64,000 bases of DNA from Sphaerobacter thermophilus DSM 20745 (GTDB lineage Bacteria > Chloroflexota > Chloroflexia > Thermomicrobiales > Thermomicrobiaceae). The stretch lies in contig NC_013523.1 in assembly GCF_000024985.1 (NCBI RefSeq), positions 1,922,001-1,986,000 on the forward strand, given 5' to 3'. Shown here one piece after another: positions 1-64,000 of this stretch. The notes below the pieces were generated by a model that ran no database searches, had not been told where the DNA came from, and was given only the letters and a program-made list of their open reading frames with translations. How positions within the stretch are numbered: position 1 is the stretch's first letter; every line of letters begins with the position of its first letter. The position numbers and the translations under genes were made by a program.

Positions 1-1
1 G

Positions 2-2176
2 CGGTCCTGGTCCACCCTCTACAACCAGCCGACGGCGCAGATGTACCACGTCACCGCCGACAACCAGATCCCCTACCGGGTTTACGGTTCGCAGCAGGAC
101 AATACCGCCATCAGCATCCCCAGCATGTCGGTGCTCGGCGCGATCACCCCGAGCGAGTGGTACGAGCCGGGCGGCGGCGAGAGCGGATACATCGCGGTCC
201 GCCCCGACGACCCCAACATCGTCTTCGGCGGCGCCATCGGCAGCGGTGAGGGGAACGGGCGGCTGACCCGCTACGACCATCGCACCGGCCACATCCGCAA
301 CATTACCGTCTGGCCGGTAGACCAGGGCATGGGCGACGGCGCCGAGACGCTGAAGTATCGCTTCCAGTGGACCTTCCCGATCGTCATCTCGCCGCACGAC
401 CCGAACGTGCTCTATGTCTGCTCCAACGTGGTGCACCGCAGCACCGATGAGGGGATGAGCTGGGAGGTCATCAGCCCGGATCTCACCCGCAACGACAAGA
501 CGAAGCAGCAGGCCTCGGGCGGGCCGATCACCAAGGACAACACCGGTGCCGAGGTCTACGACACCATCTTCGCCTTCGTCGAGTCGCCGCACGAGCCGGG
601 CGTCTTCTGGGTCGGGACCGACGACGGCCTGGTGCACCTCTCGCGCGACGGCGGCAAGACGTGGCAGGACATCACCCCGCCGGACCTTGAGCCATGGACC
701 CTGGTCAGCGTGCTGGAGGTGTCCCCGCACGACCCGGCTACGGCGTACATCGCCGCGACTCGCTACAAACACGACGACTACCGGCCGTACCTCTACAAGA
801 CGAACGACTACGGGAAAACCTGGACCAAGATCGTCGACGGCATCCCCGAGGATGACTTCACCCGGGTCATCCGGGAAGACCCCAACCGGCGCGGCCTGCT
901 CTATGCCGGGACCGAGACGGGGATCTACATCTCCTTCGACGACGGCGGCCACTGGCAGCGCTTCCAGTTGAACCTGCCGGTCTGCCCGATTCACGACCTG
1001 ATGGTGAAGGGGACCGACCTGATCGCCGCGACGCACGGCCGCTCCTTCTGGATCCTGGACGACCTCACCCCGCTCCACCAGATGGCGGACGGCCTCGCGG
1101 ACATGCCGGTACACCTCTTCACGCCGCGCGACACCACGCGCTTCAAGGTCTACAAGGGGTACGGCTCCGAGTCGAAAACCGAGACGAGCTACCGCATGGC
1201 CGGTCCGCTCGTCTTCGGCTATCGCAAGCGCGAGACGCCGACCGGCACAACGGTCGAGGAACTGCTCGACGCGGGCGAGAACCCGCCTAACGGCGTGATC
1301 ATCACCTACTGGCTGAAGGAGCAGCCAGAGGGCGAGGTCACCCTGACCATCCTCGATGAAGCGGGCAACGAGATTCGCACCTTCTCGAGCGAGCCGCCCA
1401 AGCCGGCGCAGCTCGCCGACGGCAGCGCTCCGAGCCCGCGCGAGCGCGCCATGATCGAGGGCGGCGAGGCGCCGGGGAGCGAAGAGAAGAAGGAGCCGCG
1501 TGTCCCGAAGGATGCCGGGCTCAACCGCTTCGTCTGGGATATGCGCGTCCCGGGGCCGACGATGGTGCCCGGCGACAAGACGACCGAGGACTACCGGGAC
1601 GGGCCGGTCGTGGTTCCCGGCACCTATCAGGTGCGCCTGACGGTCGGGGAAGAGAGCCAGACCGCGACCTTCCGCATCCTGAAGGACCCGCGCATCGCCG
1701 CCACGGATGAGGACCTGGCGGAGCAGTTCCAACTCCTCCTCGCCATCCGCGACAAGGTGAGCGAGGTGCACGAGGCGGTGAACACGATCCGCGACGTCCG
1801 GCGGCAGGTCGACGACTGGGCGCGCCGGGCCGGGGAGCGCGATGGTGGCAGCGCCGTCGTCGACGCGGCCAAGAGCCTGAGGGAGAAGCTCACTGCGATC
1901 GAGGAGGAGCTGATCCAGGTCAAGGGCGACGACCCGCGCCAGTTCCCGAGCAAGCTCAACTGGAAGCTGGCGGTGCTAACGGTGTTCGTCGACTCCGACG
2001 ACGCTCGCCCAACCAAGCAGGCGCGCGACGCCTTCGCCGAACTCGCTGCGCAGGCCGACACCCACCTCGCAGCGCTACGTCAGGTGTTGGACACCGACCT
2101 GGCCGCGTTTGACCGCGCGGTGCGCGACGCGGGCATCCCCGCAGTCGTCCCGACGAAGCGCACCGCCCGGGCCTGA
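2..2176 (+). CDS. BNR/sortilin-type beta-propeller (glycosyl hydrolase-like) protein, 5' end outside window
   Basis: The reading frame is open from the first bases, so the true start lies upstream; the first in-window Met is at 41. Repeated blocks such as STDEGMSWEVISPDL, SRDGGKTWQDITPPDL and TNDYGKTWTKIVDGI are BNR/Asp-box repeats (SxDxGxTW), typical of sortilin/VPS10-like propellers annotated as glycosyl hydrolases. These occupy roughly the first 350 residues seen. A Pro/Glu-rich linker follows, then a beta-sandwich-like stretch, and a helical C-terminus from about residue 560. No catalytic residues can be assigned, so enzymatic activity is unproven. It is probably exported, but the signal peptide would be outside the window. 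A strong hairpin follows the stop codon, consistent with the end of a transcript. Confidence 0.85.
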   Translation, partial: RSWSTLYNQPTAQMYHVTADNQIPYRVYGSQQDNTAISIPSMSVLGAITPSEWYEPGGGESGYIAVRPDDPNIVFGGAIGSGEGNGRLTRYDHRTGHIRNITVWPVDQGMGDGAETLKYRFQWTFPIVISPHDPNVLYVCSNVVHRSTDEGMSWEVISPDLTRNDKTKQQASGGPITKDNTGAEVYDTIFAFVESPHEPGVFWVGTDDGLVHLSRDGGKTWQDITPPDLEPWTLVSVLEVSPHDPATAYIAATRYKHDDYRPYLYKTNDYGKTWTKIVDGIPEDDFTRVIREDPNRRGLLYAGTETGIYISFDDGGHWQRFQLNLPVCPIHDLMVKGTDLIAATHGRSFWILDDLTPLHQMADGLADMPVHLFTPRDTTRFKVYKGYGSESKTETSYRMAGPLVFGYRKRETPTGTTVEELLDAGENPPNGVIITYWLKEQPEGEVTLTILDEAGNEIRTFSSEPPKPAQLADGSAPSPRERAMIEGGEAPGSEEKKEPRVPKDAGLNRFVWDMRVPGPTMVPGDKTTEDYRDGPVVVPGTYQVRLTVGEESQTATFRILKDPRIAATDEDLAEQFQLLLAIRDKVSEVHEAVNTIRDVRRQVDDWARRAGERDGGSAVVDAAKSLREKLTAIEEELIQVKGDDPRQFPSKLNWKLAVLTVFVDSDDARPTKQARDAFAELAAQADTHLAALRQVLDTDLAAFDRAVRDAGIPAVVPTKRTARA

Positions 2177-2188
2177 CGGCCACTCCCA

Positions 2189-2218
2189 CCTGGGTGCTGG
2201 CAGGTGCCAGCACCCAGG
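2189..2218 (+). terminator. Hairpin terminator after the propeller gene
   Basis: A perfect 13-bp stem (2189-2201 with 2206-2218) closes a 4-nt loop 12 nt after the stop codon. The downstream stretch is C/T-rich rather than a pure T run. It most likely ends the propeller transcript. Confidence 0.65.
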
Positions 2219-2416
2219 CTCCTCCTGCCTCTCTGTCACGATTCCCGCTGATCGCACACCACAGGAACAACTGTGTTCCCGCGGCCTCACTAGGCTGGAA
2301 CCGAACGCTGGTCGAGTCGGACAGGACACGGTCTGTGACCGCTCGGCACGGCCACGACGGGCAGGTTGCGCGCCCGGCCTCCAGCCGCGGCGCGACTACG
2401 GGAACGGAGGTGTGCG

Positions 2417-3292
2417 ATGGAGGAGCAGGTAACGGGAACGCTGGCCGACGGCCGGACCTACCGCGCAACCCCCTATGCCGTCGAGATCCTTGACGCGCAG
2501 GGCGCGGTGGTGGAAACGATTGACCTCAGTGAGGTCATGGAGTTGCGCCGCGAGGGACTCGACGTGACCTTCCGGCGCCGCAAGGGAAAGACCCTCACGC
2601 TGCGTGGCGCGACGCTGGCAGACGCCGGGCGGCTGGAAACCACGGTGCGCCCGGCCATCCCGCAGGCTCCGGCGAAGTCTGGCGGGCGCATCGGCGGGCT
2701 CTTCAAGTGGGGCTGCCTCGGAACGCTCGCGCTCGTGGCCCTCATCGTCATCAGCACCATGCTGACCGGCGGCTCGAGCGACGGTGACAGCGGCGCAGCC
2801 AGCACGGGGTCCACGACGACCGTCTCCGGCAGCGGTGCGAGTAACAGCCTGAGCACCAAGGAGGTTGGCACCAACGAAGGCGATGTCCACTTCCCGTTGG
2901 AAGTCGGTGCCGTCGGCGAGGTCCAGCAGGCGAAGGACAAGCTCCACCGCGTGACGATCGTCTCCATTACCGACAACGCGACGTCATCGAACGAGTTCGA
3001 GAAGCCCTCTAATGGCCATAAGTTCTGGGTCGTCGAGGTTCTCGTGGAGAACGCCGGCCCGGCTGAGATCTACGTGGGAAGCTGGAAGCTTCGGACCACC
3101 GCCGATTTCGAGTACGATCCCACGATCGCGGTGGGGTTCGGTGAGCCGCTCAATCTGGTGCAGAACCTCACCTCCGGGGCCAAGACGCAGGGGGTGGTGG
3201 TCTTCGAAGTGCCGGAGGATGCCCAGCCCAAGTTCCTCCGCTACGATCCCAACATCCTCGCCAAGGGCGACCTGTACTTCGATGCCCAGTGA
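2417..3292 (+). CDS. DUF4352-type single-pass membrane protein
   Basis: The protein has 291 residues. An N-terminal domain (about 1-80) is followed by one hydrophobic helix (about 97-117), a Ser/Thr/Gly-rich linker (about 118-160) and a C-terminal beta domain (about 170-291). The C-terminal domain contains KFWVVEVLVENAGP and a late GVVVFEVPEDAQP block, as in the DUF4352/telokin-like immunoprotective family. The domain most likely lies outside the membrane; its ligand is unknown. The ATG at 2417 was chosen over the open frame reaching back to 2366 because GGAGG lies 7-11 nt upstream. The gene stands alone between two terminators. Confidence 0.8.
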   Translation: MEEQVTGTLADGRTYRATPYAVEILDAQGAVVETIDLSEVMELRREGLDVTFRRRKGKTLTLRGATLADAGRLETTVRPAIPQAPAKSGGRIGGLFKWGCLGTLALVALIVISTMLTGGSSDGDSGAASTGSTTTVSGSGASNSLSTKEVGTNEGDVHFPLEVGAVGEVQQAKDKLHRVTIVSITDNATSSNEFEKPSNGHKFWVVEVLVENAGPAEIYVGSWKLRTTADFEYDPTIAVGFGEPLNLVQNLTSGAKTQGVVVFEVPEDAQPKFLRYDPNILAKGDLYFDAQ

Positions 3293-3308
3293 CCCTCCAG
3301 CGCGGTGA

Positions 3309-3345
3309 CACCGAGGGGGCGGCCGAAGTGGCCGCCCCCTCGGTG
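3309..3345 (+). terminator. Intrinsic terminator after the DUF4352 gene
   Basis: A perfect 16-bp stem (3309-3324 with 3330-3345) with a 5-nt loop starts 17 nt after the stop codon and is followed by a short T-containing stretch. The rest of the 3293-3651 gap holds the WYL relic described in the next entry. Confidence 0.75.
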
Positions 3346-3530
3346 GTTTCATAGCAGGAGAGAGGGCGCCCTCGCCCGTCTTCTTTCGTCAGGTGCGTCG
3401 GTTTCTTGGCGGCTCTGCGCCGAGTTGCCTGGACCGAGAGCGGGGGACGGGTGAGGACGCCCGCTCTCCTAGGTTGACCCTACGACCACGCCGTGGCTAG
3501 TGTACTTGCTTCCCCCGACGCTTCCCATGG

Positions 3531-3626
3531 GTACCGCTCCAGCAGCTCCCGGGCCTGCTCGATCAAGGTCGCAGGAGACTGGACCGAGACGTGGCCCCCT
3601 GTGGCACCGATGTCGACCGACAACGC
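3531..3626 (-). pseudogene. Relic of the 3' end of a WYL-family regulator gene
   Basis: Minus-strand translation gives GATGGHVSVQSPATLIEQAR followed by ELLERY. This parallels the C-terminus of the intact WYL regulator at 5460-6524 (GADCDVVAPVHLRTWLAEQAR, then ALVERY). At nucleotide level the tracts beginning at 3531 and 5527 agree at nearly every position over about 30 nt and then drift apart. No helix-turn-helix or WYL core remains beside it. The fragment starts 26 nt beyond the stop of the protease gene. I read it as a decayed paralogous WCX tail. Chance similarity is possible because the match is short. Confidence 0.5.
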
Positions 3627-3651
3627 CTGCGCCAGGACGGACCTTCCCCAG

Positions 3652-4503
3652 TCACACGGAGCGGTCGATAAAGGCGAGCGCGACGTCCGCCGGGATCGCG
3701 AAGTTGATACCCTCGATCGGCAGTCCACCCAATTCCCGAATTATCCAGGTCGCCACGCCGACAACTTCGCCAGACCCGCTGACCACCGGTCCGCCGCTGT
3801 TTCCCGGGTTCATCGCGGCGTCTGTCTGTATGTAGTCCACCTGCCCATACATGCGACGACCCGAGAGCACTCCGCGCGTAACAGTGGGATCGCCCAATAA
3901 CTCATCACCGAGGGCAAAGCCGATCACGTAAAGCGGGTCACCCGCACGCAGGTCGCCGACATCGCCCCATCGCACCGGCGACATCCCACTGACTCCCTCG
4001 ACTACCAGCAACGCAAGGTCGAGGGTGGGATCCGCGGCGGTTACCCACGCATCATGCATGGTTCCGTCTGGCGCGACTACCGATACGGCCTCCGCACCCT
4101 GAACCACATGCTCATTCGTGACGAAGAATGACCGGCCATCTTCCTGCCGCACGAGGAACCCGGTGCCGAGGCTCTCGTTGGCACGGACCTGTACGACGCT
4201 CGACATCACAGCACGGACAGCCTCGCCCTCAGCAGTTTGAGCCTGCGCGGCCTCCACCGGATCAGACGGGGACGGGCTGGGGGTTGAGATCGCCGTCGGA
4301 GTCACCGATGCCGAAACCGCTGTGAGTGTGTTGGTAGCTATGAGGCGCACCCCGGGGGGAAGCGAGACTTCCTGAGCGGGAGTTATCAGTGCCCGAACCG
4401 TCATAACCCCCATGACCACGGCAACGACCACGGCAGCGGCGAGTGCAACGAGCGCCGCGTATTCGGAGGGCGGTGTACGATTTGACTGGTGCGGTTTCAC
4501 CAC
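3652..4503 (-). CDS. Membrane-anchored trypsin-like serine protease (S1C/HtrA-like, no PDZ)
   Basis: The protein has 283 residues. A short N-terminus leads into one membrane helix (about 15-40), then a Ser/Thr/Pro-rich stalk (about 55-90) and a trypsin-like domain (about 95-283). The triad is visible: His132 in TNEHVV, Asp162 in PTLDLAL and Ser236 in NPGNSGGPV. There is no PDZ domain after the protease, unlike DegP/DegS. The active site is predicted outside the cytoplasm. The start is GTG at 4503, overlapping the end of the upstream coiled-coil gene by 7 nt, so the two are probably translationally coupled. GC in samples counted here is about 57-60%, lower than the roughly 67% of the neighbouring WYL gene. 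Confidence 0.88.
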   Translation of the reverse strand: MVKPHQSNRTPPSEYAALVALAAAVVVAVVMGVMTVRALITPAQEVSLPPGVRLIATNTLTAVSASVTPTAISTPSPSPSDPVEAAQAQTAEGEAVRAVMSSVVQVRANESLGTGFLVRQEDGRSFFVTNEHVVQGAEAVSVVAPDGTMHDAWVTAADPTLDLALLVVEGVSGMSPVRWGDVGDLRAGDPLYVIGFALGDELLGDPTVTRGVLSGRRMYGQVDYIQTDAAMNPGNSGGPVVSGSGEVVGVATWIIRELGGLPIEGINFAIPADVALAFIDRSV

Positions 4504-5357
4504 GGCAATGTCGCTATCAGTGCCTCGCGTCGCGCAAACAGTTCATCGATGCGCCCCATCAACACTAGCGCTCGGTCATTCGCGCGTTGGTAAGCAAAAG
4601 AGTTCCGAACACGAGTAGCCTCCTCCATCTCGGCGACGGTCACCAACAGATCGACGAATGCCTGATGTATCTCCTCGTCGACATCGAGGATCATTGCGAG
4701 CGTCATACCCACCGCCTCGGCGGCTTCCGCGCGGTTCTGCTGTCGCGAGCTCTCCTCACGTGCCTGACGGAGGAGTCGATCCCGCTCGGCCAAATCCTGA
4801 TTCAGCTCGGCTTCCCGGCGTTCCAGATCCGCAATCCTCGCCGTAAGGGAATCACGCTCGCGCGTGAGCTCGTCACGCTCCCGCGAAAGCTGGTCGCGCT
4901 GGTTGGTCAGATCCGCAACCTGCTCTTGGAAGGACAGGTTCGCAGCCGAGAGACTGTCGATTGTGGCCTGGTGCTTGGCGATTAAGCTGTCCCGTCGGCC
5001 GATCTCCACCATCGCATAGATGCCGCCACACACCAGCGCCAAGATGAGCAAAACCGTGACCCCGAGCAACAACGGTGTTAACCGGCGTACCCCCCGGGAT
5101 TCATGAGGCTCAGCCGCCGCCTGATATCCGACAATTTCCGGCCCCAGCGAATCGCGTGCATCGGTTTGCACCACGCGCAGCGAACGGGTCTCGGCCGAAG
5201 AGGCTTCCGGAATAGAATCTTCCCGATTGGCCGGGTCGACGGGACTTACCGGCAGATCAATCCTCTCGTCAGCGCCATTCCCCGTGGAATCATTCCCGGC
5301 CACGCCCGCCTGGTGTGCCGGCTCACACTTGGCATCTTTCGCAGCATCGTCTCCCAT
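4497..5357 (-). CDS. Single-pass membrane protein with extracytoplasmic coiled coil
   Basis: The protein has 286 residues: a long polar, presumably cytoplasmic N-terminus (1-90), one membrane helix (about 93-117), a heptad-rich coiled coil (about 120-205; many L/I with RDELTRERDSL-type blocks), and a helical C-terminal region (about 210-286). No catalytic motif is seen. It starts at ATG 5357 with GGGAGGGAGG upstream and overlaps the protease gene that follows. A scaffold or sensor that presents or regulates the protease is a reasonable inference, but no family name can be given. Codon use and GC match the protease rather than the flanking genes. Confidence 0.8.
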   Translation of the reverse strand: MGDDAAKDAKCEPAHQAGVAGNDSTGNGADERIDLPVSPVDPANREDSIPEASSAETRSLRVVQTDARDSLGPEIVGYQAAAEPHESRGVRRLTPLLLGVTVLLILALVCGGIYAMVEIGRRDSLIAKHQATIDSLSAANLSFQEQVADLTNQRDQLSRERDELTRERDSLTARIADLERREAELNQDLAERDRLLRQAREESSRQQNRAEAAEAVGMTLAMILDVDEEIHQAFVDLLVTVAEMEEATRVRNSFAYQRANDRALVLMGRIDELFARREALIATLPW

Positions 5358-5376
5358 TGGGTAGCCTCCCTCCCGC

Positions 5377-5462
5377 TGATATCAACGATGCTGGATGTTG
5401 TTAACCACTCGTGTGCTTCGCGACAGTGCAATCCGAAGCTCATGGTCGCATAACTGATATCA
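5377..5462. promoter_or_regulatory. Paired TGATATCA palindromes upstream of the coiled-coil/protease pair
   Basis: Two identical 8-nt palindromes (5377-5384 and 5455-5462) flank the AT-richer promoter region of the minus-strand cassette. The second overlaps the stop codon of the WYL gene. They could be binding sites for a regulator of the cassette, possibly the adjacent WYL protein. Short palindromes also arise by chance. Confidence 0.25.
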
Positions 5463-6524
5463 TACTTCTTTGCGCGGCTGAAAGGAGGTGACGAGCAAGT
5501 CTCCAACTTCGACGTTAACCCTCGAGTACCGCTCCACCAGCGCCCGGGCCTGCTCCGCAAGCCAGGTACGGAGGTGTACCGGCGCGACAACATCGCAGTC
5601 GGCGCCGTAGTGGAGCACCCAGCGCGCGAACTCCTCGGTGACGGGGACGGTCACGCGGAACTCGAGCGACCCGTCGGGGAGCCATTCACTCCGCTGCGTT
5701 GGGTGCCACTGCTCCTCCGCCACCCAGCGGCCCGCCGTCGGGGTGAAGCGCAGCACGATCTCCTCCGGCGGCTGGTCGGTGCCACGGGTCACCCCCCAGC
5801 CCGCGGTCAGGAACTCGTTCAAGTCGAACTCCGGGTCTGGGGTGAAGCGGATATCGGTCACCGTGACGTCCTCGACACGGTCAACCTTGAAGATCCGAAC
5901 GGCGCAGCGCAGGTGGCACCAGCCGATCAGGTGCCACGACTGCGCGTTGGGCACCACCGCATACGGGTCCACCCGCCGCTGGGTTCGTTCCCCTGGGCGC
6001 GATGCCGGGTGGTAGACGAGATCGACGCTCTTGCGGGCAGCGATCGCGCGGGTCAGCACTTCCAGGATCCGCTCGCGGTGGCGGTTTCGTGGGACCGGCG
6101 GGACCGCAGCCCCATCGTCCTGCAACAGCGGCTGGAGCTCCCGCGGCATGATCGAGCGCAGGCGGGCGATGGCGGCAGAGAGCTCCTCGTGCGGGATGCC
6201 CGCCAGGCGGCGACCTGCCTGAGCGGCCAGGAAGATGGCGAGCGCTTCGGCGAGCGAGTACGAGACGGCGGGAAGTCGTGGCAGCGTCTTGAAGTAGTAC
6301 CCCCCGCTCGGCTGCCGCTCCAGTTCAAGGCGCAGGCCGTGGCGGATGACCTGCAGATCCTTGGTGATCTGCCGCTCGCTGATCTCGTAGTGCTCGGCCA
6401 GACTGCGCCGGGTCCACTGGTTAGGCGCTGCGCTGATCTTGGAGATGATCTCCAGGATGCGGCTCGCGCGCTGCGTCTCCGGTGCGCGTGGTTCCCCGCG
6501 CGTCGTCGGGTAGCGCTTGCTCAT
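5460..6524 (-). CDS. WYL-domain transcriptional regulator (HTH-WYL-WCX)
   Basis: The protein has 354 residues. It has an N-terminal helix-turn-helix (about 10-65; RRSLAEHYEISERQITKDL), a WYL domain (about 150-215, with the signature as WHLIGW and a conserved Arg in the following strand) and a C-terminal WCX extension ending in AEQARALVERY. Family members sense ligands, often nucleic acid or nucleotides, and control defence, DNA-damage or stress genes. The ATG at 6524 is preferred over in-frame starts up to 6650 because GAGGAGAGGG lies just upstream. An inverted repeat spans its promoter (6544-6590), suggesting autoregulation. It lies directly upstream of, and in the same orientation as, the coiled-coil/protease cassette. 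Confidence 0.88.
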   Translation of the reverse strand: MSKRYPTTRGEPRAPETQRASRILEIISKISAAPNQWTRRSLAEHYEISERQITKDLQVIRHGLRLELERQPSGGYYFKTLPRLPAVSYSLAEALAIFLAAQAGRRLAGIPHEELSAAIARLRSIMPRELQPLLQDDGAAVPPVPRNRHRERILEVLTRAIAARKSVDLVYHPASRPGERTQRRVDPYAVVPNAQSWHLIGWCHLRCAVRIFKVDRVEDVTVTDIRFTPDPEFDLNEFLTAGWGVTRGTDQPPEEIVLRFTPTAGRWVAEEQWHPTQRSEWLPDGSLEFRVTVPVTEEFARWVLHYGADCDVVAPVHLRTWLAEQARALVERYSRVNVEVGDLLVTSFQPRKEV

Positions 6525-6543
6525 CGGCCCTCTCCTCGCGCTC

Positions 6544-6590
6544 ATGACTGCTTTATCGCCAGCATAACGCGAGCCTGGGAACGCAGTCAT
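6544..6590 (-). promoter_or_regulatory. WYL gene promoter within an inverted repeat (candidate autoregulatory operator)
   Basis: On the minus strand, ATGACT (6590-6585) and TTATGC (6567-6562) are 17 nt apart and resemble -35/-10 boxes. The arms ATGACTGC (6544-6551) and GCAGTCAT (6583-6590) form a perfect 8-bp inverted repeat, one arm on the -35 box and the other near the predicted start of transcription. The geometry fits an operator. Confidence 0.4.
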
Positions 6591-6684
6591 TCCCGCAACA
6601 GGGATGTTCGCACCGCCACAGGCAGTATCACCGCGTCTGTCCCATGGCACTCATCAGGGCACACTCAACACGCCCGAGCCCGAA

Positions 6685-6811
6685 TCGCCCGGCCAGCTCG
6701 CGGTTTCACGGGCGAGATCCGATGGGATGGCGAATGAGGTGCTGGCAGTCGTCGAGTTGTTCTGGAGGGCGGCGCAGAACTGGGTGGTACCGCCCTATTC
6801 CAAGGCGCCGG
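6685..6811 (+). promoter_or_regulatory. Candidate T-box leader (antiterminator region), apparently orphan
   Basis: The sequence at 6777-6794 contains GGGTGGTACCGCC, matching the T-box core except at its last base. It folds as a T-box antiterminator: CTGG (6780-6783) pairs with CCGG (6808-6811), TGGTACC (6785-6791) forms the 7-nt bulge, and GCC (6792-6794) pairs with GGC (6804-6806). The TGGT in the bulge would pair with a tRNA ending ACCA. A 7-bp hairpin (6685-6691 with 6709-6715) lies upstream. I could not assign stem I or a specifier codon. No aminoacyl-tRNA synthetase or amino-acid gene follows; the next gene is wecG-like, with its own possible -10 box at 6866. Confidence 0.5.
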
Positions 6812-6865
6812 AGGGCCCCACCGGACCACGCACTCTCCTTTCTTCGGCTGGCTGCCATTCTAGGA

Positions 6866-6871
6866 TATAGT
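6866..6871 (+). promoter_or_regulatory. Possible -10 box for the wecG-like gene
   Basis: TATAGT occurs in a short AT-rich stretch between the T-box-like element and the gene at 7011. No good -35 is seen. The remaining sequence up to 7010 shows no gene. Confidence 0.3.
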
Positions 6872-7010
6872 TCCAGCATGTGTCCAACATCGCATCGTGG
6901 CGGACCTCCCGCGTACCGCGCTGGTGCTCCCCTTGCCTCTGCTCGACCTGTCTCGTATCGTCGGTCCGATACCGCCCCGCTGGGGGCTCGCTCCGCCCAG
7001 GAAGGGGATA

Positions 7011-7826
7011 ATGCTGGGAAGCGTGGGATCGACGAAGGCCAATGTGAATGACGCCAACGTGGGTCGAGGAGCCGGCGTTCGCCCATCGCTGCGGATCCTC
7101 GGCGTGCGCGTCGACGACGTGACGCTGCCTGAGGCGGTCGAATGTGTCCGGGAATGGGTGCGGGCGGGGCACGGGTCGCTGCGGCATGTGGTCACGGTCA
7201 ACCCGGAGTTCATCATCGCGGCGCGGCGCGACGCGCAGTTCCGGGCGACGCTGGAGGCAGCCGAGCTGGCGACGGCAGACGGAGTCGGGGTGACCCTGGC
7301 GGCGCGGCTGCTGGGGCGGCCGCTGCGCGAGCGGGTCACCGGGGTTGATCTGGTCGAGGCGCTCGCCGCGGCAGAGGATCCGGCACTGCGTTTGTTCCTC
7401 CTCGGGGCCGGGCCGGGGATCGCTGAGCAGGCAGCGGCCGAGTTGACCCGGCGCTACCCCGGCTGTGTGATCGCCGGTACCTGGCCGGGGTCGCCGCGGG
7501 AGGAGGATGCTCCGGAGATTCTGGAGCGGCTGCGGGCGGCACGGCCGGCGGTGTTGCTCGTCGCGTTCGGCCATCCGGCGCAGGACTTGTGGATCGCGCG
7601 GCACCGGACGAACCTTGCAGCCTGTGGCATTATGGTAGCGATGGGGATCGGCGGGACACTCGACTACCTGGCCGGGGCAATCCCGCGCGCACCGGCGCTC
7701 GTCCGCCGCCTCGGATTCGAGTGGCTGTACCGGCTGATCCGGCAGCCCTGGCGTTGGCGACGGCAACTTGCCCTGCCGCTCTTCGCGGCCCTCGTGCTGC
7801 GCGAGCGGCTCCGGCGATCAGACTGA
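7011..7826 (+). CDS. wecG: WecG/TagA/CpsF family (GT26) glycosyltransferase
   Basis: The protein has 271 residues. Family landmarks are VTVNPEFIIAARRD, the TADGVGV block carrying the probable catalytic Asp, VLLVAFGHPAQDLWI, the late MGIGGTLDYLAGAIPRAP, and the C-terminal GFEWLYRLIRQPWRWRR membrane-association tail. GT26 enzymes transfer a sugar (ManNAcA, ManNAc or similar) from a UDP-sugar onto a polyprenyl-diphosphate-linked acceptor during wall or surface-polysaccharide synthesis. The ATG at 7011 has AGGAAGG about 5 nt upstream; an open frame extends to 6897 but lacks family similarity. It is the first gene of a same-strand envelope cluster running to murJ. The exact sugar substrate cannot be read from sequence. 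Confidence 0.9.
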   Translation: MLGSVGSTKANVNDANVGRGAGVRPSLRILGVRVDDVTLPEAVECVREWVRAGHGSLRHVVTVNPEFIIAARRDAQFRATLEAAELATADGVGVTLAARLLGRPLRERVTGVDLVEALAAAEDPALRLFLLGAGPGIAEQAAAELTRRYPGCVIAGTWPGSPREEDAPEILERLRAARPAVLLVAFGHPAQDLWIARHRTNLAACGIMVAMGIGGTLDYLAGAIPRAPALVRRLGFEWLYRLIRQPWRWRRQLALPLFAALVLRERLRRSD

Positions 7827-7845
7827 CCCTGGTGGAACACGCAGC

Positions 7846-8403
7846 GTGACAGCAGAGATTTCGGATATCAACGAGCGCCAGTGCACCTACCACCCCAACG
7901 TCCGCACGCGCCTGCGCTGCAGCAAGTGCGGTACACCGATCTGCCCCCGTTGCGCGGTGGAGACGCCAGTCGGCTATCGCTGTCCTGACTGCGCCGCTGT
8001 GCGTGGACTGCCGACCTACCAGACGGACACGGGCGTGCTGGCCAAGAGCTTCCTCGTCGGCACCGTGGTGGCGATCGCGGTTGGCGTCCTCTGGGGCTAC
8101 TTCCCCGAATGGAACTTCTATCTCTCGCTGCTGCTCGGCTTCGGCGTGGCGGAGGGGATGTCGTGGGCGGCGAACTATAAGCGTGGCCGGGACCTCCAGG
8201 TCGCCGCGATGGGGCTGGTGATCCTGGGCCTGATCGTCGCCCGGGTCGTGATCGCGCAGACCAACCCGTGGGGATACACGCTCGACGATCTGCTGAATCG
8301 GGCCATCGACAACGACGTGCAGCAGGTGTTCCAGATCCGGCTGATCCCCGACCTGCTGTTCGCCGGGCTGGCGCTGCTGATCCCGTATGTGCGGTTCCGG
8401 TGA
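7846..8403 (+). CDS. B-box zinc-finger membrane protein
   Basis: The protein has 185 residues. The N-terminus carries a B-box-like zinc-binding array (CTYHPNVRTRLRCSKCGTP, then CPRC, then CPDC) within the first 50 residues. About four hydrophobic segments follow (about 62-82, 88-105, 120-137 and 160-180). Such proteins, common in Chloroflexota and actinobacteria, have no assigned reaction. The start is GTG at 7846 with GGTGG about 10 nt upstream. The stop codon overlaps the next start by 1 nt (TGATG at 8401-8405), indicating translational coupling to rfaE1. Confidence 0.85.
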   Translation: MTAEISDINERQCTYHPNVRTRLRCSKCGTPICPRCAVETPVGYRCPDCAAVRGLPTYQTDTGVLAKSFLVGTVVAIAVGVLWGYFPEWNFYLSLLLGFGVAEGMSWAANYKRGRDLQVAAMGLVILGLIVARVVIAQTNPWGYTLDDLLNRAIDNDVQQVFQIRLIPDLLFAGLALLIPYVRFR

Positions 8404-9422
8404 TGGGAATGGGTGAACTGGCATCGCTGCGGCCGCTACTCGCCGCGATGCGCGGGAAAAAGCTGCTCGTGGTCGGGGATCTCTACCTCGACTGCTACAT
8501 CTTCGGCCTTCCGGCGCGGGTCTCGCGCGAGGCGCCGATCATGGTCCTGGAGGAGACGCGACGCGAGGAGCGGCCCGGCGGCGGGACCGCCCCGGCGCTT
8601 GTGGCTCGCGCACTCGGCGCCGAGGCGTGGCAGGCCGGCGTGATCGGCAACGACGCCGAGGGGCAGCGGCTCCGCCAGATGCTGGCGGATCAGGGGGTCG
8701 ACGTCAGCGGCGTTCTCACCGATCCAACCCGCCCCACCACCACCAAGACCCGGCTGGTGGCCGAGGGGGTCTACAACGTCTTCCCACAACAGGTGGCGCG
8801 CGTCGACCGGCAGGATCGCCGCCCGATCGATCCGGCCATCGCACGCAGCCTCGCCTCCTTCGTCGAAGCCACCGCTCCCGAGGTGGACGCCATTCTCCTC
8901 TCCGACTACCGGAGCGGTGTGATCGTTCCCGAGGTGATCGCGGCCGCAGCCAGGAGTGGCCGCCTGGCGACGGTTGACTCCCAGGGGTCGCTTGCCGACT
9001 TCCGCGGACTGGGCTTGGTGAAGTGCAACCAGGCGGAGGCTGAGTCCTACCTCGGGGAGCCGCTGGGAGATCCGGAGCGGCGACGCGAGCACCTGACCGC
9101 GCTGCGCGCGCGGCTGGAGTGCGAGCGGCTGGTGGTCACGCTCGGGCCAGCCGGCGCGGCCCTGGCGGAGGCAAACGGCGCCTACCACGAGGTGCCGCCG
9201 CTCGTCCGGCGGCAGGTCTTCGACGTCACCGGCGCGGGCGACACGGTCATCGCGGTGATGTCGCTCGCCCTGGCAGCCGGGGCAGACGCTCTGGCCGCGC
9301 TGCGCCTGTCGCAGGTGGCCGCCGGGCTGGTCGTCGGGAAGTGGGGGAACGCGCAGGCGACCGCGGAGGAGATCGAGGCCGCCCTCGACGAGATGGAATC
9401 CTCCCGCGGCTGGCACGATTGA
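8403..9422 (+). CDS. rfaE1: D-glycero-beta-D-manno-heptose-7-phosphate kinase-like (PfkB family)
   Basis: The protein has 339 residues and corresponds to the kinase half of HldE/RfaE. Visible features are GDLYLDCYIFG at the N-terminus, EERPGGGTAPALVARALG in the substrate region, LLSDYRSG (equivalent to DYxKG in HldE) and the DVTGAGDTV anion-hole/catalytic-base motif. It should phosphorylate heptose 7-phosphate at O1 for ADP- or GDP-heptose synthesis. It overlaps the upstream gene by 1 nt. The adenylyltransferase half is a separate gene at 10046. Another PfkB sugar kinase is possible, but the rfaE2 neighbour supports the heptose role. Confidence 0.85.
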   Translation: MGMGELASLRPLLAAMRGKKLLVVGDLYLDCYIFGLPARVSREAPIMVLEETRREERPGGGTAPALVARALGAEAWQAGVIGNDAEGQRLRQMLADQGVDVSGVLTDPTRPTTTKTRLVAEGVYNVFPQQVARVDRQDRRPIDPAIARSLASFVEATAPEVDAILLSDYRSGVIVPEVIAAAARSGRLATVDSQGSLADFRGLGLVKCNQAEAESYLGEPLGDPERRREHLTALRARLECERLVVTLGPAGAALAEANGAYHEVPPLVRRQVFDVTGAGDTVIAVMSLALAAGADALAALRLSQVAAGLVVGKWGNAQATAEEIEAALDEMESSRGWHD

Positions 9423-9467
9423 TCCCCGCCGGGCGGCGGCGCATTCAATTTCCGTGGATGATGGGGA

Positions 9468-9492
9468 CGGCCCCTCGGAATCCGAGGGGCCG
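9468..9492 (+). terminator. Hairpin after the heptose kinase gene
   Basis: An 11-bp perfect stem (9468-9478 with 9482-9492) has a 3-nt loop, 45 nt after the rfaE1 stop. There is no long T run. It may end the wecG-rfaE1 transcript. Confidence 0.55.
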
Positions 9493-9505
9493 GTCGTTGT
9501 GGGGA

Positions 9506-9536
9506 GCCTCCGGAGTGGAGGAGGGGCTCCGGAGGC
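9506..9536. terminator. Second hairpin in the rfaE1-rfaE2 gap
   Basis: A 10-bp stem (9506-9515 with 9527-9536) with an 11-nt loop lies just downstream of both rfaE1 (plus) and the small minus-strand ORF at 9592-9753. It could act in either direction. Confidence 0.4.
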
Positions 9537-9591
9537 CGGCAGTGGTCTACGGGGTAGGTGGGCTCTCCGGGGTATCAAGGCGCGTGGGAGT

Positions 9592-9753
9592 TCAGCGGAT
9601 GAGTTTCCCGCGAGAGCGGCGCCAGCCGATGATCGGCCGGATCGCCGCTCTGCGGCGGCGGGCCAGCGTCCGAGCCCGATTCCGAGCGGTGACTCCCGCC
9701 GGGAACCAGACCTGCTCCGGCGCGACCCGCAGCCCGTCCGGCTGTCGCGACAT
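9592..9753 (-). CDS. Possible small basic protein (53 aa)
   Basis: This is a short minus-strand ORF in the otherwise empty 9423-10045 gap. GGAAGGGGG lies about 7 nt upstream of its ATG. The product is rich in Arg (runs such as ARRRRAAIRP near residues 31-40) with aromatic residues in between (EQVWFPAG, IIGWRR). No family is recognised. The evidence is the good ribosome-binding site and the lack of another explanation for the gap. In GC-rich DNA such ORFs can occur by chance. Confidence 0.35.
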   Translation of the reverse strand: MSRQPDGLRVAPEQVWFPAGVTARNRARTLARRRRAAIRPIIGWRRSRGKLIR

Positions 9754-9987
9754 GGTCCGCCCCCTTCCGATTGCCTCTGCACGGCCTTGAGCCGCGCGTG
9801 GTCCCGATCGTGTTCCCTGACGCCCCGGGTCGCCGCCGGGCATCCCCGGGCGTCATCCTCAGCATAGGTTCCGCCGATCAAGCGGCAGTCACTGACCTAT
9901 GTGCTGACGGTTAACCCGCAGTTAACGCTGTGTATTCCGCGTGGCCCGCTGCGAGTTCGTCCCTCACCCCCCTCGCCACTACGGACG

Positions 9988-9996
9988 TGCTACGAT
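9988..9996 (+). promoter_or_regulatory. Extended -10 box upstream of rfaE2
   Basis: TGCTACGAT (TG at 9988-9989, -10 hexamer at 9991-9996) lies 50 nt upstream of the rfaE2 start. No -35 hexamer is evident. Confidence 0.35.
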
Positions 9997-10045
9997 TCCT
10001 CAGCGCCTGGCTCGGCGGTGAGCCGGGGCCAAGACCAGGGGAGCG

Positions 10046-10561
10046 ATGGGACAGATCATCCCGTTCGAAGAAGTGGGTCGGCTCGGAGAACGGCTGCGGG
10101 CGGAGGGGAAGCGCGTCGTCTTCACCAACGGGCACTTCGACCTCCTCCACGTCGGCCATCTCCGCTACCTGCAGGCCGCCCGTGCCCTCGGCGACACGCT
10201 CATCGTCGGGGTGAACGACGACGCGGTCACCCGACTGCGCAAGGGACCGGGCCGCCCGATCGTCCCTGAGGAGGAGCGGGCCGAGCTGGTCGCCGGGCTC
10301 GCCTGCGTCGACTACGTGGTCATCTTCCACGAGGAGACCGCCGAAGCGGCGGTCGCGCGACTCCGGCCCGATATCTATGTCAAGGGTGGAGACTACGCGA
10401 TCGACGAGGCGGAAGAGCGGGCCGGGAAGCAGCCCCTGCCGGAGGCCGCCGTCGTGCGCGGGTACGGCGGTGAGGTCCGCACAGTGCCCCTCGTGCCGGG
10501 CCGCTCCACCACCGATATCGTGCGGCGCATCCGCGAGATGTCCGACGCCCGGGAGCCATAG
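10046..10561 (+). CDS. rfaE2: D-glycero-beta-D-manno-heptose 1-phosphate adenylyltransferase-like
   Basis: The protein has 171 residues, matching the C-terminal half of HldE. It carries the cytidylyltransferase-fold signature VVFTNGHFDLLHVGHLRYL with the HVGH nucleotide-binding motif, then GVNDDAVTRLRKGPGRPI and a late VPGRSTTDIVRRI block. It should transfer a nucleotidyl group to heptose 1-phosphate. A start ATG at 10046 follows GGGGAG. The stop is 2 nt before murJ, so the two are co-transcribed. With rfaE1 it forms a split HldE. Confidence 0.9.
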   Translation: MGQIIPFEEVGRLGERLRAEGKRVVFTNGHFDLLHVGHLRYLQAARALGDTLIVGVNDDAVTRLRKGPGRPIVPEEERAELVAGLACVDYVVIFHEETAEAAVARLRPDIYVKGGDYAIDEAEERAGKQPLPEAAVVRGYGGEVRTVPLVPGRSTTDIVRRIREMSDAREP

Positions 10562-10563
10562 CC

Positions 10564-12195
10564 GTGGTGAGCGCGGAGGAGCAGGTCGCGGCGGGATCGT
10601 CGGATCGCCAGCGCATCGCCAAAGCCGCCGCGATCATCATGGTCGGCACCGTCCTGAGCCGGATCCTCGGCCTCGTCCGAGAGCAGGTGACCTCCTACCT
10701 CTGGGGTACCACCGACCAGGTCGCGGCCTTCACCCTCGCCGACAACATCCACACCATCCTGTTCGATCTGGTCATCAGCGGCATGATGCAGGCCGCGCTC
10801 GTGCCGGTGCTGAGCGCCTACGCCGCGCCGGAGCACCGCGAGGAACTGCGCCGGATCGTCGGTGCCCTCCTCGTGCTGGCGATGATCGTCATCGGCGCGA
10901 TCGTCGCGGTCATGATGCTGTTCGCCCCGCAACTGGTGTGGCTGATGACCGCCCTCGGGGGCGACACGCAGGTGCACAGCCCGGACACGATCCCGCTCAC
11001 CATCGAACTGGTGCGCATCATCCTGCCGGCGGTGCTGCTGCTGTCGATCTCGACGATCCTGATGTCCACGCTCTACGCGCTCCAGCGCTTCACGCGGCCG
11101 GCGTTGTCGCTCGCCGTGCGCAACGCGGCCATCGTCGCCGCCGCGCTGGCGCTGGGGAGGACTGCCTTCGAGATCCGCAGCCTGGCGGTCGGGATCGTCG
11201 TCGGCGCTCTGCTGCTGATCGCGATTCAGCTTCCGGGTCTGCGCGACGCGATGCCGCGGCCCAACTTCGGCTTCCGCCACCCGGCCATCCGGCGCATCCT
11301 GCTCCTCTACCTGCCCATCTTCGTGGGGCTGATCAGCAACACGATCGCGCTGGTGATCGACCGCAACCTGGCGTTCAACGTCGACGCCCATGCCCTCGGC
11401 GCCATGCGTTACGCCACCGCGCTCAACCAGATGATCCTCGGCATCGTCGCGGCGGCGACCTCGCTCGCCGCCTTGCCGACCCTCTCCCGCCACTTCAGCA
11501 GCGGTGATGAGGCCGCCTACCAGCGGACCCTCTCCAACGGCCTGAAGATGGTGACGGTGATGGTGGTGCCCGCCACCTTCGGTATGGCCGCAATTGCGTG
11601 GCCGGCGGTGGATCTGCTCTTCTTCCACGGCGCCACCGACCTCGAAGGCGCGCGGGCGATCCTGACCGCGCTGCTCTGCTACCTGCCAGGCACCTTCTTC
11701 GCCGCGTTCGATCAGGTACTGATCTTCGGCTACTACGCGCGCCAGAACACGCGCACCCCGGTGATCGTCGGCGTGCTGGCGGTTGGCGTCTTCCTGCTGA
11801 CCGCCTTCTCCCTCGTCGGCCCGCTCGGGATGGCGGGGCTGGTACTTGCCAACTCCGCCCAGTTCATGTTCCATGCGATCGTCATGTGGCTGATCATGCG
11901 GCGGGCGCTCGGCCAGGTGGGCGACGCGACGGTCGGGCGAACGCTCCGGGTCTGCGTCGCGGTTGGCGCGCTGATGGCGGTCGCGGTGTTCCTCCTGGCG
12001 CAGGCGCTCCAGGCGGTGCCGCTGGGGACTGCACCGGGGACGGCGCTCGATCTGGCGCGGCGGGCCGTTGCAGTCGCCATCCCGATTGCTGTCGGAGCGG
12101 CGATCTACGCCGGCGGATTGCACTTGCTCGGGGTCGACGAGATACGCCAGATCTGGCGCGGCGTCATGCGCCGCCTTGGCCGCGCCGCGGCGTAG
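10564..12195 (+). CDS. murJ: MurJ/MviN-type lipid II flippase
   Basis: The protein has 543 residues with about 14 hydrophobic segments. The N-terminal block KAAAIIMVGTVLSRILGLVR and the following LADNIHTILFDLVISG are the MurJ/MviN signature. It should move undecaprenyl-linked peptidoglycan precursor or a related polyprenyl-linked sugar across the membrane. The start is GTG, 2 nt after rfaE2. The neighbours make an additional role in exporting polyprenyl-linked surface glycans conceivable. Confidence 0.92.
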   Translation: MVSAEEQVAAGSSDRQRIAKAAAIIMVGTVLSRILGLVREQVTSYLWGTTDQVAAFTLADNIHTILFDLVISGMMQAALVPVLSAYAAPEHREELRRIVGALLVLAMIVIGAIVAVMMLFAPQLVWLMTALGGDTQVHSPDTIPLTIELVRIILPAVLLLSISTILMSTLYALQRFTRPALSLAVRNAAIVAAALALGRTAFEIRSLAVGIVVGALLLIAIQLPGLRDAMPRPNFGFRHPAIRRILLLYLPIFVGLISNTIALVIDRNLAFNVDAHALGAMRYATALNQMILGIVAAATSLAALPTLSRHFSSGDEAAYQRTLSNGLKMVTVMVVPATFGMAAIAWPAVDLLFFHGATDLEGARAILTALLCYLPGTFFAAFDQVLIFGYYARQNTRTPVIVGVLAVGVFLLTAFSLVGPLGMAGLVLANSAQFMFHAIVMWLIMRRALGQVGDATVGRTLRVCVAVGALMAVAVFLLAQALQAVPLGTAPGTALDLARRAVAVAIPIAVGAAIYAGGLHLLGVDEIRQIWRGVMRRLGRAAA

Positions 12196-12235
12196 CGGGC
12201 GGGCCCCAGCTTCGGCTCCTGGGAAGGGTGGACCG

Positions 12236-12739
12236 GTGATCGATATCTGGTCGGTAATCCGCTGGGCACACCTGCTGGCCGCCATTGCCTGGATCGGCGG
12301 CATGCTCTTCATCCTGATCGTGCTGCTGCCGGTGATGCGCCGCTCCATGCCGCCCGCCGAGCGGACGGTGCTCGTCGCACAGGTCGGCGAGCGCTACGGA
12401 GTCCTGTCCTGGGTCGCGCTCAGCATCCTGGTCATCACCGGCGTCTTAAACGGTGAGCGGCGTGGGGTCGCGTGGCTCCAGCTACTGGACGGCGAGTACG
12501 GGCGCACGCTCGCGCTCAAGTTGCTGCTGGTCGCCATCGTCATCCCGATCACGCTGGTCCACGCGTTCTACTACGGGCGCCGCATCACCCGGCTCGCGGA
12601 GCAGGCTAAGGAATACGGCGACGACCCTGCCCTGGCGGCAGAGCGCCGACGCCTGCAGCGCATGTCCGGGATGCTCTCAGCGGCCAACCTGCTGCTGAAC
12701 CTCGTGATCGTCCTCCTCGCTGCGGCGCTGGTCTCCTGA
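12236..12739 (+). CDS. CopD-like/DUF2269-type four-helix membrane protein
   Basis: The protein has 167 residues with four membrane helices. The N-terminal IRWAHLLAAIAWIGGMLF is characteristic of CopD/heme-copper-type integral membrane proteins (conserved His in the first helix). A second conserved His sits in TLVHAFYYGRR. Function in copper handling or an electron-transfer membrane unit is inferred from family only. The start is GTG at 12236 with GGGAAGGG upstream. It follows murJ by 40 nt on the same strand. Confidence 0.75.
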   Translation: MIDIWSVIRWAHLLAAIAWIGGMLFILIVLLPVMRRSMPPAERTVLVAQVGERYGVLSWVALSILVITGVLNGERRGVAWLQLLDGEYGRTLALKLLLVAIVIPITLVHAFYYGRRITRLAEQAKEYGDDPALAAERRRLQRMSGMLSAANLLLNLVIVLLAAALVS

Positions 12740-12799
12740 CACAGCGGTGGCGCATGGTAGGGCTTCGATGACCCCAAGCCAGCGGCGATAGCGCCCAGG

Positions 12800-13174
12800 C
12801 TAAGACTGCACCGCCGCCGGCTCCTCAGTCACACCCGGGCCCCAGCCGATCGTGAGCAGAAAGGCGCCATCGTCCAGCGCGCGGACGGCATGGGGCACAC
12901 GCGTGTCGATCGCAATCAGATCACCCGCAGGGAGCGCGTGCTCCGCATCGCCGACCGTGACCAGGAACCGCCCGCGGAGGGCGTGGATGGTGATCGGTCC
13001 CGGTGCCGTGTGCTCGTCTAGCGCCGCGCCGCTCAGCATCGTCACCAGCACGACGCGCAGCCTGTCGGTCTTGACGAGCGTCTCCGCCCGCCGCCCGCTG
13101 GCGCCGGGACCGGGCGTCAGACGGTCGATCTCACCGGCCAGTTCGAAGTGCCCGAGGATCTCCTGCGCTGCCAT
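12800..13174 (-). CDS. Cupin-domain protein
   Basis: The protein has 124 residues and contains a single cupin barrel. Motif 1 is degenerate (GAALDEHTAPGPITIHALRG, with His in DEHTAP and IHALRG), and motif 2 is PAGDLIAIDTRVPHAV with a conserved His. A metal site with two or three His is likely; the substrate is unknown. The ATG at 13174 has AGGAGG 9 nt upstream and is preferred over the in-frame start at 13288. It is convergent with the CopD-like gene. Confidence 0.8.
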   Translation of the reverse strand: MAAQEILGHFELAGEIDRLTPGPGASGRRAETLVKTDRLRVVLVTMLSGAALDEHTAPGPITIHALRGRFLVTVGDAEHALPAGDLIAIDTRVPHAVRALDDGAFLLTIGWGPGVTEEPAAVQS

Positions 13175-13331
13175 CGTCCATGGCCTCCTCTCTTGTGCGG
13201 GCACGAGGCCCGTCGGGGCGGCGCCCGCGATCGGACGGCGATGCCCCGCGAACCAGTCGATCATAACGGGTGATGCCGTGGCGCGCACCCGCGGCCATGG
13301 CGCGGTTACTGGAAGCGACCCGCGGACACGA

Positions 13332-14081
13332 TCAGGCGAGGCGTCCCGCGAGGATGGGTTGGCTCGTGGGATGAGGGCTGCCGTCAGCCGGCTCGACGGT
13401 CACGCGCAACGTCTCGTACGAGCCGAGCGGCTGGTCCGGCCAGATAGTGAGGAACCCGCGACCGCGCTGATCGACGGTGAACGTGCCGCCGCTGACCCAG
13501 CGATCGCCGCGGGCGAACCAGAGTTGATAGACCTGCCCCGGCGCGAGCGGCGGCAAGCCCTGCACGATGAGCCAGGCGAGTCGCCCATCCGGGACGGCAC
13601 AGAGCGTGCCTTGCGCCGAGGCTCCCGGCGTCGACGCCACCAGGTCGTACCAGGTCAGCGGGCCGCTTCTGGCCCGCGCAGACCGTGGTGGCTCGGCCGC
13701 GTCCCGGGCGTCGGCCAGGCGCTGCCACAGGACGAGGTTGCTGCCGGTGAGGACGAGGATGAGCAGCACTGCCGCGGCAAGCCATCGGCGCGCCGGTGCG
13801 GCGAGCGGCCACGGGGTAGGCCGAAGCGCGCCCAGAACGCGGCGGCGCAGGCACGGCGGCGGAGACCGGTCGGGAACGGACAGCGCCAGCCAGTCGACGG
13901 TACGCGCGTAGTCCGCCTGCTCATGGCGGCAGCGTCGGCAGGTCGACAGGTGGCGTTCGACGGCCTCCGCCTCTCCCGGGTCCAGCGCATCGAGCGCGGC
14001 CAGCGGCAAGAGGAGGCGGATCGGCTCGCACTCCGCCACGCGTTCCGGGTTGTCCGGGTCTCGCGCGTCGCGTCTGTCCAC
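13332..14081 (-). CDS. Anti-sigma factor (RskA-like, zinc-finger HC2 plus anchor)
   Basis: The protein has 249 residues. The N-terminal zinc anti-sigma domain carries His44, Cys48 and Cys51 (RHLSTCRRC). A single membrane helix spans about 103-121. The extracytoplasmic C-terminal domain (about 140-249) has the RskA pattern YDLVASTPGASAQGTL ... VYQLWFARGDRWVSGGTF. It should sequester an ECF sigma factor at the membrane until released by proteolysis. No sigma-factor gene is adjacent; the neighbours are crcB and a cupin gene, so the partner is elsewhere. The start appears to be GTG at 14081. Confidence 0.85.
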   Translation of the reverse strand: MDRRDARDPDNPERVAECEPIRLLLPLAALDALDPGEAEAVERHLSTCRRCRHEQADYARTVDWLALSVPDRSPPPCLRRRVLGALRPTPWPLAAPARRWLAAAVLLILVLTGSNLVLWQRLADARDAAEPPRSARARSGPLTWYDLVASTPGASAQGTLCAVPDGRLAWLIVQGLPPLAPGQVYQLWFARGDRWVSGGTFTVDQRGRGFLTIWPDQPLGSYETLRVTVEPADGSPHPTSQPILAGRLA

Positions 14082-14109
14082 ATGCCCGTCCCGTTGGGGT
14101 ACACCGAGT

Positions 14110-14135
14110 GAGGGGCACCCCGCGCCGTGCCCCTC
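14110..14135 (-). terminator. Hairpin between crcB and the anti-sigma gene
   Basis: A 9-bp stem (14110-14118 with 14127-14135) lies in the gap downstream of crcB on the minus strand. A second G/C-rich inverted repeat is nearby (14144-14160). It probably reduces readthrough into the anti-sigma gene. Confidence 0.5.
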
Positions 14136-14183
14136 GGGAATACGCGGCGCCGTACGGCGCGGATTGTGCCCGCGGGGACAGGC

Positions 14184-14558
14184 TCAGATGGCGCGGGCCA
14201 CGAGGATGCCGAGGAGCACGGCCAGGAGCCCGCCGAGGACGCTGACGACGACGTTCAGCACGGCGTGCCAATGGCCCCCGCCGGCGAAGAGGCGGGCCGT
14301 CTCCCAGGAGAAGGTGGAGAACGTCGTGTAGGCGCCCATGAACCCAGTCGTGGTGAGCAGGCGCACCTCTCCCGGGAGCGCGACCCGCTCAGCAGCGAGC
14401 GTGAGGACGAGCCCCAGCAGGAACGAGCCGGAGAGGTTCACCACCAGCGTGCCGTAGGGGAAGTGCGTACCCCAGCGCGCAGCGGCCCATTCACTGACGC
14501 CAAACCGCGCCACGGCGCCGAACGCCCCGCCCAAGGCCACCCAGAGGAACTGCATCAT
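14184..14558 (-). CDS. crcB: Fluoride exporter CrcB/Fluc
   Basis: The protein has 124 residues with four membrane helices, the usual size. Family motifs are GGAFGAVARFGVSEW, GTLVVNLSGSFLLG (the conserved Asn) and TTGFMGAYTTFSTFSWE (Phe/Thr fluoride-path residues). It forms dual-topology dimers that export fluoride. The ATG at 14558 is preceded by GGGGAGGG. It follows the LysM/C39-like gene by 46 nt. I see no fluoride-riboswitch sequence in that gap, so it probably shares the upstream promoter. Only one copy is seen here. Confidence 0.93.
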   Translation of the reverse strand: MMQFLWVALGGAFGAVARFGVSEWAAARWGTHFPYGTLVVNLSGSFLLGLVLTLAAERVALPGEVRLLTTTGFMGAYTTFSTFSWETARLFAGGGHWHAVLNVVVSVLGGLLAVLLGILVARAI

Positions 14559-14604
14559 CTGCCCTCCCCGGCTCGCGGCGTCAGGCTCGCCTGCCGCGCG
14601 GTCG

Positions 14605-16044
14605 CTAGGCCGGGTACACCGCCAGCGCCATGCCGTCGAAGTAGCCCCAGGAGCGCAGGAAATCGTCCCAGGAGAAGCTGCGGTACGCCCCGTCTCCAGG
14701 GTCGGCGACGTACACGCGCTCAGCATCGTATCCGTAGACGACGACGGTGTGCTCCTCCGGCACGAGGACGAACCGCTCCTCGTCGTGCCACGCGTAGCCG
14801 CGCTGCTGGACCGACGTTCGGTTTGTGATCCAGGCGATGACCGGCCGCCCCTGGTCGATCTGCTGCCGCAGCAGGTCGGCATCGCCCTGGGCGTAGAACA
14901 CCTCGCCGACGAACCCGTAGCGCTGGAGGATCTCCGCCAGCGGCTCGGCGTAGACCCCGTAGTCGCGCGTGCCGCCAAAGGCACCGGAGATATTGCCCCG
15001 GAACCCGCGGTGCGGGTTAGGGTGAGAGGGCAGGTTCTCGATGAACACCCACTCCGAGACCGGGCTGCCCCAGTAGGCGGTCGTGATGCTGGCCGCGGCC
15101 GCCTCGGAGCTGAGGGGCAGCGACTGCCGTGTCACCGGCATGTTCTGGAGCAGCACCCCGTCGTCCTGAGCTACTGGCGCCGCCACCTCCGACGCCTCCG
15201 CGTCGGCGGCGGGGATCTGGAGCAGCGAGCCGGCGAGGAGTTGATTCGGGTCCGCGATCGCGTTGGCGTGCGCGATCAACTCGACGGTCGTCCCGTACGC
15301 TTTCGCGATCTCACCCAGCGTCTCCCCGGAAACGACCAGGTGCAGCGACGGAACCGTGGACCTCGTTTCCGACGCGACCGGCTTTGATTCGGTCGACTCC
15401 GGTGCCGTCGGTCCTACCGCCGTCGATTCCGGCGTGTCTGCCTCCGCTCCCGTCTCCCCTGACACGGTCGGCTCAGAAACCTCAGGATCGGCCGGCGGGA
15501 TAAGCAGGACCGCCCCGACCGTGATCAAGTCCGGATTCGCGATGCCGTTGGCCGCCACGATGGCATCCACCGTAACGCCGAACTGCTGGGCGATGGCGGA
15601 GAGGGTGTCCCCCTCCTGGACCTCGTAGCGCGCGACCGCCGCATCCGGGTCGAGCGTCGTGTCGGGCTCGATCGTCAGCGTCGTGCCCGCGAGGATGAAG
15701 TCCGGGTCGGGAATGCCGTTGATCGTCGCCAGTTGGGGAACCGTGGTGCCGTACTGGAGGGCAATTTCGGACAGCGTGTCGCCCGGCTGCACGTCGTGGG
15801 TAATGGCCGCACCCACGCCCTGCGCGCCCGCAAGCAGCGCACCGGCGACCAGGGCGGAAGCCGCCCCACCCTTCTGCCACCGGGACGATCGGCGCTGTGC
15901 CCGCCGCTGGCGACCGAAGTGGTGGACACCCGGAGCGGGGCGCGCGCCCCGCGTCTCGACCGTCGTGCCCTCACCCCGGCTGCGGATGCGCGCGGCGTAG
16001 AGGGACACGAGGTCACGCTCTTCCTCGAGCGGCTCGTTCGCCAT
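14605..16044 (-). CDS. Triple-LysM protein with C39-like domain, nucleophile Cys replaced by Ser
   Basis: The protein has 479 residues: a basic N-terminus, one hydrophobic segment (about 60-80) that anchors or exports it, three LysM repeats (about 83-126, 140-183, 234-277; GDTLSEIA, GDTLSAIA, GETLGEIA) and a C-terminal Peptidase_C39-like domain (about 297-479). In relatives recalled by me the C39-like nucleophile sits in LSCEAA; here it reads LSSEAA (Ser313). His432 (EEHTVVVYGY) and the downstream VADP Asp are present. It should bind peptidoglycan or glycans; peptidase activity is doubtful. The ATG at 16044 has GGAGAAGG upstream. Confidence 0.85.
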   Translation of the reverse strand: MANEPLEEERDLVSLYAARIRSRGEGTTVETRGARPAPGVHHFGRQRRAQRRSSRWQKGGAASALVAGALLAGAQGVGAAITHDVQPGDTLSEIALQYGTTVPQLATINGIPDPDFILAGTTLTIEPDTTLDPDAAVARYEVQEGDTLSAIAQQFGVTVDAIVAANGIANPDLITVGAVLLIPPADPEVSEPTVSGETGAEADTPESTAVGPTAPESTESKPVASETRSTVPSLHLVVSGETLGEIAKAYGTTVELIAHANAIADPNQLLAGSLLQIPAADAEASEVAAPVAQDDGVLLQNMPVTRQSLPLSSEAAAASITTAYWGSPVSEWVFIENLPSHPNPHRGFRGNISGAFGGTRDYGVYAEPLAEILQRYGFVGEVFYAQGDADLLRQQIDQGRPVIAWITNRTSVQQRGYAWHDEERFVLVPEEHTVVVYGYDAERVYVADPGDGAYRSFSWDDFLRSWGYFDGMALAVYPA

Positions 16045-16236
16045 GCTGACCTTCTCCGTTCCCTGCCGGGCTGGTTGACCGTACGCCATGTACGTACACC
16101 TGCCACGAGTGTAGCAGTGAACCAGCCCCCGGACAAGACCAGCGATGACTTTGAGGCACAGAAATCATGGTCCGGTTGGTGCCATGTCGAGCGCGCACAC
16201 GCGGCACGGAGCATTGCCCAGCCCCGAAAATAAACT

Positions 16237-16262
16237 CCCCTCTCCCAACGTTGGGAGAGGGG
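16237..16262 (-). terminator. Perfect 26-nt palindrome acting as rpiA terminator; dispersed repeat copy 1
   Basis: The palindrome is centred on CCAACGTTGG. Read on the minus strand it forms a 10-bp or longer stem followed by AGTTTATTTT, an intrinsic terminator placed 32 nt after the rpiA stop. The same element recurs at 51138-51163 and 58911-58936 with similar flanks. Confidence 0.7.
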
Positions 16263-16293
16263 CTGGGAGTGAGGGCCACTTTCCGAAGCCTGG

Positions 16294-16998
16294 CTACCCG
16301 CGCGTCAGCACCTCGACACCCTGGGCGCCGGCGACGATGACCTCGTGGGCGATTCCAATGAAGAGTCCGTGCTCGATCACCCCGGTGATCGTCTTGATCT
16401 CGTTCGCGAGCGCGGCCGGGTTGGCAATCGGGCCGAAGTCGACATCGAGGATGTAGTTCCCGTTGTCGGTCACGAAGGGCTCGCCCTCGGGCGGAACCGA
16501 CCGCAGCGCCACCCGCCCCCCGAGCGCTTCCAGCGCCTGGGCGGGAACACGCCAGCCGAAGGGAACAACCTCTACCGGCACCGCGAAGCGGCTGCCGAGC
16601 CGCTCGACCAGCTTCGTGTCGTCGACGACGATCACCTCGCGCTCCGACGCCACCGCCACCAGCTTCTCGCGCAGCAGCGCGCCGCCGTGGCCCTTGAGTA
16701 CGTCCAAGGTGCCGACCGCGACCTCGTCGGCTCCGTCGATGGTGACGTCGATGCGGGTGGCGTCTTGCAGATCGATCAGCGGGATACCCAGTGAGCGGGC
16801 GAGGCGCTCCGAGCGCAGCGACGTGGGCACCCCCACGATACGCAGACCCTCTTTCACCCGCTCCGCCAGCGCCTGAATCACGCACTCGGCGGTGGAACCG
16901 GTGCCCAGACCCACCACCGCACCGTCCTGCACGGCAGACGCGGCGCGCTCGGCCGCCGCCCGCTTGCGCCGCGTCTGCTCATCCCCCTCCGGCGGCAC
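16294..16998 (-). CDS. rpiA: Ribose-5-phosphate isomerase A
   Basis: The protein has 234 residues (E. coli RpiA has 219). Signature blocks are VGLGTGSTAE, VTIDGADEV (substrate Asp pair), LKGHGGALLREKLVA (catalytic Glu/Lys region) and VTDNGNYILD. It interconverts ribose 5-phosphate and ribulose 5-phosphate in the cytoplasmic pentose phosphate pathway. I prefer GTG at 16998, which has GAGGAGAGG 8 nt upstream; an alternative GTG at 17025 has no clear ribosome-binding site. It follows the split transketolase genes on the same strand, so the three form a non-oxidative pentose phosphate operon. Confidence 0.95.
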   Translation of the reverse strand: MPPEGDEQTRRKRAAAERAASAVQDGAVVGLGTGSTAECVIQALAERVKEGLRIVGVPTSLRSERLARSLGIPLIDLQDATRIDVTIDGADEVAVGTLDVLKGHGGALLREKLVAVASEREVIVVDDTKLVERLGSRFAVPVEVVPFGWRVPAQALEALGGRVALRSVPPEGEPFVTDNGNYILDVDFGPIANPAALANEIKTITGVIEHGLFIGIAHEVIVAGAQGVEVLTRG

Positions 16999-17076
16999 TC
17001 CGTTGTCCTCTCCTCGCCCGGCCACAGGATGCGCGCGGGTGTGAGGCGCCCGCGCAGTACCGGGATGGCTTACGCC

Positions 17077-18039
17077 TTACTCACCCCGCACGATGCGGGT
17101 GGCCTCCTCAACAATCCGATCCGCTGTCAGGCCGTACTCACGGAGCAGCTCGGCGCCCGTCCCAGATTGGGCATAGGTGTCACCCAGGTCCACAAAGCCC
17201 ATACGGCAGGGATGCAACCGCGCGACCGCCATGGCCACGACGCTGCCCAGCCCGCCGTGGTGCAGGTGCTCCTCGGCGACCACGATCCCACCGGTCTCGC
17301 GCGCGGCGGCCGCGACCGCAGCCTCGTCCAGCGGCTTGACCGTGTGCATATCGAGCACACGCGCCTCGATCCCCTGCCCGGCCAGGCGCGCGGCTGCGTC
17401 GAGCGCCGCCGCAACCATGAGCCCGTTCGCGATGATGGTCACATCGCTGCCGTCGCGCACCGTGATGGCCTTACCGATCTCGATCTGAACGCTCTCATCG
17501 TAGACCACGGGGACGTTCGGCCGCCCGACACGGAGGTAGGTGGGGCCCTCATAGGCGATCATCGCGCGGGTCGCGGCTCGTGCGGCGTGCTCGTCGGCCG
17601 GCACCAGCACCACCACGCCCGGTAGGGCGCAGGCGAGCGCCACGTCCTCGATCGCCATCTGTGACGGTCCGTCCTCACCGATGCTGATTCCGGCGTGGCT
17701 GCCGACCAGCTTGACGTTCAGGTGTGGGTAGGCCACAGCCATGCGGATCTGGTCGTAGGCATTGCAGAGCAGGAAGGCCGCGAAGCTGGCCGCCACCGGG
17801 ATCTTGCCGCTGGCAGCGAGCCCGGAGGCCACACCGACCAGGTTCGACTCCGCGATGCCGACGTCGAAGAAGCGATCGGGGAACTCCTTGCCGAACCACT
17901 CCGTGCGGGTGGAGTTGGCCACGTCACCGTCGACCACCACCACCGCCGGGTTCTCCCGGCCGATGTCGCGCAGCGCCTCGCCGAAGGCGTCACGCGTGGC
18001 CTTCCCCATCTTCAAGCCGACCTCGGTGCCCAGGTTCAT
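17077..18039 (-). CDS. Transketolase, C-terminal (pyrimidine-binding) subunit
   Basis: The protein has 320 residues and matches the pyrimidine-binding plus C-terminal domains of transketolase. Landmarks are VVVVDGDVANST, RFFDVGIAESNLVGVASGLA (catalytic Glu in IAESN) and GSHAGISIGEDGPSQMAIED. The C-terminal domain has EARVLDMHTVKPLD. With the partner gene it makes the thiamine-diphosphate enzyme that transfers two-carbon units between sugar phosphates. The ATG at 18039 overlaps the upstream stop as ATGA (18036-18039), indicating coupled translation and 1:1 assembly. Confidence 0.93.
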   Translation of the reverse strand: MNLGTEVGLKMGKATRDAFGEALRDIGRENPAVVVVDGDVANSTRTEWFGKEFPDRFFDVGIAESNLVGVASGLAASGKIPVAASFAAFLLCNAYDQIRMAVAYPHLNVKLVGSHAGISIGEDGPSQMAIEDVALACALPGVVVLVPADEHAARAATRAMIAYEGPTYLRVGRPNVPVVYDESVQIEIGKAITVRDGSDVTIIANGLMVAAALDAAARLAGQGIEARVLDMHTVKPLDEAAVAAAARETGGIVVAEEHLHHGGLGSVVAMAVARLHPCRMGFVDLGDTYAQSGTGAELLREYGLTADRIVEEATRIVRGE

Positions 18040-18890
18040 CCCAGCTCCTCCAATGCCTCCGCCAGCTTGTCCTTCGGGAGGGCCCGCCCATGCCAGGTGA
18101 AGTCCTCTTCGAAGACCTTGAGCCCCTTGCCTTTGACGGTGTGGGCGATGATCACCACCGGGCCGCTCTTCTCGTCCCGCGCCGCGATCAACGCATCGCG
18201 GACCTGCCCGAGGTCGTGCCCGTCGATCTCCAGGACCTTCCAACCGAAGGCCGCCCACTTGTCATCGTACAGCGCCGGGTCGGTGACCTGAGACACCGCG
18301 CTCGTCTGCTGGTAACCGTTGTTGTCGACGATGGCGATCAGGTTGTTGACCTTCTGGTGCGCCGCGGCCATGGCCGCCTCCCAGACCTGGCCCTCCTGGA
18401 TCTCGCCGTCGCCGAGCATCACGTAGACCTGGTAGTCGCGGCCGTCCAGGCGCGCCGCCAGGGCGTGCCCGAGGCCGATCGACAGCCCCTGCCCCAGGCT
18501 GCCAGTGGACGCCTCGACACCCGGGAGTCGCCGCATGTTGGGGTGTCCTTCGAGCGGACTGCCCAGCCGCCGGAGCGTCTTGAGTTCGTCCTTCGGGAAG
18601 TACCCCGCCTCGGCCAGCACCGCATACAGGATCGGCGCGGCGTGCCCTTTGGAGAGGATGAAACGGTCGCGGTCGGGCCAGTCCGGCTGCTGCGGGTTGT
18701 AGCGCAGGATGCCGCCGAAGTAGAGCTGCGTCAGGATCTCGACAGCCGAAAAGGAACTGCTCGGGTGGCCCGATCCCGCCTCGCTCGTCATGATGAGCAC
18801 TTCGCGACGCAGCCGGCGAGCCAGATCCCGCAGTTCGTCCAGGTTGGCCGCCGCGGGCTGTGCCTGCGCGCTCGCGTGCTGGTCACCCAT
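18036..18890 (-). CDS. Transketolase, N-terminal (ThDP-binding) subunit
   Basis: The protein has 284 residues. Visible are SEAGSGHPSSSFSAVEIL (His of the active site), LSKGHAAPILYAVLAE, GSLGQGLSIGLGHALA, and the ThDP/metal motif VMLGDGEIQEGQVWEAAM ending in DNNGYQ. It supplies the diphosphate-binding half of the enzyme. The start ATG at 18890 has a near-perfect AAAGGAGGT about 8 nt upstream, the strongest ribosome-binding site seen in the window. It heads the minus-strand operon with the C-terminal subunit and rpiA. Confidence 0.94.
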   Translation of the reverse strand: MGDQHASAQAQPAAANLDELRDLARRLRREVLIMTSEAGSGHPSSSFSAVEILTQLYFGGILRYNPQQPDWPDRDRFILSKGHAAPILYAVLAEAGYFPKDELKTLRRLGSPLEGHPNMRRLPGVEASTGSLGQGLSIGLGHALAARLDGRDYQVYVMLGDGEIQEGQVWEAAMAAAHQKVNNLIAIVDNNGYQQTSAVSQVTDPALYDDKWAAFGWKVLEIDGHDLGQVRDALIAARDEKSGPVVIIAHTVKGKGLKVFEEDFTWHGRALPKDKLAEALEELG

Positions 18891-19155
18891 CGAAAGAACC
18901 TCCTTTAGTCGACCTCGTCACGGTCCCTCGTCAATCCTTGCACAAGCCGGACCGCGAGGCGCCGGCCGCCCGGCTAGCGGGTGGCCGCCGGGGATCATCG
19001 CCTTTTCGGCGCTTTGGTGCAAGGGTCCACAGAGCGCGGGTTTCCGCATCCGAACCGGTGCGCCGAACCAAGGGCCCTCAGACGTGAGACTCACCACCGC
19101 CCTTGGTGCGAATGCTCTCGCCCGCCCGGGGAAGGTGGTGTATCCTTTCATTCCA

Positions 19156-19183
19156 TTGTGACATTCAGGGCACGTTCTATTCT
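19156..19183 (+). promoter_or_regulatory. Promoter of the relic AbrB/PIN locus
   Basis: TTGTGA (19156-19161) and TATTCT (19178-19183) are 16 nt apart. Transcription would start a few bases before AAGGG and the ATG at 19198. The rest of the 18891-19197 gap shows no gene. Confidence 0.4.
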
Positions 19184-19197
19184 ACCAAGGGATTGAC

Positions 19198-19463
19198 ATG
19201 ACCGAGATCATCGCCACAGTGTCGAGTAAGGGTCAGATCACGATCCCAGCCGCGGTCCGTCGTCCCCTCGGTGTCGCCCCTGGCGGCAAAGTCGTCTTCG
19301 CGATCAGCGACGAAGGTATCGTCACCATGCGGCGGGCAGCATACCCGAGTATGCGAGCCTCCGAGGAGCAGCCGGGACGCTGCGTGGGCCGCTGGCCTGG
19401 AGCCACGTGCGTCGTATCGCCCGTGAGGACGCGCTTTCCGAGAGTCACCCAGACGCACGATGA
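19198..19463 (+). pseudogene. AbrB/SpoVT-domain antitoxin-like gene, frameshifted
   Basis: The first 50 codons encode a clear AbrB/MazE-type swapped-hairpin domain (ATVSSKGQITIPAAVRRPLG) ending RRAAYPS. From about 19345 the continuation is in another frame: YASLRGAAGTLRGPLAW, then SHVRRIAREDALSES, ending at TGA 19461-19463. That is the expected C-terminal helix of this antitoxin type (VapB-like, with a LRGAAG motif). A single frame change near 19343-19350 joins the halves. As it stands the first frame runs on to 19491 with an unrelated, composition-biased tail, so the antitoxin is probably non-functional unless this is a sequencing error. Confidence 0.75.
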
Positions 19464-19540
19464 GCGCCCCGCCCGTCGATTCCGACCTTAACATCCGATT
19501 CCGCACCGTTGACGATACGCTCTCCAGGACCATCGACCGG
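19460..19540 (+). pseudogene. Truncated PIN-domain (VapC-like) toxin remnant
   Basis: An ATG at 19460 overlaps the antitoxin-frame stop as ATGA, the usual VapBC arrangement. Its first residues, PVDSDLNIRFRTVDDTLSR, resemble the start of PIN toxins (consensus VDTNVLVRFLTxDD, with the first Asp retained). Similarity stops after about 27 codons, where the sequence runs into the 3' end of the convergent membrane-protein gene. The remaining acidic residues of a PIN nuclease are absent. I infer a deleted toxin gene. Confidence 0.5.
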
Positions 19541-19563
19541 TGCGCTCTTCGTCCACCTCGCCA

Positions 19564-21597
19564 TTACTCCGCGCAGCCCGCCGCGCGGTACAGGGTCAGG
19601 CCCTCGCGGCTCGCGACGGCGCTCGCGCCGGGGTAGCCGGCTGCGTCCGGCGCGGTATCACGCGGCAGGACGGCGTAGCAGGTGCCGGGCGGGGCGGGCG
19701 GCGGCGTCCAGTATTCGACCGTGCCCTGGCCGTAGACCGTGTGCCCGTTGCGCTGCAGGATCGCACCCAGCAGGCCGAGCGCGATCGGGTCGGCGTCCAG
19801 CTGTGGCAGGTCGACCGCGGCACCGTCCGGGACCGCCTCGGCGAGTTCCCATAGCCACGGATCGGGCGCGACCGTGATGACGTAGTCGGGCGGCGCGGCC
19901 AGTTCGACCTGCAACTCAGGGAAGTCCTCCACCCGGCGGAGCAGCGCATCCCGCTCGGCCGTTGTTGCAGTATCCGCGTGGTAGAGCACGGCTCGGACAC
20001 CGATCCCCTGCAGGAGCCGGATCGTCTCGCGGGACGGGAAGTCCCGCATGGCGTCGCGGAGCGGGTAGTAGGCGGGCGGAGCAAAGCTGCTGTAGCCGTT
20101 GACGAGCGGCGCCCAGTGGAAGGTCGACCAGAAGTTCGGCCATGCCGAGGCGATCAGCCCCTCCCCCATCGGCAATTCGAGCGCGGGGACGCGATGCTCC
20201 GCCAGCCAGTCGTAATCGGCGCGGCGCGCCTCGGCCGCCGTGGCGGGTAACGGGTCAGGCAGCGGCCAGGCCATCGCGCCCTCGGCCAGGATACCGACTG
20301 CCAGGATGCCGGCCAGCGTCGCTGTCACCAGGTGTCGCCGGACCTCGCTGCCCGCCAGCATCCCTAGCCGCTGCTGGATGAGTGCGACGCCCAGCCCGGC
20401 GAGGGCCGCCAGCCCAACCGGCGCCAGCAGCCCGCCGAGCCGCGCCGGGACGCGCACGGCCTTGAAGCCGGGCACCAGCTCGTAGGCCAGCCGGTACGGC
20501 AGCGGCACGCTCCGGCCCCCGAATTCGGCTTCCGGTCCGAAGCTGAGCACCAGCGACCCCACCACGACGATCAGGAGCATCCATCGCTCCCAGCCGAGGC
20601 GCCGGTATGCCAGCCCGATCAGCCCCAGCACGACCAGCAGCACACCCGGGAAGAGGTCCTGCTCCAGGTGGCGGTGGAAACGCTCGCTCAGCAGGCCACC
20701 ATAGAGCCGGTTGTATGGGTGCACCGCCAGGTAGTCGCTCGCCTGGGCGCTCCACTTCACCACCTCGCCCATGGTCCGCTGGATGCTAAGCTCGGTGTTC
20801 ACCTCGAGATAAGGGAGCAACGTCGGAAGCAGCACCAGCGTGGCGACCAGACCCGCAGCGGCGATCTTGGCCGTGGCGATCAGGCTGGCGCGCGTTGGAT
20901 GCCAGAGCAGGTAGGAGCCGACGACGAAGCCCAGCAGCGGCACAAGGAACATCAGGTAGTAGACGCCGAAGAGCCCCTGGGCCACGATCACCGCACCCAG
21001 GGCCACCGCCCAGCGGAACGAATTGCCACGCAGCGCCCGGCGTGCGGTGAGCACCGCCAGCGGCAGCCACTGAGCCGAGAGCAGGTTCAGGTGCTCCAGG
21101 TGCGCCATGCGCGCCGGCAGGTAGGCGTAGGCCACCCCGGCCACCACCCCGGCCAGCCGGCTGCCCGTCAGGTCGACGACCAGCAGGTACATGGCGAAGC
21201 CGCTGAGCGCCAACGCCAGCAGCACCGCAAGGTTGTCGGCCAGGATGACGTTGCCAGTCGCCAGCAGCACGGGTGCTACGAGCGCGGCCTGCCCGAAGAG
21301 GTGGTCGGCGAAGGCCAGCGTGTTCCGGTAGGGGTAGAAGATGTTGGCGTCGAAGACCCGCAGCGGGTCGGTGCGCCAGGCGTGCACGTCCCAGGCCATG
21401 GTCCAGGCCTGGAAGACGGGATCGCCCCAGCTCAACAGGGTGTGCGATAGGTCGGTCGCCAGCGGCCAGGTCATGGCGACCGCGAGCGCGCCGAACAGCA
21501 CCAGCACGCCAACGTGGATAGCAGCGCGCCGCCATCCCCCGGCCGGTTGGGACGGCTCATCCGTCGCGCGCGGCGCGCCGCCGATCTCGGTCTCCAT
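19564..21597 (-). CDS. Large polytopic membrane protein, GT-C/YfhO-like
   Basis: The protein has 677 residues, about 11-12 hydrophobic segments through about residue 450, and a C-terminal globular region (about 460-677). The first extracytoplasmic loop carries GDPVFQAWTMAWDVHAWRTD and then FYPYRNTLAFADHLFGQ. This Asp-containing loop between helices 1 and 2 is typical of GT-C glycosyltransferases using polyprenyl-linked sugar donors. The acceptor is unknown. It starts ATG at 21597, 6 nt downstream of the crotonase gene, so they may share a transcript. A related architecture appears at 46517-48691. Confidence 0.75.
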   Translation of the reverse strand: METEIGGAPRATDEPSQPAGGWRRAAIHVGVLVLFGALAVAMTWPLATDLSHTLLSWGDPVFQAWTMAWDVHAWRTDPLRVFDANIFYPYRNTLAFADHLFGQAALVAPVLLATGNVILADNLAVLLALALSGFAMYLLVVDLTGSRLAGVVAGVAYAYLPARMAHLEHLNLLSAQWLPLAVLTARRALRGNSFRWAVALGAVIVAQGLFGVYYLMFLVPLLGFVVGSYLLWHPTRASLIATAKIAAAGLVATLVLLPTLLPYLEVNTELSIQRTMGEVVKWSAQASDYLAVHPYNRLYGGLLSERFHRHLEQDLFPGVLLVVLGLIGLAYRRLGWERWMLLIVVVGSLVLSFGPEAEFGGRSVPLPYRLAYELVPGFKAVRVPARLGGLLAPVGLAALAGLGVALIQQRLGMLAGSEVRRHLVTATLAGILAVGILAEGAMAWPLPDPLPATAAEARRADYDWLAEHRVPALELPMGEGLIASAWPNFWSTFHWAPLVNGYSSFAPPAYYPLRDAMRDFPSRETIRLLQGIGVRAVLYHADTATTAERDALLRRVEDFPELQVELAAPPDYVITVAPDPWLWELAEAVPDGAAVDLPQLDADPIALGLLGAILQRNGHTVYGQGTVEYWTPPPAPPGTCYAVLPRDTAPDAAGYPGASAVASREGLTLYRAAGCAE

Positions 21598-21603
21598 CGA
21601 GTC

Positions 21604-22398
21604 TCAGCGGTTCTTCCACTCAGGCACCCGCTTCTCCAGGAAGGCACACATGCCCTCCTGGGCGTCCGCGGCAAGGGCGTTGAGCGACATCACTTCCTTG
21701 GCATAGGCGTACGCCTGTGGCTGGGCCATCTCGAGCTGGCGGTAGAACGCCTGCTTGCCGATGCCGACGACGAAGCCGCTGGCCGCCGCGATCTTCTCGG
21801 CCAGCGCCCGCGTCTCGTCCGCCAGTCGGTCGGCCGGGACCACCCGATTGACCAGCCCCGCGGCCTGTGCCTCGCTGGCCGAGATCGGTTCGCCGGTCAG
21901 AAGCATCTCCAGGGCCTTTTTCTGCCCAACCACGCGGCTGAGCGCCACCATCGGCGTCGAGCAGAAGAGCCCGATCTTCACGCCCGGGGTGGCGAAGCGC
22001 GCGTCCTCGGCGGCAACCACCAGGTCGCAGGTAGCGACCAACTGGCACCCGGCGGCCGTCGCGATCCCGTGCACCTGGGCGATCACCGGCTGCGGGATAC
22101 CCTGAATCGTCTCCATCAACCGTGTGCAGACGTCGAAGACATGCCGGTAGAACGCCGGGTCGCCCCCGACCATCTCCCGCAGGTCGTGCCCGGAGCAGAA
22201 GGCCGGGCCGTTGCCCCGCAGGATCACCACAGCGACGTCCTGACGCTCGCCGATCGCGGTGAAGCAGGCGATCAACTCCTGCATGTGGTCGACCGACAGG
22301 GCGTTGCGCTTCTCCGGCCGGTTCATCGTGACGTAGGCGATCGGCCCGTCAGTCTCCATGAGCACGTAGCGGTACGACTGCGCCGGTGCGGTGGTCAT
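21604..22398 (-). CDS. Enoyl-CoA hydratase/isomerase-family (crotonase) protein
   Basis: The protein has 264 residues, the normal crotonase length. The CoA/oxyanion region AFCSGHDLREM and HGIATAAGCQLVATCDLVVA are clear. The two Glu residues of canonical enoyl-CoA hydratase appear replaced: the GGGCEL position reads AAGCQL and the FGQPE position reads FATPG. This resembles the ECHDC3-like branch, so simple enoyl-CoA hydration is not assured. The C-terminal FLEKRVPEWKNR is typical. It is followed after 6 nt by the GT-C-like gene. Confidence 0.88.
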   Translation of the reverse strand: MTTAPAQSYRYVLMETDGPIAYVTMNRPEKRNALSVDHMQELIACFTAIGERQDVAVVILRGNGPAFCSGHDLREMVGGDPAFYRHVFDVCTRLMETIQGIPQPVIAQVHGIATAAGCQLVATCDLVVAAEDARFATPGVKIGLFCSTPMVALSRVVGQKKALEMLLTGEPISASEAQAAGLVNRVVPADRLADETRALAEKIAAASGFVVGIGKQAFYRQLEMAQPQAYAYAKEVMSLNALAADAQEGMCAFLEKRVPEWKNR

Positions 22399-22435
22399 GG
22401 CCGGTCTCCCTTCGTCTGCGGTTGGGACGCTGGCC

Positions 22436-22870
22436 CTATCGTACGTCAGCGCCAGCGCCGGGCGCTACGCACCGGCGCCGGCGGACGTAGACGTCCATGA
22501 GGTGCTCAAGCGCGGCGGCGGGGTCATCGGTCAGACCCACGTGGACCGGGGAGGGCTGGATCACCGTGCTCCGGGGAGCGGTCAGCCAGTGGAATCGCTC
22601 ACTCGGGGGCAGGGTCGCCACCGGACCGGCGTCAGGAGCACCGGCGCTGATAGCCTGGAGATTCCGCAGGTGCCGCTCGACCAGATCCAGGTCGAGGTCC
22701 GGCGCGAGGGCACGCACGCGGTCGCGATCGACCTCGATCCGCGTCTCCAGGAACCCGGACGTGCGCGCGAACAGGATGACGCCGACGTTGACGAACTCAC
22801 CGCGCGTCACGCACGGCACGAGGCGGATGATGGCGTAGCTATACGACGCGGTGGGTGGTGCGAGGCACAT
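22436..22870 (-). CDS. DUF3037 protein paired with a HipA-like kinase
   Basis: The protein has 144 residues. The N-terminal block YSYAIIRLVPCVTRGEFVNV followed by GVILF is the DUF3037 signature; the function of this family is unknown to me. The gene overlaps the 3' end of the upstream HipA-like kinase gene by about 32 nt, so the two are co-translated. The overlap and conserved pairing suggest partner or substrate of the kinase. No membrane helix or metal motif is visible. Confidence 0.85.
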   Translation of the reverse strand: MCLAPPTASYSYAIIRLVPCVTRGEFVNVGVILFARTSGFLETRIEVDRDRVRALAPDLDLDLVERHLRNLQAISAGAPDAGPVATLPPSERFHWLTAPRSTVIQPSPVHVGLTDDPAAALEHLMDVYVRRRRCVAPGAGADVR

Positions 22871-23735
22871 AGGTGACCGGCCCTCGCTTCTGCGCCTCGA
22901 CCGCCTCCTCCAGCCAGCGCCGGGGGCCGTTGAGGCGCTCGCTCAGATACGTGACGTAGGCCGCCCGGTGTGCGGCCAGATCAGGGAACTCCGGCTCGTC
23001 GCCGAGCCATGCATCCGGCACCGCCGCTACGACCCGATGCAGCGCCTCCTCGGTTAGGAGCGGGCGCAGGTGCTCGTCGGCGGCACGTAGATCACCGGCC
23101 AACCCGAGCAGGACATGCTCCCGGATCTGCGGGAAGGGTGACTGGATGCGGTCCCGCCAGCCCGGCCAGCGATGGTGGAAATAGAGCGCGGCGCCGTGGT
23201 CGATCATCCAGAGTTGATCCTGCCACACCAGCAGGTTCACGTTGCGCGCCGTGCGGTCGACGTTGGTGATCAGCGCGTCGAACCAGACGATGGCCGCCGC
23301 CAGCTCAGGCGACACCCAGGTGTCCACCGCCGGGTCGAACGCGAGCGCGCCCGGCAGGTAAGCCAGCCCGAAATTGGCCCCGACGCTGCCCCGCAGGATG
23401 TCCTGAATCTCAGGGTCGGGCTCGCTGCGGCCGAACTCGGCGTCGAGCATCACGATCGCGGGCGACGGGATCGGCAGATCGAGGGTGAGCGCGAGCCCGG
23501 CGGCGATCGCCTCCGCCACCAGCGCCTTGGCGCCCTGCCCGGCACCCCGGAATTTGACCACGACCGGTCCCGCGCCGTCGGTATCGACCACGGCCGGGAG
23601 GGATCCTCCCTCACGGAGCGGGACGGCGTAGCGCACGCCGCGCACACACGGGATCAACGGACTCGGTTCGCCACTCGACCCGCGGCCCACGCCGCTACCT
23701 CCCCGTCTGCCGACCGGCGTGAGCCGGACCGGCAT
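22839..23735 (-). CDS. HipA-like kinase family protein
   Basis: The protein has up to 298 residues. The core reads YAVPLREGGSLPAVVDTDG, VVVKFRGAGQGAKALVAEAI (ATP-site Lys), IVWFDALITNVDRTARNVNL (catalytic Asp/Asn) and WMIDHGAALYFHH (metal-binding Asp), as in HipA-related small kinases. HipA proteins phosphorylate protein targets such as aminoacyl-tRNA synthetases. This one lacks an adjacent HipB and is instead paired with DUF3037. The true start may be 25-30 codons downstream of ATG 23735, because the first residues are Gly/Arg-rich and unlike the family. Confidence 0.82.
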   Translation of the reverse strand: MPVRLTPVGRRGGSGVGRGSSGEPSPLIPCVRGVRYAVPLREGGSLPAVVDTDGAGPVVVKFRGAGQGAKALVAEAIAAGLALTLDLPIPSPAIVMLDAEFGRSEPDPEIQDILRGSVGANFGLAYLPGALAFDPAVDTWVSPELAAAIVWFDALITNVDRTARNVNLLVWQDQLWMIDHGAALYFHHRWPGWRDRIQSPFPQIREHVLLGLAGDLRAADEHLRPLLTEEALHRVVAAVPDAWLGDEPEFPDLAAHRAAYVTYLSERLNGPRRWLEEAVEAQKRGPVTYVPRTTHRVV

Positions 23736-23787
23736 CGTCCATCACCATCCACGCAAGTCTACACGCTGCCGCGCAACCAAGCCGCTC

Positions 23788-23816
23788 TTGCTCCGTTGCT
23801 CAAGACGGGGTATTGT
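23788..23816 (+). promoter_or_regulatory. Promoter of the secreted double-psi protein gene
   Basis: TTGCTC (23788-23793) and TATTGT (23811-23816) are 17 nt apart, giving a leader of about 50 nt to the TTG start at 23874. Confidence 0.5.
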
Positions 23817-23873
23817 CGGCTTCCACCAGCACTGTCAGTACGTTCGCGAGGTGGAGCGAGGGAAGGAGGTCTC

Positions 23874-25118
23874 TTGACCAAGGGGAGGACCACGCGACTG
23901 CGGTTCTTGGTAGGACTCCTCGTCCTGCTGACCGCCGTCGTCCCGGGTGCGGTCGGGGCCGCACCGGGGCAGCCCGCCGCCGGGGGAGCGGCGGAGATGC
24001 TCGCCACACCGACGAGCATGGGACCGGCCACCTTCCGAGTCTACGCACACCGCGAGGGATTGGTCGGTCACACCACGGCCAACGGCCATGTCATCCAGGA
24101 GAACGACCGCTTCGTCGCACTGCCCTGCCGGTGCGTCCTGTCGTCCAAGGGTGGCCATGAGTTCCAGGTGAAGATCGAGTACAAGGGCCGCACGGCCATC
24201 GTGCCGGTCTGGGACGTCGGCCCCTGGAACGTCGACGACAACTACTGGGACCCGCCGGAGAAGCGTCGCTACAGCGACATCCCGCAAGGGGTGCCGCAGG
24301 CCGCTGCCGCCTACTACGACGGGCACAACGGCGGCCGCGACGGGAAAGGCCGCGAGGTGCGCAGCCCCGCCGGGATCGACATCGCCGACGGCACCTTCTG
24401 GCACGACCTCGGCATGACCGATTCCGACTGGGTGACGGTCACATTCCTTTGGATGCTGCCCGATGAGGAGCCGGAGCTGCCACCGCTGCCTGCGGGATAC
24501 GAGCACCTGCAGACGATCAAGTTCGGCGAGCGGCCGCCCCTCGACCGGGTCGAGCCGAGCGGCGAGCCGGGGTCGGTCTACGTTCCGCAGACCGGGCACA
24601 ACATCATCAAGCCGATCGCCGACTACTGGTACGCCAACGGCGGCTGGCGCAACATCGGCTTGCCGCTGACCGAGCTGTTCCGTGAGGTGACGGCCAACGG
24701 CCGCGTTCGACTGGTGCAGTACTTCGAGCGCCAGATCCTCGAGCTGGTGCTGCAGCCGGATGGTTCAGCACTGGTGCAATCCGACCTGATCGGCTACGCG
24801 GCGTACGCGCCGCAGGAGGCACGCGCGCCGATCGCGCCCTTCGAGAGCAACGCCGATCACTGGTACTTCCCGGAGACGCAGCACTCCCTGAGCTTCGGCT
24901 TCAAGCAGGAGTGGCTTGCGCACGGCGGCGTCGAGGCCTTCGGCTATCCGATCACCGAGGAGTTCTCCGGCGTGACGCCGGACGGCCGGCGCTACGTGGC
25001 GCAGATCTTCGAGCGGGCGCGCTTCGAGTGGTGGCCTGACAAGGTGGGCACACCCGAGGAGATCACGTACGGCCTGCTCGTCACCGAACTACTGCGCCAG
25101 GCTGGCTGGGTCCCGTAG
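23874..25118 (+). CDS. Secreted double-psi beta-barrel-like protein with two LGFP-like repeats
   Basis: The protein has 414 residues. The start is TTG at 23874, with AAGGAGG just 4 nt upstream; a longer open frame back to 23172 is antisense to the kinase gene. A signal peptide is clear (basic TKGRTTRLR, hydrophobic FLVGLLVLLTAVV, cleavage near GAVGA-APG). The first domain (about 50-200; GHTTANGHVIQENDRFVALP, WDVGPWN) resembles RlpA/expansin-type double-psi barrels. Two repeats follow (YVPQTGHNI ... VQYFERQILE and YFPETQHSL ... AQIFERARFE), similar to LGFP-type repeats. It is probably an exported wall-associated protein; activity is unassigned. Confidence 0.82.
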   Translation: MTKGRTTRLRFLVGLLVLLTAVVPGAVGAAPGQPAAGGAAEMLATPTSMGPATFRVYAHREGLVGHTTANGHVIQENDRFVALPCRCVLSSKGGHEFQVKIEYKGRTAIVPVWDVGPWNVDDNYWDPPEKRRYSDIPQGVPQAAAAYYDGHNGGRDGKGREVRSPAGIDIADGTFWHDLGMTDSDWVTVTFLWMLPDEEPELPPLPAGYEHLQTIKFGERPPLDRVEPSGEPGSVYVPQTGHNIIKPIADYWYANGGWRNIGLPLTELFREVTANGRVRLVQYFERQILELVLQPDGSALVQSDLIGYAAYAPQEARAPIAPFESNADHWYFPETQHSLSFGFKQEWLAHGGVEAFGYPITEEFSGVTPDGRRYVAQIFERARFEWWPDKVGTPEEITYGLLVTELLRQAGWVP

Positions 25119-25126
25119 TACGAGAA

Positions 25127-25180
25127 CCCCCGGCCGCCGGCCCTGCCTCCCACGAGGAAACGGGGCCGGCGGTACCGGGG
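25127..25180. terminator. Bidirectional hairpin between convergent genes
   Basis: A two-part stem (25134-25143 with 25163-25172; outer 25128-25133 with 25175-25180) fills the 67-nt gap between the double-psi gene and the ABC permease gene. Confidence 0.6.
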
Positions 25181-25185
25181 CACCC

Positions 25186-25979
25186 CTACGCGATCACGTC
25201 GCGACGCTCGAAGATGACCAGCGCTCCCAGTGCGGAGACGATACCGATCGCAAACAGGACCAGCACGCCAATCGGGATCGTGCCGCTCGCGAGGGCTTCC
25301 TGCGGCTCGAAAGCGGTGAAGATCGACAGGTAACGCAGCCAGTCCCACCGCTCGCTCAAACTGCTCACCACCCAGAGCACGTAGAACAGCAGCGTGATCC
25401 CCGCCGCCAACCCGGCAGGACGGCCGCGGTCGGACGAGAGGGACGAGAGCAGCACCGAGTAGCCGCCGACGGCCACGGGAAAGCTGAGCAGGACCACCCC
25501 GGTCGCCAGCAGCGGCGCGGGGCCAATCGCCTCGCCGACCAGCGCCCCGCCGATCACGAGTCCCAGCAGTGTGATGGCGACCAGCGCAACGATCCCGGCC
25601 AGGAACGCGCCCAGCTTCCCCAACAGGAGTCGCGTGCGCGTCTCCGGAACTGACAGCCAGAACTCGACCGTGCCCCGGTCGATCTCCTGCGCGACCAGGC
25701 CCGCACCGGTCATGATGACGAAGACGCCCACGATCAGCGGCCACACGACGTTGAGGTACTCAGCACCGACGAAGCCCGCAAACGTGCCCATGTCGCTGAT
25801 CCCGAAGGCCGCCTGCACCGCAGGGGGAAACGCCTGGAGATACTGATCGAGCATCTCGGTGTTGTCACGGACGGTGGGGTACAGGAGGAGGATGAACACG
25901 CCATAGAGGAACAACCCCAGCCCGTACCACAACACCGTGAATTGCAGGTCGCGCGTCGCGCGTCGCAGCATCACCACGC

Positions 25980-25983
<4 letters not shown>
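25186..25983 (-). CDS. ABC-2 type transporter permease
   Basis: The protein has 265 residues with six hydrophobic segments (about 15-35, 80-100, 120-145, 150-175, 185-205, 238-258). The block EIDRGTVEFWLSVPETRTRLLLGK is typical of ABC-2 exporters for drugs, lipids or polysaccharides (coupling helix region). Its ATG at 25983 overlaps the ATPase-gene stop as ATGA, so the exporter is made as a unit. Substrate is unknown. Confidence 0.88.
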
Positions 25984-26912
<929 letters not shown>

Positions 26913-27462
26913 TTGTGCGTCTCCTGGCTCTATCGCCGGCGCATGCGTGTTGCGTGCCCGACAATCATACGCCACCGGGTCCAGGCAGGGCGGCGCGAAT
27001 CTCGCGACCCGGCTACATCGCCCCATCACGCGTACGTACGCAACTTTGTCACTGACTGGCTGTCACTTCGTTCACCATCTCAGGCATTCGCTACGCCAAC
27101 CGTGGTCAACTCCCACTTCGGGACTGGCGCGCAGCGCGAAAACGGGGTACAGTTAGCCGTACAGGCTGGGGAATGGAACTTCACTCGATTCCGGGTTGGC
27201 CACGACCATTCCTCACTCTGGATCGCCGGCGCCGCACGCGGTGCGGCCCTACGGGGCAGCCTCGGCCGTCGGGGCGGACGGGGAAAGTGCCACGAAGCGG
27301 TCGCCGACGATCGGGCTCGGGGGATTACCCGATCGTGCGGCATCGGTGGGTCACCAGCCATCCAGGGACACAGCCGCCACATTTAACCGTCGCACGGCGC
27401 GTGCGAATAGGATCCACGGGGGCGGGTAGACCAGGCCCTCACCGCTGGAGCGGTTAGTCGTT
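26913..27462. other. Gene-free divergent intergenic region
   Basis: About 550 nt lie between the divergent ABC ATPase gene and the flippase-like gene. A 12-nt palindrome GCGTACGTACGC sits near 27029-27040. GC is lower than in neighbouring genes around 27030-27200. No convincing ORF, RNA gene or strong promoter was found. It presumably holds both promoters. Confidence 0.4.
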
Positions 27463-28548
27463 ATGAAGCGTGCGGTCATCCTCATCCTCATAGCCGCCGC
27501 AATCGTGGCGTTGTTCGTTATCACCGACCTTGAGTCGATGAGCAGCGCCATCCTCAGCATGCCGGGCGAGATGTTCCTCGCTCTGGTTGCCCTCCTGGTC
27601 TTGAACGAGCTGGTCAAGGGCCTGCGCTGGGCCTTCTTCCTCCGGGCCGCGCGTCTCGACATCCGCATGGTGGACGGTCTGAGCAGCTATCTCGCCGCTC
27701 AGGCGGCGACGGCCATCCCGGGCGGCTCGATGCTGGGCGCCCGCCTGGCGCAGGAGCACGGCCAGGTGCGGATGCACCAGGCGGCCTCGGGCTTGGTCGG
27801 CCAGGCTCTGGCCGATGTCTGGGGCATCTCCCTGCTGGCCGCCGGAGCCATCTTCCTGACGGGCCAGCGCCCGGCACAACTCCTGGTACCCGGCATCGGC
27901 GTCCTCCTCTCGCTGGTGGTCTTCACCGGCCTCCGCAGCCCACGGCTGCGCTGCGCGGGTATCGGCTTCTTCGGCCGCTGGCGCGTGACGCGGCGCTTCC
28001 TCCCGCTGGAGGAGGACTTCCTGAAGCACGCTGCCACGCTGATGCGCTCGCGGACGCTCGCCATCGGCGCACTTTTCAGCGTTGCCTCAACCGTCCTCTC
28101 GGCCCTCATCCTGCTGGTCATCACCGCCGCACTGACCGATCGGGGAATGACCGGTGGCGAGGCGATCTACGCCCACACCGTCAGCGTCGCCACGCGGCTG
28201 GTGGTCCCGGTGCCGGGCGGCTACGGCATCGGCGACGCGAGCCTTGCCGGGATGCTCAACTACATCGGCATCGGTCTGGCGCGCGCGACCTTCATCGCCC
28301 TCGCCTACCGCTCCGTCGGCGTGCTGTTCCGCACCTTCCTCGGGCTGCTCATCCTGCTTGCCCGTTACCCGTACCTCCTCGTCGGGCCGATCGACATGCC
28401 GCGCCCGCAGCCGGTCGGCGTTCGGCGCTGGGCACCGCGCCCGCTGGCTCGCCGCGTCGGGCTGGCGCTCGTCGCGCGGTCCGCCCGAATGCGGGCCGAG
28501 CCGAGCACCGCAGACGTGTCCAGCACGACCATCCATGGGGGCGACTAA
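27463..28548 (+). CDS. Lysylphosphatidylglycerol synthase-like flippase domain protein (UPF0104)
   Basis: The protein has 361 residues with about eight hydrophobic segments and resembles the transmembrane flippase part of MprF without the aminoacyltransferase domain. Family blocks include LLVLNELVKGLRWAFFLRAA, AAQAATAIPGGSMLGARLAQ and VVPVPGGYGIGDASLAG (the PGG.G pattern). It may flip lipids or glycolipids. ATG at 27463 is weakly supported by the GGAGCGG upstream. It is followed by galE on the same strand. Confidence 0.8.
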   Translation: MKRAVILILIAAAIVALFVITDLESMSSAILSMPGEMFLALVALLVLNELVKGLRWAFFLRAARLDIRMVDGLSSYLAAQAATAIPGGSMLGARLAQEHGQVRMHQAASGLVGQALADVWGISLLAAGAIFLTGQRPAQLLVPGIGVLLSLVVFTGLRSPRLRCAGIGFFGRWRVTRRFLPLEEDFLKHAATLMRSRTLAIGALFSVASTVLSALILLVITAALTDRGMTGGEAIYAHTVSVATRLVVPVPGGYGIGDASLAGMLNYIGIGLARATFIALAYRSVGVLFRTFLGLLILLARYPYLLVGPIDMPRPQPVGVRRWAPRPLARRVGLALVARSARMRAEPSTADVSSTTIHGGD

Positions 28549-28641
28549 ATTCCCGTTGACCGTACCGCCGCGGCGGGCCATCATCCCATCGCCCCCGGCC
28601 CGTGCCAGGGTGGCTTAACCGGCGTGTGAGAAAGGCGATTG

Positions 28642-29622
28642 ATGGATCTTCTCGTCATCGGCGGAGCGGGCTTCATCGGCAGCGTGGTCGCGGGTCAATT
28701 GCTCGCCGCCGGCCATCGGGTGACGGTCTACGACAGCCTCGTCAACGGCCACCGCGCGGCGATCCCCGACGGGGCCGACTTCGTCCACGGCGACGTGCTG
28801 GACCTCGACGCCCTGACCCGCACGCTCAGCCGCGGCTTCGACGGCGTCTTCCACTTCGCCGCACTCTCCCTCGTCGGGGAGTCGGTCGCCGAGCCCGGGC
28901 GCTACTTCCGCACCAATATCGGGGGCACGGTCAACGTGGTCGAGGCGATGCGCGCCACCGGCGTCAACCGCCTGGTCTTCTCCTCAACCGCCGCCGTCTA
29001 CGGCATTCCCGACTGCGTGCCCATTCCGGAAACCGCCCCGGTGCGCCCGATCAGCCCCTACGGCGCCAGTAAGCTCGCGGTGGACACCTTTCTCGGCTTC
29101 GCCGCCGAAGCCTACGGCCTGGGGGCGGTCAGCTTGCGCTACTTCAACGTGGCCGGAGCTTGGGACCGATTCGGCGAAGACCACCGGCCCGAGACGCACC
29201 TCATCCCGCTCGCGCTCCAGGTGGCACTCGGCCGGCGTCCGCACCTTGCCGTCTTCGGCAACGACTACCCCACACCCGACGGCACCTGCATTCGCGACTA
29301 CCTGCACGTGGAGGACCTGGGCGTGGCCCATCAGCTCGCGCTGGCGGCGGCCGAACCGGGAACGCACCGCATCTACAACCTCGGCAACGGGGCCGGGTTC
29401 TCGGTGCGCGAGGTGATCGAAACCGCGCGCCGCGTGACCGGGCACCCGATCCCGACGGTCGAAGCGCCCCGGCGCGCAGGTGACCCGCCGGTTCTGGTCG
29501 CGTCGAGCGAGCGGATCCGGGAGGAGCTAGGCTGGCAGCCGCGTAAGCCGGACCTGGAGACGATCATCGCCGACGCCTGGGCGTGGATGCAGGCGTACCC
29601 ACAGGGGTATCCGGACGAGTGA
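28642..29622 (+). CDS. galE: UDP-glucose 4-epimerase family (extended SDR)
   Basis: The protein has 326 residues. The Rossmann motif GGAGFIGS is at the N-terminus, with FSSTAAVYG (catalytic Thr/Ser), YGASKLAVD (YxxxK) and LRYFNVAGA. C-terminal substrate-binding blocks include TPDGTCIRDYLHVEDL and LGNGAGFSVREVI. It should epimerise UDP-glucose/UDP-galactose or a close relative for surface glycans. ATG 28642 was chosen with AAAGG 6-7 nt upstream; a TTG sits one codon earlier. It ends 6 nt before the convergent alpha-CTD-like gene. Confidence 0.92.
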   Translation: MDLLVIGGAGFIGSVVAGQLLAAGHRVTVYDSLVNGHRAAIPDGADFVHGDVLDLDALTRTLSRGFDGVFHFAALSLVGESVAEPGRYFRTNIGGTVNVVEAMRATGVNRLVFSSTAAVYGIPDCVPIPETAPVRPISPYGASKLAVDTFLGFAAEAYGLGAVSLRYFNVAGAWDRFGEDHRPETHLIPLALQVALGRRPHLAVFGNDYPTPDGTCIRDYLHVEDLGVAHQLALAAAEPGTHRIYNLGNGAGFSVREVIETARRVTGHPIPTVEAPRRAGDPPVLVASSERIREELGWQPRKPDLETIIADAWAWMQAYPQGYPDE

Positions 29623-29628
29623 GGGGAA

Positions 29629-30264
29629 CTACCGCCGGCCGGATCGATCGGAGAAGCGCCGCGTCAGCCGCATCGGGAGCTGCGCGGTCTTCCAGGCAAC
29701 GCGCCGCCGCCGCGCGTCGCGCTCCCGCTCCGCCTCCCAGGCGCGCTGCTCGGCGGCGTAGCGACGGAGGCTGATCGCGCGCAGCACTTCGTGGCGAGCC
29801 CGCGCATCGAAGTTGGGCAGGAGCATCAGCGTGGCCTCGTCGACCCGCTCGACCGCCGCGATTGTGTGCAGCCCGTAGCGGTGCAGGAGGCGCAGCACCC
29901 GGGGGCTCAGGTCCAGCTCCTCAATCGGTGGCTGCAGGCGGCACCGCACCTGACGCCAGAGCTCCTCCACCGTTGCGATGATCAGCACCGGCACCGACAC
30001 AATCAGCACCGTCGCCGCCAGCCAGCCGACGCCGACAAGGACAAGACCGCCCGCCTCCGCACCCAGCAAGCGCATCGGCGCGTAGAGCATCGCGGCACTG
30101 ACCACGATCGCCCCGAGCGACCGGCGAATCGGATTGATGCTGAAGGGATCGAAGACGGTGTGCGTCGGCCCCGGCCCCAGCGCACGCCCACGGGATACCT
30201 GTCTCACCACCACCCGTCCCAGCCAGGAAGCCGCACCGGGCAGCCCCTGCCCGGGATCTTCCAC
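29629..30264 (-). CDS. Two-helix membrane protein with an RNA polymerase alpha-CTD-like domain
   Basis: The protein has about 211 residues. Two adjacent membrane helices (about 50-68 and 72-98) are followed by residues 113-165, PIEELDLSPRVLRLLHRYGL then HTIAAVERVDEATLMLLPNF. This tracks the RpoA C-terminal domain (P-V/I-D/E-D/E-L-x-L, then Arg at the R265 position, helix, GxHT, and the PN of the helix-hairpin-helix turn). The R265 and N294 equivalents are kept; N268 reads R, C269 L and K298 R. A highly charged Arg-rich helical tail (168-211) ends the protein. The start is uncertain: GTG 30264 is used but lacks a clear ribosome-binding site. A cytoplasmic nucleic-acid- or protein-binding module tethered to the membrane is inferred. 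Confidence 0.7.
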   Translation of the reverse strand: MEDPGQGLPGAASWLGRVVVRQVSRGRALGPGPTHTVFDPFSINPIRRSLGAIVVSAAMLYAPMRLLGAEAGGLVLVGVGWLAATVLIVSVPVLIIATVEELWRQVRCRLQPPIEELDLSPRVLRLLHRYGLHTIAAVERVDEATLMLLPNFDARARHEVLRAISLRRYAAEQRAWEAERERDARRRRVAWKTAQLPMRLTRRFSDRSGRR

Positions 30265-30352
30265 TATACCAGCGCCCCGGCACGGGGTACAGTAGCTGCG
30301 TACGAACCAATGGGAGACGCACCACCGCGCGCGAACGACACGGAGGCAATCT

Positions 30353-31060
30353 ATGTCGCTGAGCAACAGGGTCGCGATTATCACCGGTGGGACAGGGAAT
30401 CTGGGGCGGGCCGTGGTACCGGCTTTCCTCGGCGCGGGGGCGACGGTCGTCGTGCCGTACCGTACCGACGCGTCCATCAACAAGCTCCGAGAGCACGTGG
30501 GCGACGAGGGTACACGCCTGCACGGCCAGCAGGTGGACGTGACAGACGAAGCGGCGGTGGCGCGGCTGGTCGATGCGGTCCTGGCGGAGCACGGGCGGAT
30601 CGACTTCTTGCTCAACCTGGTGGGCGGGTACGAAGGAGGCAAGTTCCTGGAAACAGACCTCGACCAGTGGGATCGGCTGTTTCGGTTGAACGTCCGCCCC
30701 ACGCTCGTCTGCACCCGCGCGGTCCTGCCGCACCTCGTGGCCCAGGGGAGCGGCAGAGTGATTACGGTGGGCGCGCGCACGGCGCTCGAGCCGCCCAGCG
30801 GGAGCACCGCCTATGCCGCGGCCAAGGCGGCCGTCGTCTCCATGACACAAGCGATCGCGCGCGAGGTCCGCACCACCGGCGTGACCGTCAACTGTGTCGT
30901 CCCCAGCACGCTCGATACGGAGGAGAACCGCCGGTCGATGAAGGGTGACCCGTCCCGCTGGGTCCGGCCAGAGCAGGTTGCGGCCCTGATGCTCTACCTG
31001 TGCTCCGACGCGGCGGCCGCGATTAATGGCGCGGTGATCCCGGTCTACGGGCAGCTCTGA
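30353..31060 (+). CDS. Short-chain dehydrogenase/reductase family protein
   Basis: The protein has 235 residues. It has the NAD(P) motif TGGTGNLG, NLVGGY in place of NNAG, and the YAAAK catalytic pair. The catalytic Ser usually about 13 residues before Tyr is not seen; that position lies within GARTAL. The C-terminus ends with INGAVIPVYGQL as in classical SDRs. Either the enzyme uses another residue or it binds a cofactor without normal catalysis. It stands alone, convergent with the antiporter gene. Substrate is unknown. Confidence 0.88.
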   Translation: MSLSNRVAIITGGTGNLGRAVVPAFLGAGATVVVPYRTDASINKLREHVGDEGTRLHGQQVDVTDEAAVARLVDAVLAEHGRIDFLLNLVGGYEGGKFLETDLDQWDRLFRLNVRPTLVCTRAVLPHLVAQGSGRVITVGARTALEPPSGSTAYAAAKAAVVSMTQAIAREVRTTGVTVNCVVPSTLDTEENRRSMKGDPSRWVRPEQVAALMLYLCSDAAAAINGAVIPVYGQL

Positions 31061-31069
31061 CCAGCCGGC

Positions 31070-32794
31070 TCAGTGTGGCATGACGTTGGGACCGGTCGGA
31101 TCGTAGGCGGTCGGGTCGCCGCGCATGCGCTGCACGATGGCGAGTGTCTCGATGGCACTCAGGCCGAAGCGCCGCAGCGTGTGGCGGGTCATTTCGAACG
31201 CCGCCTCGTGGAGCGGCAGGACCGCCAGCGAGACGCCGCGCGAGAGCATGAAGCGGCGCTCCTCCTCGGAGTGGACCCGCACGATGATGTCCAGATTTGG
31301 GTTGACCCGCCGGGCGTACTCCACAACCAGGCGCGCTGCCAGCGCGTCGGGGATCGCCACGACAAGAATGCGGGCGTGCTCGAGGTGCGTCTGCTCCAGC
31401 AGCACCGGGTTGTCGGCACTGCCGAGGAGGGCGTAGATGCCCTGATTACGCAGGGCGTGCACGATGTCGCGGTCCTGCTCGATGACGATGAAGCTGAAGT
31501 CGCGGCGCCGCAGAGCCGCGCCGATGAGGCGGCCGACGCGCCCGTAGCCACAGATGACCGCGTGGCCCTGGAAGGGAGCTTTCTTGCCTTCCGGCACCGC
31601 TTCGGCAACCAGGCGCCCAGCCTGGCGGCGCTCGTAGGCGCGGGCCAGGTCATTAGCCAGCGCGTTGAGCCAGGGCGCCAACGCGATGCTGGCCACCGAC
31701 CCGCCCAGCAGGTAGCTGAAGACAGCCGGCGAGAGCGCCCCGACCTCCACGCCGACCCGTGCCATGAGGAAGGAGAACTCCGCCGACTGCGCCAGCGCGA
31801 CGCCGGTCAGCAGGGCCGTCGCAAACGAGTAGCGAAACAGCCGGGCGATCCCGGTCGAGATGGCGCCCTTCAAGAGCACGATCACCGCTACGACGAGGAG
31901 CGTATAGGGCCAGTTCTGCACGAGGAATCCGATGTCGACGAGCATGCCGACGGAGACGAAGAAGAGGCCGACGAAGACGTCGCGCAGCGGCTGAACCGAA
32001 CCAAGGATCTCGTGCGACAGGTCCGACTCGCTCACGACCACGCCGGCCACGAAGGCGCCCAGCGCCAGGGACAGGCCGAAGAAGAGCGAGGCGTAGGCGA
32101 CACCGAGCGCGAAGGCCGCAACCGCCATCACGAAGATCTCCCGGTTGCGCAGGGCGGCGACACGCTCGAACAGGAGCGGCAGCACCCGGCTACCGACGCC
32201 GAGGAGGAGAAAGAGGAAGATCCCAGCCTTGGCCGCCGCCACGCCGAGCGTGCCCGCCAGGGTCATCCCGGAGCCACCGGTCACGACGGCGGACAGGACC
32301 ACGACCAGCGCCACCGTACTGAGGTCCTGGACCGTCGACCAGGCGAGGGCGATGCGAGAGTGGAGCGCACCCATCTGCCCGCGATCTCCCAGCACCTTGC
32401 TTAGCACGGTGCTGGAGGAATTGGAGACGACTGCCCCGAAGAAGAGCGCCTCCTGCCAGCCCCAGCCGACACCACGGGCGATCAGGTAACCCAGGCCGAT
32501 CAGGATCAGCACCTGCGCGCTTCCGCCGAGCAGCGCCACCGGTCCCACTGCCTGCAGTTCGCGGAGGGACAGGCGCATCCCCACGGTGAACATCAGCAAG
32601 ATGACACCGATGTCCGCCAGCGCCTCGACCGGTGCCGTTGCCCCGACCGGGCCGGGGGTGGACGGCGAGATGATGACCCCGGACACGATGTAGCCGAGGA
32701 TGACCGACTGACCGAGCCGGGCAGCCAGCGCCGCGCCGACGGTCGCGATCGCCAGCGCCAGAACCAGGTTCACCAATAGACCTGAGCCGATCAT
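31070..32794 (-). CDS. Kef-type monovalent cation:proton antiporter with TrkA-N domain
   Basis: The protein has 574 residues. The N-terminal 12-13 helix CPA2 exchanger domain (1-375; LADIGVILLMFTVGMRL, VVSNSSSTVLSKVLGDRG) is followed by a cytoplasmic TrkA-N/RCK domain (about 400-520) with GYGRVGRLIG for NAD(H) binding and FIVIEQD. It should exchange K+ or Na+ for H+ under nucleotide control. ATG at 32794. It is transcribed away from the FtsX-type ABC operon. Confidence 0.92.
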   Translation of the reverse strand: MIGSGLLVNLVLALAIATVGAALAARLGQSVILGYIVSGVIISPSTPGPVGATAPVEALADIGVILLMFTVGMRLSLRELQAVGPVALLGGSAQVLILIGLGYLIARGVGWGWQEALFFGAVVSNSSSTVLSKVLGDRGQMGALHSRIALAWSTVQDLSTVALVVVLSAVVTGGSGMTLAGTLGVAAAKAGIFLFLLLGVGSRVLPLLFERVAALRNREIFVMAVAAFALGVAYASLFFGLSLALGAFVAGVVVSESDLSHEILGSVQPLRDVFVGLFFVSVGMLVDIGFLVQNWPYTLLVVAVIVLLKGAISTGIARLFRYSFATALLTGVALAQSAEFSFLMARVGVEVGALSPAVFSYLLGGSVASIALAPWLNALANDLARAYERRQAGRLVAEAVPEGKKAPFQGHAVICGYGRVGRLIGAALRRRDFSFIVIEQDRDIVHALRNQGIYALLGSADNPVLLEQTHLEHARILVVAIPDALAARLVVEYARRVNPNLDIIVRVHSEEERRFMLSRGVSLAVLPLHEAAFEMTRHTLRRFGLSAIETLAIVQRMRGDPTAYDPTGPNVMPH

Positions 32795-33232
32795 CGGTTC
32801 GCCGATCCCCGGGGCCTATGCAGCGGGGCTTGCGCACAATCTGTCCGTACGGGTCGGGTTCGAACGGGCACGCTGCTGGCGAGCATACACGATGACGCAC
32901 CCCGCTCGCGACGCGTCGCCGCTCACCATCCCCTTCCGCATTGGGCACGTTGTCGCCACCACGATCCGTTACGTAAACTTCGATATTGTGGTCGCGGCGT
33001 CGTGACCTGGGGACAGGCAGCATGACGGGGTGCAGCACCTGTCCGTCGGGACAGGCAGGTGCTGCCCGTTTCGGCGCTGTCAGCCCGACCCGACGGAGGA
33101 AGAAGCAGCGGGTCGTCTCCATCTATGATCCACCATGAGCAACTGTGCCGGGCACGTACAAGCCCATCCATAGCGCCCGGGGCTCAGGCGATCCACCGAG
33201 GTGAGGTTTGAGGGAGTGAGGAGCGTCAACGC
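32795..33232. other. Divergent intergenic region with one strong hairpin
   Basis: This 438-nt gap separates the antiporter gene from the ABC operon. A bulged hairpin occupies 33032-33065: GCAGCA pairs with TGCTGC and CCTGTCC with GGACAGG, with a 4-nt bulge. It is followed by CCGTTTCGG. It could be an attenuator or leader structure for the ABC operon, as no upstream plus-strand gene needs a terminator. No ORF is convincing. Confidence 0.45.
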
Positions 33233-33973
33233 ATGGTTCCGGCTATTCGGGAAGAACGCCTAACTGTCACCACGGAGCGGGACACCGATCTCATCATCAC
33301 CGCAAAGGGCGTCGAGAAGACCTACGACACCGGCAAGCTCCGGGTTCCGGCACTGCGGGGTGTCGATCTCACGGTGCGCCGCGGCGAGATGGTGGCCATC
33401 ATGGGGCCGTCGGGATGCGGCAAGACCACGCTCCTCAACTGCCTGTCAGGACTCGACACCATCGACAGCGGCACGATTCTGATCGCAGGCACGGACCTCT
33501 CCAAGCTGTCCGATAACGCGCGAACCGAGTTCCGGGCCCGGCAGATGGGTTTTGTCTTCCAGTTCTACAATCTCCTGCCCGTGCTCAGCGCCGTGGAAAA
33601 CGTGGAGCTACCGCTGCTCGTCAGCGGCGTGCGTCCGAAGGACGCGCGAAAACGCGCCCTTGAGGTGCTGGAGCAGGTGGGGCTGGCCCAGTGGGCCAAC
33701 CACAGACCGGCCGAGCTATCCGGCGGCCAGCGGCAGCGCGTGACAATCGCACGCGCCCTGGCGAACCAGCCGGCGATCGTCTGGGCCGACGAGCCAACCG
33801 GCGACCTGGACAGCCAGACCGCGGACGAGGTCATGGCCCTGATGCGCCACCTGAATCAGACGAACCAGCAGACCTTCGTGGTCGTCACCCATGACCCGCG
33901 CATCGGTGCCATGTGCGACCGGATCATCCGGATGCAGGACGGCCGAATCGTCAGCGACGACCTCGTCGAGTAG
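33233..33973 (+). CDS. MacB/LolD-type ABC transporter ATP-binding protein
   Basis: The protein has 246 residues. Walker A is GPSGCGKTT, the Q-loop lies in [20 protein letters not shown] (typical of MacB/LolD ATPases), the signature is LSGGQRQRV, Walker B is [14 protein letters not shown] and the H-loop is VVTHD. It energises the FtsX-type permease encoded 30 nt downstream. The ATG at 33233 has GGAGTGAGGAG upstream. Confidence 0.94.
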
Positions 33974-34003
33974 TGCGGCCGATCCGAAAGGGAAGACCTG
34001 TCC

Positions 34004-36994
34004 ATGGATAACATCTTCGGCATCTCCATGCAGTCGATCATGCTGGCACTGCTCATCGCGTTTGGGCTGTGCCTCGGCGTCGGTGGCTGGATCTACCTGC
34101 GCCAGCGCATCATCTTCCGCATGGGCATCCGGAACGCCCGGCGCCGACCGGCACAGACGTCCCTGATCGTCATCGGCCTGATGTTGAGCACGCTCATCAT
34201 CGCGGCCGCGCTGACGACCGGCGATACGTTGAACTACAGTGTCAAGGCCACGGTCCTGGACGTCCTCCAGCACACCGACGAACTGGTCGTCCCCGTGAAC
34301 GGGGACGATGCGGAGCCCAACGCCCAGCAGAGCGTCACCTTTCCGCAGCAGGTCGCCGCGGACCTGCAGGCCGCCCTGGCCGACGACCCCGTGATCGACG
34401 GGCTTATGCCCGTCCTGGCGCAGCCCGTCCCGATCCTCAACCCGAAGACCCAGCTCAGCGAGCCGATGGTGACCGCGGTGGGGATCGACCCCGCGGTGCT
34501 CGACCCCTTCGGCGGGCTGCGCGACCTCGAGGGGAACGACATCGATCTGACCGCCCTCCCCGAAGGCGCGGTCGTCCTTGGGAAGACGGCCGCCGAGCGC
34601 ATTGACGCGGGGATCGGCGACACCCTGACGGTCTACATCAAGAACCAGCCCCACGACATCACCGTGGCTGCCATCGCCCCCGACTCGATCCTGACCGGCA
34701 TGCAAGACCTGGGGCAGGCCGGCGGCTTCGTGATGACCCTCGACCGCGCCCAGGCGCTGCTCGAGCTGCCGGACCAGATCAGCTTCATCGCGGTGTCGAA
34801 CGCCGGTGGCGTCGAGGCTGGCGCCGAGGCGACCGACGCGGCGGTCGCGGCGATCGAGGCGGCTCTCGGCGATGCTCCATACGGGGCGGTGCGGGTCAAG
34901 CAGCGCGCGCTGAATACGGCCGAGGAGGGCGCAAACGTCTTCACCAGCATTTTCCTCGTGCTCGGGCTCTTCTCGATCGCGGCGGGCATCCTGCTGATCT
35001 TCCTGATCTTCGTCCTGCTGGCCGCGGAGCGGAAGCCCGAGATGGGCATGGCCCGCGCCGTCGGCATGAAGCGGCGCCAGTTGACTGAGATGTTCCTCGC
35101 CGAGGGCATCGCCTACGACCTCGTCTCAGCCCTGATCGGCTCAGCCCTCGGCGTCGGTGTGGCCTTCGTCATCGCGGGCGTCATGGGGCGGCTCGTCGGC
35201 GATTTCTTCACCATCGTCCCCACCGCGCACTGGCGTAGCCTGGTCGTGGCCTACAGCCTCGGCGTCGTCGTCACCTTCGTCACCATCGCCATCTCCTCCT
35301 GGCGCATTAGCCGGCTCAACATCGTGCGCGCCATCCGCGACATTCCCGAGCCGCAGCGCCAGCGGGCCGGCAACCGCTGGCTCATCTTCGGCATCCTCGG
35401 TGTGGTACTCGGCGCGCTGCTCATGTGGGTCGGTGCCGACAGCGAAAAGCTCTTCCCCTACTCCATCGGCATCTCCGTCTTGCCGCTCAGCCTGGCGGCG
35501 GCGCTGCGCCGCTTCGGGCTGCCTGCGCGCCCGCTGTACACCGTCGCCTCGCTCTTCGTCCTGGCCTACTGGCTGCTGCCCGATTCGATCCACCAGAAAA
35601 TCTTCCCGGTCCTCACCGGCGGCATGGAGATGTTCTTCGTCTCCGGCATCATGATGGTGGCCGCGGCCACCATGGCCATCATCTGGAACGCCGAGATCGG
35701 GACTACCCTGGTCGGCCTCTTTGGGCGGACCTTCAGCCGCTGGCTGCCCGCGGTCAAGACCGCTGTGGCCTACCCGTTGGCGAGCAAGGGCCGCACCGGC
35801 ATGACCATCGCCATGTTCAGCCTCATCGTCTTCTCGCTGGTCATGATGGCCACCATCGATCACAACTTCACCAGGATCTTCTCCGGTGAGGAGGCCGCGG
35901 CCGGCTGGGACATCACGGCAACACGGGTCATGAACGACCCGATGCCGCCCTTCGACCAGGCGCTGGCCGAGAGCGGAGTGGACACGAGCCGGGTCACCGC
36001 GACCGGCCGCGTGCGCCAGGTGGCATCGTACGACTCCCAGATTCGCCTCGCCGGCACCGAGGAGTGGAAGCGATACACCATCAACGGCGCCGATGCCTCC
36101 TTCATCGAGCACAGCCACGCACCGCTCTCGATCCGCGCCACCGGGTACGACAGCGACGCCGCCGTCTGGGAGGCGCTGCGCCAGAATCCCGATCTCGCCG
36201 TGATCGACAGCGTTGCGCTCCCCGGGCCGACCGTGCAGATCGGCTCAGCCGCGAACTTCTTCCTCCAGGGCGTCCAGCCGGGCGACACGACCATGGAGCC
36301 GATCCAGGTCGAGATCGGTGATCCCGTAAGCGGTCAGACACGCACGGTGACGATCATCGGCGTGATCAACCCGACGGTGTCGGTGCTCTACGGGCTTTAC
36401 GTCAACGACGAGGCGTTCGACCAGGTGTTCGCGCAGCCGACCCAGACCATGTACTACGTTCAGACGCAGGCCGGCACGGACAACGTCGCCTTCGCCAAGG
36501 AGATCAAGGCGAAGTTGATCGCCTACGGTGTTCAGGCGGAATCGCTTGAGAAGCTGATCGAGCAGGGAACGGGCGTGGCTCGCGGCTTCCTGATGCTCGT
36601 CGAGGGCTTCATGGCGCTCGGCCTCGTCGTCGGCATCGCGGCCCTCGGCGTGATCGCCTTCCGCTCGGTCGTTGAGCGACGCCAGCAGATCGGTATGCTC
36701 CGCGCGATCGGGTACAGCCGCGCCATGGTGGGTGCGAGCTTCCTGATCGAGTCGACGATGATTACCGTCCTGGGCGTCGGCTCGGGGACCATCCTGGGAC
36801 TGATCCTCTCCCGGAACCTGATGACGAGCGACGAGTTCACCGGCTCCAGCGGGGCCGCGGCGAGTTTCCTCGTCCCCTGGGGTACGATCGCGCTCTTCGT
36901 CGGCATCGCGCTGGTGGCCGCGCTCGTGATGGCCTACATCCCGGCCCGCAAGGCGGCCAGCGTTCCGATCGCCGACGCGCTGCGCTACGAGTAG
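34004..36994 (+). CDS. Double FtsX-domain ABC transporter permease
   Basis: The protein has 996 residues, large enough for two FtsX/MacB units. After one N-terminal helix comes a periplasmic-core-like domain (about 50-290), then FtsX helices (about 315-440; AAERKPEMGMARAVGMKRRQ). A run of hydrophobic segments (about 460-620), a second extracytoplasmic domain (about 640-850) and a second FtsX helix bundle (about 860-990; VERRQQIGMLRAIGYSRAMV) follow. Such permeases act as mechanotransmission exporters or lipoprotein extractors. It is preceded by AAGGGAAG and followed by a strong terminator, so it forms a two-gene operon with the ATPase. Confidence 0.92.
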   Translation: MDNIFGISMQSIMLALLIAFGLCLGVGGWIYLRQRIIFRMGIRNARRRPAQTSLIVIGLMLSTLIIAAALTTGDTLNYSVKATVLDVLQHTDELVVPVNGDDAEPNAQQSVTFPQQVAADLQAALADDPVIDGLMPVLAQPVPILNPKTQLSEPMVTAVGIDPAVLDPFGGLRDLEGNDIDLTALPEGAVVLGKTAAERIDAGIGDTLTVYIKNQPHDITVAAIAPDSILTGMQDLGQAGGFVMTLDRAQALLELPDQISFIAVSNAGGVEAGAEATDAAVAAIEAALGDAPYGAVRVKQRALNTAEEGANVFTSIFLVLGLFSIAAGILLIFLIFVLLAAERKPEMGMARAVGMKRRQLTEMFLAEGIAYDLVSALIGSALGVGVAFVIAGVMGRLVGDFFTIVPTAHWRSLVVAYSLGVVVTFVTIAISSWRISRLNIVRAIRDIPEPQRQRAGNRWLIFGILGVVLGALLMWVGADSEKLFPYSIGISVLPLSLAAALRRFGLPARPLYTVASLFVLAYWLLPDSIHQKIFPVLTGGMEMFFVSGIMMVAAATMAIIWNAEIGTTLVGLFGRTFSRWLPAVKTAVAYPLASKGRTGMTIAMFSLIVFSLVMMATIDHNFTRIFSGEEAAAGWDITATRVMNDPMPPFDQALAESGVDTSRVTATGRVRQVASYDSQIRLAGTEEWKRYTINGADASFIEHSHAPLSIRATGYDSDAAVWEALRQNPDLAVIDSVALPGPTVQIGSAANFFLQGVQPGDTTMEPIQVEIGDPVSGQTRTVTIIGVINPTVSVLYGLYVNDEAFDQVFAQPTQTMYYVQTQAGTDNVAFAKEIKAKLIAYGVQAESLEKLIEQGTGVARGFLMLVEGFMALGLVVGIAALGVIAFRSVVERRQQIGMLRAIGYSRAMVGASFLIESTMITVLGVGSGTILGLILSRNLMTSDEFTGSSGAAASFLVPWGTIALFVGIALVAALVMAYIPARKAASVPIADALRYE

Positions 36995-37016
36995 CACGCA
37001 GCACCGCGCACATCCG

Positions 37017-37057
37017 GCACGAAGCGGCGGCAGGTGCTCCCTGCCGCCGCTTCGTGC
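37017..37057 (+). terminator. Intrinsic terminator of the FtsX-type ABC operon
   Basis: A perfect 18-bp stem (37017-37034 with 37040-37057) and 5-nt loop begin 22 nt after the permease stop. Confidence 0.75.
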
Positions 37058-37138
37058 TTGCGGGGTACGGCAAGGTCCGGCATAGTGGGCACGCGGGCAA
37101 TCAATCGCTTGCGGCCAACCGGGGAGGGGACGACGCCC

Positions 37139-38020
37139 ATGACCAGCGGACGACAGTGGCCACCGGTGAGCACCTTCTCGATCGTGGCTTACGACCGGGC
37201 CACGGGCGACCTCGGCATCGCCGTGCAGTCGAAGTTCCTGGCGGTTGGCGCGGTTGTGCCGTGGGCCCGAGCCGGGGTCGGCGCCGTCGCCACCCAGGCC
37301 TGGTGCGACACCAGCCACGGTCCACGAGGGCTCGACCTGATGGCCGGCGGCGCCTCGGCCGGGGAAGCCCTGGCCGCGATCATCGGCACTGGCGAAGGGC
37401 ATGAGCGCCGCCAGGTCGGGATGGTAGATGCGCGTGGCCGGGCAGCGAGCTATACCGGCCCGGAGGCACCCGCCTGGGCCGGCAGCATCGTCGGGGACGG
37501 CTTCTGTTGCCAGGGGAACATTCTGGCCGGGCCCCAGGTGGTCCGGGCTATGGCCAACGCCTACCGGTCCACGACCGGCAGCTTCGCCAACCGGCTGCTC
37601 GCTGCACTCGAAGCGGGGCAGGCAGCCGGCGGGGACAGCCGCGGCCAGCAATCGGCCGCGATCCTCGTCGTGCGCGAGAAGGGCGGATTCCTCGGTGGCA
37701 ACGACCGCTACATCGACCTGCGCGTCGACGACCACCCCCGCCCGATCGAGGAGCTACGCCGGCTGGTCATGCTCCACCGGGTCTACTTCCAGACCGACGA
37801 GGCCGATCTGGTCGTGCCGGACGAGGCGCTGATAGCGACCATCCGCCGTCAGCTCGTCGCGACGGGCGACCTCCCCGACGGCACCGACGACCCCGCCGCC
37901 ATCACCGCGGCATTGGAGCGCTTCGCCAGCCGCGAGAACCTCGAATCGCGCCTGCGCGATGACGGCCAGATCGACACCGTGATCCTGGAGTTCCTTCGCA
38001 AGGCCGCCGGCGACACCTGA
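37139..38020 (+). CDS. DUF1028 (Ntn-hydrolase-like) protein
   Basis: The protein has 293 residues. The N-terminal TFSIVAYDRATGDLGIAVQS and VPWARAGVGAVATQAW are the DUF1028 signature, distantly related to Ntn hydrolases. The downstream GDGFCCQGNILAG block is also conserved. A C-terminal extension (about 210-293) with a peptidoglycan-binding-like helical region is common in the family. Reaction unknown. ATG at 37139 follows GGGGAGGGG. Confidence 0.87.
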   Translation: MTSGRQWPPVSTFSIVAYDRATGDLGIAVQSKFLAVGAVVPWARAGVGAVATQAWCDTSHGPRGLDLMAGGASAGEALAAIIGTGEGHERRQVGMVDARGRAASYTGPEAPAWAGSIVGDGFCCQGNILAGPQVVRAMANAYRSTTGSFANRLLAALEAGQAAGGDSRGQQSAAILVVREKGGFLGGNDRYIDLRVDDHPRPIEELRRLVMLHRVYFQTDEADLVVPDEALIATIRRQLVATGDLPDGTDDPAAITAALERFASRENLESRLRDDGQIDTVILEFLRKAAGDT

Positions 38021-38064
38021 CCACCGCACGCGTGATCGGCGGCCACTCGGCGCGGAACAGACCC

Positions 38065-38802
38065 CTACCAGCGCTGGAAGGCGCGGTAGCCGCGCCGGGC
38101 TGCGCGCTGGCGTTCAACTGCCTTCGGGTCGCGGAACACCCAGACGAGGACCAGGCCGGTCACGAAGCCGCCGACGTGCGCCCAGAACGCCACCCCGCCG
38201 GTCTGCTGCGTCTCGATACCCAGCGTGGCCAGCCCGCTCAACAGTTGCAGCAGGAACCAGAGCCCGATCATGATGACCGCGGGGACCATCACGACGGTGA
38301 TGAAGAAGCCGAGAACCACGAGCACGCGCACCAGCCCGCCGGGGTACATCACGAAGTAGGCCCCGAGCACGGCGGCGATTGCGCCGCTCGCGCCGATCAT
38401 CGGCGTGGTGCTGTCCGGGCCGGCGAGGAAGATTTGGGCCAGCGCTGCGCCGATGCCGCCCAGGAGATAGAAGATCAGGTAGCGCAGGTGCCCCATCGAG
38501 TCTTCGACGTTGTCGCCGAAGATCCATAGGAACAGCATGTTGCCCAGCAGGTGCGCCCACCCGCCGTGGAGAAACATCGACGTGAGGATGGTCAGGTAAA
38601 TCGGGAACGGGGCGAGCGGCGGTATATCCACCCCTTGCGTGATCTCGGCGGGCACGATCCCGAACCGGTAGACGAACACCTCGAGCTGGTCCATCGGCAG
38701 TGAAACCTCGTAGAGGAAGACCAGCACGTTGAGGACGATCAACGTGTAGTTCACGAACGGGGTCGTACGGCGTCCCCGGTTGTCATCACCGATCGGGATC
38801 AT
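38065..38802 (-). CDS. Rhomboid-family intramembrane serine protease
   Basis: The protein has 245 residues with six to seven membrane helices. Catalytic features are present: HGGWAHLLGNM in the second helix, the nucleophile Ser139 in GASG and His209 in FWAHVGG. It should cleave transmembrane substrates within the bilayer. It is last in a minus-strand run with a GT-C transferase and two YtxH-like genes. ATG at 38802. Confidence 0.92.
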   Translation of the reverse strand: MIPIGDDNRGRRTTPFVNYTLIVLNVLVFLYEVSLPMDQLEVFVYRFGIVPAEITQGVDIPPLAPFPIYLTILTSMFLHGGWAHLLGNMLFLWIFGDNVEDSMGHLRYLIFYLLGGIGAALAQIFLAGPDSTTPMIGASGAIAAVLGAYFVMYPGGLVRVLVVLGFFITVVMVPAVIMIGLWFLLQLLSGLATLGIETQQTGGVAFWAHVGGFVTGLVLVWVFRDPKAVERQRAARRGYRAFQRW

Positions 38803-38841
38803 GCGCGGTCCCTCTCTCCGGCCCAGCCCCGCCGGTGCGGC

Positions 38842-40443
38842 CTACGGCTGGGCCGGAGGACGATCGCGGAAACTCGGGCTGCGGAACGCGTTCTCATGCA
38901 GCACTCGGATCTTCCGATCCGCGAAGCTGAGGTAGGTCGTACCCGGCGGTGACCGGTGGACCAGGAGCGGTCGACCGTCGGGGAGGTCCCAGCGGGACCA
39001 GGTGATCGCGTCCGGCACCCGCTCCGCGAGCGAGTTGTCCAGGACCACAATATACTCCAGATCGGTGACGCGGACGAGAGCGTGGGCGTAGAGTGTCGGG
39101 TCGAGCCGGTAGTCGGACTGCCCGTCGATGGCATCGTAGAGGCTACCCCAGTTGCCGTGCCAGTCGCGCCCAACGCCCACGACGGAGTACTGGGGGAGCA
39201 GATAGCCCGCGATGCGGAACGATTGGCGGCCGTCCGAACTGGTCAAGACCACAGTGCGGTCCGGAGGAAGCTCAGAGACGATGCGCGTCACCTCGCGCCA
39301 GGCCGCATTGTGGGCCGCCAGTGCACCCCGGCTGGGCTGCATCTCGTGTCCCGGCATCGCCAGCGGCGGCGTCAGCAGGAAGGCAAGCGCACCCGCCAGC
39401 GCGAGCGCAACCAGGCGAGCCGCCGCCACCCGGCCGTCCAACATCCCGGCGCGTTCGAGGGCCAGCAGGCCGAGGATCGTCACTGGGGGCAGGATCAGCA
39501 GCAGGTAGCCCCACTGGCCGAAGTGCACCAGCGTGAACATCAGCACCGGCGGGATCAGCCACGCCCAGAGGAGGCAGGCCCGCGGCGACAACGGCCGCAA
39601 CGACGGCCGCGCGCGAACCACGGCTACCGCCACCACGACCGCGAAGAGGTTCAACATGACCGCGCTGGCACTGACCACCGACCACAGATTGCCAAGCCAG
39701 CGCATGCTCGGCCCCGACGCCAGCGAGGTCGGCTCGACCGCGATCCGGGTCAGGAGGCGCAGTTGCGTCCAATACTCCACTGGGCCGCCCGACACGACAA
39801 CCAGCGGCACCGCCCAGGCCAGGCAGCCTGCTGCGGTGACCCCGGCCGCGAGCGCTCGTACCCTCCAGCGCATCGTCCAGACGCCGAACAGCCAGACCAG
39901 CCCAAGGAGCGGCAGTGCGGTCGGGCGCAGCCCACCCGTAAAGGCTGTGGTTAGCCCCAGCCAGAGCGCGCTCCAGCGATCGGGCCGGGTGTAGGCACGC
40001 CACGCCGCCAGCGCCACCAGGACGCCCGCCGCGGCCTCCGGGGCGTAGGAGAGAGCCGTCTCCCCGTAGAACCAGAGCAACGGATTGACCGCCACCAGCA
40101 GCGCCGCCCAGGCACCAACCCGGCGGCTGGCGAGGCGCTCGCCGATCGCAGCCGTGCCCCAGACCACCACGAGGCTGGCGATGATGCTCAGGGCAATCAG
40201 AGCCTGGTTCGGGTCGGGGATCAACGCGTTCGCCCCGCGCCCGAGCAGGACGTAGAGCGGGTTACCCGGTGGATGCGGCCGGTGAAGCGCGATGTCGAAG
40301 CGCTCCAGTGCTAGCAGGTACTGCACCGCATCCCAGTTGATGGGCACCTCTGAGCGGAATGGCAGGCGCGTCAGCGCCGTCAGGAGCAGCAGGCTCGCGC
40401 TGGTGGCTTCCCACCACCGAGCCGTCAATCGACTTCGCAGCAT
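38842..40443 (-). CDS. GT-C fold membrane glycosyltransferase-like protein (PMT/ArnT-like)
   Basis: The protein has 533 residues. About 10-11 hydrophobic segments occupy the first 370 residues, then an extracytoplasmic globular domain follows. The first loop carries INWDAVQYLLALERFDIALH, the Asp expected in GT-C donor binding, and PHPPGNPLYVLLG as in related dolichyl-phosphate-mannose transferases. It likely transfers a polyprenyl-phosphate-linked sugar to a lipid or protein outside the cell. It follows the small YtxH-like gene by 23 nt. Confidence 0.8.
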   Translation of the reverse strand: MLRSRLTARWWEATSASLLLLTALTRLPFRSEVPINWDAVQYLLALERFDIALHRPHPPGNPLYVLLGRGANALIPDPNQALIALSIIASLVVVWGTAAIGERLASRRVGAWAALLVAVNPLLWFYGETALSYAPEAAAGVLVALAAWRAYTRPDRWSALWLGLTTAFTGGLRPTALPLLGLVWLFGVWTMRWRVRALAAGVTAAGCLAWAVPLVVVSGGPVEYWTQLRLLTRIAVEPTSLASGPSMRWLGNLWSVVSASAVMLNLFAVVVAVAVVRARPSLRPLSPRACLLWAWLIPPVLMFTLVHFGQWGYLLLILPPVTILGLLALERAGMLDGRVAAARLVALALAGALAFLLTPPLAMPGHEMQPSRGALAAHNAAWREVTRIVSELPPDRTVVLTSSDGRQSFRIAGYLLPQYSVVGVGRDWHGNWGSLYDAIDGQSDYRLDPTLYAHALVRVTDLEYIVVLDNSLAERVPDAITWSRWDLPDGRPLLVHRSPPGTTYLSFADRKIRVLHENAFRSPSFRDRPPAQP

Positions 40444-40466
40444 ACCCTAGCCAGCGCGGGGCCGCC

Positions 40467-40640
40467 CTATCGCTGCGCCCCCATCGTCCCGCGGATGCCG
40501 CCGGTGAGGTCGCGAGCGGTGGAGGTCACCCAGCGCACGAGTTCCCGCCGCGTCTCGGCCCCGCGGCGTGGCGCGAACAGAAGGCCGATGACGAGGCCGT
40601 ACGTCATGAACTTGAGGGCAGTGCGCATCCGGGTCAACAT
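40467..40640 (-). CDS. Small YtxH-like membrane protein (57 aa)
   Basis: A 57-residue ORF. Residues about 8-25 (LKFMTYGLVIGLLFAPRRG) form one short membrane segment ending in the APRRGAETRREL motif typical of YtxH/gas-vesicle-like stress proteins (usual APxSGxE/TR). An amphipathic helix follows. AGGGAGAG precedes the ATG. It lies 18 nt after the larger YtxH-like gene and 23 nt before the GT-C gene, all on the minus strand. Confidence 0.7.
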   Translation of the reverse strand: MLTRMRTALKFMTYGLVIGLLFAPRRGAETRRELVRWVTSTARDLTGGIRGTMGAQR

Positions 40641-40658
40641 GCTCGGCTCTCCCTACCA

Positions 40659-41063
40659 TCAGGTTCGGCCGGCAGGCAGGTCCCCCTCGCCGGACCGCTC
40701 CTCGGTCGCCGCGGGCGTCTCATCCGCCGTCGCGGGCGACGCAGTGGGCATCGCGGTGGTGACTTCAGCCGCCGATTCCGGTCCCGGCGCGGGTTCCGGC
40801 GCCGGCGTCGGCGCGGGCGGCGGTGTCATCTCGTACGGATACTCGGCCGGCTCCTCGCCGGTAGTCGCCAGCAGGTCGGACAAGACCGGCACCTGCGCCG
40901 CTGCCTCACGTGCACGCTGCTCCAGCTCCCGGGCCCGCCGCGCGATCTCCGCGCGCACCTCTTCGCCGGACCGGGGCGTCAGCCAGAGCGTCGCACTCGC
41001 GCTGGCGATCGCACCAAGCACAACCCCAGCGATGAAGGCGCCGTCACCACGGTCGTCAGCCAT
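40659..41063 (-). CDS. YtxH-domain protein with acidic Pro/Ala-rich tail
   Basis: The protein has 134 residues. An N-terminal membrane helix (about 10-28, GVVLGAIASASATLWLTP) is followed by RSGEEVRAEIARRARELEQR, the YtxH signature, a short coiled coil, and a disordered tail rich in Pro, Ala, Glu and Thr (about 70-134). YtxH proteins are linked to general stress in bacilli; mechanism unknown. It heads the minus-strand run YtxH-YtxH-GT-C-rhomboid. Confidence 0.75.
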   Translation of the reverse strand: MADDRGDGAFIAGVVLGAIASASATLWLTPRSGEEVRAEIARRARELEQRAREAAAQVPVLSDLLATTGEEPAEYPYEMTPPPAPTPAPEPAPGPESAAEVTTAMPTASPATADETPAATEERSGEGDLPAGRT

Positions 41064-41146
41064 GTCTCCTCCTTCGCGCCCGAACCCATCCCGACAGGCG
41101 CGTTGGCCTGTCGGCCCATCGATCGTGGTTAGACTACCGCAACAGG

Positions 41147-42451
41147 ATGGGACCGACTACCACACGCCGGTCCGGGGCGCGATTCCCCGTCGCGACCATC
41201 AATCCCCGTGCCACCGCCACACCCGCTCCCGCGTTCCGCCGCAGAACCGCACGTATCGACTCGGTCCAGTTGACCGACGGCGAGTGCGACGACACCGGGC
41301 ACGCTGCCGATGTCTACAGCTTCTCGCCCGACGGCACTCGGGTCGTCTACTGCAGCAACCGGGATACAGATCTGAACCAGCGCCGCCTCTGGATCGTCGA
41401 CCTCGAGCGCGGCGAGTCAACGCTGCTCACCCCTGGTCCAGGCACTGACTCGTGCGCCTCGTGGTCGCCCGACGGCCGCTGGATCGCCTACGTCCACTGT
41501 GGACCATACGAGAGCGCCGACATCTGGCTGGTCAATCCCGAGAGCGGCGAGCGACGACAGGTCTCGCGCTCGATGCCCGAGAGCCTGACGCCCGAGAAGA
41601 TCACCCTGCCGACGCATATCACCTACCCGAGCGAGGATGGGCTGGCGGTACATGCCGACCTGTTCCTGCCCAAGGGGTTCGATCCGAACCACCGCTACCC
41701 GGCGGTCGTCTGGGTCCACGGCGGCATGGCTCGGCAGATGCGCTACGGCTGGCACCCGATGCGCTCCTATGCTGTGTTCTACTCCTTCCACCAGTATCTG
41801 CTCCATCGGGGTTTCGTTGTGCTCTCGGTCGACTACCGCGGCAGCATCGGGTATGGACGCGCCTACGAGGAAGCCACCTACCGCTCGATGTGCCAGGCGG
41901 AGCTGGCTGACGTCGTGGCCGGGGCGACCTACCTGCGGTCGCTACCCTACATCGACCCGGAAGCTATCGCTGTCTATGGCCTCAGCTACGGCGGCTATCT
42001 GACGCTGGGCGCCCTGACCAAGTATCCGGACGCCTTTGCCCTCGGCATCAACATCGCCGGTGTGTGGGACTGGGAGCAGTATGAGCGCTGGCGCGAGCAG
42101 CAGTACCCGGGGAGCCCCTGGCACGGCATCGCCCGCCTCGACGGGCCGAAGGGAGAGCACAACGCGGACGTGTGGTACAACGCCTCGCCGCTCAACTTCG
42201 TTCACGGTCTGAGCAAGCCGCTCCTGAACCTGATGGGGACCGAGGACGAGCGGGTCGACTTCGCCCAGATGGATGCCATCATCCGGGACTGCGTGGAGCA
42301 CGGGAAGGATTTCGCCGTCGTCTACTATCCGGGCGAGACGCACATGTTCACCTGGCGTAAGACCTGGGAGGATGCGTTCCCGCGGATCGAGCGCGCCTTC
42401 AAGCGGTACCTCACCGTCCCGCCCGCGGAGCGTCCACCGGCGATGATCTAG
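41147..42451 (+). CDS. S9 prolyl-oligopeptidase family peptidase with shortened propeller
   Basis: The protein has 434 residues. The alpha/beta-hydrolase domain (about 160-434) has the full triad: Ser280 in GLSYGGY, Asp367 in GTEDERVD and His399 in GETHMF. The N-terminal part keeps only about two propeller blades (about 50-150; VYSFSPDGTRVVYCSN, ASWSPDGRWIAYVHC), whereas relatives of this type are usually about 600-700 residues with a complete propeller. The first 40 residues are Arg/Pro/Thr-rich. I read this as a 5' deletion that still leaves an open frame, or a genuinely short form. There is no signal peptide. Confidence 0.85.
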   Translation: MGPTTTRRSGARFPVATINPRATATPAPAFRRRTARIDSVQLTDGECDDTGHAADVYSFSPDGTRVVYCSNRDTDLNQRRLWIVDLERGESTLLTPGPGTDSCASWSPDGRWIAYVHCGPYESADIWLVNPESGERRQVSRSMPESLTPEKITLPTHITYPSEDGLAVHADLFLPKGFDPNHRYPAVVWVHGGMARQMRYGWHPMRSYAVFYSFHQYLLHRGFVVLSVDYRGSIGYGRAYEEATYRSMCQAELADVVAGATYLRSLPYIDPEAIAVYGLSYGGYLTLGALTKYPDAFALGINIAGVWDWEQYERWREQQYPGSPWHGIARLDGPKGEHNADVWYNASPLNFVHGLSKPLLNLMGTEDERVDFAQMDAIIRDCVEHGKDFAVVYYPGETHMFTWRKTWEDAFPRIERAFKRYLTVPPAERPPAMI

Positions 42452-42470
42452 CGCGGCGTCCGCGCCGCGC
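42451..42470 (+). terminator. Hairpin after the S9 peptidase gene
   Basis: An 8-bp G/C stem (42451-42458 with 42463-42470) starts at the stop codon. A longer-range 9-bp stem lies at 42494-42502 with 42529-42537. T runs are absent. Confidence 0.45.
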
Positions 42471-42676
42471 CGTGCCTACCCGTGATTGGAAGCGAGGCAG
42501 GGAGCAGGGTCGCTCGGGCCGATCCGTGCCCTGCCTCAGGTCTCGTTGTCCGGGTACCCGGAGTGGCCTGGGACAGACGTTAGCGTAGCATATCCCCTCG
42601 GTAGGATTCCTCCGTGGGCGATGCGCGGTTTCATGCTCTCTGATTGATTGCGCCGCACGGAGGAGCGGCGGGCCTG

Positions 42677-42685
42677 TGCTATTAT
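42677..42685 (+). promoter_or_regulatory. Extended -10 promoter of sucCD
   Basis: TGCTATTAT (TG 42677-42678, -10 42680-42685) stands 62 nt before the sucC ATG. No clear -35 is seen. Confidence 0.5.
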
Positions 42686-42746
42686 CGGGGACGCGATTGG
42701 ACCGCGGTGGGGCGGGCCAGCCGCCCTACGACGTCGGGGGTGATGG

Positions 42747-43886
42747 ATGAACATTCACGAGTACCAGGCTGCCGAGATCCTCAAGGGGTACGGCATCCCA
42801 ATCAACCAGGGGATCGTCGCGACCACGCCGGACGAGGTCGCAGCAGCGGCTGGGCAACTCGGCGGTACGGTGGTAGTCAAGGCGCAGGTGCATACCGGCG
42901 GGCGCGGTAAAGCGGGTGGAGTCAAGCTGGCGCATTCGCCGGAGGAAGCCCGGGAAGTTGGCAGCCGCATCCTGGGCATGGATATCCGCGGCCACACCGT
43001 GCACAAGGTGCTGGTCGCGCCGGGCGTGGACATCGCACGGGAGTACTATCTCGGGGTCGTGATCGACCGCGCCGCCCGCGGTATCACGATCATGGCAAGC
43101 AGCGCGGGTGGGGTCGACATTGAAGAGGTGGCCCGCGAGACGCCCGAGAAGATCCACCGCGAAGCGGCGAATCCCTTCCTCGGTTTCCACGACTACCAGG
43201 CCCGCCGCCTGGCGTTCAAGCTGGGGATCGAGCCGGACCTCGTCGGCGGCTTCGCCCGGATCGCCCGCCAGCTCTTCGAGGCATTCGTTCAGTCCGACGC
43301 CTCGCTGGCGGAGATCAACCCGCTGGTGCTCACCGCGGACCGGACCTGGCTGGCGCTCGACTCCAAGATCACTATCGACGATAGCGCGCTGGTCCGCCAT
43401 CCGGACCTGGAGCAACTGCGCGACCTGCAGGAGGAGAACGCGACTGAGCTGGAGGCGCGTGCAGCCGGGATTAGCTTCGTCAAGCTCGACGGCAACATCG
43501 GCTGCGTCGTCAACGGTGCCGGGCTCTCGATGGCGACCATGGACGCCATCAAGCACTATGGCGGCGAGCCGGCCAACTTCCTCGACGTCGGCGGCGGCGC
43601 GAGCGCCGAGCAGGTGGAGAAAGCACTGCGGCTGGTTCTGGCCGACTCCAACGTGCGGGCTGTGCTGATCAACATCTTCGGCGGCATCACGCGCTGTGAC
43701 GAGGTCGCGCGCGGGCTGCTCGCCGCCATGGACGCGGTCAAGCCGACGGTCCCCTTCGTCATCCGACTGGTCGGCACCAACCAGGACGAGGGGCGCCGCA
43801 TCCTGGCGGATGCGGGGATCACGGTGGTCGATACGATGCCGGAAGCGGCCGAGCGGGTCGTCGCGGCGGCAAGCGGCGCGGCCTAA
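42747..43886 (+). CDS. sucC: Succinate-CoA ligase (ADP-forming) subunit beta
   Basis: The protein has 379 residues, close to the usual 385-390. The N-terminal [18 protein letters not shown], the ATP-grasp region ([18 protein letters not shown]) and the C-terminal [16 protein letters not shown] phosphate-site motif are clear. It couples succinyl-CoA cleavage to nucleotide phosphorylation in the citric acid cycle. It is followed 20 nt later by sucD, the usual operon. Confidence 0.96.
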
Positions 43887-43906
43887 CGCCGGGTGGGAGG
43901 AAACGC

Positions 43907-44776
43907 GTGAGCATTCTCGTCGATCGCCAGACACGCCTGCTGGTTCAGGGCATCACCGGCCGGGAAGGGTCCTTCCACACCGCGCAGATGATCGAATACG
44001 GCACCAACGTGGTCGCCGGGGTCACCCCCGGCGGCGCGGGCAAGACGGTGCACGGCGTCCCGGTGTTCAACACGGTTGAGGAGGCCGTGCGCGAGACCGG
44101 CGCCAACACCTCGATCATCTACGTCCCCGCCCGCTTCGCGCCGGACGCCATCTACGAGGCCGTGGATGCCGGGATCGCGCTTGTCGTCTGCATCACTGAG
44201 AACATCCCGACGCTCGACATGGTCAAGGTCTACCACCACGTCAAGCAGTCGGGCAGCCGGCTGATCGGGCCGAACTGCCCCGGGTTGATCACCCCGGGTC
44301 AGGCCAAGGTCGGCATCATGCCGGGCTACATCCACACGCCCGGCCCGGTCGGGGTCGTCTCTCGCAGTGGCACGCTGACCTATGAGGTCGTGCACGCACT
44401 GACCCAGGCCGGCCTCGGGCAGAGCACCGCAGTCGGCATCGGCGGCGACCCGATCATCGGTACCTCGTTCGTCGATGTGCTGGGGATGTTCGAGGCTGAC
44501 CCGGCCACCCGCGCCATCGTGATGATCGGGGAGATCGGCGGCACCGACGAAGAGAAGGCAGCCGAGTACATCAAGGCACACGTCACCAAGCCGGTCGTCG
44601 GCTTCATCGCCGGGCGCACCGCACCGCCAGGCAAGCGCATGGGGCACGCCGGAGCCATCATCTCCGGCGGCCAGGGCACTGCGGCCGAGAAGATCGCTGC
44701 CCTCAACGCGGCGGGCGTGCCGGTCGCCGAGAGCGCCCAGCAGGTGGCCGAACTCGTGCGCGAGGCGCTCGGGTAG
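43907..44776 (+). CDS. sucD: Succinate-CoA ligase subunit alpha
   Basis: The protein has 289 residues. The CoA-binding N-terminus ([17 protein letters not shown]), [20 protein letters not shown], and the phospho-His loop [13 protein letters not shown] are all present. GTG start at 43907 after GGTGGGAGG. A strong terminator follows. A SucD-like paralogue lacking this His loop lies at 50267. Confidence 0.96.
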
Positions 44777-44781
44777 GATCC

Positions 44782-44909
44782 GTCACCCGTCATACGTCAG
44801 GCGTCACACAACGGGTGCGGGAGGATGATCAGATCCTCCCGCACCCGTCTTGCCATATCCGCGGAGTGCCGGCTGACGGGTGACGTATGACGCATGACGC
44901 ATCACGCGT
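44782..44909. repeat. Palindromic repeat unit (TGACGTATGACGCATGACG family) around the sucCD terminator
   Basis: The gap between sucD and the HEAT gene holds GTCATACGTCAGGCGTCAC at 44789-44807 and an inverted, longer counterpart with TGACGTATGACGCATGACGC at 44881-44900. They flank a central hairpin. The same words recur at 52019-52169 and 52722-52832. Confidence 0.65.
44811..44848 (+). terminator. Intrinsic terminator of sucCD
   Basis: A perfect 16-bp stem (44811-44826 with 44833-44848) with a 6-nt loop is followed by CTTGCC, 35 nt after the sucD stop. Being symmetrical it may also serve the convergent HEAT gene. Confidence 0.7.
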
Positions 44910-45959
44910 TCACCTCTCCCGGAACGGGTCGTAGAAGTCGTACCCCTGCTCCTCGGCGCCCGAGCGGAAGCCGCCCGCGAGCGGGGAGCCGAGCCGCGGA
45001 TCCAACAGCCGCGCGGCGATGTCGCGCACCGTGGCATGCGGGCTCTCCGACGCGGCCTGCGCCGCCACAGGCGTGCGGTGCCGCGTCCACAGCAGCCCGG
45101 CCGCGTCTTCGGCCAATTCCTGCACCGGGTGCCGCACGAACGTGGTCAGCACCGGCTCGATCTGCGCCGTGGTCAACCACTCGCCCAGCGCCAGCAACGC
45201 ACTGCGGCGCGCCGGGAGCGGTTCCGCCTCACTCACCAGGAGCGCCAGCGCGTCCTCGGCCGCACGCTCCGGATCCTCAGTGAAGGCACACGCCCAGGCG
45301 GCGGCCCGTACCCGCACCGCAGAGTCCCGCACCCAGCGCGCCGTGTCGGCCAGGAGCATGTCCGGCGCTTCATCAGCCGCAACCTCGGCGGCCAGACCAC
45401 GGATCTCCTCGTCCGGATCCGCCAACGCAGCCAGCACCAGCGCGCGGCGGCCGTCGTCCGGCAGTGATCCAGGGCCGTATGGATCGAGCACCAGGAGGTA
45501 GAGGGTCGTCTCGCGAGCCACGGGCGTGCCCTCCCGGAAGACGCGCAGCGCCGCATCCCGCACGGTATCCGGCCCGGCCGTAGCCAGCCGCTCCCAGAGC
45601 ACTCCCGCGGCGTTGCTTCCGGCGAGGAAGGGAGCGCGCTCGACCAGCTCGCTCACCGGCAAGGCACGGACGACCGCGGCGGTCGTCCGGTCGCGCCGCT
45701 CAGGAACGAAGTCCGCCTCGTACGTCAGGAGCCAATCGGCCACGGCGGCTGCGGTGGCAGGGTCAAGGCGGGGCAGGATCTCTCCCCGAAGCCAGCGGCG
45801 TGCGGTCGGCTCCTCCAGGAGCACGCCGAGCACGCGCGCTCGTTCCTCAGTCGGGAGATGGGCGACATGCTCCGCCGCTCCCGGGTCTGGTGACTCACCG
45901 GCCCGGAGGCGCGCCAGTATGCCGTCGATGTCGCTGGGGTCGTGTGGTCGGGTCATCAT
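44910..45959 (-). CDS. HEAT-repeat-like protein
   Basis: The protein has 349 residues, almost entirely helical, with repeated units such as ALVLAALADPDEEIRGLAAE, DSAVRVRAAAWACAF and DAAGLLWTRH that fit HEAT/armadillo-type solenoids from about 60 to 320. It has no signal peptide, membrane helix or catalytic motif. It presumably mediates protein binding in the cytoplasm. Start ATG at 45959 (a second ATG is one codon later) was chosen over an open frame to 46103. It is convergent with sucCD. Confidence 0.7.
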   Translation of the reverse strand: MMTRPHDPSDIDGILARLRAGESPDPGAAEHVAHLPTEERARVLGVLLEEPTARRWLRGEILPRLDPATAAAVADWLLTYEADFVPERRDRTTAAVVRALPVSELVERAPFLAGSNAAGVLWERLATAGPDTVRDAALRVFREGTPVARETTLYLLVLDPYGPGSLPDDGRRALVLAALADPDEEIRGLAAEVAADEAPDMLLADTARWVRDSAVRVRAAAWACAFTEDPERAAEDALALLVSEAEPLPARRSALLALGEWLTTAQIEPVLTTFVRHPVQELAEDAAGLLWTRHRTPVAAQAASESPHATVRDIAARLLDPRLGSPLAGGFRSGAEEQGYDFYDPFRER

Positions 45960-46153
45960 GGCCTCGTCCCCGATTGTACCCGACCGGCACGGCGCGGGCC
46001 CGTGCGTAGTGTGGTCTTGCCGGGAACGCGGATATCGAGTATATGGTGGGGCAGACGAGCGAAACAGTGGGAAGCGCAGGCCGATCCGACCCCCGCCGCG
46101 CAACGGCGGCCGGGTCGCTGGCAGCCTAATGGCAACACCGGTGGAGGAACAGC

Positions 46154-46417
46154 ATGAGGCGCAACCGCGGGTTCGCCCGCGACGACGACGGCGCCATGGC
46201 GTCCGGAGTCCGCTCGGTCCGGCGCGCGCGAGCCAGCAGTAACGACCTCGAGCTTGCCCGCGAGCTGTGGGAGCCGATCGTCTGCCCGGAGTGCGGGACC
46301 GACCACCCTGATACCGTCGCTATCCGCCTCAAGCGGACGGGCAACAGCATCGAAGCCCGCTGCTCCGACTGCGGTGCGGTGGCGGCCCGGTTCACGGCAG
46401 GGCTCTGGACCTCCTGA
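46154..46417 (+). CDS. Small zinc-ribbon protein
   Basis: The protein has 87 residues. The N-terminal 35 residues are basic and probably disordered. Residues about 43-73 hold two Cys pairs, CPEC and CSDC, 27 residues apart, forming a zinc ribbon. GGAGGAAC precedes the ATG at 46154. Function is unknown; DNA, RNA or protein binding is possible. Confidence 0.75.
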   Translation: MRRNRGFARDDDGAMASGVRSVRRARASSNDLELARELWEPIVCPECGTDHPDTVAIRLKRTGNSIEARCSDCGAVAARFTAGLWTS

Positions 46418-46516
46418 GCGGGCGGCCCCACCCCCGAGCCACGTCGAGTACACTACGAGGCGATCCGGCGCCGCTGACTGCCTTCGGTCGAGCATGCCGG
46501 CGGCCCGGTCTGCACC

Positions 46517-48691
46517 GTGCGGCGACCCTTCGGGATCGAGATTGCGACGTGTCGATCGGTGCTGGCTGACCCTCGTCTGGCGCACGCCGAACGCTCGCTC
46601 GACAGCCGGGCGCCCTCCAGGGTGGGCGACGCCCTTGCCGTCGTCACCCTCGTGCTGCTGGCCATCCTCCTCAACTGGCAAACCTTCCAGGTTCCCCAAG
46701 GACTGCCGGCCAGCGGCGATGGCTCCGATCTCTGGGTCACGCATTGGGGCCAGACGGCCTTTCTGAAGCAGGCCGTCGCCGAGACCGGCGCGATCCCGCT
46801 CTGGAACCCGCATCTGATGAGCGGGCGGCCCTTCGCCGCGGACCCACTGGCGGCGCTCTTCTATCCGCCCACACACCTCGTCCATCTGCTGCCGCTCCGC
46901 GAGTTCTTCCTCCTAGTGCTGGTCGGCCACCTGGCCTTTGCGGGCGTCGGCGCCTACGCGCTGGCCCGCCTGGGGGTGCGCCTCGGCACAGGCGCCGCCC
47001 TGCTCGTCGGCATCGCCTTTATGTGGAGTCCACGGCTCATCGGCCACTACGGTGCCGGTCATCTGACGATGACAATGGCCGCCGCCTGGCTCCCGTGGGT
47101 CGCACTCGCGCTCGTGCTCGCGATCCGCCGAGGGCCCATCTGGGTCGCCCCCGCCGGGCTCGCCCTCGGGCTGGCGATCCTGGCCGGGCACCCGCAGATC
47201 GCGTTCTATCACCTGCTCATGGTCGGCGCGCTGACCGCCGGCGGGCTGGTGTGGGCTGCCCAGCAGGAGCCGACGGGGCGGGTGCGCCTCCGTGCCGCGC
47301 TGCGGGTCGCCGGTATCGGCGTGGGCACCGTCGCCATCGGCGCCCTTGTCGGTGCGGCACTCCTCATCCCGGCACTGGAGTTCACTCACCAGTCGTTGCG
47401 CGAGGGCGGGCTAACCGTCGAGGATCGACTGGCGCCGCTCGATCTGCTCCGCTACCTGCTTGCTGTGCCCCTGGATGGGGCGACACCCCACGAGAAGACC
47501 TTCGTACCCGGCATCCCGGTCTTGTTCCTGTTCCCGCTCGCCTTCCTCCGCCGGCGTGCACTGGCCGCGCTCCTCACCGTGGCGGTCTGCCTCACCGCCG
47601 TGCTGGCGATGGGCGCCGCCACGCCACTCCTGCCCTTCCTGGCCGAGCATGTCCCCGGCTTCGGCTACTTCCGCGCTCCGGCGCGCATCTGGTTCCTCGG
47701 GACATTGACACTCGCCCTGTTGGCCGGATTGGGCTTCGAGGCGCTCCTGGGCGGCCGCCCGCACCTGCGCCTCCTCCAACCCGCGGTGATCCTGCTCCTC
47801 GCCGTCAACCTCTGGGCAGTCGACGAGCCCCTCCTGCACGTCCGCAGCGCCGACATCGGATACACCCCGTCCCGTCTCGAAGCCGTCGCCGCGGCCCTGG
47901 CGGGGGACACCCGCGTCTACGGGGTGCAGCGGAACATCCGCCAGGCGGTCCTCCCCGCGCTGGACCTCGAACTCGCCGACGGGCAGGACCCGCTCCAGAT
48001 CGCACGATACGCGGGCTTCATGCAGCTCGCAGGCGGCTACCGGTTCGACGGCTACGCGCTGGCTATCCCGCCCTTTGAGGTCTACGACCCCGAGTGGCCC
48101 ACGCACCAGGACGCCCAGCCGCGCGCGCGCCTCCTCGGCCTGCTCAACGTCGGCATCGTGGCCTCGCGCGCGCCACTGGATGACCCCGAGCTGGACCACA
48201 TCGCCACCATCGGCGACACCTTCCTCTACCGCAACGACGCGGTCATGCCGCGCGCCTTCGTCGTCCCCGCTTCGCTGGGTGCGGCACTGGCCGGCGCCAC
48301 GCCGGAGCACCTCGCCCGGCTCGCGATGGACGGCGCCGTCGCACCTGATCCGGCGACCGGAGGCGCGACGGTGACCATGCAGACCTCCGACCGCCTCGTG
48401 GTGCAGGTGGACCTCGCCACGGACGGGTACCTCGTGGTGGGCACCCCCTGGTACCCCGGCTGGGAGGCACGCATCGACGGGCGCCGCGCCACGCTCGATC
48501 AGGTGGGCGGCGTACTGCAAGGGGTCAGCGTCCCCGCGGGTATCCACATCGTCGAGATCGTCTACCGCCCTCGCTCGGTTTGGATCGGGTTGGCGCTGTG
48601 TGTGAGCGGGTTGATCCTGGCCGGGATCTGGACCCTGATCGCCGCCCGCGCCGCCCGCCGCGCGCCCCACCCTCCCAAGGCGACACTGTGA
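46517..48691 (+). CDS. YfhO-like/GT-C polytopic membrane protein
   Basis: The protein has about 724 residues with 12-13 hydrophobic segments (about 40-460 and about 695-715). The first loop (GDGSDLWVTHWGQTAFLKQA then PLWNPHLMSGRPFAADPLAA) and the C-terminal LVVGTPWYPGWEARIDGRRA block resemble the YfhO/bacterial membrane protein family, implicated in glycosylation of surface polymers in bacilli. The start is uncertain: GTG 46517 gives the longest form and later starts are possible. It is transcribed with the downstream small ORF/prpD genes or ends before them. Confidence 0.8.
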   Translation: MRRPFGIEIATCRSVLADPRLAHAERSLDSRAPSRVGDALAVVTLVLLAILLNWQTFQVPQGLPASGDGSDLWVTHWGQTAFLKQAVAETGAIPLWNPHLMSGRPFAADPLAALFYPPTHLVHLLPLREFFLLVLVGHLAFAGVGAYALARLGVRLGTGAALLVGIAFMWSPRLIGHYGAGHLTMTMAAAWLPWVALALVLAIRRGPIWVAPAGLALGLAILAGHPQIAFYHLLMVGALTAGGLVWAAQQEPTGRVRLRAALRVAGIGVGTVAIGALVGAALLIPALEFTHQSLREGGLTVEDRLAPLDLLRYLLAVPLDGATPHEKTFVPGIPVLFLFPLAFLRRRALAALLTVAVCLTAVLAMGAATPLLPFLAEHVPGFGYFRAPARIWFLGTLTLALLAGLGFEALLGGRPHLRLLQPAVILLLAVNLWAVDEPLLHVRSADIGYTPSRLEAVAAALAGDTRVYGVQRNIRQAVLPALDLELADGQDPLQIARYAGFMQLAGGYRFDGYALAIPPFEVYDPEWPTHQDAQPRARLLGLLNVGIVASRAPLDDPELDHIATIGDTFLYRNDAVMPRAFVVPASLGAALAGATPEHLARLAMDGAVAPDPATGGATVTMQTSDRLVVQVDLATDGYLVVGTPWYPGWEARIDGRRATLDQVGGVLQGVSVPAGIHIVEIVYRPRSVWIGLALCVSGLILAGIWTLIAARAARRAPHPPKATL

Positions 48692-48744
48692 TACGATCCC
48701 GGCGAGGATCACCACCCACGGCGGAGCGAGGGCACCACAGCCAC

Positions 48745-48855
48745 ATGCGCGTCGATGTCATCGAAGTCTGGAACGTGATCGAGCGCGACCTACCGGACCT
48801 TCAGCAGCAGATCGAAACGATCCTGCGCGAGTACGAGAGCGGAGGCACGGCATGA
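48745..48855 (+). CDS. Possible 36-aa leader ORF coupled to the PrpD-family gene
   Basis: A 36-residue acidic helical peptide (MRVDVIEVWNVIERDLPDLQ, then QQIETILREYESGG) ends in ATGA overlapping the PrpD-family start (48852-48855). The amphipathic pattern and exact overlap suggest translation. The ribosome-binding site is weak and no family is recognised. Confidence 0.45.
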   Translation: MRVDVIEVWNVIERDLPDLQQQIETILREYESGGTA

Positions 48856-50213
48856 CGCTGACGAGGACCTTGGCCGAGTTCATCACCGCCACGCGTTTCG
48901 ACGACCTGCCCACGGAGGCCGTCGTCATGACGCGCCGCTCGATCCTCGACTGGCTCGGCTCTGCGCTCCGCGGTGGAACCACCGAACCCGCGCGCATCGC
49001 GCACAAGGTAGCGAGCCGGGCGATGCCCGGCAAGGACTCGACGGTGCTGGCAACCGGTGAGACACTCTCGGCTCTCGGCGCCGCCTTCGTCAACGGCACC
49101 GCGTCGCATATCATCGAGTTGGACGATCTCCACCAGGCCTCAACGTTCCACCCGGCTGCACCGATCATCCCGGCCGCGCTCGCTGTCGCCGAGCGGCGCA
49201 ATGCCCGCGGCAGAGACCTCATCCGCGCGGTCGCCCTGGGCTACGACGTGGGGATCCGCGTGGCCGAGGCAGTCAACCCCTCGCACTACCGGTACTGGCA
49301 CCCGACCGCCACCTGCGGCGTCTTCGGTGCCGCGGCCGCGGCCAGCGCGCTGCTCGATCTGTCGCCCGAGCAGGTTGTCCATGCCCTCGGCACCGCAGGC
49401 ACCCAGGCTGGCGGACTCTGGGAGTTCCTTGCCGACGGCGCGATGTCGAAGCATTTGCACGCCGGGATGGCTGCCCACGACGGGATCCTCTCGGCCGACC
49501 TCGCCGCTGCCGGGTTCACCGGCGCAACACGCATCCTCGAAGGCCCGCGCGGCTTCTTCGCCGCCACAGCCGACCCGGCCCACCCCGAGCGGGTCACCGC
49601 CGGGCTCGGCCGTGACTTCAAGATCGTGGAGAACGGTTTCAAGCTCCACGCCTGCTGCGGTCACACCCACACCGCCGTCGATGCCGCCCTGCTGCTGCGC
49701 GAGCGCATCGCCGGGCGGCCGATCGAGCGAGTCGACATCGACACCTACCGGGTGGCCCTCGACATCACCGACAACCCGGCGCCGCGCACCCCGTACGAGG
49801 CGAAGTTCAGCATCCAGTACGCGGTAGCTGTCGCGCTCCTCGACGGCCGGGCCGGTCTGGAGCAGTTCACCGAGGAGCGGCTCGCCGGCGACGACATCGG
49901 CGCGCTTCTGTCCCGCACGAGTGCATCAGAGAACCCCGAGCGCACCGCCAGGTACCCTGCCGTCTGGGCCTCTCACGTTCGGGTGACGCTGTCGGACGGC
50001 ACGGTGCTGGAAGAGACGGTCGAGCACCCCAAGGGGATGCCGGCCAACCCGCTCACCGACGACGAGGTCGCGGCCAAGTTCCACGACCTTGCCGATCCCG
50101 TGGTCGGACACCACACCGCGGCCCGGCTGGTTGAAGAGGTGAACCGCCTGCCGGATGATCCGCCGGTGGTGGACCTGATCCTGCCGCTGGTTCAGCGGCT
50201 GCCGGTCATCTAG
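48852..50213 (+). CDS. MmgE/PrpD family protein (2-methylcitrate dehydratase-like)
   Basis: The protein has 453 residues, the normal family length. Landmarks are TRRSILDWLGSALRG, the substrate-loop ASHIIELDDLHQASTFHPAA, HPTATCGVFGAAAAAS, GMSKHLHAG-like AMSKHLHAGMAAHDGI and KLHACCGHTHTAVDAALLL. Characterised members dehydrate 2-methylcitrate or act on cis-aconitate, and many others are unassigned. No methylcitrate synthase or lyase is nearby, so the substrate is open. It is followed by a SucD-like gene. Confidence 0.9.
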   Translation: MTLTRTLAEFITATRFDDLPTEAVVMTRRSILDWLGSALRGGTTEPARIAHKVASRAMPGKDSTVLATGETLSALGAAFVNGTASHIIELDDLHQASTFHPAAPIIPAALAVAERRNARGRDLIRAVALGYDVGIRVAEAVNPSHYRYWHPTATCGVFGAAAAASALLDLSPEQVVHALGTAGTQAGGLWEFLADGAMSKHLHAGMAAHDGILSADLAAAGFTGATRILEGPRGFFAATADPAHPERVTAGLGRDFKIVENGFKLHACCGHTHTAVDAALLLRERIAGRPIERVDIDTYRVALDITDNPAPRTPYEAKFSIQYAVAVALLDGRAGLEQFTEERLAGDDIGALLSRTSASENPERTARYPAVWASHVRVTLSDGTVLEETVEHPKGMPANPLTDDEVAAKFHDLADPVVGHHTAARLVEEVNRLPDDPPVVDLILPLVQRLPVI

Positions 50214-50266
50214 CTGTACGTGAAGCGCAGGGTACGGGTGCGAGACGGGCGAAGGGGCGGCCCTCG

Positions 50267-51109
50267 GTGACCGTGTTGATCGATACCACAACGCGCGTGC
50301 TCGTCCAGGGGATCACCGAGGACGCAGCGGCTGCCCTCACCGAGCAGATGCTGGCCTACGGCACACCGGTCGTGGCCGGGGTCGCCCCCGGACGCTATGG
50401 CGATCGTGTGGCAGGAGTGCCGGTCTACAACTCTGTGGCCGACGCCGTCCTCTTCCACCAGCCGAGCGCCACGTTGATCGCGGTACCGCCGGACGCCGTG
50501 CTCGACGCCGCGCTGGAGGCACTCTCCCACGACATCCGCCTGCTCCTGATCGCCACCGAGTTCGTCCCGGAGAGAGATGTCCAGCGCCTGCTCGGCTGGG
50601 CGCGCGACAGCGCGGCCCGCGTGCTCGGCCCCGGCTCGGCCGGGATCATCGCCCCGGCGGCACGCCTGCGGATCGGCACGATCGGCGGGGAAAACCCCGA
50701 CCGCAACTTTTCCCCCGGCAGGGTAGGTGTCATCGCGCCGGGCGCCACGCTGGCCGCCGACATCGCCGCGCTGACCCGGCGGCTCGGCATCGGCATCAGC
50801 ACCGCCGTGAGCACGGGCACGGCTCCGATGGTGGTGACGACCCCGGCGTCCCTGCTCCCCCTCTTCGAGCGAGACGACGCGACCGCAGGCGTCGTGCTCG
50901 CGGGAAACGCCGCCTGGGCGGAGGAGGTCGCCGACGCCATCATGGCTCAGCGGTACACCAAGCCACTCATCGTGGCGTCTACCGACGGCGCCCCTGACGG
51001 AACGGATGCGCTGCTCGACGCAGGGGCGCTCGTGGCGGAGGAGTGGGAAGACCTCGTCCAGTACCTCAGCCTGACTTTTCGGGGCGTCCCCTACTTCGGC
51101 GACGACTGA
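50267..51109 (+). CDS. SucD-like CoA-binding protein without the phospho-His loop
   Basis: The protein has 280 residues. The N-terminus (TTRVLVQGITEDAAAALTEQ, YGTPVVAGVAPGRYG) and GPGSAGIIAPAARLRIG parallel succinyl-CoA synthetase alpha. The C-terminal catalytic region differs: the GHAGAI loop that carries the phosphorylated His in SucD is absent. It lies 53 nt after the PrpD-family gene, so it may act on the same acyl-CoA or be a partner subunit whose beta chain is elsewhere. GTG start at 50267. Confidence 0.78.
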   Translation: MTVLIDTTTRVLVQGITEDAAAALTEQMLAYGTPVVAGVAPGRYGDRVAGVPVYNSVADAVLFHQPSATLIAVPPDAVLDAALEALSHDIRLLLIATEFVPERDVQRLLGWARDSAARVLGPGSAGIIAPAARLRIGTIGGENPDRNFSPGRVGVIAPGATLAADIAALTRRLGIGISTAVSTGTAPMVVTTPASLLPLFERDDATAGVVLAGNAAWAEEVADAIMAQRYTKPLIVASTDGAPDGTDALLDAGALVAEEWEDLVQYLSLTFRGVPYFGDD

Positions 51110-51137
51110 TGTATACGTGAGCGGCCCTCACCCCCGA

Positions 51138-51163
51138 CCCCTCTCCCAACGTTGGGACAGGGG
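51138..51163. repeat. CCAACGTTGG-centred palindrome, dispersed repeat copy 2
   Basis: A 26-nt near-palindrome (one mismatch) lies in the gap between the convergent SucD-like and crotonase genes, with a left flank of GCCCTCACCCCCGA that matches copy 3 in inverse orientation. It can act as a terminator for either gene. Confidence 0.7.
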
Positions 51164-51207
51164 GGCTATGTGCGGGAGATCCGGGATGGACGCCGACGCT
51201 CCAGTGG

Positions 51208-51993
51208 CTAGCGCCCCTGCCACTGCGGCTTGCGCTTCTCCAGGAAGGCACGCACCCCCTCGCGGAAGTCCTCGCTCATGTAGCACCGCAGGATCAGTTC
51301 TTCGCTGCGCTCGGGGCGCCGGTGCGCCAGCACGCGACGCACGGACTCCTTGGTGACCTGGATCGTCAGCGGGGCGTTGGCCGCGATCTGCTCGGCCACC
51401 TCGGTCACCCGCGCTTCCAGCTCTTCCGGCGCGACGATCTCGTTGACCAGCCCGATCGCCTTAGCCTCCTCAGCGCCCACCATACGCGCGGTAAAGATGA
51501 TCTCCTTCGTCCGCGCCGGACCGATCAGGTCCACCAGCCGGGAGTAGTTGTTCATCGAGAGGCAGTTGCCGAGCGTCCGCGCGATCGGGATCCCGAAGCG
51601 GGCGTCGGGCGTGCAGATGCGCAGGTCGCAGGCGAGGGCAATGCTCGCGCCGCCCCCGACGGCGTAGCCACGCACCATGGCGATCGTCGGCCGCGCCAGC
51701 GCCTCCAGCCGTCCGATCACGCCGTCGATCCGCGCCTCATAGTCGAGCGCATGCTGCGGCTCGGTGAAGGTCTGGAACTGGCTAATGTCAGTTCCGGCGA
51801 CGAACGCCTTGTCCCCCGCGCCGGTCAGCACCAGCACCCGCACCTCCGGATCGGCTTCCACCGCGTCGCAGATGCGGGCCAGCCCGTCGTACATGGCAAA
51901 GGTCATCGCGTTGCGGGACTCCGGCCGGTTGAACGTCACCCAGGCGACCGGCCCCCGCCGCTCGAACAACAGATCAGGCGTTCCCGTATCCAT
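51208..51993 (-). CDS. Enoyl-CoA hydratase/isomerase-family (crotonase) protein 2
   Basis: The protein has 261 residues. Clear crotonase features: GPVAWVTFNRPESRNAM, KAFVAGTDISQFQ (oxyanion hole) and GYAVGGGASIALACDLRI. The canonical catalytic Glu pair is missing: GGGCEL corresponds to GGGASI and FGQPE to FGIPI, so it may be an isomerase, racemase or thioesterase rather than a hydratase. ATG 51993 follows GGAAGGAG and is preferred over 52023. It is last in the minus-strand acyl-CoA operon. Confidence 0.88.
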   Translation of the reverse strand: MDTGTPDLLFERRGPVAWVTFNRPESRNAMTFAMYDGLARICDAVEADPEVRVLVLTGAGDKAFVAGTDISQFQTFTEPQHALDYEARIDGVIGRLEALARPTIAMVRGYAVGGGASIALACDLRICTPDARFGIPIARTLGNCLSMNNYSRLVDLIGPARTKEIIFTARMVGAEEAKAIGLVNEIVAPEELEARVTEVAEQIAANAPLTIQVTKESVRRVLAHRRPERSEELILRCYMSEDFREGVRAFLEKRKPQWQGR

Positions 51994-52018
51994 GGCGCTC
52001 CTTCCGATGAATTCATGC

Positions 52019-52169
52019 TTCATACGTCATGCGTGATGCGTCCCCCTCACCCCCGGCCCCTCTCGGACGGAGCCCCACCAGGGGAGAGGGGAGCAAGACG
52101 GAACACGGAACACGGAACACGCAATACGCACTACGCAATACGGGTGACGCATGACGTATGACGCATCAC
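52019..52169. repeat. MITE-like inverted repeat, copy A
   Basis: A 67-nt core (52041-52107) is 65/67 identical to the reverse complement of 52738-52804 and is flanked by TGACGCATGACGTATGACG-type words. Internally it holds a long imperfect hairpin. Degenerate short tandem words (AACACGG, TACGCAATACGCACTACGCA) extend to 52140. It separates the MaoC and crotonase genes. Confidence 0.75.
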
Positions 52170-52691
52170 TCACGACGAACCCTCTTCACCGCTCTCTGCG
52201 AGCTTCGGTCGGGGGATCGTCGGCGCATGGCCCCGCTTGTAGACCATGATCGTCCGCTTGAACGTGATGACCACCACCCCGTCCTGGTTGTAACCGGTCG
52301 TCCGCACCGTCACGATACCCACGTTCGGCCGCGACTTCGACTCCCGCTTGCTCAGCACCTCAGACTGGGAGTAGATCGTGTCCCCCTCGAAAACCGGGTG
52401 CGGCAGCCGCACCTCATCCCAGCCGAGGTTGGCGAAGACATTCTGCGAAATGTCCATCACGCTCTGGCCAGTGACCAGCGCCAGCGTGAAAGTCGAGTCG
52501 ACCAGCGGCCGCCCGAACTCGGTCTGCGCCGAGTAGTAGTGGTCGAAGTGAATCGGCGCCGTGTTCTGCGTCAGCAGAGTGAACCAGATGTTGTCGGTCG
52601 TGGTGACCGTGCGTCCCAGCGGGTGCTGGTAGACATCCCCGACCTCGAAGTCCTCGTAGAACCGTCCGCTCCAGCCTGGCTTCTCAGCCAT
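52170..52691 (-). CDS. MaoC-like (hot-dog fold) dehydratase
   Basis: The protein has 173 residues. Motifs FYEDFEVGDVYQHPLGRTVT, the catalytic-region NTAPIHFDHYYSAQTEFGRP (Asp/His), and LPHPVFEGDTIYSQSEVL match MaoC-type enoyl-CoA hydratases, including mesaconyl-CoA-type enzymes. It should hydrate an enoyl-CoA. ATG at 52691 after AAAGGAC; the longer open frame is antisense noise. It sits between two inverted repeats. Confidence 0.9.
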   Translation of the reverse strand: MAEKPGWSGRFYEDFEVGDVYQHPLGRTVTTTDNIWFTLLTQNTAPIHFDHYYSAQTEFGRPLVDSTFTLALVTGQSVMDISQNVFANLGWDEVRLPHPVFEGDTIYSQSEVLSKRESKSRPNVGIVTVRTTGYNQDGVVVITFKRTIMVYKRGHAPTIPRPKLAESGEEGSS

Positions 52692-52721
52692 GCACAAGAG
52701 TCCTTTCAGTCCGGCACATCC

Positions 52722-52832
52722 TGCGTCATACGTGATGCGTGTTCCGTCCTGCTCCCCTCTCCCCTGGTGGGGCTCCGTCCGAGAGGGGCCAGGGGTGAGG
52801 GGGACGGTTGACGCATGACGTATGACGTCCTC
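52722..52832. repeat. MITE-like inverted repeat, copy B
   Basis: The 67-nt core 52738-52804 is the near-exact inverse of copy A; TGACGCATGACGTATGACG follows at 52809-52827. It fills the gap between the CoA-transferase and MaoC genes. Confidence 0.75.
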
Positions 52833-52833
52833 C

Positions 52834-54012
52834 TCACACGACCCCCTCGTCCCGCAGGCGCGCGATGGCCGCGGCGTCGTACCCGAGCGTCGCAAGGATG
52901 GCATCGGTGTGCGCCCCGAGCGCGGGGATCGCACCCATCGCCGGTGTGACGCCCTCCATGACGACCGGTGGCAACAGCGCACGCAGTGGCCCCACGGGAG
53001 AGTCGATCTCGGTCCAGCGGTCTCGCGCCGCGAGCTGGGGATGATCGATGAACTCCTGTACCGTGCGCATCCGCGCGTTGGCGATCCCGGCTCGCTCCAG
53101 CCGCTCCACCACCTCGTCGGCACTCAGCCCGCCAAAGGCGGCTTCGATCACCTCGGCCAGCGCCTTGCGATTGGCGACCCGGTCGGGGTTGGTAGCGAAA
53201 CGCGGGTCGGTGGCAACCTCCGGCTGCTCCAACACCACCTCGCAGAAGCGCACCCACTCCCGTTCGTTCTGGATCGAGAGATGCACCAGCGCGCCGTCCC
53301 CGGCCGGATACGGGCCGTACGGCGCGATCGTCGGGTGGCTGGCCGCGCTGCGCACCGGCTGCTGCCCGGTGTAGGCCGTGGTGTACATCGGGTGGCTCAT
53401 CCACTCGCCCAGGGCGTCGAACAGCGACACCTCCAGCGCCGCGCCCTCGCCGGTCCGCTCGCGCTGGTAGAGCGCGGCCAGGATGCCGGAGTAGGCGTAC
53501 ATGCCACCGGCGATGTCGGCCACCGAGATCCCGGCCCGCGACGGCGCCTCCGGCGTGCCGGTGACGGACACCAGCCCCGTCTCGCACTGGATCAGGAGGT
53601 CGTAGGCCTTCTTGTCCCGGTAGGGCCCACTCGACCCGTAGCCCGAGACAGCGCACGTGATGAGGCGCGGGTAGCGGGCGCGTACCGTCTCGGCCCCGAA
53701 GCCGAGCCGCTCCACCGCGCCCGGCGCCAGGTTGTGAACGAAGACGTCGGCCCCCGCCAGCAACCCATCGAGGATGCGCACCCCTTCCGGGTGCTTGAGG
53801 TTGAGCGTCAGCGACTCTTTGCCCCGGTTGAGCCAGACGAAGTAGGCAGACAGCCCCCGCACCGCCGCGTCATAACCGCGGGCGAAGTCGCCGCTTCCCG
53901 GGCGCTCGATCTTGATGACCCGCGCGCCGAGATCGGCCAACTGCCGCGTGGCGAACGGCGCGGCGACCGCTTGCTCCAGAGCGACGACGGTGATCCCTTC
54001 AAGCGGCAGCAT
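52834..54012 (-). CDS. CaiB/BaiF (family III) CoA-transferase
   Basis: The protein has 392 residues, the normal length. N-terminal MLPLEGITVVALEQAVAAPF, ATRQLADLGARVIKIERPG, the catalytic-Asp region near YDLLIQCETGLVS and GMYAYSGILAALYQRE are characteristic. It transfers CoA between carboxylic acids, forming an acyl-CoA without ATP. Its ATG overlaps the acyl-CoA dehydrogenase stop by one base (54012), so expression is coupled. A mesaconate/itaconate-type or aromatic side-chain substrate is possible. Confidence 0.93.
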   Translation of the reverse strand: MLPLEGITVVALEQAVAAPFATRQLADLGARVIKIERPGSGDFARGYDAAVRGLSAYFVWLNRGKESLTLNLKHPEGVRILDGLLAGADVFVHNLAPGAVERLGFGAETVRARYPRLITCAVSGYGSSGPYRDKKAYDLLIQCETGLVSVTGTPEAPSRAGISVADIAGGMYAYSGILAALYQRERTGEGAALEVSLFDALGEWMSHPMYTTAYTGQQPVRSAASHPTIAPYGPYPAGDGALVHLSIQNEREWVRFCEVVLEQPEVATDPRFATNPDRVANRKALAEVIEAAFGGLSADEVVERLERAGIANARMRTVQEFIDHPQLAARDRWTEIDSPVGPLRALLPPVVMEGVTPAMGAIPALGAHTDAILATLGYDAAAIARLRDEGVV

Positions 54013-55169
54013 CAGAACGACCTCGGCATTCCCAGCACATGCTGGCCGATGTACGACAGGATCAGGTTCGTCGAGATGGGCGCCACCTGGTACAGCCGCG
54101 TCTCACGGAACTTGCGCTCGATATCGTACTCCTTGGCAAAGCCGTAGCCGCCGTGCGTCTGGATGGCGACGTTGGCTGCCTCCCAGGAGGCATCTGCCGC
54201 CAGCAGCTTCGCCATGTTCGCCTCCGCACCGCACGGCTCGCCCCGGTCGAACTTCGCCGCCGCGTCGTAGCGCATCAGGTCGGCGGCGCGCAGGTGGACG
54301 TAGGCCTGGGCGATCGGGAACTGCACCCCTTGGTTCTGCCCGATCGGCCGGCCGAACACCACGCGCTCGGAGGCGTACTTCGTCGAGCGGTCGATGAACC
54401 AGTAGCCGTCCCCGATGCACTCGGCGGCGATCAGGATCCGCTCGGCGTTCATCCCGTCGAGGATGTAGCGGAACCCCTGTCCCTCTTCGCCGATCAGGTT
54501 CTCCGCCGGGACCTCCAGGTTGTCAAAGAAGACGGCGTTCGTCTCGTGGTTCATCATCGTCTCGATCGGCTGGACTTCCATCCCATGGCCGATCGCCTCC
54601 CGCAGGTCGACCAGGAAGACGGACAGCCCCTCCGACCGCTTCTTCACCTGATCGCGCGGCGTGGTGCGTGCGAGCAGGATCATCAGGTCGGAGTGCTGCA
54701 CCCGCGAGGTAAAGACCTTCTGCCCGCTGATCACGTAGCGGTCCCCACGGCGCACGGCCGTCGTCTTGATCTGGGTCGTATCGGTGCCCGCGTCCGGCTC
54801 GGTCACGCCGAAGGCTTGCAGTCGCAGTTCGCCGGTGGCGATCTTGGGCAGATACTTCCGCTTCTGTTCCTCCGAGCCGTGCCGCAAGAGCGTGCCCATG
54901 GTGTACATCTGCGCGTGGCAGGCACCGGCGTTGCCCCCGGAGCGGTTGACCTCCTCCAGGATGATCGACGCCTCGGTGACGCCGAAGCCGAGCCCGCCGT
55001 ACTCCTCGGGAATCAGGGCGGCGAGGAAGCTCGCGTCGGTCATCGCCTTGACGAATTCCTCGGGATAAGCCGACGCTGCGTCCTTCTCGCGCCAGTACTC
55101 ATCGGGGAAACGCTGGCACAACTCCCGCACCGCGCGGCGCAGGTCTCGATGCAGCTCATTCTCGGTCAC
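54012..55169 (-). CDS. Acyl-CoA dehydrogenase
   Basis: The protein has 385 residues. FAD/CoA-binding motifs are LQAFGVTEPDAGTDTTQIKT and RGDRYVISGQKVFTSRVQHS, and the C-terminal QTHGGYGFAKEYDIERKFRE is typical. The base (Glu) in the region HGGYGFAKEYDIER fits the family. It desaturates an acyl-CoA. Start is GTG at 55169. It leads a minus-strand operon with CoA-transferase, MaoC and crotonase genes, a short acyl-CoA oxidation module. Confidence 0.93.
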   Translation of the reverse strand: MTENELHRDLRRAVRELCQRFPDEYWREKDAASAYPEEFVKAMTDASFLAALIPEEYGGLGFGVTEASIILEEVNRSGGNAGACHAQMYTMGTLLRHGSEEQKRKYLPKIATGELRLQAFGVTEPDAGTDTTQIKTTAVRRGDRYVISGQKVFTSRVQHSDLMILLARTTPRDQVKKRSEGLSVFLVDLREAIGHGMEVQPIETMMNHETNAVFFDNLEVPAENLIGEEGQGFRYILDGMNAERILIAAECIGDGYWFIDRSTKYASERVVFGRPIGQNQGVQFPIAQAYVHLRAADLMRYDAAAKFDRGEPCGAEANMAKLLAADASWEAANVAIQTHGGYGFAKEYDIERKFRETRLYQVAPISTNLILSYIGQHVLGMPRSF

Positions 55170-55221
55170 GCTCGACCGCTCCCTCTCCTATCCACTCCAC
55201 GGCAAGAAGCGCCCCTCGCCC

Positions 55222-55227
55222 ACTATA
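55222..55227 (-). promoter_or_regulatory. Possible -10 box of the acyl-CoA operon
   Basis: TATAGT on the minus strand stands about 53 nt before the GTG at 55169. No strong -35 is seen. Confidence 0.35.
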
Positions 55228-55344
55228 GCGCACACCCGGCGCGATGCATGCCCCCTGGAACGCGAGCGCCGCTCCTTACGAAGAAGCCAGGAGGCACGAG
55301 GGCCGCCGCAGACTGATATCGCGCTGACATTACGGACAGTACCC

Positions 55345-55373
55345 TTGACACCGTGGCCACAATAGTGCATTGT
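55345..55373 (+). promoter_or_regulatory. Promoter upstream of argF with long leader
   Basis: A consensus TTGACA (55345-55350) is followed after 17 nt by CATTGT (55368-55373). The leader to argF would be about 170 nt. I see no attenuator or clear arginine-repressor box in it. Confidence 0.45.
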
Positions 55374-55551
55374 TACGCCCACTTGCCGGGCAAGGTCCGG
55401 TAGGGAGTGTGTATTCCGCGGATCAGAGCGAATGGAAGGGTAAACAGGTGGGTCAATCGGCTCTCCGCTTCAGGCGCAGGTGCAGCTTCGAGATGCTCAG
55501 GTGTGACGCTGAGTCTCGTAGGTTGGCCTGTGTTGTGGAGGGAGAGAAGCG

Positions 55552-56517
55552 ATGGCCACCCAAACCCGGATCGCGAAGTTTGACCTTCTTACCGACGATG
55601 ATCTGACCCCGCATCAGGCGGTGGCGCTGATCGAGCGCGCCGCCGAACTGAAGGCCCAGCGAGCCGCGGGCGAACTCCACGACCACCTCCTCCGCGGCAA
55701 GACCCTCGCGATGATCTTCGAGAAACCCTCAACCCGGACCCGGGTGGCATTCGAAGCCGGGGTCGCACAGCTTGGTGGTCACGCCCTGTACCTCTCGACC
55801 AACGACCTGCAACTCGGCCGGGGTGAGACGATCGCCGACACCGCTCGGGTCCTCTCGCGCTACGTCGACGCCATCATGGCACGGGTGTTCAAGCACGAGG
55901 ATCTGGAAGCTCTGGCGGCCGCGGCGACGATACCGGTGATCAACGGTCTGTCCGACCTCGCCCACCCGACGCAGGCGCTGGCCGACATGCTGACGGTCAA
56001 GGAGCACCTCGGGGGCTGGAGCGGCCGGAAGCTGACCTACGTCGGCAACGCCAACAACATGGTCCACTCCCTGCTCCTGGCCGGGGCGCTCGTCGGCCTC
56101 GACGTCTGTGTCGCCTGCCCGGCCGCGTCGCGCCCGAACCCGGACATCCTGGCCCGCGCGACGGCTATCGGCGCCACCACCGGCGCGACGATCTCGGTGG
56201 TGGACGACCCGCGCGAGGGCGTGGCCGGTGCCGACATCGTCTACACCGATGTCTGGGTCAGCATGGGCCAGGAGGTGGCACCGGAGGTACTGGAGGCTCT
56301 CAAGCCGTTCCAGGTCAACACCGAGTTGATGGCCTACGCCAAGCCCGGCGCACTCTTCATGCACTGCCTCCCGATGTACCGGGGCAACGAGGTCACGGCT
56401 GAGGTGGCCGACGGCCCGGCGTCCATCATCTTCGACCAGACCGAGAACCGCCTGCACCTGCACAAGGCGCTGCTGGTCGAAATGATCAGCGACCACGTCG
56501 ACAGCATCTTCGCCTAA
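55552..56517 (+). CDS. argF: Ornithine carbamoyltransferase
   Basis: The protein has 321 residues. Carbamoyl-phosphate motif EKPSTRTRVAFE, HPTQALADMLT, ornithine-binding DVWVSMGQE and HCLPMYRGNEV (catalytic Cys) are all intact. It makes citrulline from ornithine and carbamoyl phosphate in arginine synthesis or catabolism. GGAGGGAGAG precedes the ATG at 55552. It stands alone, ended by a terminator. Confidence 0.97.
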   Translation: MATQTRIAKFDLLTDDDLTPHQAVALIERAAELKAQRAAGELHDHLLRGKTLAMIFEKPSTRTRVAFEAGVAQLGGHALYLSTNDLQLGRGETIADTARVLSRYVDAIMARVFKHEDLEALAAAATIPVINGLSDLAHPTQALADMLTVKEHLGGWSGRKLTYVGNANNMVHSLLLAGALVGLDVCVACPAASRPNPDILARATAIGATTGATISVVDDPREGVAGADIVYTDVWVSMGQEVAPEVLEALKPFQVNTELMAYAKPGALFMHCLPMYRGNEVTAEVADGPASIIFDQTENRLHLHKALLVEMISDHVDSIFA

Positions 56518-56524
56518 GGCGCGA

Positions 56525-56552
56525 CGCGGGGCGGCCACACGGCCGCCCCGCG
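56525..56552 (+). terminator. Hairpin terminator of argF
   Basis: A perfect 12-bp G/C stem (56525-56536 with 56541-56552) with a 4-nt loop begins 7 nt after the argF stop. It may also serve the convergent gene at 56598. Confidence 0.65.
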
Positions 56553-56597
56553 CCTCCGCGATCCCCATACCCTGGCCTGGGCACCCACCGGCCGGGG

Positions 56598-56852
56598 TTA
56601 TGCCTGGCCGACGACGCCGATTTCCAGCCGCCGTCGGGCCGCGTCGATCATCGCCCGCGCCATCGACTCGCTCACCGCGCCGCTATCGACGATCTTGCCG
56701 CTGGCATCACGCACGATGCTGTCCCACCGCGTCGCGCGCCCGTCCTCGCCGATGCCGATCACCGCGTCGTAGCCGAAGACCTCCACGATCCGCCCGTTGC
56801 CCAGGTCGCACAGTTCCTGGTGGACCAGTCGTGGCCCACTCGTTGCACGCAT
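56598..56852 (-). CDS. Hypothetical 84-aa protein
   Basis: An 84-residue ORF without recognised family. It reads LVHQELCDLGNGRIVEVFGY and then DAVIGIGEDGRATRWDSIVR, suggesting a small alpha/beta fold, with a C-terminal helix RAMIDAARRRLE. The ATG at 56852 has GAGGAG 7 nt upstream; an open frame reaches 56999. Supported by the ribosome-binding site and balanced composition. Confidence 0.55.
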   Translation of the reverse strand: MRATSGPRLVHQELCDLGNGRIVEVFGYDAVIGIGEDGRATRWDSIVRDASGKIVDSGAVSESMARAMIDAARRRLEIGVVGQA

Positions 56853-57119
56853 CTGCCGCTCCTCGTCAACGTCCAAACCGACCCCCTCGAAACCCACCGC
56901 AACCACGGTCGCGCTCCGTGACAGGCACACCGGCCACACCCCAGCGCGGGTGCCCTTCCGCCGGGGACGGGCCTTCTCGGCTCGCCCTGGTAGGTTCATC
57001 TCACCTAACGATTAGCCGCGCTCCTGGTTGCGGGGTGGAGCAGCCAATTCGGTGTGCCCCGGCAGCGCGACGGCACCCGCGTTCACACGGCTATCTGCGG
57101 CTCCACGAGCGCAAGCCGG

Positions 57120-57128
57120 TGCTACAAT
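57120..57128 (+). promoter_or_regulatory. Extended -10 promoter of the PLP-enzyme gene
   Basis: TGCTACAAT (TG 57120-57121, -10 57123-57128) lies 75 nt upstream of the ATG at 57203. The rest of 56853-57202 shows nothing else. Confidence 0.5.
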
Positions 57129-57202
57129 GCCGCCATCGACTCACCGAGCGCAGCCGCCGCTGGGCTGCGCCTGGACGAATCGCCGAGCGCAGGGGGCTGG
57201 TC

Positions 57203-58315
57203 ATGACGCTGTTCGGGAGTGAGATCGTCGGCCGACCGCTGGATGAGGTCGATACGCCGGCTCTGGTGATTGACGCGGATGCGATGGAGCGAAACATCGC
57301 CCGCATGGCGGCCTTCTTTGCGGAGCGACCGGCGAAGCTCCGCCCGCACGCCAAGACCCACAAGTCGCCGATCATCGCCCACAAGCAGCTCGAGGCCGGC
57401 GCGGTCGGCATCACCTGCGCGAAGCTCGGCGAGGCCGAGGCCCTGGTCGAGGGTGGCATCAAAGACATCCTGATCGCGAACCAGATCGTCGGGCCGGTCA
57501 AGATCGCGCGGCTGGTCCGGCTGGCACGGCACGCCAACCTCGCGGTCGCGGTGGACGACCTGGACAACGCCCGGCAGATCTCGGAGGCCGCGGTGGCAGC
57601 CGGGTCGACCGTACGGGTGCTGGTCGAGGTGAACGTCGGCATGAACCGCTGCGGGGTCGAGCCGGGCGCGCCGGCGGTGGAGCTGGCCCAGCGGGTCGCG
57701 TCGCTGCCCGGCCTGCACTTCTTCGGCCTGCAGGGGTACGAAGGCCACCTGGTCGGCGTGCCGGATCGGGCCGAGCGGGAGCGCCGGGTACGCGAGGCGA
57801 TGGCGCCGCTGATCGAGACCCGGCGCATGATCGAGGCGGCGGGGATCCCGGTCGAGGTCGTCAGCGGCGGCGGCACCGGCACCTTTGACATCACCAGCAC
57901 TATCGAGGGCTTCGACGAGGTCCAGGCCGGCTCCTACGTCTTCATGGACGCCTGGTACCGCCAGGTCGAGGGACCGGACACCGCCTTCGAGCCGGCCCTG
58001 TTCCTCTGGTCCACGATCGTCAGCCGGCCCGCACCCGACCGCGCGGTCGGCGACATCGGGCTGAAGACGGCGACGCCCAAGCACGGACTGCCCACCGCCT
58101 TCGGTATCGAAGGAGTGGAAACGCTGTCACTGTCCGAGGAGCACGTCAAGCTGCGCGTGGAGGGAGAAGCGCGCTCGCTGCGCCCGGGAGACAAGATCCG
58201 CTTCGTGCCGGGCCATGTCTGCACGACCGTGAACCTCCACGACTGCTATGTGGTCGTGCGCGGTGGCATCGTGGAAGCCGTGTGGCCGGTTGCCGCACGC
58301 GGCCGGGCCACCTGA
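57203..58315 (+). CDS. DSD1-type PLP enzyme (D-threonine aldolase/D-serine dehydratase-like)
   Basis: The protein has 370 residues. The alanine-racemase-type N-terminal barrel has VDTPALVIDADAMERNIARM and the PLP Lys in LRPHAKTHKSP. VEVNVGMNRCGVEPG and VSGGGTGTFDI (phosphate site) follow. The C-terminal PGHVCTTVNLHD carries the His-x-Cys metal ligands of this group. It should act on D-threonine, D-serine or a 3-hydroxy-amino acid. ATG 57203 after AGGGGG. It is followed 12 nt later by a membrane-protein gene. Confidence 0.9.
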   Translation: MTLFGSEIVGRPLDEVDTPALVIDADAMERNIARMAAFFAERPAKLRPHAKTHKSPIIAHKQLEAGAVGITCAKLGEAEALVEGGIKDILIANQIVGPVKIARLVRLARHANLAVAVDDLDNARQISEAAVAAGSTVRVLVEVNVGMNRCGVEPGAPAVELAQRVASLPGLHFFGLQGYEGHLVGVPDRAERERRVREAMAPLIETRRMIEAAGIPVEVVSGGGTGTFDITSTIEGFDEVQAGSYVFMDAWYRQVEGPDTAFEPALFLWSTIVSRPAPDRAVGDIGLKTATPKHGLPTAFGIEGVETLSLSEEHVKLRVEGEARSLRPGDKIRFVPGHVCTTVNLHDCYVVVRGGIVEAVWPVAARGRAT

Positions 58316-58327
58316 CGGAGGTCGTCC

Positions 58328-58837
58328 GTGGCCGGGAGCGGGGTCCGCGGCGCGATCGCGGGCACGGTGGTCTTCCTGGCGGCCTTGATCGCCGCGATGG
58401 CGGGGATGATGCTGGTGGCACCGTTCGGACTGACGGTGCCGGAGGCGGTCGTCTGGCCCCTGGCGGTCGGCTTCGGCGCGCTTGTGGCGGCTCTGGCGGG
58501 TGGCTGGGCTGCCAACGCGGTCGCCGTCGATCGCTCGCGCAGCCGCTTCTACGCCATCAGCGGCGCGACCGAGGCCGCCGCCGTCCTGGTGATCACCGTC
58601 ACCACCGTGCTGCGCCTGACCGCCGCCGGTGACTTCCTCCCCAACCTCTTCTCCCTGATCGTCATCACCGCCGCCGTGCTGGCGCTGATCGTCAACGCCG
58701 TCGTCTGGCGCTACCGCGGCAAGACCTCCAGCCTCCGGCGCGACCTGACCGCGACCGCCGGGCTGCTCGCCCTGGGCATCGTTTTCGTCCTCACCGGGAT
58801 CACCGTCACCTGCTCCGTCACCACCTGCACGCCATAA
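58328..58837 (+). CDS. Four- to five-helix hypothetical membrane protein
   Basis: The protein has 169 residues with hydrophobic segments at about 10-32, 40-60, 80-97, 103-125 and 138-160. No conserved motif is recognised. GTG start 12 nt after the PLP-enzyme gene suggests co-transcription, but a functional link is not evident. Confidence 0.7.
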   Translation: MAGSGVRGAIAGTVVFLAALIAAMAGMMLVAPFGLTVPEAVVWPLAVGFGALVAALAGGWAANAVAVDRSRSRFYAISGATEAAAVLVITVTTVLRLTAAGDFLPNLFSLIVITAAVLALIVNAVVWRYRGKTSSLRRDLTATAGLLALGIVFVLTGITVTCSVTTCTP

Positions 58838-58910
58838 CCATTCCGGTTCCGCCTCGACGTGCGGAAACCCAAAAGCACTGGCGACCTCGCCCGGTCCTCT
58901 GTACATCGCT

Positions 58911-58936
58911 CCCCTCTCCCAACGTTGGGAGAGGGG
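58911..58936. repeat. CCAACGTTGG-centred palindrome, dispersed repeat copy 3
   Basis: This is a perfect 26-nt palindrome identical to copy 1, followed by TCGGGGGTGAGGGCCGC, the inverse of the copy 2 left flank. It lies 73 nt after the membrane-protein gene and may terminate it. Confidence 0.75.
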
Positions 58937-58995
58937 TCGGGGGTGAGGGCCGCTCCTCGGCGCCTGCTCCTTGCTGGCATCCGCGCCCGTGGTGA

Positions 58996-59769
58996 ATGAT
59001 TGTGCCCAGGAAGCCTGTCCAGGCGCTGAGTGGGGGTGAGCACTTGTCGACCGCGGCACAGATCTTACTCGGGAAAGGAGTCTACCGGACTCCCGACGGT
59101 AAGCGGGCGGCGCGCTACGCCGGAGCCATACCGCGGCTGGTAGGCAGCATCATCGACTGGTTCATCTGCTTCTTCTGGTTCATCTTCTCCGCGCTGGGCT
59201 CAAGTTTCCTCTGGAACACCTTCGCCGGTCCCGAGGCCGAGGAGGAGGCAGGGCTGGCCGGCTGGGCCTGGCTCGCGGTCGTCGCGATCGGCGTCGTCGC
59301 ATACTTCACCCTGACCGTCGCGCGCGGCGGCACCGTCGGCATGCGCATCCTTCAACTCCGCATCCTCGACCCGGAGACCGGCGAGCCTCCTCGCCGCTCA
59401 CGTGCGTTGATCCGGGCGCTAATGGCCGCAACCCTGGGAGGGGCATTCCTGGTCCTTGCCAACTTCGTGCTCAGCGGCAGAAGCGCCACATCAGAGACCA
59501 CGGCCGGCTACGCGCTGCTCATCACCTCGTTCTTGCTGCTGATAGCCGGGATGTGGAGCCACCTCTACGCACTGTTCGACCCGCGCGGCCAGACCCTCCA
59601 GGATCGCCTGGCAGGTGTCGTCGTCGTGATCAGGATGGTCGACATCCCCGAGGATCTCGTCATATTCGACCGCCCCGACACGCCGGGCTCCGAACCCGAG
59701 CCGCCGCCTGCACCCGCGAAGGCAGAGCCGCGCCCCAACCGCAAGAACCGCAAGCGCCGCCGGCGGTGA
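58996..59769 (+). CDS. RDD-family membrane protein
   Basis: The protein has 257 residues. It has three or four hydrophobic segments (about 48-70, 86-108, 135-155, 168-190). RYAGAIPRLVGSIIDWFICF includes the R..D of RDD proteins, and GGTVGMRILQLRI is the second conserved block. A cytoplasmic tail rich in Pro and Lys/Arg ends the protein (about 220-257). RDD proteins may transport small osmolytes or be sensors. The start is uncertain: ATG 58996 or TTG 59044. Confidence 0.82.
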   Translation: MIVPRKPVQALSGGEHLSTAAQILLGKGVYRTPDGKRAARYAGAIPRLVGSIIDWFICFFWFIFSALGSSFLWNTFAGPEAEEEAGLAGWAWLAVVAIGVVAYFTLTVARGGTVGMRILQLRILDPETGEPPRRSRALIRALMAATLGGAFLVLANFVLSGRSATSETTAGYALLITSFLLLIAGMWSHLYALFDPRGQTLQDRLAGVVVVIRMVDIPEDLVIFDRPDTPGSEPEPPPAPAKAEPRPNRKNRKRRRR

Positions 59770-59906
59770 ATGGCCTTTGACGAAATACTCGGGCACACCA
59801 GCCACGTGAGACGGGCTGGAGACGTTGCGCCTCTTTCGTGCCGTCTCGCGGACCAGGGAACACGCCTGTGCCAGGCCCGCGAGGGGTGAGGCTGAAACTA
59901 CGGAAC

Positions 59907-61175
59907 CTACGACCGCACGTTGAGGTCGAAAAGGTGGCTGAGCGCCTGGGCGTAGTCGTCGCGGGTCTCGGGGTCGGCCTCGCGCAGGCGCGTGACCGGT
60001 TCGTGCACGATCTTGTTGACCAGCCCGTGGGCCAGCGCGCGGACGACTTCCCGGTCGCGCTCGCTGAGGTGGCCGAGGCGCCGCAGGGCACGCTCCACTT
60101 CCTGCTGTTGCACGGCCTCGACCCGCTCGCGCAAGCCGCGGATGACCGGTACGGCCTCGCGGCCGTGGCACCAGGCGGTGAAGGCGGCGACCTCCTCCTC
60201 GATGATCGCTTCGACCTGGGGAATGACCTCCTGCCGCTCGCGGAGGTTCTCCTCGCGGATGTCGTGCAGCGCGTCGATGTCGCGGAGGTATACGCCAGGC
60301 AACGTGGCCGCGATCGGGTCCACGTCGCGCGGGACGGCGATGTCGATCAGGAGGAGCGGGCGGCCGTTCCGCTGCGCCGCCACCGGCTCCAGCCGGTCGC
60401 GCGTCAGCACCGGTTCACGGGCACCGGTCGCGGTGACGGCGATGTCGGCATCATACAGTGCGGAGTCCAGGTCCTCCCACGGCACGACGCGACCGCCGAT
60501 CTCGCGGGCGACCAGTGCCGCACGCTCCGGCGAGCGGTTGCAGACGGCGACATCCCGCGCGCCGTGTGCCACCAGATTCCGTGCGACCAGTTGCCCCATC
60601 TCCCCGACGCCGATCACCAGCGCCCGCCGGCCATCCAGATCACCCAGGATCGAGCGCGCCAGTTCCACGGCCGCATGGCTGACCGACCCGGCGCCGCGGC
60701 TGATGGCGGTCTCACTGCGAGCGCGCTTGCCCGCGACGACCGCGTAGGTGAAGAGCCGCGAGAGGATCGGCCCGATTGCCCCGGCGCCGCGCGCCCACTC
60801 CGCTGCCGTGCGCACCTGCCCAAGGATCTGCGGCTCGCCGACGACCAGCGACTCCAGCCCCGCCGCGACGCGGAACAGGTAGCGCGCCGCATCCGCGCCG
60901 GTCAGGCAGCGGGTGTGGGCCGCGAGGGTGTCCTCCGCCAGCCCGGCCCGCGCGGCAATGAGGGGCAGGGCACGGGCCGCGGCCTCTGCCGACCGGCCGA
61001 GCAGGTAGATCTCCGTGCGGTTGCACGTGACGAGAGGAACGACCTCCTCCGCGACCGGTTGGAGATCAGCCACCAGAGCACCGAGCGCCGCGTCGTCGAA
61101 CGCCAGCCGCTCGCGCACGTCGAGCGGTGCGCTGCGGTGCGTCACAGCCAGGAGCGTCAGGTGCGACAGGATCAT
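59907..61175 (-). CDS. hemA: Glutamyl-tRNA reductase
   Basis: The protein has 422 residues. The catalytic Cys sits in LVTCNRTEIYL, with GLESLVVGEPQILGQVR, the NADPH-binding GVGEMGQLVARNL and the C-terminal dimerisation helices. It reduces glutamyl-tRNA to glutamate-1-semialdehyde, the first step of C5 heme synthesis. It is the last gene of the leftward heme operon, 24 nt after hemL. The 59770-59906 gap shows no clear terminator. Confidence 0.96.
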   Translation of the reverse strand: MILSHLTLLAVTHRSAPLDVRERLAFDDAALGALVADLQPVAEEVVPLVTCNRTEIYLLGRSAEAAARALPLIAARAGLAEDTLAAHTRCLTGADAARYLFRVAAGLESLVVGEPQILGQVRTAAEWARGAGAIGPILSRLFTYAVVAGKRARSETAISRGAGSVSHAAVELARSILGDLDGRRALVIGVGEMGQLVARNLVAHGARDVAVCNRSPERAALVAREIGGRVVPWEDLDSALYDADIAVTATGAREPVLTRDRLEPVAAQRNGRPLLLIDIAVPRDVDPIAATLPGVYLRDIDALHDIREENLRERQEVIPQVEAIIEEEVAAFTAWCHGREAVPVIRGLRERVEAVQQQEVERALRRLGHLSERDREVVRALAHGLVNKIVHEPVTRLREADPETRDDYAQALSHLFDLNVRS

Positions 61176-61198
61176 TCCGTGCTCGTCCTCCGGCGACT

Positions 61199-62482
<1,284 letters not shown>

Positions 62483-62525
62483 CCCCTGCCCTCCAATGGA
62501 CCCTCGTACCCCGCCTCCACCTCTG

Positions 62526-63563
62526 TCAGTCGCCCGGCTCAGCGACCCGCACCGCGCTCGGCACCCCGGCCTCTTCGGCCAGCCAGCGAGCAGCCTCCTT
62601 GGCGTGATAGGTGATGATCGCCCCGGCCCCCGCACGCTTGATCGCGGTCAAGGCCTCAAGCACGGCGCGCCGCTCGTCGATCCACCCGTTCAATGCGGCG
62701 GCCTTCAACATGCTGTACTCGCCGCTCACGTTGTACGCCAGCACCGGCACGTCGAAGCGCACCCTGGCCTCGGCAACCACGTCGAGGTACGGCAGCGCGG
62801 GCTTGACGATGATGGCGTCGGCCCCCTCCTCGATGTCGGTAGCGATCTCCGCCAGCGCCTCACGCCGGTTGCCCGGGTCCATCTGGTGCGAGCGCCGGTC
62901 ACCGAAGCTCGGTGTCGATTCAGCCGCGTCGCGGAAGGGACCGTAGAAGGCGGAGGCGTACTTCGCGGCGTAAGAGATGATCGGCGTCTGGGTGAACCCG
63001 GCCTCGTCCAGCGCGCGCCGGATCACCTTCACCCGGCCGTCCATCATGTCCGACGGCGCAACGGCGTCGGCTCCGGCCGCGGCCTGGGAGACGGCGGTCC
63101 GGGCCAGCAACTCCAGCGTCGGGTCGTTGGCGACCTCGCCGTCGATCAGGATGCCGCAGTGGCCGTGGTCGGTGTACTCGCAGTTGCAGACGTCGGTGAT
63201 GACCACGAGATCGCGATCGACCGCCTTGATCGCCCGCACCGCTTCCTGCACGACGCCGTGCTCGTCGTAGGCGCCGCTGGCAACAGCATCCTTCGTCTCC
63301 GGAATGCCGAAGAGCAGCACCGCGCCGATGCCGTGCCGTCGCAGATCCTCCACCTCGGCCGGGAGTTGATCGACGCTGATCTGGTCAACCCCCGGCATCG
63401 AGGGCACCGGGCGGCGCACTCCACGCCCGTAGGTGATGAAGAGGGGATAAATGAAGTCGTCCGCCGACAGGCGCGTCTCGCGCACCAGGCGCCGCAGGCC
63501 CTCCGTCCGGCGCAACCGGCGGAAGCGGCGGAACGACAGGTCGCTCGGATCGGGCAGGCTCAT
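62526..63563 (-). CDS. hemB: Porphobilinogen synthase
   Basis: The protein has 345 residues. The metal site [11 protein letters not shown] (three Cys, zinc type), the substrate Lys in [15 protein letters not shown] and the Schiff-base Lys in [11 protein letters not shown] are present. It condenses two 5-aminolevulinates. Its ATG overlaps the hemD stop as ATGA (63560-63563). Confidence 0.97.
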
Positions 63564-64000
63564 GCGCGGCTCCTCTCTGCATCGGCCACTAGCGCGGCAA
63601 CCAGTCCGGGAATCGTGTGTTCCTCGGCGACCAGATCCACCCGCAGGCCCACCTCGCGCGCGGTCGCGGCGGTGATCGGGCCGATGCAGGCAACCCGCGC
63701 GCGGTTGATGAGGTCGACCCGCCCGGACGCGAGCGCCACGAGGTTACGCGCCGTCGAGGAACTGGTCAGCGTCACGACGTCGATCTCCCCCGCCTCCAGC
63801 GCGCGCAGCCCCGGCGCGTCGGGCGGGATCTCGGTCCGGTAGGCGACGACGACGTCGACCGTGGCGCCCACCGAGCGAAGGCCGTTCGGCAGGACATCCC
63901 GCGCGTGCTCGGCGCGCGGCAGCAGCACCCGCTGCCCGGCGACGCCGCGCGTGATCAGCCCCTCCAGCAGCGCCTCGGCGACGAACCGGTCCGGCACGTA
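63560..64000 (-). CDS. hemD: Uroporphyrinogen-III synthase, N-terminal part outside window
   Basis: The frame stays open to the window edge, so at least 147 C-terminal residues are visible. [28 protein letters not shown] and [16 protein letters not shown] with [20 protein letters not shown] fit HemD (a very diverse family). It closes hydroxymethylbilane with ring-D inversion. A fusion to a methyltransferase upstream cannot be excluded. It is the most upstream heme gene seen. Confidence 0.9.

Follow-up and report, generated by a model that had tools for sequence, protein, structure and literature searches.

A membrane-anchored protein family related to the C-terminal domain of RNA polymerase alpha, conserved in one order of Chloroflexota

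Bacterial RNA polymerase contacts upstream DNA and activators through a flexible arm, the C-terminal domain of its alpha subunit (alpha-CTD). Transcription-related domains are also known at the bacterial membrane, since ToxR, TcpP and CadC are membrane-tethered transcription factors that carry winged-helix domains, and ComEA is a membrane-anchored DNA receptor whose helix-hairpin-helix (HhH) domain lies outside the cytoplasm. A described system joining an alpha-CTD to a membrane anchor was not found in the mainly open-access literature searched, and to that extent the preliminary description of the present locus, which knew of no system of such shape, still holds.

Here we analyse a gene of Sphaerobacter thermophilus, found in a window of 64,000 nucleotides (the whole stretch of DNA analysed), whose product carries a genuine homologue of the polymerase alpha-CTD behind a two-helix membrane hairpin (Table 1). 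It belongs to a real, previously undescribed conserved family, seen to date in a single order of Chloroflexota; what is new is the membrane-anchored architecture, and what is known is the alpha-CTD domain itself. We propose, with a rough probability of 0.4, that the protein may tether DNA, or else the machinery of transcription, to the membrane.

Table 1. Features of the membrane alpha-CTD gene and its product (window coordinates)
Feature	Residues	Position	Strand	Basis or remark
Membrane alpha-CTD-like protein ORF	211 aa + stop	29629..30264	minus	GTG start as read
Juxtamembrane motif D-P-F-A/S-x-N-P-I-R-R-S, before helix 1	39-49	30118..30150	minus	alignment; predicted cytoplasmic
Membrane helix 1	~45-66	30067..30132	minus	prediction
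Membrane helix 2	~73-99	29968..30048	minus	prediction and alignment
RNA polymerase alpha-CTD-like (HhH) domain	109-169	29758..29940	minus	PF03118, AF2, structural superposition
Equivalent of E. coli alpha R265	R122	29899..29901	minus	invariant, 19/19
Arg-rich helical C-terminal extension	170-211	29632..29757	minus	alignment and AF2

The reading frame is coding: mismatches between the window and a sister genome fall mostly at the third codon position along it, and 19 members of the same architecture exist. Its start codon is less certain. In the window sequence a TATAGT overlaps the GTG at 30264, and in-frame GTGs at 30213, 30210 and 30207 are preceded by GGGACGG; translation may therefore begin at one of these three, which would give a protein of about 192 aa. 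Whichever start is used, conservation sets in at residue 39. An extended -10-like TGGTATAGT lies at window 30263-30271, shortly before the later start candidates; it was missed by a sigma-70 scan and has no correctly spaced -35. No promoter or terminator consensus was found for the gene.

Identity of the domain is established by profile. The Pfam family PF03118 (RNA_pol_A_CTD) matches residues 109-163 at E=1e-6 and 28.8 bits, over the curated gathering score of 23.8, and 17 of the 19 family members match it individually at E<=0.01. The preliminary description had read two membrane helices followed by an alpha-CTD-like domain; the reading is upheld by the profile, by the predicted fold and by homologues in which helices and domain are both retained. 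RpoA chains rank first in a phmmer search of the PDB, and of the 52 PDB sequences that the family profile matches, 49 are RpoA, with XRCC3 and NusA last in the list (E 0.5-0.9). The alternative raised earlier, a general helix-hairpin-helix binder, therefore fits less well, as the match is specifically to RpoA, ahead of NusA and Rad51-type domains. Among NCBIfam rpoA models only residues 105-177 align, at no more than 25.3 bits against whole-protein cut-offs of at least 227, which indicates a domain and not a subunit. Neither a ComEA-type HhH family (Pfam and NCBIfam) nor a winged helix (Trans_reg_C or any other HTH family in Pfam) matched at E<=1. The whole host genome, searched with PF03118, has two matching places, rpoA and the gene described here.

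A side observation concerns PglW, positions 803-882 of which are weakly matched (E 1.1e-4) by residues 110-187 of the protein (P0001; window ~29704-29937), which suggests an alpha-CTD-like segment in PglW and re-use of such domains elsewhere. A role in phage defence was rejected, since this weak match, taken as domain re-use, is its one support.

An AlphaFold2 (AF2) model built with six sequences has a pLDDT of ~91-98 across the alpha-CTD domain and ~69-90 across the hairpin. Superimposed with VIA-align, the predicted model has as its first match the alpha-CTD of S. coelicolor (7vpd_S), with 57 residues superimposed at 0.7 A and a Z of 11.7; E. coli 1lb2_B follows at Z 10.0, and the model of a typical family member gives Z 11.2 against 7vpd_S. 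Among the structural matches is PDB 9gds, a V. cholerae RNA polymerase complex with ToxR and TcpP. The N-terminal domains of Rad51 and Dmc1, of the same fold class, superimpose at Z ~9-10, but a Rad51/Dmc1-type identity was rejected because it is far weaker by sequence than RpoA. The helices are flanked by Arg residues, a pair ahead of helix 1 and a cluster behind helix 2, and the loop that joins them is neutral or acidic; from this positive-inside pattern both ends of the protein, alpha-CTD included, are predicted to be cytoplasmic.

Full-length relatives were recovered in 19 of 158 genomes of the class, all of one order, and four further matches were RpoA. A profile search of all 61 Thermomicrobiales genomes returned 19 carriers with a single copy each, spanning 5 taxonomic families, and a motif of the type D-P-F-x-x-N-P-I-R-R-S, the hydrophobic hairpin and the alpha-CTD-like domain are common to all of them. 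The family profile matches in 305 of 400 Chloroflexota genomes at E<=0.001; among the matches listed outside the order there is no full-length relative, as these cover the domain only (approximately positions 80-165 of 170) and lie mostly in frames of RpoA length. Outside the Chloroflexota, contigs were scanned with one sequence, which detects close relatives only. No relative was found in plasmids or in viral contigs, and PHROGs gave weak matches for 3 of the 19 members (best E 8e-4), for which reasons a mobile or phage origin was set aside.

A tree of the proteins resolves the taxonomic families f1, f2 and f3 as a single group each, whereas two changes are needed for f5; such grouping by family is the pattern that vertical descent with losses would produce. 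The gene is missing from several near-complete genomes in the same taxonomic family (G118, G122, G125) and is thus dispensable. In a tree of 58 columns all 19 membrane CTDs stand apart from the RpoA CTDs, that of E. coli included, with 100/100 support, and the domain therefore seems to be of one origin, although a tree on so few columns can be no more than indicative. Two further observations concern rpoA itself. Many genomes of family f6, of the same class (among them G006, G007 and G009; loci L027, L048 and L050), hold two RpoA-length alpha-CTD frames, for example at C1:2965719 and C1:1146199 in G009, which suggests duplicated rpoA genes. An extra PF03118 match in G141 (a 101-aa frame, L109 1489-1794, contig C15) was discarded as the contig-truncated 3' end of rpoA adjoining an L17-like gene; this truncated CTD differs from the other rpoA match of the same genome and may reflect assembly contamination.

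Cryo-EM work is reported to place R265 and N294 of the alpha-CTD in the minor groove, and K291 and K298 on phosphates (PMC7822876; also PMC5101437). The equivalents of R265, N294 and E302 are R122, N151 and E159. In the family alignment R265, the Arg recognised in the preliminary description, and N294 are both kept in 19/19 members, and E302 in 14/19. Of the positions that it listed as substituted, 268 retains Asn in 5/19 members and is His in 10, and 298 is Arg, a conservative change, here as in 17/19 of the family. Other positions depart from RpoA: S299 is kept in 0/19, position 291 is Leu in 16/19, and G296, which is Gly in all 20 RpoA compared, is Gly in 0/19 and Asp or Glu in 17/19, an acidic side chain that would point towards the phosphate backbone. 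The last helix carries a net charge of +2.3 in the family versus -0.3 in Chloroflexota RpoA, but summed over the domain the net charge does not exceed that of RpoA (+0.4 versus +1.3). Judged by alignment, the minor-groove core residues are kept and the backbone-contact site is partly remodelled, so that DNA binding may be altered or may have given way to a protein partner; DNA binding by the membrane alpha-CTD is plausible.

We infer that the protein binds DNA or transcription machinery and tethers it. In this proposal the two-helix hairpin would anchor the alpha-CTD, a domain that shares its ancestry with that of RpoA, on the cytoplasmic surface of the membrane; the surface formed by R265, N294 and R298, together with the more basic last helix, would bind either the DNA minor groove or a partner in the transcription machinery, and nucleoid or transcription complexes would thereby be kept near the membrane. 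We count in its favour the PF03118 match, the fold, the retained R265, N294 and R298, the basic last helix and the positive-inside pattern, and against it the acidic 296, the changes at N268, S299 and 291, the whole-domain charge and the lack of an informative neighbour. Of the original interpretation, the identity is borne out by profile, fold and homologues, and the tether function stands as a proposal, the DNA-contact set being partly kept and the gene context indecisive.

Nearly as likely as tethering is protein-only docking, a tentative reading in which the domain has lost DNA binding and serves as a protein-protein module, with RNA polymerase, sigma region 4, NusA, an activator or a non-transcription protein as candidate partners. 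It would account for the loss of the G296, N268, S299 and K291 equivalents, for the acidic residue found in 15/19 members at position 261 (a sigma contact in E. coli) and for the family-specific conservation of R272, D/E282, D286 and R305, and in the solved Spx complex 1z3e, a structural match, alpha-CTD surfaces do bind protein. The C-terminus also speaks for it, as nearly all members other than those of the genus Sphaerobacter end in a strongly conserved motif of the type W-K/R-Y-R-R-W-Q-E-x-G-F-P, absent from the most divergent member (G105), and this WKYRRWQExGFP end, which counts against the tether, could be the real functional site. The Arg-rich tail noted earlier is present, but it is specific to the two Sphaerobacter-genus members out of 19, where it takes the place of this motif, and not family-wide. 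What protein-only docking does not need is an invariant R265 and N294 or a basic 298, unless these are structural.

The tether proposal has a more specific form, which we consider unlikely, in which an alpha-CTD that split anciently from RpoA would capture UP-element-like (A/T-tract) DNA, or the partners of the polymerase, at the membrane. It is similarly improbable that the membrane part does the work, for example as a small membrane regulator or oligomer, with the alpha-CTD as a helical cap or oligomerisation unit. Conservation in or beside the helices would suit such a role: D39, F41 and P45 of the juxtamembrane motif are invariant and R47 and R48 at least 90% conserved, P63 is likewise among the invariant or near-invariant positions, P92 within helix 2 is near-invariant, and an invariant E100 follows directly. 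However, the alpha-CTD has as many invariant positions in the 19-member alignment (L117, R122, L127, R129 and N151), and it is the part that ties the members to a known family.

Gene neighbours, suggested earlier as a clue, are variable and name no partner. Upstream of the gene guaA is found at 7/19 loci, directly so in most, and a phosphoribosyltransferase at 2 of 19; a RusA-like preceding ORF (read by eye, with no Pfam match) and a convergent Rex-type DNA-binding regulator occur at 4 of 19 loci each, and the neighbours otherwise vary. In Sphaerobacter the gene stands alone between a convergent NAD-dependent epimerase and a divergent short-chain dehydrogenase; the epimerase gene adjoins one for a membrane protein matching LPG_synthase_TM (PF03706; window 27463-28548). 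No link to transcription or nucleoid organisation was seen among the neighbours of the 19 loci, and operon logic was abandoned as a guide to a partner, since the neighbours look like clade-level synteny. A ComEA-like receptor, with its HhH domain outside the cytoplasm binding incoming DNA, would share the membrane anchor and the HhH-class domain, but it is very improbable, given that the hairpin is predicted to have both ends inside, that the RpoA CTD matches best while no ComEA-type HhH family matches at E<=1, and that no competence gene occurs among recurrent neighbours. Chance similarity or a mistranslated frame, conceivable in a GC-rich genome with many open frames, is refuted by the Pfam match, the shared architecture across 5 taxonomic families and the coding substitution pattern.

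If tethering is correct, the family would be a natural re-use of a transcription-machinery domain as a membrane tether, and a compact one, with a soluble domain of ~60 residues and one invariant Arg; if the ancient-split form is true, a free-standing polymerase domain would serve these bacteria to organise transcription or their nucleoid at the membrane. In comparison with known systems, the family shares with RpoA the alpha-CTD by profile and predicted fold, keeping R265, N294 and a basic 298, but has an acidic 296, changed N268 and S299 and a different C-terminal motif, and it sits on a membrane hairpin without the alpha N-terminal dimerisation and assembly domain, so it is not a polymerase subunit. 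PglW may likewise hold an alpha-CTD-like segment outside RpoA, but is a large phage-defence protein (~1,400 positions) whose remainder has no match to the family. ComEA also combines a membrane anchor with a helix-hairpin-helix-class domain, although of a different HhH family, whereas the domain described here is of the alpha-CTD type and both protein ends are predicted to lie inside. Like ToxR, TcpP and CadC, the family would keep a transcription-related cytoplasmic domain at the membrane, but theirs is a winged helix, whereas here the anchored piece is the alpha-CTD-type domain itself.
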